The position numbers and the translations under genes were made by a program. A DNA stretch of 35,962 bases from Gemmatimonadaceae bacterium (GTDB lineage Bacteria > Gemmatimonadota > Gemmatimonadetes > Gemmatimonadales > Gemmatimonadaceae). The notes below the pieces were generated by a model that did not search any database, was not told where the DNA came from, and saw only the letters and a program-made list of their open reading frames with translations. Below, in pieces: positions 1 through 35,962 of this stretch (positions are counted from its first letter, which is position 1; every line of letters starts with the position of its first letter). The DNA lies in the NCBI GenBank assembly GCA_013697785.1, contig JACCWE010000074.1, positions 1-35,962 on the forward strand, read 5' to 3'.

Positions 1-282
1 GGCGGCCGCTGCCGTCGCGATGCCGCCATGGCCGGAGCAGGCGCCGCGGCCGCCCTTGGACTGCGTTCCGTCGGTGCAGGCGACCATTACCTTGGTTCCG
101 GACTTGGCTGCCTTGGTGGCCTTCGCATCGACGCCGCCGTGACCCGAGCACGCGCCGCGGCCGGTGGCGGTTGAGGTCGAGCCGTCGGTGCAAACAGAGC
201 CGGTGCCCTGGGCGGACGCCTGCGTGGAGAGCGTGCAGAGGGCGGCGAATGCCCCAGTGGCGAAGAGAAAACGGAGGCGCAT
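1..282 (-). CDS. DUF3761-like small secreted protein (partial, 3' end beyond window)
   Basis: The frame is open from an ATG at 282 down to position 1, so the C-terminus lies outside the window; 94 residues are visible. A GGAG sits about 7 nt before the ATG. The N-terminus (MRLRFLFATGAFAAL...ASAQG) is a clear Sec signal peptide, so the product is exported. The mature part holds two copies of a short unit: a Cys-Thr-Asp-Gly start, then GRGACSGHGG, at roughly residues 36-55 and 74-92. This C-x-DG...G-x-CSGHGG pattern resembles the DUF3761 family, whose biochemical role is unknown. The linker between copies is rich in Lys, Ala and Thr. The secreted call is strong; the family call rests on motif memory. 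Confidence 0.75.
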   Translation of the reverse strand, partial: MRLRFLFATGAFAALCTLSTQASAQGTGSVCTDGSTSTATGRGACSGHGGVDAKATKAAKSGTKVMVACTDGTQSKGGRGACSGHGGIATAAAA

Positions 283-418
283 GATAGACTCCAAAAAATG
301 GGATCGACGGGCGACGGACGACCCCGAACGCAAGGGGCGGTCCGGTGACATTGCACGCCGTATCATTGCACCGCTAGCGAGGGAATCTTTGTGGCTACGT
401 TCGACGACGAAATTCGCG

Positions 419-739
419 TCAGGACATGCCGCGCGTGTAGATCATCCAGGCGGCCACGGCGAGCACTAGCGCCAACAAAATGATCAGGCGCTGGCGACGG
501 AGGCGCCGAGTCGCGTTCCAGCTCGGAACGTCGAGATACCACCGCCCGGGCGCGCCCTCGCGCATGATCGCGCGGTTGGTGAGTCGGCGCCAGCCGACGC
601 CGTGTACGCCGACGCCCAGATCCTCGGGCGCACGCGCGCTATCGGTCGAGATGGCTCCAGCCCTATCGAACGCCTCGGCCACGTGGCGCTCCTTTATCAG
701 AATGATCGCGACTGCGGGTCCGCCCATGGGAGCTATCAT
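419..739 (-). CDS. Small conserved hypothetical protein with C-terminal membrane anchor
   Basis: About 106 residues beginning MIAPMGGPAVAIILIKERH. A soluble N-terminal part contains the phrase GRWYLDVPSW near residue 70. It is followed by an Arg-rich stretch and one hydrophobic helix (LIILLALVLAVAAWMIY) at the very C-terminus, so it should be tail-anchored with the N-terminus cytoplasmic. The frame stays open upstream to an ATG at 871, but that would overlap the divergent lipoprotein gene. I chose the internal ATG at 739 because the sequence becomes protein-like there; ATG 727 is an alternative. No function can be assigned. Confidence 0.6.
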   Translation of the reverse strand: MIAPMGGPAVAIILIKERHVAEAFDRAGAISTDSARAPEDLGVGVHGVGWRRLTNRAIMREGAPGRWYLDVPSWNATRRLRRQRLIILLALVLAVAAWMIYTRGMS

Positions 740-870
740 GCGCCGGGCCCCCGGGTGAATCAAGGGCCCGTGAGGGAGCAGTCGGTGACTGGCCTGGAAC
801 GGCGCTCGTCCTATTAGCGAGCTGAACACTACTCCGTACGTTCCTCGCGCTTGCCGCATCAGGGGTGACA

Positions 871-2508
871 ATGAGAACGCTTTCGCGTGATGTCGTCGTC
901 GCCTCCTGCGCTGCGCTCGCGCTCGCGAGCGGCTTTTCCTGCAAATCGGAGACGTCCGCGCCGGTCGCCGTGGTGTCGGTTTCGCTCACCCCCGCGAGCG
1001 GCACGGTGAATGTTGGTAGCACGCTCGCGCTCACGGCGCAGGGAGAAGACGCGCACGGCAATCCGCTCACGGGTCGACCCGTCACGTTCACCTCGTCCGA
1101 CACGAACGTCGCCACGATTTCCGCATCCGGCGTGGTGACCGGCGTCGCGCCGGGCGCGGTCATGGTGACCGCCGCGATCGATTCCAAGAGCGCGCAGGCG
1201 CAGGTGACGGTGATGGCGGTGCGCGACGACTGGGTGACGTACGGCCACGACGTGCGACGGACGTCCGCATCGCTCGCGAGTGTGACGGGTCCGCTCACGC
1301 TGTCCTGGACCTATTCGCCGCCGGGCACGTCGGGGCACGCGCTCAGCTCGGTCATCAATGCGATCGGCACTGTCGAAGGAGTGTTCGTGCGAAACTCGCT
1401 CAACTCCGGATACGGCTACGGCCTGTCGCCCGCGATCGATCGCGTCTCCCCTGCGGGGCAGCACGTGTGGACGTACAACATGGGCACGGATGCGGACTTC
1501 GGCGACTGGGCGTCGCTCATGGGAAATCGCATCATCGTGAGCTCCGATGGAACGCGGTTCGTCGACCAGATGAGTGGATCATCGGTGCACAGCAACGGCG
1601 TGGACACATGGGGCGAGATTCTCACGGACTCGTCGACGCTCTATCTCACGAACGACGTGCAGATCGACGGTCCCGGCGTCTATGCCGGCGCGTACGATAC
1701 GGCGTTCAAGGCGCGCTGGTCGGCCAACAAGTTCCAGAGTTGCCGAGGATCCGCATCGGCGACGGCGGGAGGACTCGCGCTCAGCAACGGCGTGCTGTTT
1801 TATGCACCGAAGTACAACGTCGGCAAGCCGGCGACGGTGCTGCCGTTCGCATCGGGGGTCTTCGCTCTGAACGCGACGACGGGAGCGCAGCAGGCATTTC
1901 ACGCGAGCACGCCATACAGCCGGATCAGCGCCGACGGCTCGCGCATCTACCTCATCGAGAACTCGAACACGCTCGTCGCGCTCGCGCAATCGGATCTGCA
2001 CGTCGTGTGGTCGGCGGCGATCGCCAACCCTGGCGAGCAGTCGCCGGTCGTCGCGAATGGTCTCGTCATCGTGGCCACGTCGACCGACGTCGAGGCGTAC
2101 AACGCAACCACTGGCGCGAAGAGCTGGAGCTCGACCGCGCTCAGCGGCGCCGCGGCGCACTGGTCCTCCACCTACCAGGGAGGGAACTGCGGTAACGTCC
2201 AAATTCCCGTGTCGTTCGGCGCGACTGCGACCGTCGCCGCCGCGCTCGGCAGCCGCACGCTGGTCGTGACCGCGAGCGACGGCGTGCACATACTCGCGCT
2301 CGCAACGGGCGCGGATCAGTGGCACGGTCGGATCGCGGGAATTTCGGGAACGGCCGGAAATCCGATCATCGTGAACGATCCGGCGCGCGGAGCGATCGTG
2401 TATGTGGAGGACTACTCGAAGCTGTACGCGCTGACGCCGCCGCCCGCCCTCGCCATTGTCGGCGACGCGCGCGCACGCCGCGCGGCGGGAGTCGCGCGCA
2501 CGCCCTAG
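871..2508 (+). CDS. Lipoprotein with Ig-like (BIG2) domain and PQQ-type beta-propeller
   Basis: 545 residues. AGGGG lies 5 nt before the ATG at 871; an in-frame GTG at 865 would sit on top of that site. The N-terminus has a signal peptide ending in a lipobox-like ASGFSC, so the mature protein is probably lipid-anchored to the envelope. Residues about 30-115 look like a bacterial Ig-like group 2 domain (VSVSLTPASGTVNVGS..., then DTNVATISASGVVTGVAPG). The rest contains repeated blades with LALATGADQW and VEAYNATTGAKSW, typical of PQQ-like/quinoprotein propellers in which each blade ends near a tryptophan. No catalytic residues are evident, so it may be a scaffold or binding protein. The C-terminal 20 residues are Ala/Arg-rich. 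Confidence 0.8.
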   Translation: MRTLSRDVVVASCAALALASGFSCKSETSAPVAVVSVSLTPASGTVNVGSTLALTAQGEDAHGNPLTGRPVTFTSSDTNVATISASGVVTGVAPGAVMVTAAIDSKSAQAQVTVMAVRDDWVTYGHDVRRTSASLASVTGPLTLSWTYSPPGTSGHALSSVINAIGTVEGVFVRNSLNSGYGYGLSPAIDRVSPAGQHVWTYNMGTDADFGDWASLMGNRIIVSSDGTRFVDQMSGSSVHSNGVDTWGEILTDSSTLYLTNDVQIDGPGVYAGAYDTAFKARWSANKFQSCRGSASATAGGLALSNGVLFYAPKYNVGKPATVLPFASGVFALNATTGAQQAFHASTPYSRISADGSRIYLIENSNTLVALAQSDLHVVWSAAIANPGEQSPVVANGLVIVATSTDVEAYNATTGAKSWSSTALSGAAAHWSSTYQGGNCGNVQIPVSFGATATVAAALGSRTLVVTASDGVHILALATGADQWHGRIAGISGTAGNPIIVNDPARGAIVYVEDYSKLYALTPPPALAIVGDARARRAAGVARTP

Positions 2509-2559
2509 CGAGCGGAGCAGACGCCCGCGCGCAGACTTCCGCGCGAGGCGCCGCGGTGC

Positions 2560-2576
2560 TACGATGTGACGGTCAC
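2560..2576 (+). promoter_or_regulatory. Possible -10 box with adjacent palindrome upstream of the propeller gene
   Basis: TACGAT at 2560-2565 resembles a sigma-70 -10 hexamer and is directly followed by the palindrome GTGACGGTCAC at 2566-2576. No convincing -35 box is visible at the right distance, so this is only a weak promoter/operator candidate for the gene starting at 2609. Confidence 0.25.
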
Positions 2577-2608
2577 CTCACAGCCGTCCTCAGCCCCCGG
2601 GATTTGCG

Positions 2609-5311
2609 ATGCGTCCGCGCTCTCGTTCTATCGTTGCGTCCTCGATTCTCCTCCTTCTCACATTCCCGTGCGCGGTCGCTGCGCAGCAGTCGAAGAAAAA
2701 GGAGCTCGCCGGAAAGAATGCCGCGACGCCTGCCGGCGGTCCGGATTCCGGCGCGGTGATTCTCCCCACCGGGCTCAAGGCGCGCTCGATCGGGCCGGCG
2801 GTGATGGGAGGTCGCGTCTCCAGCATCGCGCTCGATCCGTCGGACCCATGGACGTTCTACGTCGGGTTGGGCACCGGCGGGGTCATGAAGAGCTCCGACA
2901 ATGGCTCGACGTTCGAGGCCGTCTTCGAGCACGAGAGCGTGGCCGCGATCGGCGACGTTGCGGTCGCTCCGTCGAATCCGAAGGTGATCTACGTGGGCAC
3001 GGGCGAGGCCAACGATCGAAATACCGTGAGCTGGGGCGCCGGCGTCTACACGTCGAGCGATGCCGGTGCGACGTGGGCGAAGGCAGGTCTCGAGAAGACG
3101 CGCGCCATCGCGCGCATCGTGGTGCACCCGACGGATCCACAGACGGCCTGGGTTTGTTCGCCGGGCGACGTGTGGCAGCCGGGTGAGCGCGGGATCTACA
3201 AGACGACCGACGGCGGCAAGACGTGGAAGAAGACGTTCTCCGCGCCGGCTCCGTTCGAGACGCGCGCGGGATGCGGCGACCTCGCCATCGATGCGAGCAA
3301 TCCGAGCGTGTTGTACGCGACGCTCTACGGGCGGCGCCGCCGTCCGTGGGATTTCACGTACGGCGCGGCGGCGACCGACGGGAAGGACATCGGAGGGATC
3401 TTCAAGAGCATCGACGGCGGCGTCACGTGGTCCAAGCTGACGGCCGGGCTCCCGACCATGACGGGACGGATCGGGCTCTCCGTGTACACGAAGAATCCGA
3501 AGGTCGTGTACGCCGTGGTGCAAAGCGATGCCGAGGGCACGTCCGATCTCGACGACCCGAACAGCAAGGCGGGCGGCGTGTTCCGGAGCGATGACGCCGG
3601 CGCCACGTGGACGCGACAGAGCAAGCTCGATCCGCGCCCCTTCTACTTCAGCCAGATTCGCGTCGATCCGCAAAACGACAAGCTCGTGTATGTGCTCGGC
3701 TTCATGCTCCACGTTTCCGAAGATGGCGGAAAGACTTGGCGTGAGGACCGCTTCAAGGGCGTGCACTCGGACAATCACGCGCTCGCGATCGATCCGCACA
3801 CGCCGAAGCGCATGCTGCTCGGCACCGATGGCGGATTGTACGAGTCGTACGACGGCGGCGCCGGGTGGGCGCACCTCAGCCGGTTCGCGGCGGGAGAATA
3901 TTTTCGGGTCAGCACGGACAACTCCGTGCCGTACCGCATCTGTGGTGGGCTGCAGGACAACGAGAACTGGGTGGGCCCTAGCGACACGCGCAGCAAGGAG
4001 GGGATTCGCAACGCGGATTGGAAGGCGATCGGTGGCGGCGACGGATCGTATTGCGTGTTCGACGCCGCAGATTCGAATCTCGTGTATGCCGAATCGCAAC
4101 AGGGCTTTCTCTTTCGCCGCGATCTCACGAGCGGTCAGGACAAGGATCTGCGTCCGCAGCCAACGGAAGGGCAGCCCGCATTCCGTTTTCACTGGACCTC
4201 GCCGCTCGAAGCCAGCGTGCATGAGAAGGGCACGCTCTATTCCGCGGGCAACCGGGTCTTCAAGCTCACCGAGCACGGAGAGCGGTGGCAGGTAATCTCC
4301 CCGGACCTGTCCTCGAAGAGCTACGAGAAGATGACCACGGTGGGGAGCGGCGCCGAGGATTTCGGGGTGGTGTATTCGTTGGCCGAATCGCCGGCAAAGG
4401 CGGGCGTGCTGTGGGCGGGAACGGACGAAGGGAGGCTGTGGCGCACCGAGAATGATGGTGCCGCGTGGACGGAGCTCACGGCGAGCGTGCCCGCCGCGGC
4501 GAAGGGAAGCCGCATCAGCAGCATCGCGGCGGGTGCGGCCGACGTGCAGGTGGCGTACATCGCGGTCGATGCGCACAGAGAGGGGAACTACGCGCCACTT
4601 CTCTTCCGCACGGCCGACGGCGGAAAGAGCTGGACGAGCATCGCCGCGAATCTTCCGGCGGATGCGCCGGTGAAGGTGATTCGGGAGGACTCGAAGAATC
4701 CGCAGCTGCTCTTTGCTGGAACGGAGTTTGGGCTGTGGACCACCGTGAACGGAGGACGTGGCTGGTTCCAGGTCGGCCAGCTGCCGACGGTGGCCGTGGA
4801 CGACATTCGCATGCAGGAGCGAGACAGGGATCTCGTGATCGCCACGCATGGCCGCAGCCTCTACGTGCTGGACGATGTCAGCCCGCTCGAGCTACTCACT
4901 CCGGACGTACGCTCTCAACCCGCGTACCTTTTTCCGCCGCGCCCTGCGCTCGGCTTCGTGACGTTCGCTGGTTATGTCGATTCGAACGGAAACGACAACT
5001 TTCGGGGGAGTAATCCAGCGGAAGGAGCCCTTCTTACGTTCTGGCTCAGGGGCTTTGCACCGGAGCCGGTGAAAATCTCGATCACGAATGCGCAGGGACA
5101 GCCCGTTGCGAATCTGACTGCGCCCGCGGTCGCGGGACTCAATCGCGTGTCGTGGGATCTGCACCCGACGAAGGACCTCCGTACCGAATATGGGGGCGAC
5201 GGTGGCAAGCCTGTTCCGGCAGGCGAATACACGGTGGTGCTCAAGGTCGGCAAGAGCGAGAGCACCCAGAAGCTCGTGGTGCGCTATCTCCCCGGCGTCA
5301 CCACTCGCTAA
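2609..5311 (+). CDS. Secreted sortilin/VPS10-like BNR-repeat beta-propeller protein
   Basis: 900 residues with a Sec signal peptide (residues 1-25, ending AVAAQQ). The body is built of many blades carrying BNR/Asp-box motifs such as SSDAGATW, TTDGGKTW, SDDAGATW, SEDGGKTW and TADGGKSW, spaced as in sortilin-like ten-bladed propellers. The first blade reads GLKARSIGPAVMGGRVSSIA, a common opening of this bacterial family. A beta-rich C-terminal domain after about residue 770 ends in GEYTVVLKVGKSE, resembling a FlgD-type Ig fold. These proteins are often annotated as glycosyl hydrolases or VPS10 proteins, but no glycosidase active site is visible, so binding is the safer guess. The stop TAA at 5309-5311 touches an ATG of the next frame (TAATG), indicating co-transcription with the TonB receptor. 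Confidence 0.88.
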   Translation: MRPRSRSIVASSILLLLTFPCAVAAQQSKKKELAGKNAATPAGGPDSGAVILPTGLKARSIGPAVMGGRVSSIALDPSDPWTFYVGLGTGGVMKSSDNGSTFEAVFEHESVAAIGDVAVAPSNPKVIYVGTGEANDRNTVSWGAGVYTSSDAGATWAKAGLEKTRAIARIVVHPTDPQTAWVCSPGDVWQPGERGIYKTTDGGKTWKKTFSAPAPFETRAGCGDLAIDASNPSVLYATLYGRRRRPWDFTYGAAATDGKDIGGIFKSIDGGVTWSKLTAGLPTMTGRIGLSVYTKNPKVVYAVVQSDAEGTSDLDDPNSKAGGVFRSDDAGATWTRQSKLDPRPFYFSQIRVDPQNDKLVYVLGFMLHVSEDGGKTWREDRFKGVHSDNHALAIDPHTPKRMLLGTDGGLYESYDGGAGWAHLSRFAAGEYFRVSTDNSVPYRICGGLQDNENWVGPSDTRSKEGIRNADWKAIGGGDGSYCVFDAADSNLVYAESQQGFLFRRDLTSGQDKDLRPQPTEGQPAFRFHWTSPLEASVHEKGTLYSAGNRVFKLTEHGERWQVISPDLSSKSYEKMTTVGSGAEDFGVVYSLAESPAKAGVLWAGTDEGRLWRTENDGAAWTELTASVPAAAKGSRISSIAAGAADVQVAYIAVDAHREGNYAPLLFRTADGGKSWTSIAANLPADAPVKVIREDSKNPQLLFAGTEFGLWTTVNGGRGWFQVGQLPTVAVDDIRMQERDRDLVIATHGRSLYVLDDVSPLELLTPDVRSQPAYLFPPRPALGFVTFAGYVDSNGNDNFRGSNPAEGALLTFWLRGFAPEPVKISITNAQGQPVANLTAPAVAGLNRVSWDLHPTKDLRTEYGGDGGKPVPAGEYTVVLKVGKSESTQKLVVRYLPGVTTR

Positions 5312-5343
5312 TGAGGACGTCGCACCATGGAGAACTCTCGTTC

Positions 5344-7635
5344 ATGACATCGTTCGATTTGCGGTTGGTGATTCGCGTTCTCGCAGCCATCTCCATTCTC
5401 GCGAGTGCCACTGCACTCCGCGCGCAAACGATCACGGGATCGGTAACCTCCCCGAGCGGAACGGTCGCCGGCGCGACGGTGCGGCTGCTCGAGCTCGAGC
5501 GCGTCGTGCGCACCGGTGCGGGAGGGCGCTTCACCTTCGGCGATGTGCCGAAGGGAACGTATCGAATTTTCGTCGCTGCGCAGGGTTTCGCATCCGCGAC
5601 GGACACCGTTCGCCTGACGAGTGATACGACGACCGTGGCAGTGATGCTGCGCGAGTCGGCGACCCGGTTCGACGAGATCGTCGTCTCGGCATCGCCCGGT
5701 GGGGGACTCACCAGCGAGCAATATCAGTCGACGGCATCGAAGAGCCGGTCCGATCTGCTCGGGAGCCCCGGCACGACGTTCGCCGAAAAGATCTCCGATC
5801 TGCCAGGCGTCGCGATGCGCGGGCTCGGATCCGCGCCGAATCGTCCCATTCTCCGCGGACTCGGCGACAACGAGGTGCTCGTGCTGGAAGACGGACTTCG
5901 CATGGGCGACATCGCGACTTACGATCCCGCGCACGCAACCCCGGTGCACGCGATGGAGATCTCGCAGATCGATGTGGTACGAGGGCCCGCGACCATTTTG
6001 TACGGTCCCAGCACGATTGGCGGAATCGTCAACGTGATCACGGACATCGTTCCCGATGTTGCCGATCGCCGAGTGTCGGGTACGCTTTCGGCAGAGGGGA
6101 GCACGGGCGCCAATCAGGTGGCGGGCTATTTCGACAATGTCTTCAGCGACGGGCACCAGGCGTTCAAGGTCTCCGCCGGCGGAGTGCACGGCGAAGACGT
6201 CCGAATTCCCGGACGAGGCTACACCGATCCCGGATCCGGAAAGGAATATCAGCTGGATCGGATGCCGCAGAGCTTCGATCGCAATTGGGGAGCGGGCGCG
6301 GGCTACACGTATCAGGCGCCGTTCGGAACGATCGGCATCGGTGGCAAGCACTTCGAGACGAACTATGGAATCACGGGTGCTCCGCCGGATCAGGACTTCG
6401 AAAATTTTCCGCCGTCGACATCGCGCATCACGCAGGGGCGTACCACGCTCGAGCTGCGCAGTCTGTTCAATGCAAGCAGCAAAGCGCTCGATCAGCTGCG
6501 CATTACAGCGGCGTACAACGACTACAATCAGTCCGAGTTTCCGACCGCACAGGATTCATCGGGCGTGTCCGATCCGCGGGCGAATCACTTTCACAAGCAG
6601 TCGGTGAACGCGATCGTGCAATTTCAGCAGCAGCCATGGGGACGTCTACACGGCACGCTCGGCTTGTGGTCGAACTTCGAGAAACTCAAGATCTCGGGCG
6701 ATCAGCCGCTTGGCCCGAACTCGTTGACGACGGGACTCGCGGGATATGCGTACGAGGAGTTCATGGCGACGGAGCGCACGCGCATCCAGGGGGGGCTTCG
6801 CTACGACTACAACAGGATTCAGACGCATCCCTTCGCGGGATCGACCGACTCGGTCTTCCAGACGCTGGACGAGTCACGCAACTCGAACGCGGTCACCGCG
6901 TCGCTCGGTGCCGTGCACCAGCTGGACTCCCATCTGTCCGCCACGTTCAGCGCGGCGCGATCGTTTCGAGCGCCGACGGTGCAGGAGCTGTTCGCGAACG
7001 GGCTCGATGCGGCGAGCGGAACCTATTCCCTGGGAGACGCCTCGTTGAAGCCGGAGACCGGCTACGGCATCGATGCGTCGCTGCGCGGAGCGTACGGGAA
7101 GGTGTCGTTCGATGTCTCTCCGTATCTGAACTACATCCACAACTACATTTTCGGCTTTCTGCGCGGAGACACGATTCAGGAATTTCCCGTCCGTCAGTTC
7201 GCGCCGACGAATGCGCGGCTGTTCGGCTTCGAGGCGAGCGTGACGCTCGTGCCGGTGCAATCGTTGGCGCTTCGACTGAGCACCGACTACGTGAACGCGC
7301 AGGACACGCGGCTCGACCAGCCGCTGCCGTTCACTCCGCCGCTCCGCGGGCTCTTTCGCGCCACGTATCAGAAGCAGCGCCTGACGGGAATGTTCGAGGA
7401 GCGCGTCGCTGCGCGGCAGAGCCGGCTCGGTGACGGCGACACGCCGACGGCCGGCTACGCGATCTCGAATGTCGGTGTCGGCGTGCGCATCGCGAACGGC
7501 GCGTTCGTGCACGATGTGCGGTTGTACGTCGACAACGTGTTCAATCAGGTCTATCGCGACAATCTGTCCGTCGTAAAGGACTTCATTCCGCAGCCCGGCC
7601 GCGCGGTGCGGCTCGGCTACGAAATGTTCTACTAG
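5344..7635 (+). CDS. TonB-dependent outer-membrane receptor, ZnuD-like
   Basis: 763 residues. A signal peptide (MTSFDLRLVIRVL...LRAQ) is followed by a carboxypeptidase-regulatory-like domain (about residues 28-105, GSVTSPSGTVAGATV). Next come a TonB-box-like DEIVVSA, a plug domain with VLEDGLRMGD, VVRGPATILYG and GGIVNV, and a beta-barrel ending in an aromatic residue (RLGYEMFY). The plug wording and an extracellular-loop-like GVHGEDVRIPGRGY recall the zinc receptor ZnuD, so a metal substrate is plausible but not proven. I chose ATG 5344 because it begins directly at the signal peptide and has GGAG about 10 nt upstream. An in-frame ATG at 5311 overlaps the preceding stop and would add 11 residues. 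No energising ExbBD/TonB genes are nearby. Confidence 0.9.
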   Translation: MTSFDLRLVIRVLAAISILASATALRAQTITGSVTSPSGTVAGATVRLLELERVVRTGAGGRFTFGDVPKGTYRIFVAAQGFASATDTVRLTSDTTTVAVMLRESATRFDEIVVSASPGGGLTSEQYQSTASKSRSDLLGSPGTTFAEKISDLPGVAMRGLGSAPNRPILRGLGDNEVLVLEDGLRMGDIATYDPAHATPVHAMEISQIDVVRGPATILYGPSTIGGIVNVITDIVPDVADRRVSGTLSAEGSTGANQVAGYFDNVFSDGHQAFKVSAGGVHGEDVRIPGRGYTDPGSGKEYQLDRMPQSFDRNWGAGAGYTYQAPFGTIGIGGKHFETNYGITGAPPDQDFENFPPSTSRITQGRTTLELRSLFNASSKALDQLRITAAYNDYNQSEFPTAQDSSGVSDPRANHFHKQSVNAIVQFQQQPWGRLHGTLGLWSNFEKLKISGDQPLGPNSLTTGLAGYAYEEFMATERTRIQGGLRYDYNRIQTHPFAGSTDSVFQTLDESRNSNAVTASLGAVHQLDSHLSATFSAARSFRAPTVQELFANGLDAASGTYSLGDASLKPETGYGIDASLRGAYGKVSFDVSPYLNYIHNYIFGFLRGDTIQEFPVRQFAPTNARLFGFEASVTLVPVQSLALRLSTDYVNAQDTRLDQPLPFTPPLRGLFRATYQKQRLTGMFEERVAARQSRLGDGDTPTAGYAISNVGVGVRIANGAFVHDVRLYVDNVFNQVYRDNLSVVKDFIPQPGRAVRLGYEMFY

Positions 7636-7800
7636 CCAGTGACCTGTCCCGCCGTCGCGCTGGCGAAAGCGGGTGTGCGGGCGCCTGAATTGTGCTCGGA
7701 CGGCGTGGTGCGTCGTCCTTGGAGTGTGGCAGCGAAGTCGTTTCCCTCACGCTACTTTTGAGGTGCAGCGCTGCTCGCAACCGGCACTCTGGAGGCGCAC

Positions 7801-8580
7801 GTGAATGATTCGCATTCGACGACCATGGGTGGCGTGGCGGTCGACGCCGAGACGGGACTTCCCGAGTTCCTGAAGCAGGATTATTCGCTGTACACGGCGG
7901 AAGATCACCAGACGTGGCGGATGCTGTACTCGCGGCGGATGGATGCACTGCGTGAGAGCGGAAGCGCGATCTATTTGAGCGGCGCGAAGCTCATCGGCCT
8001 CGAGCCCGATCGCCTGCCGGATCTCGACGATGTGAACCGGCGCCTCGCGGCGCGTACGAAATGGGCGGCGGTCGGGGTCGGCGGCTTCATGCCTCCCGTC
8101 GTCTTCTTCCGCTGCCTCGCAGCGCGCCGCTTTCCTACGACGCTCACCGTGCGGCCGCGGGCGAAGCTCGACTATCTCCCCGAGCCCGACATCTTCCACG
8201 ATGTGTTCGGACACGTGCCACTGCACGCGGATCCGGTGTTCGCCGACTTCCTCCAGCACTTCGGTGCGCTCGCGGCGGTCTCGCCCGGCGAGAAGGAGAC
8301 GGAGGAGATGGCGCGGCTCTTCTGGTTCACCGTGGAGTTCGGTCTGATCAAGGAAGAGGGTCGCACGAAGGTGTACGGCAGCGGGCTCATCTCCTCGCAC
8401 GGCGACGCGGCGAACGCACTCGGTCCGAACTGCGAGCGCAGGCCCTTCGATCTCGATGCGGTGATCAATCAGACGTACGAGATCGACAGAATGCAGGACG
8501 TGCTGTTCGTGGTCGATTCCTTCGAGCAGCTGTTCGCGGCGGTGGAGACGATTGCGACGCGGAGAGGAGTGAGCGTTTAG
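7801..8580 (+). CDS. phhA: Phenylalanine-4-hydroxylase
   Basis: 259 residues, the usual length for the monomeric bacterial enzyme, which converts phenylalanine to tyrosine using tetrahydropterin, Fe(II) and oxygen. The 2-His-1-carboxylate iron site is visible: HDVFGHVP gives His133 and His138, and FWFTVEFGL gives Glu179. Upstream DYLPEPDIFHD is also characteristic of the aromatic amino acid hydroxylase fold. There is no N-terminal ACT regulatory domain, as expected for a bacterial form. The start is a GTG at 7801 preceded by GGAGG five nt away. It stands alone, with no pterin recycling (phhB) gene in the window. Its stop overlaps the convergent gene by 4 nt. Confidence 0.95.
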   Translation: MNDSHSTTMGGVAVDAETGLPEFLKQDYSLYTAEDHQTWRMLYSRRMDALRESGSAIYLSGAKLIGLEPDRLPDLDDVNRRLAARTKWAAVGVGGFMPPVVFFRCLAARRFPTTLTVRPRAKLDYLPEPDIFHDVFGHVPLHADPVFADFLQHFGALAAVSPGEKETEEMARLFWFTVEFGLIKEEGRTKVYGSGLISSHGDAANALGPNCERRPFDLDAVINQTYEIDRMQDVLFVVDSFEQLFAAVETIATRRGVSV

Positions 8581-8891
8581 CGAGCGGGCTGGGCCAGCTC
8601 GATCGACAGCAATCCCGGTTGCGCATCGTCGAGCTCGATGCGGACTTCGGCGTCCACTTCCAGCGCGCGAAGCAGATCGCTTTCGATGAAGTGATGTTCG
8701 TGCACGCCGGTCGAGGCGGATTTCGCGCACGTGCACGACATCTTTTCGAGGCGCGCCGCTCCGTCGCCCGAGCTCGTACGGAGCGCGAACGTCTCGCCGA
8801 GCAACGCGAGCTGCGATGCGGCGTGCGCGGAGATCTCGAGCTTGCCGTCGAGCGGCGTCTTGCGGGAGACGATGCGACGTTCGAGCAGCAT
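8577..8891 (-). CDS. Hypothetical protein
   Basis: 104 residues starting MLLERRIVSRKTPLDGKLE, with a GGAG about 12 nt before the ATG. The gene starts 6 nt after the stop of the secreted-protein gene upstream, so the two should form one operon, and its TAA overlaps the stop of phhA tail to tail. It is predicted soluble with mixed alpha/beta character. A central CTCAKSASTGVHEHHF region holds two Cys and several His, which could bind a metal, but I do not recognise the family. Confidence 0.65.
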   Translation of the reverse strand: MLLERRIVSRKTPLDGKLEISAHAASQLALLGETFALRTSSGDGAARLEKMSCTCAKSASTGVHEHHFIESDLLRALEVDAEVRIELDDAQPGLLSIELAQPAR

Positions 8892-8897
8892 CAGGGG

Positions 8898-9521
8898 CTA
8901 TCTCCGCTGCACAACCTTGAGCGACTGCACCGCCGCCAGCAGCTTCGCCTCGCGCGCGGGAGAGTTCGTGAGCACGATGAACTGCAGCCCGACGCCGTTT
9001 CGGATCACGGTATTCGGCGTGTCGACGTAGAGCGTGTCGCCATGCGCGGGGCGAGTGAGCATGAGCGTGTGCGTTGGGGCGGGGCGCCCCTCGAGCGTGA
9101 GCGCGCACGTGGTGGTGCCGAGTGGGCGGCCGATGTCCATGCCGCCCATCCCCATGTTGCCGCGGTACAGCGCGTGCGTGCCGTGGATCTCGACGCTCGT
9201 CGAATCCGCACCGACCCAGCGCTTGCCGTCGGCTCCTGCGCTCACCGGCTCCTCGTGAAAGTCCTTCGGAAGGGACACGGTGCCGTCGAGTGAATCCGTG
9301 CTCCACCGGAGATCGACGAGGTCCGATCCGGCGGAGGTGACGGCGCACCTGGCCATCCCGTCGGCATTCTTCGCCCACGTGTCGGGGGTCAATCCCTGAC
9401 GAAAGTCGACTTCTTGTTGCGAGATGTGCGCGGGCGGTCCACCCTGCGCAGCTGCGCGCGCGGCAGTGACGGTGAGGGCGAGAAGTGCGGCGGTGATCAC
9501 GTTCCCGATTCGCGAATACAT
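8898..9521 (-). CDS. Secreted hypothetical protein
   Basis: 207 residues with an N-terminal signal peptide (hydrophobic core ITAALLALTVTAARAAAQ). GGGAG sits about 9 nt before the ATG at 9521. The mature region is beta-rich with two Cys (in ARCAVTSAG and TTCALTLEG), and a Met/Gly-rich turn (RGNMGMGGMDIG) in between. The closing part (VGLQFIVLTNSPAREAKLLAAVQSLKVVQRR) is amphipathic. No known domain is recognised. It is co-transcribed with the 104-residue protein downstream. Confidence 0.7.
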   Translation of the reverse strand: MYSRIGNVITAALLALTVTAARAAAQGGPPAHISQQEVDFRQGLTPDTWAKNADGMARCAVTSAGSDLVDLRWSTDSLDGTVSLPKDFHEEPVSAGADGKRWVGADSTSVEIHGTHALYRGNMGMGGMDIGRPLGTTTCALTLEGRPAPTHTLMLTRPAHGDTLYVDTPNTVIRNGVGLQFIVLTNSPAREAKLLAAVQSLKVVQRR

Positions 9522-9630
9522 GTGTCATCTCCCTGAGCGCGATGCCGATTGCCGGCGGTGTGCATGCCGGCGTCCCAGCCGAAGACTACCGAAAGTTCGC
9601 GACGGAGGCAGCCCCGCAAGGTTGGCTCCG

Positions 9631-10026
9631 CTACGCGGCCGTGGGCGCGGCGGGGCCGGGGCCGAACATCAAATAGCCGAAGCCGATTGCGAGCGCCGCA
9701 TAGATCGCGCACGCGCCCCACAGATACACTGTGCCGCCCGACGCGCGTACCTCGTGCAGCAGCGCAAACACGCCGACCAGCGCGTGTCCGAAGCCGCCGG
9801 TGACGATGGCTTTGCCGTAGATCCCGCCGAGGAGCATTGTGCGCGCGAACCACGATGTGAGCGCGAGTCCGAAGAGCGCAGCGCCGTATAGTTTCGCAAG
9901 CAGCGAGGCTGCGCCGAACGGCTCGGCCGCGAAGCGCGCGAGCACCACCTCCGGTGCGAAGATCAGTGCGAGCGCGGTGGCGCCGAGCACGAGGCTGGTC
10001 GCTTCCATGAAACGCTGGACGGGCAT
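9631..10026 (-). CDS. Small integral membrane protein, four predicted helices
   Basis: 131 residues from MPVQRFMEATS. Four hydrophobic segments are visible: ATSLVLGATALALIFAP, LLAKLYGAALFGLALTSW, VTGGFGHALVGVFALLH, and YLWGACAIYAALAIGFG. This four-helix arrangement resembles DUF4345/DoxX-like small membrane proteins, but no diagnostic residue supports a named family. A GGAG about 9 nt upstream favours the ATG at 10026 over the longer open frame to 10092. It is divergent from the ATL gene at 10144. Confidence 0.65.
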   Translation of the reverse strand: MPVQRFMEATSLVLGATALALIFAPEVVLARFAAEPFGAASLLAKLYGAALFGLALTSWFARTMLLGGIYGKAIVTGGFGHALVGVFALLHEVRASGGTVYLWGACAIYAALAIGFGYLMFGPGPAAPTAA

Positions 10027-10143
10027 GCGGTTCACTCCGAGTGAAATGGCGCAGGTATGTCGCGGCGCCGCGCGAGCCCGCGTGCTGCGCATATTTTGCG
10101 TGACGACGAAGAGTCCGATCTAAACTCGAGCAGATGCAAGAGG

Positions 10144-10536
10144 ATGAAGAAGACACGAACGACGGTGGGCGGCGCGAGGCGCGCGCCGCGAAAGAAAAAG
10201 CGCAGCGCACCGAAGCCCGACTCCATTCGCGAGCGTATCTGCGCCGCAGCGAAGCGAGTTCCTCGCGGCAAGGTCGCGACTTATGGGCAGATCGCGGAAG
10301 TTGCCGGTCTTCCCGGGCACGCGCGCCAGGTCGGATACGCGATGGCCGCGATCGGAAAGAGCAGCACGGTGCCGTGGCATCGCATCATCAACGCACAGGG
10401 GCGAGTCAGCAAGCGAAGCTCCGGAGCGGGGAGCACGATCATCCAGCAGCAGCTGCTCGAGCGCGAGGGGGTGTCTTTCGACGACGGCGGACGGGTTTCG
10501 CTCGCTCGCTTTCGCTGGAAGCCGCGAGGCGGCTAG
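10144..10536 (+). CDS. Alkyltransferase-like (ATL) DNA-repair protein
   Basis: About 130 residues. The C-terminal 105 match the DNA-binding domain of O6-methylguanine-DNA methyltransferases: RVPRGKVATYGQIAEVAGLP, then ARQVGYAM and VPWHRIINAQGR. The methyl-accepting cysteine of MGMT (PCHR) is replaced by tryptophan (PWHR, residues 77-80). This is the hallmark of ATL proteins, which bind O6-alkylguanine and flag it for nucleotide excision repair rather than repairing it directly. A basic N-terminal tail (KKTRTTVGGARRAPRKKKR) of about 24 residues is additional. The start is uncertain: AAGAGG abuts the ATG at 10144, and the frame is open back to 10057. Its stop overlaps the convergent lipoprotein gene by 4 nt. 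Confidence 0.88.
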   Translation: MKKTRTTVGGARRAPRKKKRSAPKPDSIRERICAAAKRVPRGKVATYGQIAEVAGLPGHARQVGYAMAAIGKSSTVPWHRIINAQGRVSKRSSGAGSTIIQQQLLEREGVSFDDGGRVSLARFRWKPRGG

Positions 10537-11180
10537 CTGCAGCCTTCCACCCATTCGACCTCGGGTTCGCGTCCGACACGGTAGCGCGTGACCTTCGTAT
10601 TAATGTCGGTCTCGAAGACTATACGCCGCGACGAATCGGCGGGGGGCACGGGTCGGACGACCAGATATTTTCCGCGCGGGTCGTACTTGGCGGGCATGGC
10701 CGAGAGGCGACCGCGATAGAGGGATTCGATCTTCGATTGCTTGTCGCCGATCTTCGCTCCTCGATCGGTGGCGAGTTTCTTGTCACCAATGTCGATTCGC
10801 GCGAGCGTCGCGGCGACCCACATCGTCCGAAAGCCCGCGGGAATTCCCGCGATCGCAAGATAGGCGCAGCCGCTGTCCGCGCGCGTGTGCTTCGGAACGG
10901 CCGCGTGCAGGTCGAGGGCGAGCTGGTCGCGCGTCATCCCGATCCTGAGCACGCCCGCGCCAGAGTCGGTGACGGCCCAGGCCGAGTGCACGGTGACAGG
11001 CGGGGACGTGTGCACTGCGGGAGGCGCGGCGACCACAGCGGGTGTTGGTGGCTCGTGCGGAGTATCGGCGCGCGTCGCCGGGATCGCGGCCGTCGAGTCG
11101 GCGGTCTTTTTCTCAGGCGCGGTGCACGCAGTCAGCTCGACTGCGATCATCAGACACATCGTCGCGAAGACACGGCTCAC
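10533..11180 (-). CDS. Conserved lipoprotein of unknown function
   Basis: 215 residues if started at GTG 11180. That start overlaps the TGA of the TetR gene (GTGA) and has GGAG about 7 nt upstream. The N-terminus (SRVFATMCLMIAVELTAC) is a compact lipoprotein signal with a Cys at the lipobox. A Pro/Thr-rich linker follows, then a domain opening GVLRIGMTRDQL, continuing AKIGDKQSKIESLYRGR, and ending TRYRVGREPEVEWVEGCS. I recall proteins of this pattern as conserved periplasmic hypotheticals; the IGMT-x-x-x-L phrase resembles SmpA/OmlA-type folds, but the function is unknown. Co-translation with the TetR regulator is likely. Confidence 0.75.
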   Translation of the reverse strand: MSRVFATMCLMIAVELTACTAPEKKTADSTAAIPATRADTPHEPPTPAVVAAPPAVHTSPPVTVHSAWAVTDSGAGVLRIGMTRDQLALDLHAAVPKHTRADSGCAYLAIAGIPAGFRTMWVAATLARIDIGDKKLATDRGAKIGDKQSKIESLYRGRLSAMPAKYDPRGKYLVVRPVPPADSSRRIVFETDINTKVTRYRVGREPEVEWVEGCS

Positions 11181-11803
11181 GCGTTTGCTCCGTTCAGTCC
11201 CAGCCATACGACCTCGTGATAGCGCGCGTCGACCCACGCGGGTGAATGTGTTGCCTCCCGATCGAGTGACCAGCGCACGAGCTCGACGAGCGCGCCGGCG
11301 TACATGCGCGAGGCAACGGGAATCGGAACGGACAGCGAGCTCGTATCCGGCACGAGCGCGGCGATGCGGCGCGCGATCATCTTCGCGAGGTGACCCGCAA
11401 CGAGGTCGAACAGGAGATCGCGTCTCCCCGCGCGATCGACCGCACGCTGAAATTCGCGCACGTCGCGCATGTGCTGCAACAGCTCGGCCACCGGCGCCAC
11501 TCGCCGCCCCGCGACGCCGGGTCTGTCGAAGTACTGCTCGAGCATCGCGAAGAAGCGCTCCGCATCGCTGAGCAGCAGATCATCCGTGTTCCGGAAGTGC
11601 GCATAGAACGTCGTGCGACCCACCTTCGCGCGCTCGATGACGTGCTGCACGGTGATCGCGTCGAATTCCTCCGCGACCATGAGTTCCACGAGTGCGACGC
11701 CGAGCGCACGCTTGGTGCGGAGGACGCGCCGGTCCTCGCGCGGGGCGGGAGGCGCGGCACCACGCTCGCGTTTCGGAACAGCTGCTCGCGATCTGTTCGG
11801 CAT
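11177..11803 (-). CDS. TetR/AcrR family transcriptional regulator
   Basis: 208 residues. The N-terminal helix-turn-helix is clear at about residues 28-75: LRTKRALGVALVELMVAEEF, then ITVQHVIERAKVGRTTFYAH, where the GRTTFYAHF recognition helix is diagnostic. A basic, disordered 25-residue tail precedes it. The all-helical C-terminal ligand and dimer domain is unassigned. It is divergent from a membrane protein gene at 11874 across 70 nt and overlaps the downstream lipoprotein by 4 nt, so these are its most likely targets. The effector is unknown. Confidence 0.9.
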   Translation of the reverse strand: MPNRSRAAVPKRERGAAPPAPREDRRVLRTKRALGVALVELMVAEEFDAITVQHVIERAKVGRTTFYAHFRNTDDLLLSDAERFFAMLEQYFDRPGVAGRRVAPVAELLQHMRDVREFQRAVDRAGRRDLLFDLVAGHLAKMIARRIAALVPDTSSLSVPIPVASRMYAGALVELVRWSLDREATHSPAWVDARYHEVVWLGLNGANA

Positions 11804-11873
11804 CGTCGCCTTGGGGTGAGAGAGCGCGCTCCGGGAACGTACACTGCTGCGGACACTATACGGGAGAGCAGCG

Positions 11874-12527
11874 ATGCGATGTGATACAATCTACGGCGGG
11901 GCGCTGATCGCCGGCGCGCTCGCCGGATTCGTGACGATGGCGATGCACCCTACGGGGAGTCAACTGATGGCCGACGTGCAGCACATGGCTCCCGTCGTGC
12001 TCGCGGTCCATGCGCTCGCGCTCGCGGCCATCCCCGTGTCGTTTTTCGGCGCGATAGGCCTGACGCGCGTGCTGCTGGCCGATGGGGAGGCGCCGGTCGC
12101 CGCGCTGGTGGCGTACGGGATGGCACAGTCTGCGGTGATGATCGCGGCCGTTGCGAGCGGACTGTTGATGCCGGCGATCGCCGCTCGGATGGTTTCGACC
12201 CCCGGCGCAGAGCGAGATCTCGCTATCGCGTTCGGGCAGTTCACGGGGAGTGTAAATCAGGCGTTCGCGAAAGTGTACGTGATGGCGTCGTCGGCTGCGA
12301 TTCTCCTGTGGTCCGCGTCGATCATTCGACACGCGCGGCTCGCGCGGCGCGCAGGCATCCTGGGCGTCGTCGTCGCGGTGCTCGCGCTAGTCGGGGTCGC
12401 GATCGGACATGTGCGTCTCGACTTGCACGGCTTCGGCGCGATCGTGCTCACGCAGGGACTGTGGACCATTACGATCGGGGTGCTGCTGATTCGCTCCCGG
12501 CCGGAAGCCGGCGCGCTTCAGCGATGA
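11874..12527 (+). CDS. Multi-pass inner-membrane protein of unknown function
   Basis: 217 residues with about six hydrophobic helices (for example GALIAGALAGFVTMAM, VVLAVHALALAAIPVSFFGA, SAVMIAAVASGLLM, GVVVAVLALVGVAIG, and FGAIVLTQGLWTITIGVLLI). GGGAG lies 7 nt before the ATG. No transporter motif is recognised. It is divergent from the TetR gene. The 70-nt gap carries two direct ACACT repeats (11841-11845 and 11853-11857) that might be regulator contacts, although a proper palindrome is not seen. Regulation by TetR is inferred from position only. Confidence 0.75.
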   Translation: MRCDTIYGGALIAGALAGFVTMAMHPTGSQLMADVQHMAPVVLAVHALALAAIPVSFFGAIGLTRVLLADGEAPVAALVAYGMAQSAVMIAAVASGLLMPAIAARMVSTPGAERDLAIAFGQFTGSVNQAFAKVYVMASSAAILLWSASIIRHARLARRAGILGVVVAVLALVGVAIGHVRLDLHGFGAIVLTQGLWTITIGVLLIRSRPEAGALQR

Positions 12528-12541
12528 GGTGGAGGTCGTGA

Positions 12542-12847
12542 TTACGAGGCGGAGAGCACCTCGTAGTGCGTCACGAGCTCCTCGCGCTCGAGGAGATAGT
12601 CGTCATCCTCCGCGTAGTAGCGAGCACGCTCGAAATCGTCGCCCGCGAATTTCCTGATCGCATCCCAGGATTCCCACATCGTGGTCAGCAGAAAATCCGT
12701 TACCCCGTTCGACGCGCGGCGAAACACCCACACGCCGCGATTGCCCGGTGTCGCTGCGTAGTCGGCGAGTCCGGTGCGCAACAGGTACGCGTAGTATGCA
12801 TCGCTCTTGCTCTCGGGTACACGTCCGTGCCATGCGCGCGCGATCAT
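12542..12847 (-). CDS. Antibiotic biosynthesis monooxygenase (ABM) domain protein
   Basis: 101 residues, the usual size of a single ABM dimeric alpha-beta barrel. The opening MIARAWHGRVPESKSDAYYA and the central DFLLTTMWESWDAIRKFAGD fit this ferredoxin-like fold, in which the WES-x-x-AIR-x-F helix is common. GGAGGG sits 5 nt before the ATG at 12847. Members include small cofactor-free oxygenases, haem-degrading enzymes and proteins of unknown role, and the sequence does not distinguish these. It follows the methyltransferase-like gene by 25 nt. Confidence 0.8.
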   Translation of the reverse strand: MIARAWHGRVPESKSDAYYAYLLRTGLADYAATPGNRGVWVFRRASNGVTDFLLTTMWESWDAIRKFAGDDFERARYYAEDDDYLLEREELVTHYEVLSAS

Positions 12848-12872
12848 GTCTCCCTCCAATGGTGAGTGGCCG

Positions 12873-13319
12873 TCAGAACACGAACGGTATGAGTCGCCGG
12901 GTCCGCGCCGCATAGGCCGCGTATTCGGGTACTGATGCCAGCAACATCTGCTCCTCCGCCTGAATTCGGACGGCCGTCATCAGCGTGGCGAGCACGGCGA
13001 GCGCCACAGTGGAGCTGATCGGCGACACGCCGTGCGTGAGAACGCCGGCCCAGACAAAGAGCAGTACGGCTGCATAGATCGGATGCCGCCAGTACCGGTA
13101 CGGGCCCGTCGTCACGAGTCCGCCCGCGGTGGGATTCGCGGTTGCGTGAAAGCTGCGCGTGCCGAACGTCAGGCGAGCCCACACCATCAGCGCGAGAGCG
13201 AGCACCTGTAGCGCGAGCCCGGCGTAGCCTCGCGCGATCATCATATCCTGCAACACCAGCAGTCCCACGGACACCACCAGTACAACCGTCGCGATGAGCG
13301 AGCGCTGTTTCGGGTTCAT
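12873..13319 (-). CDS. Isoprenylcysteine carboxyl methyltransferase-like membrane protein
   Basis: 148 residues with four predicted helices. The signature of the ICMT/NNMT-like phospholipid methyltransferase family is present: GPYRYWRHPIYAAVLL (about residues 72-87), followed by RIQAEEQMLL, then a final YAAYAARTRRLIPFVF, which forms the SAM pocket with the Arg and Glu. The bacterial substrates are mostly unknown. It lies 19 nt downstream of the SDR gene and 25 nt upstream of the ABM gene, so a three-gene operon is likely. Confidence 0.85.
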   Translation of the reverse strand: MNPKQRSLIATVVLVVSVGLLVLQDMMIARGYAGLALQVLALALMVWARLTFGTRSFHATANPTAGGLVTTGPYRYWRHPIYAAVLLFVWAGVLTHGVSPISSTVALAVLATLMTAVRIQAEEQMLLASVPEYAAYAARTRRLIPFVF

Positions 13320-13338
13320 GGCTCGTGTGTGAGAGGTG

Positions 13339-14928
13339 CTACCAGTCGGTCGGAACGTAGTCTTTCAGGAACTTCCCCCAAATGTGCTCGCCGGTGTTGA
13401 TCCCAGAGACGATCGGATCGACGATGCGCGCCGCGCCGTCCACGATGTCGAGCGGCGGATGAAAGCGATGGTCCGCGACCTTCCGCGCCGCGATCTCCAC
13501 CGGATCCTCATCGGTCACCCAGCCGGTGTCCACAGAGTTCATGTGGATGCCGTCGGTCCAGTAGTCCTTCGCCGCCGTGCGCGTCATCATGTTGAGTGCT
13601 GCCTTCGCCATGTTCGTGTGCGGATGGCGTGTCGTTTTGAACGGCCGGTAGAACTGTCCCTCAACAGCGGACACGTTCACGATGTGCTTGTCGCGATTCG
13701 GCGTGCGCATCATGAGCGGCTTGAGACGAGCATTGATCACGAACGGTGCGATCGCATTCACCAGTTGCACCTCGAGCAGCTCCACGCTCGACACCTCGGC
13801 CATCAACAGCCGCCACGAGTTTCTGCCGCGCAGGTCGACCTGCTGCAGATCCTGATCGAGTCTCCCCTCGGGGAAGAGATCCTTCTGCGCCTGCCGCTCC
13901 TCGGGGAGAAGCGCGATCTGCGACAGTTGCGCCGCGTGCGTGAGTCCCGCGATCTCCGAGATCCGGCGATCGAGCGAGACGGGAGCGAGCGATGCGCCAT
14001 CCGCCTCCGGCAACATGTGGTAGCCGCGCAGCCCCTCGTATGCGCCAAGGAGCTCGCGTGCGTGCTCGGGCATGTCGCGGAGCGATGCGGTCTCGCCCTC
14101 CATCATGTGCTCGTAGAAATCGGGCGGGCGACGAACGGTCTGGCACGCGTTGTTGACGATGAAGTCGAGTCGGTCGCGCGTCGTCAGCAGCTCGTGACAG
14201 AACGCCTCGACGCTCGGCGTGTGGCGTAGATCGAGACCGAATATCTCGAGCCGATCGCCCCAGTCGCCGAAGTCGGGCTCCTTCGCGTAGCGCGCGGCAG
14301 AGTCGCGCGGAAAGCGCGTCGTGACGATGAGGCGTGCGCCGGCGCGAAGGAGCTTGAGCCCGGCCTGATAGCCGATCTTCACGCGCCCACCCGTGAGCAG
14401 CGCGACTCGGCCACGCAGATCCGCGAGCTCCGTTCGCTTCGCGAAGTTGAACTTCGCGCACGACGGGCAAAGCTGATCGTAGAAGTGATGGATCGACGTA
14501 AAGTGCTGCTTGCACACATAGCAGTGAATCGACTCGCTCAGCTCACCAGCCTGCGGCTCTTCAGTCGGGGCGACATCGAGCGCAGGATCGTCGGGTCCCG
14601 TAGGCGGAAAGAAGTTCGGCGTGGTGAACACCGTCTCCTTCCGGAGCTTCCGGATTCCCGTGTCGGCGTAGACGCGATCTTCGTGTCGCACGACCGATGC
14701 CTTCTGCTGCTTCACGGACTCCTTGCGCAGGCGGCGACGCGCCACGATGTCGGGGCTGAACACAACGCCGACCGCAGCGAGGAGTCGCTTCCGATCTTCG
14801 TCGGGAATGCGCGCGAGCACGCCGCGATCCTGCGCGACCTGCTCGAGCATCCCGATGGCCTCGCGCATGCGCGCCACGAGCGCGTCGTCGCTGATGTCGG
14901 GAGGAGCGTTTTCGTCTGTCGTCTGCAT
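13339..14928 (-). CDS. Short-chain dehydrogenase/reductase with N-terminal zinc ribbon and atypical active site
   Basis: 529 residues. About 130 residues of unfamiliar helical sequence are followed by a four-cysteine zinc ribbon (CYVC at 136-139, CPSC at 154-157) and then a Rossmann domain. The nucleotide-binding turn is GGRVKIG (180-186), a variant of TGxxxGIG; NNA (259-261) matches the SDR NNAG motif. A long insertion of about 100 residues separates NNA from the active-site segment. The serine is at 420 (NVSAVEG) and the lysine at 442. The residue four before the lysine, normally Tyr in YxxxK, is Thr438 (HTNMAK). Redox chemistry is therefore uncertain. It belongs to a rare SDR subgroup that I know only as uncharacterised oxidoreductases. 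Confidence 0.85.
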   Translation of the reverse strand: MQTTDENAPPDISDDALVARMREAIGMLEQVAQDRGVLARIPDEDRKRLLAAVGVVFSPDIVARRRLRKESVKQQKASVVRHEDRVYADTGIRKLRKETVFTTPNFFPPTGPDDPALDVAPTEEPQAGELSESIHCYVCKQHFTSIHHFYDQLCPSCAKFNFAKRTELADLRGRVALLTGGRVKIGYQAGLKLLRAGARLIVTTRFPRDSAARYAKEPDFGDWGDRLEIFGLDLRHTPSVEAFCHELLTTRDRLDFIVNNACQTVRRPPDFYEHMMEGETASLRDMPEHARELLGAYEGLRGYHMLPEADGASLAPVSLDRRISEIAGLTHAAQLSQIALLPEERQAQKDLFPEGRLDQDLQQVDLRGRNSWRLLMAEVSSVELLEVQLVNAIAPFVINARLKPLMMRTPNRDKHIVNVSAVEGQFYRPFKTTRHPHTNMAKAALNMMTRTAAKDYWTDGIHMNSVDTGWVTDEDPVEIAARKVADHRFHPPLDIVDGAARIVDPIVSGINTGEHIWGKFLKDYVPTDW

Positions 14929-14994
14929 GCTGGGAAGGCTAACGCGAGGGCCGTCGAACTTCAGCGGCGAGGGTCGTCCGCCGCACGATTTGCG

Positions 14995-15612
14995 CTACTC
15001 GGCCCCGCGTGCGAGGCGCAGCGTCGGGATGCCCTTCTTCGCCGCGCAGCACTCGATCAGCTCCGCGAGCCGCCTCGCGCGCGTGTCGGGGCGCTTTGCG
15101 CTGATGACTCGCCAGATCGCCGTGCGTTTATACCAGGGCGGACACGTCTCGAAGAACTTCCAGGCCGCGCGATTACGCCTGAACTCCTTCTCCAACGCCG
15201 CGTCGAGAACGGCCGAGCTGCGATTCTCGTACGCATAGACGTCGCTCTTCTCGGCGCTCCGGCGACCGAAGGCGCGGAGGCCGGCCGGGTGCACGCGCTC
15301 CTCGGCTATCAGCTCCTGCATCTTCTTCGAGTTGACGGTGCTCCAGATGCTCGACGACTTTCGCGGCGTGAAGCGGATCGAGTAGCTGTCATCGTCGATC
15401 CGTCTGCGCACGCCGTCGATCCAGCCGAAGCAGAGCGCCTCCGACACCGATTCGGGCCAGGTCATGCTGACGCGTCCGGAGTCCCGCTTGTGCAGACCGA
15501 CGAGCAGCTCGGTCTCGCTCTCGTGATTCGCTTCCAGCCACTTTCGAAAGTCGGCCGGGCGCGCGAAGAAGGTCGGCTTCGCGGCATTCTTCGGCGCCGG
15601 CGCTTTCATCAT
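14995..15612 (-). CDS. YdeI/OmpD-associated family protein
   Basis: 205 residues. The order of motifs, PTFFARPADFRKWLEANH, LVGLHKRDSGR, then SVSEALCFGWIDGVRRRID and FTPRKSSSIWS, is that of the YdeI (OmdA) family, linked in enteric bacteria to protection against bacteriocins and polymyxin. The C-terminal part (AWKFFETCPPWYKRTAIWRV, then ARRLAELIECCA) is the usual helical tail. The ATG at 15612 overlaps the stop of the 49-residue gene (ATGA), so the two are translationally coupled; a second ATG follows immediately. Confidence 0.85.
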   Translation of the reverse strand: MMKAPAPKNAAKPTFFARPADFRKWLEANHESETELLVGLHKRDSGRVSMTWPESVSEALCFGWIDGVRRRIDDDSYSIRFTPRKSSSIWSTVNSKKMQELIAEERVHPAGLRAFGRRSAEKSDVYAYENRSSAVLDAALEKEFRRNRAAWKFFETCPPWYKRTAIWRVISAKRPDTRARRLAELIECCAAKKGIPTLRLARGAE

Positions 15613-15758
15613 TGCCGTTTGAAGAATTGCACGGCCTTCTCGTGCTTCTCGGCCGCTGCGCGCGTTTTGAAGGTGCCAAGGTTGCGCCGTTTGCCGGTTT
15701 TCGGATTCTTCTTGCGCGAGTACAGACGGTATTCACCGCTCTTCAATTTCCGGATCAT
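15609..15758 (-). CDS. 49-residue basic small protein
   Basis: This short gene begins at ATG 15758 with GGGAG about 5 nt upstream and ends at TGA 15609-15611, sharing ATGA with the YdeI-family gene. The product starts MIRKLKSGEYRLYSRKKNP and ends in KAVQFFKRQ. It is strongly basic, has the phrase RRNLGTFKTRAAAEKHE, and looks like a compact nucleic-acid-binding fold. I recall nearly identical small proteins in many bacteria as unnamed hypotheticals. Good codon structure, a proper Shine-Dalgarno site and the 4-nt overlap make it a real gene, though the function is unknown. Confidence 0.85.
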   Translation of the reverse strand: MIRKLKSGEYRLYSRKKNPKTGKRRNLGTFKTRAAAEKHEKAVQFFKRQ

Positions 15759-15818
15759 GGCTCTCCCGGTCTGCTCAGGTCGAAGGGAAGTGTACGCACG
15801 CTTGAGGTCCAGGAGTGA

Positions 15819-16292
15819 CTAGAAAAGCGTGTCCGATTCGGGAGCGAGATGCACGATCTCGAGCGGCATCAGCTCCGCCAGCATCGCCGCGACGATGTTG
15901 CGATGGCAGTGCAGGGGATCGGCTTCGAAGCAGAGAATGCAGACACGCCGGCCGGCGCGGATGATGTTCGCGAGATCCTGCAACGCGGCCTGCGCATCGG
16001 GCATCGCCATGTGCGCGATGAAGATCGCGCGCATCTCGCCGTGCTTCCCCGAGCGCGCAGCGGCGCGGCCATCTGCGGGCGTCCCGAGCGCGCGAAGGTG
16101 GAGATAGTCGATCCCGAGCGACTCGACGCCGGCGGAGAGCCTCGTCTTGGCGAATCCGGGGCGGCGCGAGCTCGCGACGGCGCGAATGTCGACGAGCAGC
16201 TCGATCCCCGCGCGTTGGAGCGCGCGCTGAAACGTCTCAGGGGTGGCGCCCTGGTAGCCGATGGTGGCGAGCGTGGTCACGTGCGGCGCCAT
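15819..16292 (-). CDS. DUF488 domain protein
   Basis: 157 residues. The sequence follows the DUF488 pattern: LATIGYQGATPETFQRAL, LLVDIRAVASSRRPGFAK, then LGIDYLHLRALGTP, and the terminal CFEADPLHCHR Cys/His motif (about residues 121-131). The family is widespread and uncharacterised; the conserved Arg and Cys-x-x-x-x-x-x-x-CHR residues suggest a nucleotide- or metal-binding site. It starts 6 nt after the DUF6494 stop, forming an operon with the two genes upstream. Confidence 0.9.
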   Translation of the reverse strand: MAPHVTTLATIGYQGATPETFQRALQRAGIELLVDIRAVASSRRPGFAKTRLSAGVESLGIDYLHLRALGTPADGRAAARSGKHGEMRAIFIAHMAMPDAQAALQDLANIIRAGRRVCILCFEADPLHCHRNIVAAMLAELMPLEIVHLAPESDTLF

Positions 16293-16298
16293 TCCAGC

Positions 16299-16529
16299 CT
16301 ACGAAGCGGAGGCCTCTGGCGCGGCGGCGAGCGTCACTGTGCCATCGATGTGGAAGTCGCGCAGGATGCCGTCGACGACGAGCGTCGCGCGCACAGGGAC
16401 ATTCTCATCGCCTCGCAGCTTCCCCTCTTCGATCGCCTTGCGCACCGAGCTCTCTATCTCGCGCTGCGCGGTAACGCCGAAGTGCTTCAGAAACTTGCGG
16501 ATCGAAAGATTGAACGCGTCTTCATCCAT
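16299..16529 (-). CDS. DUF6494-like small protein
   Basis: 76 residues, starting MDEDAFNLSIRKFLKHFGVT and continuing SQR-like AQREIESSVRKAIEEG. This N-terminal helix pair and a short beta-rich tail fit the DUF6494 family, for which no function is known. GGAGAAG lies 4 nt before the ATG. The start overlaps the end of the DUF3224 gene by 8 nt and the DUF488 gene follows after 6 nt, so all three should be translated from one message. Confidence 0.8.
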   Translation of the reverse strand: MDEDAFNLSIRKFLKHFGVTAQREIESSVRKAIEEGKLRGDENVPVRATLVVDGILRDFHIDGTVTLAAAPEASAS

Positions 16530-16929
16530 GTGCTTCTCCGAGCGAGTAGTCGAACGTGTACGAATGCTTCTTGTTCTCGACGATGATGTCGACTGAGCCG
16601 CTGAGCCCCGCGAGCCCGCCCGTCCCGGAATCCGGAATGACGGTGACGGAGAGTGAAGGGACGCCGCGATTCATCGTTGCCGAGTGCTGAAGCGCGAACG
16701 TCCCCTCGCGGCCCTGCAAGGTACCTGTCACCTTCTCGATCGCGACGTATCCCGCCGAGCCGGTGGCCGGCGATCCGGACGAGAGCATCTCGCCTTTGCT
16801 CGTTCCCTCGAGGTCGCCGTGGAACTGCTTTTCGATGGACATTCTCGCAAGCGGCGCATCATCGCCGATGATGGCGGCGAAGAGCGGAAGAATTGTTACA
16901 TCGAAGGTGCCACTGGCGCGCATCGTCAT
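16522..16929 (-). CDS. DUF3224 domain protein
   Basis: 135 residues. The phrases SIEKQFHGDLEGTSKGEMLS, GYVAIEKVTGTLQGREGTF, FALQHSATMNRG and then VIPDSGTGGLAGLSG are those of DUF3224, a small eight-stranded barrel related to the allene oxide cyclase-like/AttH fold. No catalytic function is established. The ATG at 16929 has GAGAG 6 nt upstream; an in-frame ATG at 16923 is possible. First gene of the DUF3224-DUF6494-DUF488 cluster. Confidence 0.9.
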   Translation of the reverse strand: MTMRASGTFDVTILPLFAAIIGDDAPLARMSIEKQFHGDLEGTSKGEMLSSGSPATGSAGYVAIEKVTGTLQGREGTFALQHSATMNRGVPSLSVTVIPDSGTGGLAGLSGSVDIIVENKKHSYTFDYSLGEAHG

Positions 16930-16993
16930 GATCGTCTCTCACAGTCGTGGTCGGCGGTTCGAGCGCGAAAGTTAATGCGAGGACACAGGCCGG

Positions 16994-17494
16994 CTATTTG
17001 TCGCCGGTGGGGCCGTATATCTCGGGCACTTTCTGATCGGTGAGTCGGAGATAGAGCCCGAGCTGCGCGCGGTGATGAATCTGGTGGTTGAGGACCATGG
17101 AGCGCAGCATCTGATAGCGCGTATCGGTTTGCAGCACGGCGCCGCTCCGCCTGAGCGTCCACGGCTGCGCGAGTGCGTCGTCCGTGGCGGCAAGAAGCGC
17201 GGCGCGCCCCGCTGCGGCATTGCGGTCGAACTCCGCGAGCAGCGTTGCGGTCGTCTCGAAGGAATATCCGGGGAATTTAGGACCAGTCGTCGGCATGATG
17301 TCGAGCTCATCGCGATCGAACATCATCGGCACCCATCCGGGCAGACGCGCGACAAGCTGCGCGAGATGCCCCATGGCGAACGCTTTTGGGTGCGGCTTCC
17401 ACTCGCCGCGATCGTCGGGTACGCGCTTGAGCACCTCTCGCGTAACGGCGATTTCGTGATCGTATTCGGGAGCGAGGAGCTCTGACAGAGACAT
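16994..17494 (-). CDS. DinB-family protein
   Basis: 166 residues starting MSLSELLAPEYDHEIAVTRE. This is a four-helix-bundle DinB/YfiT-like protein: FAMGHLAQLVARLPGW (first metal His near 43), then MLRSMVLNHQIHHRAQLGLY, in which NHQIHHRAQL supplies the other His ligands, and the end LTDQKVPEIYGPTGD. Such proteins may be bacillithiol/mycothiol-type thiol transferases or metal-dependent hydrolases, but the substrate here is unknown. The frame is open further upstream to 17881, but that part is low-complexity and overlaps the acylase gene, so I start at 17494. A good Shine-Dalgarno site is lacking. Confidence 0.85.
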   Translation of the reverse strand: MSLSELLAPEYDHEIAVTREVLKRVPDDRGEWKPHPKAFAMGHLAQLVARLPGWVPMMFDRDELDIMPTTGPKFPGYSFETTATLLAEFDRNAAAGRAALLAATDDALAQPWTLRRSGAVLQTDTRYQMLRSMVLNHQIHHRAQLGLYLRLTDQKVPEIYGPTGDK

Positions 17495-17567
17495 CGTAGG
17501 AGAGGCCGAGGTTAATGGAGGCGCTGGCGGCGTCGGATACGCCGCGACTACTGAAAGTGGAGCTCGA

Positions 17568-19733
17568 TCAGCCTCCCGGGTGATACGTACGCTCCGTGTG
17601 ACCCACCAGCTGAGACGGATAGAAGTAGACCTCGCGCAAATCGCCCTTGCTGTACCGCAGCGCCTGATCGTCGAAGTGCTTCGAGGCCGTGTCGCCGCTC
17701 TCACCGCCCGCTGTGATCGCGCGCGCATGCACGCTGTCGCCGAAGTCGATGACGGCGACGAACGAGTTGCCGCCGGTGCCGTACATCTTCTTCGTCCTCT
17801 CCTTCTCCCACGGTCCGAACGACGCGAGCGAGCCCCATCGCGCGCTGGCGAAGCCCACCGGAATGCTCGGCTTCGCATCATCGAAGGGGTGGACGATGTC
17901 GTCCGTCAGCCGCTGGAAGCGATTCACATCGCCCCATGGCATCTTCCACGTGCCGAAGTTCTTCAGAAGCGAGTCCGAGGCCACGGCGAGCGCATCGAGC
18001 TTCTCGTGCGCCGACGTTTTCTTCGCCATGTACTCGTAAATCGACATGTCCTCGCCGTCCGCGTCTGCGTGCACGCGTCGACCGAGCTCGTCGCCCCAAT
18101 AGGAGGCGAGCGTCGTCGGCGCCGACGACACCGAGAAGCGATAGTCCCACGGCCTGAGCATCGCGATCTGATCGGCGACCTTCGCCTTCACGGAATCCGA
18201 GGCCGGCGTTCGGTCGTACGCGTCGATCAACGTGGGGATGAGATCGGCGAAGGCGGGGAGATAGTTGTCGTACGCAGCGTCGATCAGCGATTGCAGCGTG
18301 AAGTCCTTCCTGTTCGACAGCACACGAATCGCGTGGATTCCGCGCGGGCTCTCGATCCCCTGATCCATGTACGCCGGATAGTCCGACTTCCTCGGACTAT
18401 ACGGACCGGCAGCGGAATACGGCCAGTTGTTGGAGTTGTAGAGCCAGCCGCTCTTCGGATTCAGCAGCATCGGGCTGCTGTCGATCGACGTCACGCCCTT
18501 GTAGTCGGTAGCCGGGTTGCTTCCATCCACCGGCTTCCGCCAGTCGAAGTGCGTGTCGCGAATCGGAACCCGATTGGCGTGAAAATACGCGATGTCGCCA
18601 TCAGCGTCCGCGAAGATCGTGTTGTTCGACGAGTTCGTGTGCAGCTCCATTGTTTCGCGAAATGCCTTGTAGCTCGTCGCCTTCGTGCGCGTGTACGATT
18701 GCGTGAGCGCCTTAATGTGCTGCTGCATGAGCCGCACGCTGATCCACTTGCCGTCGGCGGCGCGAACGATCGGCCCGTGCATCGTGCGATAGACGGTGAA
18801 CGTCTTCGTCTCGAACCCGTTGCTCCCCCTGTACGGCACGCTCACGGAATACGCCGTCACCGGCTTCAGATCGGCGCCGTATTTGTAGAAAAGTGAGTCG
18901 CCCTTCTTCACGATCGTCTCCGCATATTCGTCGACGACATCCGCGCCGCTCGTCGTGTGCATCCACCCCGCGCGCGAGTTGAAGCCCTGATAGACGAAGA
19001 ACTGCCCCCACGTCGACGCACCGTACGCGTTCAACCCTTCGTCGCTGGTCATCTGCAGCTCGGCGCGAAAGTAGAACGACGTGTGCGGATTGATGAGCAG
19101 CAGCGCGTGATGGTCTGCGCTGTTCGACGGCGCGATCGCCATTCCGTTCGAACCGGTCGGCTCCGCAAAGCGGAACGGTTCGAGGGCGAGCGCGCGGCTC
19201 GCAGCCGAGTCGCCGTAGAATGTCTGGAGGCCCGAAAGCGAGACCTTCTCGATGTCTCCGCCGATGCTTCCCTCGGTGAACGACAGCGCCATCCACGGCT
19301 CGAAGTGCGTGATGACGCGCGGCTTCACGGACGGGTGCTTGTACATGTAGAAGTTCAACCCATCGGCCCATGCGACCATCAGCGTCTGAAGCCACTCGGG
19401 ACTCGCCGCGTATTCCGCCTTCAGCGTGTCGGGATTGATGAATAGCTTCATCCGCAGATCGCGGTAGATCGCGCTCTCCCCCTCGGCCTCCGACAGACGG
19501 CCCATCGCATTGATGTAGTTCGTCTCGACACGCTTGAAGTCATCCTCGGCCTGCGCGTAGACCATGCCAAAGACGGCATCCGCGTCGCTCTTGCCGCGCA
19601 CGTGAGGAATCCCCCAGTCGTCGCGCACGATCGTCACGTTCGCAGCCTGTGCATCCCAGCGGGCGGCATCGGGATTCGCGCTCGCGCGCGCGCAGGCGAG
19701 ACAGCAGACGAGAACCAGAGCGAGCTTCTTCAT
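17568..19733 (-). CDS. Penicillin acylase family (Ntn-hydrolase) protein
   Basis: 721 residues, the usual size of the proenzyme. An N-terminal signal sequence (MKKLALVLVCCLACARASAN, with a possible lipobox LAC) sends it to the periplasm. The alpha-chain motif VTIVRDDWGIPHVRGKSDADA and GMVYAQAEDDF are standard for the family. Maturation would cleave at Gly194-Ser195 (EPTGSNGMAIAPS), exposing Ser195 as the N-terminal nucleophile; LLLINPHTSF follows, close to the usual NDPH. Members hydrolyse beta-lactam side chains, acyl-homoserine lactones or peptidic amides, and this sequence does not tell which. The start overlaps the stop of the 107-residue gene (ATGA). Confidence 0.92.
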   Translation of the reverse strand: MKKLALVLVCCLACARASANPDAARWDAQAANVTIVRDDWGIPHVRGKSDADAVFGMVYAQAEDDFKRVETNYINAMGRLSEAEGESAIYRDLRMKLFINPDTLKAEYAASPEWLQTLMVAWADGLNFYMYKHPSVKPRVITHFEPWMALSFTEGSIGGDIEKVSLSGLQTFYGDSAASRALALEPFRFAEPTGSNGMAIAPSNSADHHALLLINPHTSFYFRAELQMTSDEGLNAYGASTWGQFFVYQGFNSRAGWMHTTSGADVVDEYAETIVKKGDSLFYKYGADLKPVTAYSVSVPYRGSNGFETKTFTVYRTMHGPIVRAADGKWISVRLMQQHIKALTQSYTRTKATSYKAFRETMELHTNSSNNTIFADADGDIAYFHANRVPIRDTHFDWRKPVDGSNPATDYKGVTSIDSSPMLLNPKSGWLYNSNNWPYSAAGPYSPRKSDYPAYMDQGIESPRGIHAIRVLSNRKDFTLQSLIDAAYDNYLPAFADLIPTLIDAYDRTPASDSVKAKVADQIAMLRPWDYRFSVSSAPTTLASYWGDELGRRVHADADGEDMSIYEYMAKKTSAHEKLDALAVASDSLLKNFGTWKMPWGDVNRFQRLTDDIVHPFDDAKPSIPVGFASARWGSLASFGPWEKERTKKMYGTGGNSFVAVIDFGDSVHARAITAGGESGDTASKHFDDQALRYSKGDLREVYFYPSQLVGHTERTYHPGG

Positions 19734-20053
19734 TGTGCCTTTGCGGTGATGATCGTACGCACGCGCCTCGAGTGCTGACGGAGGAGGTAGTTCACGAAGT
19801 CGCCGACGATCGGGCTCGCCTTGGAGCCGCGCGTGACGACGCGAGCGCTGAGCACGGATGTCTGCGGATGCCACTCGATGTTCAATACGCCTGGCGTCTC
19901 GCCGGCGCTGCGAATCTTCATCCAGCCAGGCGCGCGCCCAGGCTGCTTCTCGCGCAGAATCTCCAGCTCGTACCTTCCGAGCCGCGAGTCGTTGGCAATG
20001 GCCTCGCGGAGGCTTCCGCCCTTCGTGCACAATGCGTGAATGAGAATCTGCAT
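19730..20053 (-). CDS. Hypothetical protein coupled to the acylase gene
   Basis: 107 residues, starting MQILIHALCTKGGSLREAIA. Phrases such as YELEILREKQPGRAPGWMKI and GVLNIEWHPQTSVLSARVVT suggest a small alpha/beta protein; IVGDFVNYLLRQHSRRV forms a basic helix near the end. Neither a signal peptide nor a membrane segment is seen. The TGA overlaps the acylase ATG by 4 nt and TspO lies 28 nt upstream, which suggests one transcription unit. The family is not recognised. Confidence 0.7.
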   Translation of the reverse strand: MQILIHALCTKGGSLREAIANDSRLGRYELEILREKQPGRAPGWMKIRSAGETPGVLNIEWHPQTSVLSARVVTRGSKASPIVGDFVNYLLRQHSRRVRTIITAKAQ

Positions 20054-20081
20054 GTGAATTCCGTCGTGAGCGCCGATTGCG

Positions 20082-20573
20082 CTAGAGAAGGGTGGGATTG
20101 TCGCGCCAGACGGCGTGGTTGAGCGCCATGGCCACGCCGAGCCAGATGAGGTACGGCACCAACAGCAGCCCAGCAATCGGCTCGATGCGAGTGAAGAGCA
20201 GGGCAGTGACGGCAACGACGAGCAAGAGCAGCAACAGCTCCGCGAATGCGAGCGCGCCCCGGTGTAAAACGAAGAATAGCCACGTCCAGAGCGCATTCAG
20301 CGCGAGCTGCACCACGAAGAGCGAAAGCGCCAGTCGCGCGCCGCCACTCCACCCCTGCGCGCGCCAGACGAACCACGCTGCGATCCCCATGAGCAGATAC
20401 AGCACGCTCCACACCGGCCCAAAAGCGCGAGCAGGCGGTGCCCACCTGGGCTTCTCGAGCTCCGCATAAAACTGTGGAGCGCGCGTCGACGCAATTGCAC
20501 CGACGGCGCCGGCCGCAAAGCTGCCGAGTATCCAGAGTGCGAGCGAGATCCAGTCGTGCCTGGCGAGATGCAC
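20082..20573 (-). CDS. tspO: TspO/MBR family membrane protein
   Basis: 163 residues with five predicted transmembrane helices, as in tryptophan-rich sensory protein TspO. Family motifs are present: LEKPRWAPPARAFGPVWSVLY (loop 1 and helix 2), then ALNALWTWLFF and WLGVAMALNHAVWRDNP. TspO binds porphyrins and other tetrapyrroles and is tied to oxidative stress or light responses in bacteria. The start is a GTG at 20573 with AGAGGA 5-6 nt upstream. Confidence 0.93.
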   Translation of the reverse strand: MHLARHDWISLALWILGSFAAGAVGAIASTRAPQFYAELEKPRWAPPARAFGPVWSVLYLLMGIAAWFVWRAQGWSGGARLALSLFVVQLALNALWTWLFFVLHRGALAFAELLLLLLVVAVTALLFTRIEPIAGLLLVPYLIWLGVAMALNHAVWRDNPTLL

Positions 20574-20594
20574 GTGCGTCCTCTGGTGACGTGA

Positions 20595-21335
20595 TTAGCC
20601 CGGGAGCAATCGCGGGCGAAAGACGGAGACTTCCGATCCCTCCGCGATGAACGCCGACGCGGGCTCCGCCGCGAGCGCGCGCGCGAACGAAGATCCATAT
20701 AGCCGGGGCACGTCCGCGTCCAGCGAGGCGGCGGTTGCGGCCCACACGCGCCAGCGCGGATGCTTCACCTCGTATTCCACGGTGCCACCGTCGCGCTGCC
20801 GCGTGTAGCCCCAGAAGTGCTCGGTGATGAACGTCTCCTCAGACCCGATCGGCGCCAGCGACGCCTCGCCATTCGTGACCGCCGAGACATGCTGCCATCG
20901 CCTGCCGGTCATCCACTCGTAGGACACGGGCCCCGGCGCTTCGACCGGTTTGGCGGGTGCGCTGCTGCGCATCCGCACCGCAAGATACGGCTCGTTGTAC
21001 ACGGCGCGCGCGGTGAGCGCGATCGCCAGGCGCGGTACGAGCTCTCGCACGAACACGACGCCGCGACGAATCGCGCCGTCCGCTGTCCTGTGACGAACGT
21101 AGAAGCGGAGATTCACCTCCTCGAAGTTCCGATGCAGTGGAACCGGCACGCCGAGGAGCTTTGTGCGGAGAAAGCGAAAGCCGACGACGCTCGCAATGGC
21201 GCGGCCGTTCCACAGATCGAGCTCCGTGTGTCGCGGCACGAGTGCATGCAGAATGGCGGGGTCGACATCATAGTTGAGCATCACCAGATAGCGCCACTCT
21301 GCCGTCAGAAAGGCTCGGCGCTCTCCGGCGCTCAT
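20595..21335 (-). CDS. DUF2071 (YqjF-like) protein
   Basis: 246 residues from MSAGERRAFLTAEWRYLVML. The phrases LTAEWRYLVMLNYDVDPAIL, HALVPRHTELDLWNGRAIAS, VVGFRFLRTKLLGVPVPLHRN and NLRFYVR define DUF2071, an acetoacetate decarboxylase-like fold without proven activity. The later GVVFVRELVPR and FITEHFWGYTRQRDGG are also family-typical. The ATG lies 4 nt after the stop of the DinB gene upstream; the frame is open further upstream but overlaps that gene. Confidence 0.88.
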   Translation of the reverse strand: MSAGERRAFLTAEWRYLVMLNYDVDPAILHALVPRHTELDLWNGRAIASVVGFRFLRTKLLGVPVPLHRNFEEVNLRFYVRHRTADGAIRRGVVFVRELVPRLAIALTARAVYNEPYLAVRMRSSAPAKPVEAPGPVSYEWMTGRRWQHVSAVTNGEASLAPIGSEETFITEHFWGYTRQRDGGTVEYEVKHPRWRVWAATAASLDADVPRLYGSSFARALAAEPASAFIAEGSEVSVFRPRLLPG

Positions 21336-21339
21336 CGAT

Positions 21340-21828
21340 TCACTTTTTCGCGACGTGCCAGGCGCCGAGCAGTTGCCGAACGGCCACGAGCTGCCCGACA
21401 TGGTAGGAGAGATGATCCTGCGCCACGAGAAGCTCGCGGAGATACGTTTGCCCCGTGCCGTGAGGGATGGTCGCGAAGAGATGCGTGCTCTTGTCCTTCG
21501 CAATCGCGCGAAGCGCGTTCCGATCTGTCTCGAAGTGCGCGACGCTCTTCCTCCACGAATCGTCGGACGGCGGCGCAGCTGACCTGGGCCAGTAGTCGTC
21601 CGGCCACTTCATCTCCTCGTAGGACGAATTGCGACAGAACTCGAGGATGTCGTGCTGCGTGATGCGGATGTGCTCGAGGATCTCCCACGGAGAATGTTTT
21701 AGACCGGTCGGTCTCTTTCCCTGGAGGTCGATGTCGAGCTCCGCCATCGCGGACTCGGCCGTCGCGTGCGCCTCGCCGAAGTCGATGAAGTCGGCGAGCT
21801 GCTTACGGAGTGCTTCGGTGTGAGGCAT
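21340..21828 (-). CDS. DinB-family protein
   Basis: 162 residues beginning MPHTEALRKQLADFIDFGEA. HSPWEILEHIRITQHDIL (first His) and QDHLSYHVGQLVAVRQLLG (two further His) form the metal site of DinB four-helix-bundle proteins. Central WPDDYWPRSAAPPSDDSW is common in this subgroup. The frame continues open upstream to an ATG at 21978, adding 50 residues that do not look like DinB; I left these out. No clear Shine-Dalgarno site precedes 21828. It is 4 nt from the DUF2071 gene and should be co-transcribed. It is only distantly similar to the other DinB protein at 16994. Confidence 0.85.
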   Translation of the reverse strand: MPHTEALRKQLADFIDFGEAHATAESAMAELDIDLQGKRPTGLKHSPWEILEHIRITQHDILEFCRNSSYEEMKWPDDYWPRSAAPPSDDSWRKSVAHFETDRNALRAIAKDKSTHLFATIPHGTGQTYLRELLVAQDHLSYHVGQLVAVRQLLGAWHVAKK

Positions 21829-21996
21829 GACTGTGTATTGGGGAAGGCGCTCACCAGATACTTCGTGATTGCAGCGAGCAGTTACCACTGTGCCGTCGAG
21901 CTGCACTACCACGAAGCGGAGACTCGTGGCGACGATGATCCAGTTGAGCGGGAGACTCCTCCGGTGCGAACTGCTCATGTCAGCACTCGCCGGAAA

Positions 21997-22197
21997 TCAC
22001 TCCTCGCATTTCTCCAGCATGCTGCGCGGAACGAATGTCGCCACCGGCGTGCCATCTTCCTCGAGCAGATCAAGGAGGTCGGTCTTGTGCCCGAGCTTGT
22101 CCTCCGATGCCTCGCCTCTGTAGCACTCGCCTTCCCGCGCGCGCTGCATCTCGTGCTCCGACAGTCCCGCTCGCATACGATACGTATTTCCCGCCAT
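21997..22197 (-). CDS. Small acidic hypothetical protein
   Basis: 66 residues beginning MAGNTYRMRAGLSEHEMQRA, rich in Glu and Arg with two Cys (ECYRGE and LEKCEE). GGAGA is located 7 nt before the ATG; a GTG two codons earlier is an alternative. The helical heptad-like middle (KTDLLDLLEEDGTPVATFV) suggests a small soluble protein. The competing reading frames on the other strand look random. Family not recognised. Confidence 0.55.
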   Translation of the reverse strand: MAGNTYRMRAGLSEHEMQRAREGECYRGEASEDKLGHKTDLLDLLEEDGTPVATFVPRSMLEKCEE

Positions 22198-22235
22198 CTC
22201 CACTCTCCGCGTCCGAGATTACTCAATATCGCTCA

Positions 22236-22266
22236 ACAGCCGCCGGATTGTAGCTCCGGCGGCTGT
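22236..22266 (-). terminator. Hairpin downstream of the M13 peptidase gene
   Basis: Perfect 11-bp arms (22236-22246 and 22256-22266, ACAGCCGCCGG and its complement) enclose a 9-nt loop. The hairpin begins 33 nt after the peptidase stop. There is no strong T-tract, so it may be a weak or assisted terminator. Confidence 0.55.
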
Positions 22267-22298
22267 CGAAGTGATGCCGGCGTGGCTCGCGATCGAGA

Positions 22299-24338
22299 TT
22301 ACCAGATCTTCACTCGATCGGCGGGCGCGAGGTACATCTTGTCGCCCGGCTTCACCTCGAACGTCGTCTCGAACACATCGTTGTTGACGAGCGGAACCAT
22401 CGCGCGGTAGTCGCCGGGCGAGTGCGGATCCGTGAGCAGCCGCTGGCGGAGCGCGTCATCGCGGATCTTGCCGCGCCAGATCTGCGCGAAGCCGATGAAG
22501 AAGCGCTGGTCGCCCGTGAGTCCGTCGATCACCGGCGCCTCTTTGCCGTTGAGCGAGATGCGATACGCGCGGTATGCCTGCGCGAGCCCGCTCAGATCGC
22601 CGATGTTTTCGCCCATAGTCAGCTTGCCGTTGATGTGCAGGTCGTCGATGGGATTGATCGCATCGTACTCCGCGCCGAGCTTCGTGGTGCGCGCCTGATA
22701 GGCCGTTGCATCCGCCGCGGTCCACCAGTCGCGCAGATTCCCCTCGCCGTCGGACTTCCGCCCCTGATCGTCGAAGCCGTGGCCGATCTCGTGTCCGATC
22801 ACGGCGCCGATCGCGCCGTAGTTCACCGCGTCATCCGCGTTCACCTGGAAGAACGGCGGCTGCAGGATGCCGGCGGGGAAGGTGATATCGTTCGCCGACG
22901 AGTTGTACTGCGCGTTCACCGTCGGCGCCGTCATCCCCCATCGCATGTTGTCGACCGGCTTGCCGAGCCGCGAGGCCATGTCCGCGTACTCAAATTCGTT
23001 GGCACGCTGCTCGTTGCCGAACAGGTCACCGCGCTGGATCACGAGCGTCGAGTAATCGCGAGCCTTGTCCGGCGCGCCGATCTTGACCTTGAAGTGCGCG
23101 AGCTTGTCCTTCGCCTGCGCCTTGGTCTCGGGACTCATCCAGTCGAGGCTATCGATGCCGACCTTGTAGGCGTTGACGATGTTCTTGACCAGCGCGTCCA
23201 TCCGCGCCTTCGCTTCCGGCTTGAAATACTTCGCGATGTACAGCGTCCCGGCTGCTTCGCCGAGGTCCGAGTCGGTGCCATCGACCGCACGCTTCCAGCG
23301 AGCGGCCAGCTCCTGCTGGCCGCTGAGCGTCTTCCCGCGGAAGGCGAAATGTGCCTGCACGAAGCCGGAGGGGAGCTCGTCGGCGTAGCCGTCGATGAGC
23401 TTGAACGCCAGATACTCCTTCCAGGTGCCGATTGGTGTATTGGCGAAGATCGGGTCGAGTGCCTTCACGTAGTCGGGCTGGCGCACGATCACATCGGTCG
23501 CTTTCGAGAGATCGGCCGCGTTGAGATACGCCTTCCAGTCGAACGATGGCGTGAGTGCTTCGAGCTCCGCCACGGTCATCTTGTTGTAGGTGGCGTCGCG
23601 GTCGCGATTGCGCGCGCGCTCCCACTGCGGCGTTGCGATCGCCGTCTCGAGCGCAACGATGCGCGCAGCGGCGTCCGCGGGATCCGGCTGTTTCGCGAGC
23701 GTCAACATCGTCGTGATGTAGTCGACGTAGGCGGCGCGCGTCGCCGTCATCTTCGGGTCCTGCTTGAGATAATAGTCGCGGTCGGGCATGCCGAGCCCGC
23801 TCTGCGACAGTTGCACGATGTTCACCGTCGACTTCTTTCCATCCGCGCCGACGAACACGCCCTCGGGCAGCCGCACACCCATACGCGCGAAGTATGCGAA
23901 CTCCGCGGGAAGCTGTTTGTTGTTCGACAGTGACGCGACGTGTTCGAGCGCGGACTGGAGCGGAGCGGTGCCGAGTTTTTCGACGCGCGCGCTGTCCATG
24001 AAGCTCGCGTAGAGATCGCCGACCTTTCTCTCCGGAGATCCCGAAAGCGCATTGGCCTTACTCGCGTCCTCGAACAGCTGATGCTCGGCGTTGCGGCTGT
24101 TCTCGCGCAGCTCCTGGAACGCGCCCCAGCTCGACGCATCGGCGGGGATCTGCGCGGTCTTGAGCCAGCCGCCGTTCACATAGCGATAGAAATCATCCTG
24201 GGGGCGAACGGAGTGATCGAAGGTGGTGGTGTCGATGCCGCTCGAGAGCTGCTGCGCGTGGCTGGGCGGTACGAAGGCAGCGGTGAGTACGGAGGCGGCG
24301 AGAGACGACAATACGAGTCGACGGGTCTGCAAGATCAC
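22299..24338 (-). CDS. pepO: M13 family zinc metallopeptidase (neprilysin/PepO-like)
   Basis: 679 residues, normal for this family. A signal peptide (LVLSSLAASVLTAAFVPPSHAQ) implies export. The catalytic zinc site is HEIGH (516-520) with the third ligand Glu577 in GENIGDLSG (ExxxD). The substrate-binding NAQYN (475-479) replaces the usual NAYY. The C-terminus ends in VKIW, the normal end of the family, so the gene is intact. The enzyme would cleave oligopeptides in the periplasm. The start is a GTG at 24338 with AGG about 6 nt upstream. It stands alone with a hairpin after its stop. Confidence 0.95.
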   Translation of the reverse strand: MILQTRRLVLSSLAASVLTAAFVPPSHAQQLSSGIDTTTFDHSVRPQDDFYRYVNGGWLKTAQIPADASSWGAFQELRENSRNAEHQLFEDASKANALSGSPERKVGDLYASFMDSARVEKLGTAPLQSALEHVASLSNNKQLPAEFAYFARMGVRLPEGVFVGADGKKSTVNIVQLSQSGLGMPDRDYYLKQDPKMTATRAAYVDYITTMLTLAKQPDPADAAARIVALETAIATPQWERARNRDRDATYNKMTVAELEALTPSFDWKAYLNAADLSKATDVIVRQPDYVKALDPIFANTPIGTWKEYLAFKLIDGYADELPSGFVQAHFAFRGKTLSGQQELAARWKRAVDGTDSDLGEAAGTLYIAKYFKPEAKARMDALVKNIVNAYKVGIDSLDWMSPETKAQAKDKLAHFKVKIGAPDKARDYSTLVIQRGDLFGNEQRANEFEYADMASRLGKPVDNMRWGMTAPTVNAQYNSSANDITFPAGILQPPFFQVNADDAVNYGAIGAVIGHEIGHGFDDQGRKSDGEGNLRDWWTAADATAYQARTTKLGAEYDAINPIDDLHINGKLTMGENIGDLSGLAQAYRAYRISLNGKEAPVIDGLTGDQRFFIGFAQIWRGKIRDDALRQRLLTDPHSPGDYRAMVPLVNNDVFETTFEVKPGDKMYLAPADRVKIW

Positions 24339-24526
24339 GGCGTACCTGAGATGAGCGGGAAGATGGGCCAGTTGTAAGGGCGCGCGAAATCGGAGACAGA
24401 CGGCAGGACGGTGCGCCTGACTTATTTACGGATTGGACCGCGAGAGCGCTGCACGGCTGTGCCTGTCTGCGCATGGCCTCGGTTGGCAACCTGAACCAAC
24501 GCAGTGCCGCCGGTCCTGCCGCGGAG

Positions 24527-24939
24527 CTACGGAGCCGACGGCTGCAGCAGCGCGCTGAGGTCGACCGGGATCACATTGCCGCACGGACCTTGTTCCGTGA
24601 CGTGCACATTCGACTTGGCCCAAGTGCGATACCCAGGCTTGTCGATTGTCACGCTATACGTTCCCGTCTGATCGCCGCCGCGAATTCTGAGCGAGTCCAG
24701 GTGCTCGAGCGTGTCATCGACGCCGGCGCCCGAGAGCATACCGATCGCGCCATCGGCCGCAGGAAGTCCCGAAGTAGAGTCGCGCACCGAAATTACGACG
24801 GCTTCCGATTTGGGCGCCGTGCAGCCGGTGGGATGTCTCGAATCGGATCGCAAGAGCTGATCATCCATCCGAGGCCCACCACGCCGATGAGTGCTGCAGT
24901 GCGCATTGGAATTGCTCGCGACAAAAGGGAATACGTCAT
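24527..24939 (-). pseudogene. Frameshifted lipoprotein gene, carboxypeptidase-regulatory-like
   Basis: An excellent start (GAGGAG 6 nt before ATG 24939) opens a lipoprotein signal: MTYSLLSRAIPMRTAALIGV, then VGLGWMISSC. That frame ends at a TAA about 50 codons in, after PNRKPS. The frame shifted by one continues with a well-formed domain beginning near GCTAPKSEAVVISVRDSTSG and running GTYSVTIDKPGYRTWAKSNV, HVTEQGPCG, VIPVDLSALLQPSAP. This is a typical secreted carboxypeptidase-regulatory-like domain and has no good start of its own. One indel between about 24800 and 24885 would join the two halves into a 137-residue lipoprotein. It may be a pseudogene, a sequencing error or programmed frameshifting; I see no slippery heptamer. 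Confidence 0.65.
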
Positions 24940-25289
24940 ATTCGCTCCTCGATCTGTTCGTACTGACGTTGGCGAAGCGTGAATACACATTCACGAGGCG
25001 GCCGAGCCAGTACCACTTGCCGATCACTCGACGCTAAGTCGCGAACGCGCGAGCGGAGGGTGCTACGATATTTGACATCGATCGTTAGGTTGGCGGACTC
25101 CGCGCTCGGCGGCTAGGTGCGGGAAGTCAGGGAATCGTTATCTTTTAACGCCCGATGCGTGGGCACGGTTAGCTTCGCGAAACCGGCCCCTACGCCGGGG
25201 AGCGATCAGTACAGGGAACCAATCGCCGACGTTGGACTTCTATATCCTGTTCGATATCGCCTTCTGATGACAAGGAGCCTCAGCAAACC
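24940..25289. other. 350-nt intergenic region between lipoprotein and plastocyanin genes
   Basis: This divergent gap holds the palindrome at 24978-24995. It also has several hairpin-forming segments on the plus strand: CGTTA/TAACG at 25136-25150, a CGGTT/AACCG pair within 25166-25184, and a GC-rich CCGGC/GCCGG around 25182-25198. A TTGACA at 25072 has no matching -10. TTGGAC at 25232 followed by TATCGC at 25255 (17-nt spacer) is a weak promoter candidate for plastocyanin. It could be a structured leader; I could not match it to a known riboswitch. No coding frame is convincing. Confidence 0.4.
24978..24995. promoter_or_regulatory. Palindrome upstream of the lipoprotein gene
   Basis: CGTGAAT (24978-24984), a 4-nt spacer ACAC, and ATTCACG (24989-24995) form a perfect 7-bp inverted repeat, 39 nt before the lipoprotein ATG on the minus strand. 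The location fits an operator near the promoter; the cognate regulator is unknown. Confidence 0.35.
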
Positions 25290-25745
25290 ATGATGCACTT
25301 ATTGCGCGCGACGACTACAGCGTTTTCGGTGGCGGGTCTGATCACCATTGCTCTCAACTCCGCCTCGCACGTGACGCCGAGCCATAGCTCCGCCCCCGCT
25401 CCCGCGATGCACGCGACGATCACCGTCAAGATGACGGGCGATGCGAAAGGCTATCGCTACGAGCCGTCGACGATCAACGCCAAGGCGGGCGACGAGATTA
25501 CGTTCACGAACGCGATGGGGGGGCCGCACAACGTCACCTTCAAGGCGGAGGAGATTCCGGCGGGAATGGCGACGGTGCTGCAGGGCGACATGCCGAAGGC
25601 GAGCGCTCCGCTCACGAGCCCGCTGTTCGAGACCGATGGCGAGAGCTGGACGATGTCGACGACGGGACTCAAGCCCGGCACGTATCCCTTCTACTGCATG
25701 CCGCACGCGCCGCTCGGAATGAAGGGGCAGTTGGTAATTCAGTAG
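25290..25745 (+). CDS. Plastocyanin-like cupredoxin, exported
   Basis: 151 residues. A signal peptide (TTTAFSVAGLITIALNSASH) is followed by a single blue-copper domain. The type-1 copper ligands are visible: His80 in GGPHNVTF, then Cys136, His139 and Met144 in YCMPHAPLGM. The fold is typical of plastocyanin/azurin-like electron carriers or copper chaperones in the periplasm. AAGGAG lies about 12 nt before the first ATG, closer to 15 nt before the second ATG at 25293. No partner oxidase or reductase is adjacent. It is followed by a strong terminator. Confidence 0.92.
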   Translation: MMHLLRATTTAFSVAGLITIALNSASHVTPSHSSAPAPAMHATITVKMTGDAKGYRYEPSTINAKAGDEITFTNAMGGPHNVTFKAEEIPAGMATVLQGDMPKASAPLTSPLFETDGESWTMSTTGLKPGTYPFYCMPHAPLGMKGQLVIQ

Positions 25746-25771
25746 CTCTCGGGCGATCGAAGCTTCTGAGA

Positions 25772-25817
25772 AAAAGAGAGGGGCGCCGGCGGAGATGCCG
25801 GCGTCCCTCTCTCTTTT
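25772..25817. terminator. Strong bidirectional rho-independent terminator
   Basis: A 16-bp stem (GAGAGGGGCGCCGGC-type arm with one G-T pair, loop GGAGAT at 25791-25796) is flanked by A-rich and T-rich tracts: AAAAA before and CTTTTCT after. It serves the plastocyanin gene on the plus strand and, read the other way, the histidine kinase gene that ends at 25847. Confidence 0.9.
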
Positions 25818-25846
25818 CTCCACAGCCGAAATCACTGGACGAGCAG

Positions 25847-27601
25847 TTATAGTGCTCGCGGCAGCGTCAGATTGAACGAGGATCCCTCGCCGACGATGCT
25901 CTCCGCCGTGAGATCGCCTCCCATCGCACGCGCGAGATCGCGACTGATCGCAAGACCAAGCCCGATGCCGCCTTCGGAGCCGGTGAGTCGATCACCAAGC
26001 TGGACGAAGGGCTCGAAGATATCGGTCAGACTTTCGACATTCATCCCGATGCCCGTATCGGATACCCTGATCGCCACCTTATCGGCGGTCTCGGATGCAT
26101 CTATCCGGAGATGTCCTCCGGCGCGCGTGAACTTGATGCTATTGGACAGAAGATTGATCAAAATCTGAATGACCTTTTCCCTGTCACCGCGAGCAACGAG
26201 GGAGGCGTCGCAAAACACCCCATCGAAAGTCAATTGATGTTGGGCGAGGAGTGGCTCCAGCATTGCCACACTCGTCGTCAACACGTCGCAGGTATCGAGA
26301 TCGGAAGTATCGTACGCCACGCCGCCACCGGCGATTTTCGTGAGATTGAGAAGCTCGTTGATCAGATTGTTGAGATATTTCTGATTCGCTCGAATTCGCG
26401 CGAGGTCGCCGTGCTGTGCCGCGGTGACCGGCCCGCGCAGCTCCATGTCGATGAGGTCGACATACCCCGCGATCGCATTCAGCGGGGTGCGCAATTCGTG
26501 GCTCATCATGCCGAGGAAGGCGCCCTTCGCCGCATTCGCCGATTCTGCGCGGCGCTGGCAGGCAATCGCATCTCCGTGCAGCCGCGCACGATCGAGAGCC
26601 ATGGCGCTCCGGCTTGCCAGCTCTCCGGCGAGCGCGATGTCGGCAGGAGTGATGGGTGCTCCGTGATAATTTCCAACGAACGTTACTGCGCCGGCGAGCC
26701 GACGCTGCGAGAAGAGCGGCACGGTGAGCATCGCGCCCGCGCCAACCGATCGCAAAGCGTCCGCAATCTCAACACCCAATGAGCCGCTAGCAGCCGCAGT
26801 GACCGCATCTTCGACGTACGTCGCGGCCGGGTCGGCGCCGCTGAGTGCAGGCAGCCCGAACTCGTCGCTGGACTCGGGGATCCACTGTTCGCCGAGCGAC
26901 GAGAGCACCGCCTGCTTGACCGGATCGGGATGCACGATCGGCAGTCTCCGCATCGTGCCATCGCCATTGGCCAGGTCTACGAAACACCATTTGCTGAATC
27001 TCGGGAGCGACAATCTGCTGATCGCATCGAGAGTCCGAGCTTCGTCGAGCGATTCTGCCAATCGGCGTCCTTCGGCCTCGAGAAACTCCGCGCTTCGTCG
27101 CGATGCGGCTTCGATCGCGGCGGCATCCTGCTCGCGAAGGGCGCTCAACATCAATCGCTCCGCAACTCGTCGCTGCAGGCCAACCTTCAACTCGTCCTGA
27201 GTCGCGGCGCGGAGCTCGATGAGCAGATGATTCGTCTCGCCGTTGACGCCCACATCCGGCCATACGGTGCATCGCATCAGGAGGTCAGTATCTCGCAGTT
27301 CCGGCGCGATCGCCCTGTTGCGCGACACGACTCTGCTGCGAAAGGCACGATCGAGCAGCGCCGTGAGCTCCACCCGGTCGCGCGGCCCGAAGAGCGATCC
27401 GATGGGGCTGCCGATCGCGAGCTGCCCGTCGAGAGTCACCAGCTTTCTGAACGCCTCGTTCGCATATGCCAAGACATGCTCACTCCCACTTGTGAGCGCG
27501 AAGGCCGCCGGCAGATGCTCCATGAATCGCTCGAACGATCCCGCGCCGGAGAAATTCGTCGCGTATGGTGCGGTCGCCGAAGGCAAAGACGAATCGCTCA
27601 T
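25847..27601 (-). CDS. PAS/GAF sensor histidine kinase (no receiver domain)
   Basis: 584 residues, cytoplasmic (no membrane segment). An N-terminal PAS-like domain (about 20-130; LPAAFALTSGSEHVLAYANE) is followed by a helical linker, a GAF domain (about 185-340; ISRLSLPRFSKWCFVDLANG), then HisKA with the phospho-acceptor His368 in MMSHELRTPLNAIAGY. The HATPase_c has NLLSNSIKFT (N box), SDTGIGM (G1) and GGIGLGLAIS (G2). GAAGG lies about 6 nt before ATG 27601. It starts 13 nt after the KaiC-like stop, so the two are one operon; this association of a KaiC-like ATPase with a hybrid-type kinase is common in bacteria. No response regulator gene is present in the window. Confidence 0.93.
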   Translation of the reverse strand: MSDSSLPSATAPYATNFSGAGSFERFMEHLPAAFALTSGSEHVLAYANEAFRKLVTLDGQLAIGSPIGSLFGPRDRVELTALLDRAFRSRVVSRNRAIAPELRDTDLLMRCTVWPDVGVNGETNHLLIELRAATQDELKVGLQRRVAERLMLSALREQDAAAIEAASRRSAEFLEAEGRRLAESLDEARTLDAISRLSLPRFSKWCFVDLANGDGTMRRLPIVHPDPVKQAVLSSLGEQWIPESSDEFGLPALSGADPAATYVEDAVTAAASGSLGVEIADALRSVGAGAMLTVPLFSQRRLAGAVTFVGNYHGAPITPADIALAGELASRSAMALDRARLHGDAIACQRRAESANAAKGAFLGMMSHELRTPLNAIAGYVDLIDMELRGPVTAAQHGDLARIRANQKYLNNLINELLNLTKIAGGGVAYDTSDLDTCDVLTTSVAMLEPLLAQHQLTFDGVFCDASLVARGDREKVIQILINLLSNSIKFTRAGGHLRIDASETADKVAIRVSDTGIGMNVESLTDIFEPFVQLGDRLTGSEGGIGLGLAISRDLARAMGGDLTAESIVGEGSSFNLTLPRAL

Positions 27602-27614
27602 ATGACCTTCGCTG

Positions 27615-29090
27615 CTACGTTTCAACTTGCGCGATTGCCCGGTAGGTAGCCCCACCGGCACTGGTTGCCACGGCATATCCGAGCAAGGCGAGGCGCTGGA
27701 GCGTCGCGTCGAGCTCGACGGGCTTCACCCCTACGTGCTCTGCAAGTAAATCGCGCGACGTCGCTCCGAGTCTGACGAGCGTCTCGAGCACTACCGACTC
27801 CCTGTCGGTCAGGCCGTCGCGTGCAGCGCGCGCGTGCTGAAGCTGAAACTCCGGCGAGCCCGTGAGTATTCCACGATAACTGCGAAGTGGCCCCCCTACG
27901 ACGGCGCCCTGATCGGTAATCTGGTAGGTGAGCAGGTCGTGACTGTGTTTGCTCCCACGCATTTTGGGAATTGCCAGCACCGTGCGAAGCTCGCCATCGA
28001 TCTCGACGAAACGCTGGACGATGATGTCGTCCGTGATGAAGGAGACACGTTCCGATGTGAGCGACGCGTCGGGATAGCCGCTGGTGATTTCCGTCGTCAT
28101 GAATATCGTGACGCCAGTGGATGTGAGGGCGCCGACGAGACGGTAGAGCGACTCCTGGAAATCGATGCGGAACGCGGGAGCGAGGGCGATCTGGAATCCC
28201 GACAGCGAATCGATCACCACCCGTGTGGCGCCGATCTCGGTCACCGCTGCGAATATTTCGGCACCCGTTTCGTCGACGGACAGGTCCAGCGGGCGCAGGT
28301 AGATGAGCCTGAAGTTGCCCGCCTCGATCATTGCAGCGATATCCTGATTTCTCGCTTTCGCACGCGCGAGGTATTCCTCCGGATATTCCTCGAACACCAC
28401 GATGACGACGGCCTCTCCGAGTCGCAGCCCTTCCGCGGCAAACTGGGTGGCAAAGGTGGTCTTTCCGCTTCCTGCGGGCCCGCCGAGCAGCACGGCATCG
28501 CCTGCGAACACTCCACCGCCCATCGCTTCGTCGAGCCCGGGTATCCCGCTCGACAGTCGCCGGGTGGAGGGCGACCGCCGCACGGATTGCTGTTCGGGGA
28601 TGCGAGGGAAGATCTGCAAGCCCGCGCTCGTGATGCGAAAGGTGTGCAGCCCCGGCATTGACGACCGGCCACGAACCTTGAGCGCCTGCATCTTTCGTAC
28701 GACGGAGTTGCGATCAGTAACCTGCGACAGCCAGAAGACGCTGTCGGCCACCGTGAAGATCGGATTTCGTTGATCCTGCTCCGCCGACCGGCCGATGATG
28801 AGGGTAGTGACGTCCCACGAGATCAAATTCAACGCGAGTCGCTGAATGAAGTTCTCCATGTCGGTGAGCCCGCTAGCCGGTGCGTCGCGGCTTCGGCCGA
28901 GCATCGTGCGAAACGGCTGCGCCAACGTGGTCTTTCCGGAGCCCGGATTGCCAGCGATCAGATTGAACGAGAATTCGGGGAGGCCTCCTCCAACGACGGC
29001 GTCGAAGCCGGGGACGCCCGACGCGATGCTCGGTATCCCATCGTTCGATAGCGGGGCGACCAGCTTCGCTCGCGCTTTTTTCGTCGTCAT
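27615..29090 (-). CDS. KaiC-like RecA-superfamily ATPase with a shortened first domain
   Basis: 491 residues. Two KaiC units are visible. Unit 2 (about 177-410) is complete: Walker A GPAGSGKT (204-211), catalytic pair FEEYPEEY (Glu234-235), Walker B VVIDSLSG (Asp294). Unit 1 opens normally with GIPSIASGVPGFDAVVGGGL and Walker A GNPGSGKT (47-54) but jumps at Gln58-Pro59 to PFRTMLGR, which in normal relatives lies just after Walker B (DSFRT). It then continues normally (LTDMENFIQRLALNL..., NPIFTVADSVFWL, and MPGLHTFRITSAGLQIFPRI). A winged-helix-like C-terminal part (GLTDRESVVLETLVRLGATS) follows after about 420. AGGAT is 6 nt before the ATG, which overlaps the preceding stop by 4 nt. Confidence 0.92.
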   Translation of the reverse strand: MTTKKARAKLVAPLSNDGIPSIASGVPGFDAVVGGGLPEFSFNLIAGNPGSGKTTLAQPFRTMLGRSRDAPASGLTDMENFIQRLALNLISWDVTTLIIGRSAEQDQRNPIFTVADSVFWLSQVTDRNSVVRKMQALKVRGRSSMPGLHTFRITSAGLQIFPRIPEQQSVRRSPSTRRLSSGIPGLDEAMGGGVFAGDAVLLGGPAGSGKTTFATQFAAEGLRLGEAVVIVVFEEYPEEYLARAKARNQDIAAMIEAGNFRLIYLRPLDLSVDETGAEIFAAVTEIGATRVVIDSLSGFQIALAPAFRIDFQESLYRLVGALTSTGVTIFMTTEITSGYPDASLTSERVSFITDDIIVQRFVEIDGELRTVLAIPKMRGSKHSHDLLTYQITDQGAVVGGPLRSYRGILTGSPEFQLQHARAARDGLTDRESVVLETLVRLGATSRDLLAEHVGVKPVELDATLQRLALLGYAVATSAGGATYRAIAQVET

Positions 29091-29545
29091 TGCGGATCCT
29101 GGTGTTCCATGGTCCCAACCGTCGCACTGTCGGCGACGAGTTGCACAACCATATCCATTCCGACGAATCGCGCGAGGAGCGTGATCATCATTTCCAGGAG
29201 TGTTTCGAGTCCTTCTGCCGATGGGGCGCTACCCTTCGCTCCGGATGCGCGAGTGAGAGTCTCGCGGGGAGTTTCAACCGGCACGTCGAGCCTGATATTG
29301 CGGAGGAGCGGATGCGTCTTGTTCGTACCGGCGAGCGCGCGCGAAAGGAGTGCCTTGGCGCCGGATACACCTCTGCATCGGGCGATCGTGCGATACGTTG
29401 TCTCGCACGCCAGGTACACCGTGCCGGAGCTTGCGCCAGAATCGGTCTTGCTGCCTTTCGCGGCGCGGGCGATCAGGAGCTTCGCCAGCGCACGCGCGCT
29501 CGACGCCTCCTTCGTAAGTGTGTCGACGGCAGCGGTGGCGTTCAC
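29087..29545 (-). CDS. Accessory protein of the KaiC-like/histidine kinase operon
   Basis: 152 residues from a GTG at 29545. The middle (CRGVSGAKALLSRALAGTN, then HPLLRNIRL) and the C-terminal helix (EGLETLLEMMITLLARFVGM) follow a pattern I recall in small uncharacterised proteins next to KaiC-like genes: a Gly-rich ALLSRAL segment and a closing hydrophobic LL-x-x-FIG helix. The TGA overlaps the KaiC start by 4 nt. The start is unsure: GGAG is only 1 nt from the GTG, and the frame is open for about 30 codons upstream without a start codon (...STAYIVELSAQRHVC...). It may be a partner protein in the signalling module. Confidence 0.75.
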   Translation of the reverse strand: MNATAAVDTLTKEASSARALAKLLIARAAKGSKTDSGASSGTVYLACETTYRTIARCRGVSGAKALLSRALAGTNKTHPLLRNIRLDVPVETPRETLTRASGAKGSAPSAEGLETLLEMMITLLARFVGMDMVVQLVADSATVGTMEHQDPQ

Positions 29546-29845
29546 ACTCCGCGCTCGCCAGCGGCCGCAGACGTGCCGTTGCGCGCTGAGTTCGACAATG
29601 TACGCCGTTGAGCTCGAATCGCCGGCTGAATCATCCGCGTGAGGAAGCGCAAGTCGAGTCCGCTCTCGTCGCGACGAATTCGATTTCGATTACGATGTTG
29701 TAACTCGATGGCAGGCGACGGTACAAGCCGTCATATGTCGTGCGTTGTACGCTATGACGGAGGCTAGTAGCGAGCGGCGCCATTGGCAACGGTGTGACGA
29801 CGAATCACAAAGTTAGATCTTATTAAGAGTGGAGCCTTACAGTCC
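29546..29845. other. 300-nt gap between ychF and the KaiC operon
   Basis: It must hold the KaiC operon promoter (minus strand). A tiny frame at 29542-29634 (30 codons) ends in a TGA overlapping the GTG of the accessory gene, but it has no Shine-Dalgarno site. Two interleaved inverted repeats lie at 29721-29760. A palindromic TCTTATTAAGA occurs near 29818. No clear -35/-10 pair is seen. Confidence 0.4.
29721..29760. repeat. Two interleaved inverted repeats (pseudoknot topology)
   Basis: GTACAA (29721-29726) pairs with TTGTAC (29745-29750), and CCGTCATA (29728-29735) pairs with TATGACGG (29753-29760). The order a-b-a'-b' is that of an H-type pseudoknot if transcribed, or of two overlapping dimer sites in DNA. 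It lies about 175-215 nt upstream of the KaiC operon start. Confidence 0.6.
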
Positions 29846-30946
29846 TCAGACGTTGAAGCGGAAGAGCATCACGTCCCCATCCGCCACCACGTACTCCTTT
29901 CCCTCGCTCCGCACCGCGCCCTTCTCCTTCCCGCCTTTCCACCCGCCCATAGACACGAACTCCTCGTAGCCCATCGTCTCCGCTCGGATGAAGCCGCGCT
30001 CGAAGTCCGTGTGAATAACGCCCGCCGCCTTGGGCGCCGTGTCTCCCGTATGAATCGTCCACGCCCGCACCTCCTGCTCGCCCGCCGTGAAATACGTGCG
30101 CAATCCGAGCAGCTCGTACCCCGCGAGAATCAGTCTGTCGAGCCCCGCGCTCGTGAGCCCCAGCGACTCGAGAAAATCCCCGCGCTCCTCGCTCGGCAGC
30201 TCAGCCAGCTCTGCCTCGATCTTCGCGGAGAAGGGCACCACCTGCGCGCGCTCGCCGCTCTTCTTCACTGCTTCCCTCAGCGCCTTGAGCGGCGCGCCCT
30301 CCTCGCCGGTCAACTCCGCATCGCTGACGTTCGCCGCGTACAGCACCGGCTTAGCAGTGAGCAGCGTCAACGGCGCGAGCACTGCGCGCTGCTCGTCGGT
30401 GAGCTTCGCCTCCCACAACCCGCGCCCCGCCGCCAGCGTCTCGTAGGCCGCCTCGATCGCCGGCAGCTCGGCGAGCGCCTCCTTGTCGTGCGACTTGGCC
30501 GAGCGTCGCACCCTGTCGAGTCGCTTCTCGACGGTCGCGAGATCGGCGAGCGCGAGCTCGATCTCGATCACCTCGCGGTCGCGCACCGGATCGATCGCGC
30601 CCATCACGTGCAGCACGTCGGGATCCTCGAAGCAGCGCACCACGTGGATGATCGCATCCGTCTCGCGGATGTTCGCGAGAAACTTGTTGCCGAGTCCTTC
30701 GCCGCTGGCCGCGCCCTTCACGAGCCCCGCGATGTCGACGAACTCCACCACCGCCGGCACCACACGCTTCGGATTCACGACCTTCGCGAGCCCTTTCAGC
30801 CGCTCGTCCGGCACCTCGACGATACCGACGTTCGGCTCGACCGTGCAGAACGGATAGTTCGCGGCCTCGGCCTGCGCGCTCGTCAGCGCATTGAACAGCG
30901 TCGACTTTCCGACGTTCGGCAGTCCGACGATTCCCAGCTTCAGCAT
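29846..30946 (-). CDS. ychF: Redox-regulated ATPase/GTPase YchF (OLA1 family)
   Basis: 366 residues, close to the E. coli protein. The G-domain motifs are GLPNVGKSTLFNAL (G1), then PFCTVEPNVGIVEVPD and FVDIAGLVKGA (G3), and the C-terminal TGS domain (YELLGLRTYFTAGEQEVRAW, then GVIHTDFERGFIRAE). YchF hydrolyses ATP in preference to GTP and associates with ribosomes. The ATG directly follows the pth stop (TAAATG), implying translational coupling. Confidence 0.97.
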   Translation of the reverse strand: MLKLGIVGLPNVGKSTLFNALTSAQAEAANYPFCTVEPNVGIVEVPDERLKGLAKVVNPKRVVPAVVEFVDIAGLVKGAASGEGLGNKFLANIRETDAIIHVVRCFEDPDVLHVMGAIDPVRDREVIEIELALADLATVEKRLDRVRRSAKSHDKEALAELPAIEAAYETLAAGRGLWEAKLTDEQRAVLAPLTLLTAKPVLYAANVSDAELTGEEGAPLKALREAVKKSGERAQVVPFSAKIEAELAELPSEERGDFLESLGLTSAGLDRLILAGYELLGLRTYFTAGEQEVRAWTIHTGDTAPKAAGVIHTDFERGFIRAETMGYEEFVSMGGWKGGKEKGAVRSEGKEYVVADGDVMLFRFNV

Positions 30947-31522
30947 TTATTTCCCGTTGTGCTCGTTCATGGCTGACACGATGCCTTCGCGCAGCCAGAG
31001 CTCTGCGGCATCCGTGAATCTCGGCATCAGCGCGAGAATCTCCTCGCGCTCCGTCTTTCCAAATGGGCTGAGCACGTAGTCGGCGAGATCGCCTATGCGT
31101 CGCTCCGGATCCACCGGTTCAATCCCGATGCGGAGCCGCGCATAGTCGCGGTGGCCGACATGGTGCTCCACGCTCTTGAGTCCATTGTGCCCGCCCGCGC
31201 TCCCCTGCGGGCGCAGCCGGTACGTGCCCACGGGAATCGCCACGTCATCGACGATCACGAGCAGATCGGTCTTCGGCGACCAGAATGGTCTCTTCAGATG
31301 CGACGCGAGCACGGCGCCGCTCAGGTTCATGAACGTCTGCGGCTTGACGAGGCGCACCTTCACGTTGCCCACGAGCCCGTGCGCCACGTGCGCCTGTCCC
31401 TCGGCTTTCCATCCGCCGAGATGCCAAACGTCGGCGAGGTGATCGAGAACCCACCAGCCGACGTTGTGCCGCGTGCGTTCGTATTGTTTGCCCGGATTTC
31501 CGAGCCCGAGAATGATCTTCAT
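30947..31522 (-). CDS. pth: Peptidyl-tRNA hydrolase
   Basis: 191 residues. The opening MKIILGLGNPGKQYERTRHN contains the conserved Asn and catalytic His (RHNVGW). FMNLSG, then IVDDVAIPVGTYRLRPQG and GGHNGLKSVEHHVG are Pth signatures. The enzyme releases peptides from peptidyl-tRNA and recycles tRNA. It sits between rplY (65 nt upstream) and ychF, a very common bacterial order. Confidence 0.97.
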   Translation of the reverse strand: MKIILGLGNPGKQYERTRHNVGWWVLDHLADVWHLGGWKAEGQAHVAHGLVGNVKVRLVKPQTFMNLSGAVLASHLKRPFWSPKTDLLVIVDDVAIPVGTYRLRPQGSAGGHNGLKSVEHHVGHRDYARLRIGIEPVDPERRIGDLADYVLSPFGKTEREEILALMPRFTDAAELWLREGIVSAMNEHNGK

Positions 31523-31587
31523 CGGTGCGCTCGCAGAGCAGAGATGAACGACGCGTCGCGCGAAGCGGCGCGCCCTTCATCACCGGC

Positions 31588-32250
31588 TTACTTCTTCGCA
31601 GCCTCCGCGTCTTCCTCTTCCTTCTTCGCGCGAATCACTTCCGGCTCCGCAGTCGCATCCGCTCCCTCGACCGGTGCCACAACCTCGACCTCGGCGCGCG
31701 GCGGTGCCACGACGCAGATCGTCTCGCCTTCGTTCTCGAGCACTTCGACGCCGGCGGGCAGCGTGAGGTCGCGAATGTGGATCGATTGGTGCAGGTCAAG
31801 ATTCGACACGTCGACGTCGATGTGATTCGGGATGTTGCCCGGATCCACCTCGACGCTGATCGTGCGCAGCACCTGATCGAGCATGCCGCCCGAGAGGCGC
31901 ACCCCCACCGGCGTGCCGACGAGCACGAGCGGGATGTCGACGGTCACGAGCTCACCGGCAACGAGCTCCTGGAAATCGATGTGCAGGATCTCGCGCTTGA
32001 ATGGGTGACGCTGAATGTCGCGGATCAGTGTGCGCGCGGTGCCGCCGTCGATCCTGAGCTCGAACACCGTGGTGTCCGCGCTCACGCGATCGAGCATTTT
32101 CTGCAGGTCACGCGCATCGAGTGCGAGCGACTGCGGCTCGCGCTTGTGACCGTACACGACGCCAGGAACCTGCTTCGCGGCGCGCAGCTTTCGCGCAGCG
32201 CCCTTTCCGGTTTCCGCGCGGGGATGCGCGATGAGGACTTCGGTTGCCAT
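31588..32250 (-). CDS. rplY: 50S ribosomal protein bL25 (Ctc/TL5 form)
   Basis: 220 residues. The N-terminal 5S-rRNA-binding domain reads TGKGAARKLRAAKQVPGVVY and GHKREPQSLALDARDLQKML; the C-terminal TL5 beta domain (VPLVLVGTPVGVRLSGGMLD) and an acidic, Lys-rich tail (VIRAKKEEEDAEAAKK) make this the long general-stress (Ctc) type. GAGAG lies 8 nt before the ATG. It follows prs by 51 nt and is likely co-transcribed. Confidence 0.96.
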   Translation of the reverse strand: MATEVLIAHPRAETGKGAARKLRAAKQVPGVVYGHKREPQSLALDARDLQKMLDRVSADTTVFELRIDGGTARTLIRDIQRHPFKREILHIDFQELVAGELVTVDIPLVLVGTPVGVRLSGGMLDQVLRTISVEVDPGNIPNHIDVDVSNLDLHQSIHIRDLTLPAGVEVLENEGETICVVAPPRAEVEVVAPVEGADATAEPEVIRAKKEEEDAEAAKK

Positions 32251-32301
32251 ATCGATTCTCTCGAAAGCGTAATTGACAGTTGACCCAACTCTTTGCCGCT
32301 C

Positions 32302-33255
32302 CTACTCGAACAGCGAGCTCACCGACTCGTCGCTGTGCGTATACCGAATCGCCTTCGCCAGCAGCTCGCCGACCGACAGGATCGTCAGCTGCGGAAAGCG
32401 GTGTGCCTCCGGAATCGCGACGGTGTCCGTCACCGTCACTTCCTTGATCGGAGCATTCCGAAGCCGCTCCGCCGCCGGACCCGACAACAGCGCGTGCGTC
32501 GCGCATACGTAGATGTCCTTCGCGCCCAGCCCCTTCAACGCGCGCGCAGCCTCGGTCACCGTTCCCGCCGTGTCGATCATGTCGTCGGGGATGAGACAGT
32601 CGCGCCCTTCGACCTCACCAACGACGTTCAACACCTCGGCGACATTCGGCTGCGGGCGGCGCTTGTCGATGATCGCGAATGTCCCGTTGAGCCGCTTCGC
32701 AAATCCACGCGCCATCTTCGCTGATCCGACGTCCGGTGCCACGACGACGAGATCTTTCAGCTGCTTCTTGCGATAGTGCGAAACGAACACCGGCGCCGCG
32801 TACAGATGGTCCACCGGAATGTCGAAAAATCCCTGCAGCGCGTGCTGGTGAAAATCGATCCCGAGCACCCGGTCAGCGCCGGCAGTCACGATCAGATTCG
32901 CCATCAGCTTCGCACCGATTGCCACTCGCGGTTGATCCTTCCGGTCCTGCCGCGAATAGCCGTAGTACGGCATCACACATGTCGTACGCGCCGCCGACGC
33001 CCGACGCACCGCGTCGAGAATCAGCAGCAGCTCCATAATGTTCTCGGCAGGCGGGTTCGTCGGTTGTACGATGAAGACATCGTGTCCGCGAATGTTTTCG
33101 TCGATCCGCACGAAAATCTCACCGTCCGAAAAACGCGACATGGTGACCTTCCCGAGCTCGACTCCCAGGCACGCCGAAATCTCTTTCGCGAGCGCAGGAT
33201 TCGCCGTGCCGGCGAGAAGCTTGAAGCCACGCCGTGGAACGTTCAGCTCATCCAT
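32302..33255 (-). CDS. prs: Ribose-phosphate pyrophosphokinase
   Basis: 317 residues, usual length. It makes PRPP from ribose 5-phosphate and ATP. Motifs: KLLAGTANPALAKEI, FSDGEIFVRI, then MPYYGYSRQDRKDQPR (ATP flexible loop), GIDFHQHALQGFFDIPVDHL, and the PRPP loop DDMIDTAGT. The C-terminal RFPQLTILSVGELLAKAI is intact. It is the first gene of the prs-rplY-pth-ychF run and starts 63 nt after the tRNA-Gln gene on the same strand. Confidence 0.97.
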   Translation of the reverse strand: MDELNVPRRGFKLLAGTANPALAKEISACLGVELGKVTMSRFSDGEIFVRIDENIRGHDVFIVQPTNPPAENIMELLLILDAVRRASAARTTCVMPYYGYSRQDRKDQPRVAIGAKLMANLIVTAGADRVLGIDFHQHALQGFFDIPVDHLYAAPVFVSHYRKKQLKDLVVVAPDVGSAKMARGFAKRLNGTFAIIDKRRPQPNVAEVLNVVGEVEGRDCLIPDDMIDTAGTVTEAARALKGLGAKDIYVCATHALLSGPAAERLRNAPIKEVTVTDTVAIPEAHRFPQLTILSVGELLAKAIRYTHSDESVSSLFE

Positions 33256-33318
33256 TGCAGCCGTTAAACGTAAGAGATTGAGAAGGTTAGGTCAATGCGG
33301 AATGGCCCAGGCATTCCA

Positions 33319-33389
33319 TTGCCCCTGGTGGATTCGAACCACCATTCGCGGCTCCAAAGGCCGCTGTCCTGCCGTTGGACGAAGGGGCA
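33319..33389 (-). tRNA. tRNA-Gln (TTG anticodon)
   Basis: A complete 71-nt cloverleaf on the minus strand: acceptor TGCCCCT pairs with AGGGGCA, D-arm GTCC/GGAC, anticodon arm GCGGC/GCCGC with loop CTTTGGA (anticodon TTG), a 4-nt variable loop, and a T-arm GGTGG-TTCGAAT-CCACC. The discriminator base is A, and CCA is not encoded. Confidence 0.97.
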
Positions 33390-33401
33390 CGAGAGCACCC
33401 T

Positions 33402-33430
33402 AAGCTACCGGCCCAGCGAGGGTTGCTCAA
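33402..33430 (-). promoter_or_regulatory. Predicted sigma-70 promoter of tRNA-Gln
   Basis: On the minus strand TTGAGC (33425-33430) and TAGCTT (33402-33407) are separated by exactly 17 nt. Transcription would begin a few nt before the tRNA 5' end at 33389. Confidence 0.5.
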
Positions 33431-33465
33431 TAGGGGTCGATATCTCGAGAGTGAGCGACTGCCTA

Positions 33466-33673
33466 CTGCGGGCACGGATCAGACCAATAAAGACGGATCG
33501 AACCGTGGGGGCAAATGGCTGACGGCCCGCGTCGAGAGCGTGTTTTTTTAGGGGGAACTGCAGGCCAAACCCTTACTTTCGCTATTCCCATTAAAACAAC
33601 CACGACCCGGCGCGACGAGCGATCACCCGCACACGGTTCGATCCGTCGTTATTGGCTCGATCCGTGACCGCAG
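33466..33673. repeat. 208-bp element with 42-bp near-perfect inverted arms
   Basis: Arm 33466-33507 and arm 33632-33673 are complementary at 37 of 42 positions, with one further G-T wobble. The inner 15 (33493-33507 and 33632-33646) are perfect, and a second block (CCAATAA and TTATTGG) follows one mismatch later. The 124-nt interior has a T7 run at 33542-33548 and no open frame. The arms read as terminal inverted repeats of a MITE-like, transposase-less element, or as the closing stem of a structured RNA. No obvious target-site duplication is seen. Confidence 0.7.
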
Positions 33674-33707
33674 CTCGAAGTTCGCCGCTCGCAGTTCGCA
33701 GCTCGCA
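33673..33707. repeat. Five tandem degenerate heptamers
   Basis: The plus strand reads GCTCGAA, GTTCGCC, GCTCGCA, GTTCGCA, GCTCGCA in succession (consensus GYTCGCA), ending 1 nt before the ispE stop codon. Confidence 0.75.
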
Positions 33708-33708
33708 C

Positions 33709-34587
33709 CTACTCGACCAGCTCAACTCCCGCCACCCGCGTCACCGTCCGCGTCGGCACGACCAATCCTGGAAGCGCCCTCGTCAGCGCCGCCGTGTCCG
33801 CGAAGAGGGGAAAGATCCCGAACAACGTGGATCCCGAGCCGCTCATCCCGGCCACTGTCGCGCCGTATTCCCGCAATTGCCCGATGACCGTCGGGATATC
33901 AGGATGGCGCTCTGCTACGACCGGCTCGAAGTCGTTGACGACGTGGGCGTGGAGCGTCTCCCACGACGTCAGCTCCTGCACCGAGACGAGCCGCGGCGAC
34001 GGCACGTCGGTATGCCGCGTCGCGGCGACCCAGCCGTATGCGTTCGCCGTCGGCACCGTGTATTCCGGGAGCACCAGCACCACCGTCCGCTCCGGGAGCG
34101 ACGGGAGCGCGAGCAGTCGCTCACCGCGCCCCCACGCCAGCGCAAACGGCTCGGTGGTCGTGAGGTAGGGAACGTCGGCGCCGAGGGTCATCGCGAGGCG
34201 GAGCAGCTCCGCCTCGGGAAGCGCGCGCGCTGCCAGCGCATTGAGCGCGCGCAGCACCGCGCCCGCATCCGCGCTTCCGCCGCCGAGTCCGCCGCCCACC
34301 GGAATTCGTTTCTCGATGGCGATGTCGAAGCCGCGCGGCCACCCCGTCGCGTCCGCGTATGCGACCGCGGCGCGATACGCGAGATTCTGCTCCTCCGGGC
34401 CGATCTCGACTCCGTGGCAGACGAGCGAACGCTCCTCGTCTCTCGGACGAATCGTGACGGTGTCGGCGAGTGCGATCCGCGCGAACAGCGTCTCGATCGA
34501 GTGATGGCCGCCGCGCTCGCGCGAGAGGATGCGAAGGCCGAGGTTGAGCTTCGCCTGCGCCGCGACCCGCGCGACCTTCGCGCTCAT
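33709..34587 (-). CDS. ispE: 4-diphosphocytidyl-2-C-methyl-D-erythritol kinase
   Basis: 292 residues; phosphorylates CDP-ME in the non-mevalonate isoprenoid pathway. GHMP-kinase motifs: AQAKLNLGLRIL (motif 1, catalytic Lys), IPVGGGLGGGSADAGAVLRA (ATP loop), and GMSGSGSTLFGIF (motif 3). LGADVPYLTTTEPFALAWGRG also fits IspE, although the usual FF-x-x-G is varied. The ATG at 34587 overlaps the stop of the upstream membrane protein (ATGA). The frame stays open to 35568 but that extension is a shadow of the upstream gene. No other isoprenoid gene is nearby. Confidence 0.95.
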   Translation of the reverse strand: MSAKVARVAAQAKLNLGLRILSRERGGHHSIETLFARIALADTVTIRPRDEERSLVCHGVEIGPEEQNLAYRAAVAYADATGWPRGFDIAIEKRIPVGGGLGGGSADAGAVLRALNALAARALPEAELLRLAMTLGADVPYLTTTEPFALAWGRGERLLALPSLPERTVVLVLPEYTVPTANAYGWVAATRHTDVPSPRLVSVQELTSWETLHAHVVNDFEPVVAERHPDIPTVIGQLREYGATVAGMSGSGSTLFGIFPLFADTAALTRALPGLVVPTRTVTRVAGVELVE

Positions 34588-35624
34588 TTCGCGAGCGGCG
34601 CGTGCGATGCTATCTCGTCTTCTTCCTTCGACGCGTTCATGTCGCTGAGCCTGAGGCCCAGCGTGATGAAGTAATAGATGCCGATGATCGTGATCGGCAG
34701 GAAGGTCAGGATGTGGTAGCTGATCGCCCAGCTCGTCGCCAGCGTGCGGTCTATTCCGTAAATCCCGAGCCCGAGCTGCGCGAACTTCTCGAACACGCCG
34801 AAGAATCCCGGAAGCGCCGGCACTGCGACACCGATCGCAATCAGCCCCTGCAGCATGAGCGCCGCGCTGTAGGACACCTCGATGCCCACGGCCTTGAAGC
34901 CAAGCCAGAAGGCGAGCGCGTTCATCAACCACATGATGATCGCCCACGCCATCGTCGACAGGAACTTCACCGGGTCGCGCAGCACGGCGAGCCCCGACGC
35001 GAACGCGAGCAGGATGCGCCGCCCACGCTCTTCGTACGATGGCGCGATCTTGCGCGCGACCCACTCCCACACGAGGATCGCGCGCTCGGTGAAGAAGACG
35101 ATCAGGTAGAGTCCCGAGATGGCGACGAGCGCGAGCGCGGCTCCGCCTCCGATGATCTTCGCGATCGAGTAGCCCGCGAACGTCTCTCCCTTTGGCAGCG
35201 TGGGATCGAGCGTCGCGACTGCCATGAGCAGGAGCACGCAGGTCGCGTCGAAGATGCGGTCGACGGCGAGTGATGCGAGCGCAGCGGAGAACGGAACACG
35301 CTTGGTCTCGCGCGAGAGCGCGAACGCGCGCAACGGCTCGCCCACGCGGGCGGGGAGCACATTGTTTCCCATCATCCCGATCGCGATCGCGCGCCACAGC
35401 ATCCCGAGCGGCAGCCCCTCGGCCACGGGCGAGAGGATGATGCGCCAACGAGGCGCGCGCAGCGGGAAGATCAGCGTACCCGCGACGCTCGCGCCGAGGA
35501 GATACCAGGGATTCGCATTCCGGATGTGCAGCCACACCTGGTCGAACGGAATGCCGTGGAGCGCCCACACGAGAAAGGCGACGCCGACGACAGCGCCGAA
35601 GAGACTACGCCAGTTCTTGCGCAC
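34584..35624 (-). CDS. Flippase-like/UPF0104 membrane protein (lysylphosphatidylglycerol synthase TM-like)
   Basis: 346 residues with seven or eight predicted helices. The family motifs are LRAPRWRIILSP (early cytoplasmic loop), NNVLPARVGEPLRAFALSRE, and VPALPGFFGVFEKFAQLGLG. This domain is found alone or fused in MprF, and solitary forms are thought to move lipids across the inner membrane. The start is a GTG at 35624, which directly follows the TAA of the gene upstream. The C-terminus is acidic (ASKEEDEIASHAPLAK). Confidence 0.9.
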   Translation of the reverse strand: MRKNWRSLFGAVVGVAFLVWALHGIPFDQVWLHIRNANPWYLLGASVAGTLIFPLRAPRWRIILSPVAEGLPLGMLWRAIAIGMMGNNVLPARVGEPLRAFALSRETKRVPFSAALASLAVDRIFDATCVLLLMAVATLDPTLPKGETFAGYSIAKIIGGGAALALVAISGLYLIVFFTERAILVWEWVARKIAPSYEERGRRILLAFASGLAVLRDPVKFLSTMAWAIIMWLMNALAFWLGFKAVGIEVSYSAALMLQGLIAIGVAVPALPGFFGVFEKFAQLGLGIYGIDRTLATSWAISYHILTFLPITIIGIYYFITLGLRLSDMNASKEEDEIASHAPLAK

Positions 35625-35962
35625 TTACTCGACTAATGCGAGATCGAGCAGGTCGAAGAGCTCCTCGATGGTTTCGCGCGGCGGCGCGCGGTCGGCGAGC
35701 ATCTCGGCGCGAAGCTCACGCGCGCGCTCGAGCGCCGCCTTGCCGCGATAGAGCAGAGACTCGATCGGCACTATCTCCTCGTCCCGGAGAACGGCCGGAT
35801 TGGAAAGTGGAGTCGCTTCGAGCGCGCCGAAGCCGGCGATACCGTTTTGCAGGTAGTCGTGCAGCTGGCGCCCCGTGGGCGTCTTCGATGATGTCTGACG
35901 CGGCGCATCGGTGCTCGCCGCTGGCGCCGGCGCAGGTGCCTGCGCAGGTGCCTGCGCCGCGG
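35625..35962 (-). CDS. C-terminal part of an unidentified protein (5' end beyond window)
   Basis: About 112 residues are visible; the start lies past the right edge. The first visible part is an Ala/Pro/Gln-rich linker, encoded by a tandem 12-bp repeat near 35930-35955. It is followed by a structured segment (LHDYLQNGIAGFGALEATPL, then EEIVPIESLLYRGKAALERA) and an acidic amphipathic end (ETIEELFDLLDLALVE). It abuts the flippase-like gene (TAA then GTG). Family not recognised. Confidence 0.8.
   Translation of the reverse strand, partial: AAQAPAQAPAPAPAASTDAPRQTSSKTPTGRQLHDYLQNGIAGFGALEATPLSNPAVLRDEEIVPIESLLYRGKAALERARELRAEMLADRAPPRETIEELFDLLDLALVE

Follow-up and report, generated by a model that had tools for sequence, protein, structure and literature searches.

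Results

The locus between tRNA-Gln and ispE

The window, by which we mean the whole stretch of 35,962 nucleotides that was analyzed, contains a hairpin element of 208 bp between two genes on the minus strand, tRNA-Gln (TTG; 33319..33389, an Rfam match) and ispE (33709..34632), the neighbors that the earlier note had rightly named. The left arm (33466..33507, plus strand) scored 52.6 bits and the right arm, its inverted copy (33632..33673, minus strand), scored 46.8 bits in R1, the arm model of the repeat family that we call family A. The arms of 42 nt are 88% complementary (37/42) and enclose a core of 124 nt (33508..33631), as that note had it, and the T7 run reported inside the core was read in the sequence at 33543-33549. 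This pair was the strongest inverted repeat of the window, other pairs within 400 bp being only 71-73% complementary. The core is partly self-complementary and is without an ORF of note. When folded as RNA, the 221 nt around the element gave -109 kcal/mol (z = -9.6, 0/200 shuffles as good), and the opposite strand of the element gave a z of -8.3. As the core folds too, the element is one long imperfect hairpin, not a pair of arms around an unstructured core.

The stop of ispE at 33709 is 35 nt from the element. In the congener comparison, the whole filled-site stretch of 276 bp (33433..33708) runs from this stop to a block upstream of tRNA-Gln, TATTGAGCAACCC..GGTAGCTTAGGGTGCTCT (33390..33432, minus strand), which forms the other edge of the site, is conserved in all four congeners and is probably the tRNA promoter region. 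The site is filled in the window genome (G000, 276 bp) and in G004, and has only about 36-38 bp in G001 and G003; a search for empty sites in relatives, which had been proposed, thus yielded two congeners without the element at this site. The copy in G004 is orthologous to the window copy, and between these orthologs three positions of the 42-bp stem have changed on both sides (G to A, both arms), so that the compensatory changes the earlier note had asked about are present. The 37/42 pairing is kept in both copies. At the orthologous sites of the window genus, and likewise in Bacteroides, the flanks were too diverged for a target duplication to be read.

Heptamer-like (CTGCGAA)n runs were seen outside the 42-bp arms at 33420-33473 of the window and at the element ends in L010, L011, L030 and L032. 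Given these runs, the true element may be longer than its arms and variable in its ends. A run of seven A or seven T occurs in the core of many elements (window 33543-33549, L095, L098, L103, L030, L100), and a shared motif, GAGAGCGNNNTTTTTTTNGG, holds part of these runs. The T7 region of the window core also has a weakly similar motif in two elements of G001, L095 and L103 (blastn E 0.009 and 0.38).

Family A, a dispersed repeat of one genus

With the element as query, a blastn search of the window's own assembly detected three more places, each of them also a palindrome (106-131 bp). With R1, a sequence-only model built from 16 arms, arm matches numbered 11 in G000, 17 in G001 and 18 each in G003 and G004, which are all of one genus of Gemmatimonadota; there was no arm match in G002, a genome of the same genus that is 68% complete, and the 36 genomes of other genera gave only five borderline matches. 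A match of 27 bp in G+C-rich sequence of G022 was taken as chance. Family A is therefore a genus-specific dispersed family, with element lengths of 94-673 bp and about 5-10 elements in the window genome. A single copy in the genome had been named as evidence against a mobile element, and the element proved to be multi-copy. The MITE-like reading put forward in the earlier note gained from further copies with conserved ends in the window genome and three congeners, together with the empty sites in two of them.

In several elements the palindrome extends over the full length, as in L124 (376 bp, 71% self-complementary over 402 columns). Among 24 two-armed elements, 119 non-consensus bases were shared by an element's own arms, versus a mean of 93 (maximum 117) when arms were paired at random within the same genome in 500 shuffles. 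This sharing of variants within an element means that the arms are either kept complementary or homogenized.

In five family A elements of G001 (L095, L096, L098, L103, L106), another palindrome, built of AACGGAT/CCGTTCGATCCGTT units, lies inside the element and is probably a nested hairpin. It resembles the palindrome that lies upstream of the type II genes described below.

Gene-bearing copies carry GxxExxY

Two elements, L113:799-1375 (G000:C61, 577 bp) and L099:795-1360 (G003:C86, 566 bp), have an ORF of about 140 aa between family A arms. Both ORFs belong to GxxExxY (TIGR04256), with 112 and 99 bits, respectively, at a curated cut-off of 35, and both also match PDDEXK_3 (PF13366). Both arms of either copy match R1, and neither copy was in the R1 training set. 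No other gene-bearing family A copy is known, and the arms of these two belong to the more divergent part of the family. GxxExxY nucleases were the sole genes found inside elements with family A arms; the long copies hold either GxxExxY or no clear ORF, and no classical transposase ORF lay between family A arms in the elements read. The suggestion that the window element was moved by a transposase encoded elsewhere is supported only in part: longer copies do have an ORF between the same arms, but it encodes GxxExxY, not a known transposase, and a classical transposase with these ends was not found. A tblastn search of the window core found no GxxExxY relic.

Five species of the genus carry one to three GxxExxY genes each, and these are of two types. 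Type I lies inside family A arms, and type II is preceded immediately upstream by a palindrome of another, related repeat (AACGGAT...). Type II genes occupy four different places in the five species; the place seems to be the same only in G000 and G004. A gene found at different places across congeners has itself moved, and type II GxxExxY appears to behave like a gene that was moved or replaced. It is single-copy, and its place differs between species of the genus (L146 and L138 versus L137, L139 and L147).

Inverted repeats flank GxxExxY genes in several phyla

Among relatives, 13 of 28 GxxExxY genes had an inverted repeat on their two sides (E<1e-3, within 500 bp), versus 2/84 mismatched flank pairs. 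By the same test none of the 23 ispE loci had a flanking inverted repeat; for ispE the mismatched flank pairs (19/69) carry no information, since its orthologous loci are oriented oppositely to one another. A narrow scan of GTDB genomes gave 203 GxxExxY relatives, the best 80 of which were used. Among these best 80 of 203, flanking inverted repeats were present in 48/79 loci versus 12/237 mismatched-flank controls, or in 21 versus 0 at E<1e-10, and 31/79 genes were without a detectable one. The loci of this set belong to Gemmatimonadota, Bacteroidota, Chloroflexota, Planctomycetota, Cloacimonadota and others. Their arm sequences are lineage-specific, and many are made up of short (A)CGCGGAT(T)-type units in tandem; the window arms contain ACGGATC units too. 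The pairing of this gene with long inverted repeats across several bacterial phyla suggests that these are bacterial mobile elements of a kind not yet described.

Bacteroides provided an independent case. In Bacteroides faecis (L234), a GxxExxY gene with the ends TTAGGCACGGATTACGCGGATTACACGG...CCGTGGAATCCGTGTAATCCGTGCCTAA lies between the apparent murG and murC genes. The corresponding spacer of relatives contains a hairpin remnant lacking the ORF in G081, a decayed hairpin in G102 and only half an arm in G103, and in others there is nothing similar. At twenty further arm places in seven genomes there was no GxxExxY gene, and nearly all were hairpins of 68-100 bp with the same ends. A 20-nt arm pattern matched the B. 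faecis genome 99 times, 50 times in forward and 49 times in reverse orientation, as against 1 match for the control; this amounts to about 50 ORF-less hairpins with the same ends, beside 2 GxxExxY genes. In two phyla, and with different arms, there are thus few gene-bearing copies and many ORF-less hairpins sharing their ends. No target duplication was evident when the flanks of 18 Bacteroides hairpins were compared, and these hairpin sequences appeared in no paper of the open-access literature searched. The hairpins L305-L324 are about 80 bp long (TTAGGCACGGATTACACGGATTTCACGG...CCGTGCCTAA), number tens per genome and lie at intergenic, A/T-rich sites.

Carriage by phages or plasmids was considered and rejected: GxxExxY was found neither in IMG/VR (pattern scan) nor in INPHARED, and only in 8 of 72,556 plasmid records. 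Hairpin matches occurred in 13 faecal 'phage' records, which are short unannotated contigs and possibly bacterial.

Predicted structure of GxxExxY

The AlphaFold2 model of GxxExxY, based on 57 sequences, has a mean pLDDT of 90.5 and a PD-(D/E)XK fold. A search by sequence found no relative in the PDB. The nearest solved fold was that of SSO0001 (4ic1; Z 10.2 over 102 residues, rmsd 3.8), which we take to be a Cas4-type nuclease; next came PD-(D/E)XK folds of restriction-enzyme, Cas4 and Hjc type at Z 6-8 (Hjc 1gef, Z 7.2), where values under 8 are not specific. D70 and K82 are invariant in the 57 sequences and E80 is nearly so. With these catalytic residues kept, the active site appears to be intact.

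GxxExxY is a widespread, essentially unstudied protein family of unknown function. In the open-access literature searched, the family name occurs once in each of two papers, in at least one of them in passing, and PF13366 occurs in one paper; within that literature we found no paper that links GxxExxY to palindromic elements, so that priority is not certain.

Elements lie at gene 3' ends

By raw count with a rough ORF caller, 24 of 25 family A elements are within 50 bp of a gene 3' end, the gene being ispE at 35 nt for the window copy. None of the 25 lies between divergent genes, and between co-directional neighbors the stop of the one gene is closer to the element than the start of the other. 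Selection against promoter insertions explains part of this bias, and targeting of gene 3' ends is possible. Placed in this way, family A copies will presumably be transcribed together with the upstream gene.

At gathering score, Rfam 15 recognized only tRNA-Gln in the window stretch and no family for the element. Across 40 element loci scanned with Rfam, an RNA gene lay beside the orthologous copy L030 only, and no rRNA was found in the window or at these loci. The earlier note had regarded a position next to a tRNA gene as typical for insertions; the tRNA is incidental here, the common trait being a place just 3' of a gene, and a link to tRNA insertion was rejected on the ground that the other loci have no RNA gene. 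Its alternatives of a large RNA or an ispE 3' structure fared no better, there being no Rfam match, no element at the same site in two congeners and many copies at unrelated loci. A conserved regulatory RNA of ispE or tRNA-Gln is unlikely because of these empty sites and dispersed copies. Three short terminator-like sites were found in the region, versus 0.5 expected; they correspond to small lateral stems of the core and do not involve the main hairpin.

Discussion

MITEs are ORF-less derivatives of insertion sequences. Family A resembles them in size (100-400 bp), in its terminal inverted repeats, in the empty sites of relatives and in the longer ORF-bearing copies with the same ends; both dispersed copies with conserved inverted ends and empty sites were found. 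It differs in that neither a DDE transposase nor a demonstrated target duplication accompanies it, and in that the palindrome often takes up the entire element. REPINs, which go with RAYT (Y1) transposases (PMC3116915), are likewise short hairpins of inverted pairs, intergenic and genome-specific in sequence; a genome has many ORF-less copies but a single nuclease gene or a few, and the copies share their ends with the gene flanks. Family A has such extragenic inverted doublets and few nuclease genes per genome. In contrast to the Y1 HUH enzyme of the REPIN system, the protein here is of the PD-(D/E)XK type, the gene within the arms matching PF13366/TIGR04256 only; the arms measure 40-90 bp as against 20-40, they enclose the gene in gene-bearing copies, and the copy number is low, at about 5-10 in the window genome.

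The intervening sequences of 23S rRNA with an S23/IVP ORF have a long terminal stem, an optional small ORF and a sporadic distribution (PMC4990558). They are similar to family A in being selfish hairpins, a few hundred bp in length, whose long ends are complementary and which may contain a small ORF, and different in that family A lies outside rRNA and carries GxxExxY, not the four-helix-bundle IVP. No S23/IVP ORF (TIGR02436) was found between family A arms, and neither the window element nor the 40 loci lie in helix 9, 25 or 45 of 23S rRNA. Cas4-like and Holliday-junction PD-(D/E)XK nucleases share the predicted fold of GxxExxY, yet identity is only about 20% and no sequence relative exists among the PDB entries. 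By analogy, the family might work like a REPIN/RAYT or IS/MITE pair while looking like a 23S intervening sequence outside rRNA, and it lacks a defining feature of both REPIN/RAYT and the 23S intervening sequences.

Considering these results, we regard it as fairly probable that the window element is an ORF-less MITE- or REPIN-like copy, mobilized in trans, of a mobile element built as long arm, GxxExxY gene and inverted arm. This reading starts from what was observed, namely dispersal, empty sites, ends shared with gene-bearing copies, co-variation of the arms, the general pairing of the gene with inverted repeats and position at gene 3' ends; that GxxExxY drives the movement, we infer. Neither a movement event nor an intermediate or a target duplication was seen. 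Extruded as a cruciform, a long palindrome makes up a four-way junction; in the lagging strand it folds into a single-strand hairpin. A nuclease gene beside such a palindrome suggests that the arms are the substrate of GxxExxY. In the model we propose, GxxExxY made from gene-bearing or solo copies would act in trans: it would recognize the folded arms as a cruciform or a single-strand DNA hairpin and cut at or beside them, after which the hairpin could be copied or transferred elsewhere in the genome. Gene loss would leave short hairpins; as the window core holds no gene remnant, a simple internal deletion is only a possible origin of the window copy. Once inserted and transcribed with ispE, the copy would be a stable double-stranded RNA and a likely substrate of RNase III, with little or no host function.

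More tentatively, and with chances that we put a little below even, GxxExxY may mobilize long imperfect palindromes as the nuclease of a whole class of hairpin mobile elements, so far undescribed and spread over several phyla. Abundant ORF-less hairpins such as family A and the Bacteroides GGCACGGATTACACGGATT repeats would derive from this class, and the IVP elements, which share the architecture, would be its sister class. The occurrence of GxxExxY inside long inverted repeats in several phyla, along with ORF-less hairpins of the same ends, gives this protein family a testable role. If the proposal is true, a new class of nuclease would join the DDE and Y1 transposases among the movers of bacterial miniature elements, and many unexplained intergenic palindromes would be accounted for, including about 50 per genome in a human gut Bacteroides.

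Another enzyme (a classical or Y1 transposase) or template switching during replication could instead have mobilized the repeat, with GxxExxY as a passenger, which we consider rather unlikely. IVP/S23 four-helix-bundle genes (TIGR02436), which do not encode nucleases, show the same architecture in these genomes even more often (21/27 versus 0/81 controls), so that in either kind of element the ORF may simply ride along as a passenger, as the IVP gene in 23S intervening sequences may do as well. Homogenized arms are also expected from template switching in a palindrome, and the tandem units at arm ends would fit slippage. Against this, none of the elements read has a transposase ORF between family A arms, and GxxExxY has kept its active site and recurs within unrelated arms in several phyla, as a passenger need not.

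It is improbable that the element is a host-useful RNA or an ispE 3' hairpin which shields the end of the mRNA, terminates transcription or keeps ispE and tRNA-Gln apart. The distance of 35 nt from the ispE stop, the strong bias of the family to gene 3' ends, the retention in G000 and G004 with three compensating stem changes and the excess of terminator-like sites would all suit such a role, but those sites are short side stems in the core, the same site is empty in two congeners, and copies that match no Rfam family are dispersed at unrelated loci.

Highly improbable is a family of 23S-type intervening sequences that spread beyond rRNA by movement at the RNA level and is tolerated through RNase III excision: it would share the architecture of a long terminal stem with an optional small ORF and a sporadic distribution (PMC4990558), and IVP genes do occur in inverted repeats in these genomes, but no family A element lies in rRNA, no IVP ORF lies between family A arms, and there is no sign of an RNA intermediate. 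Among the IVP/S23 loci themselves (L156-L185), which are outside rRNA, those 21 of 27 have long flanking inverted repeats, many of them made of heptamer-like tandem units such as GAGAGTT and TGCAGAG.
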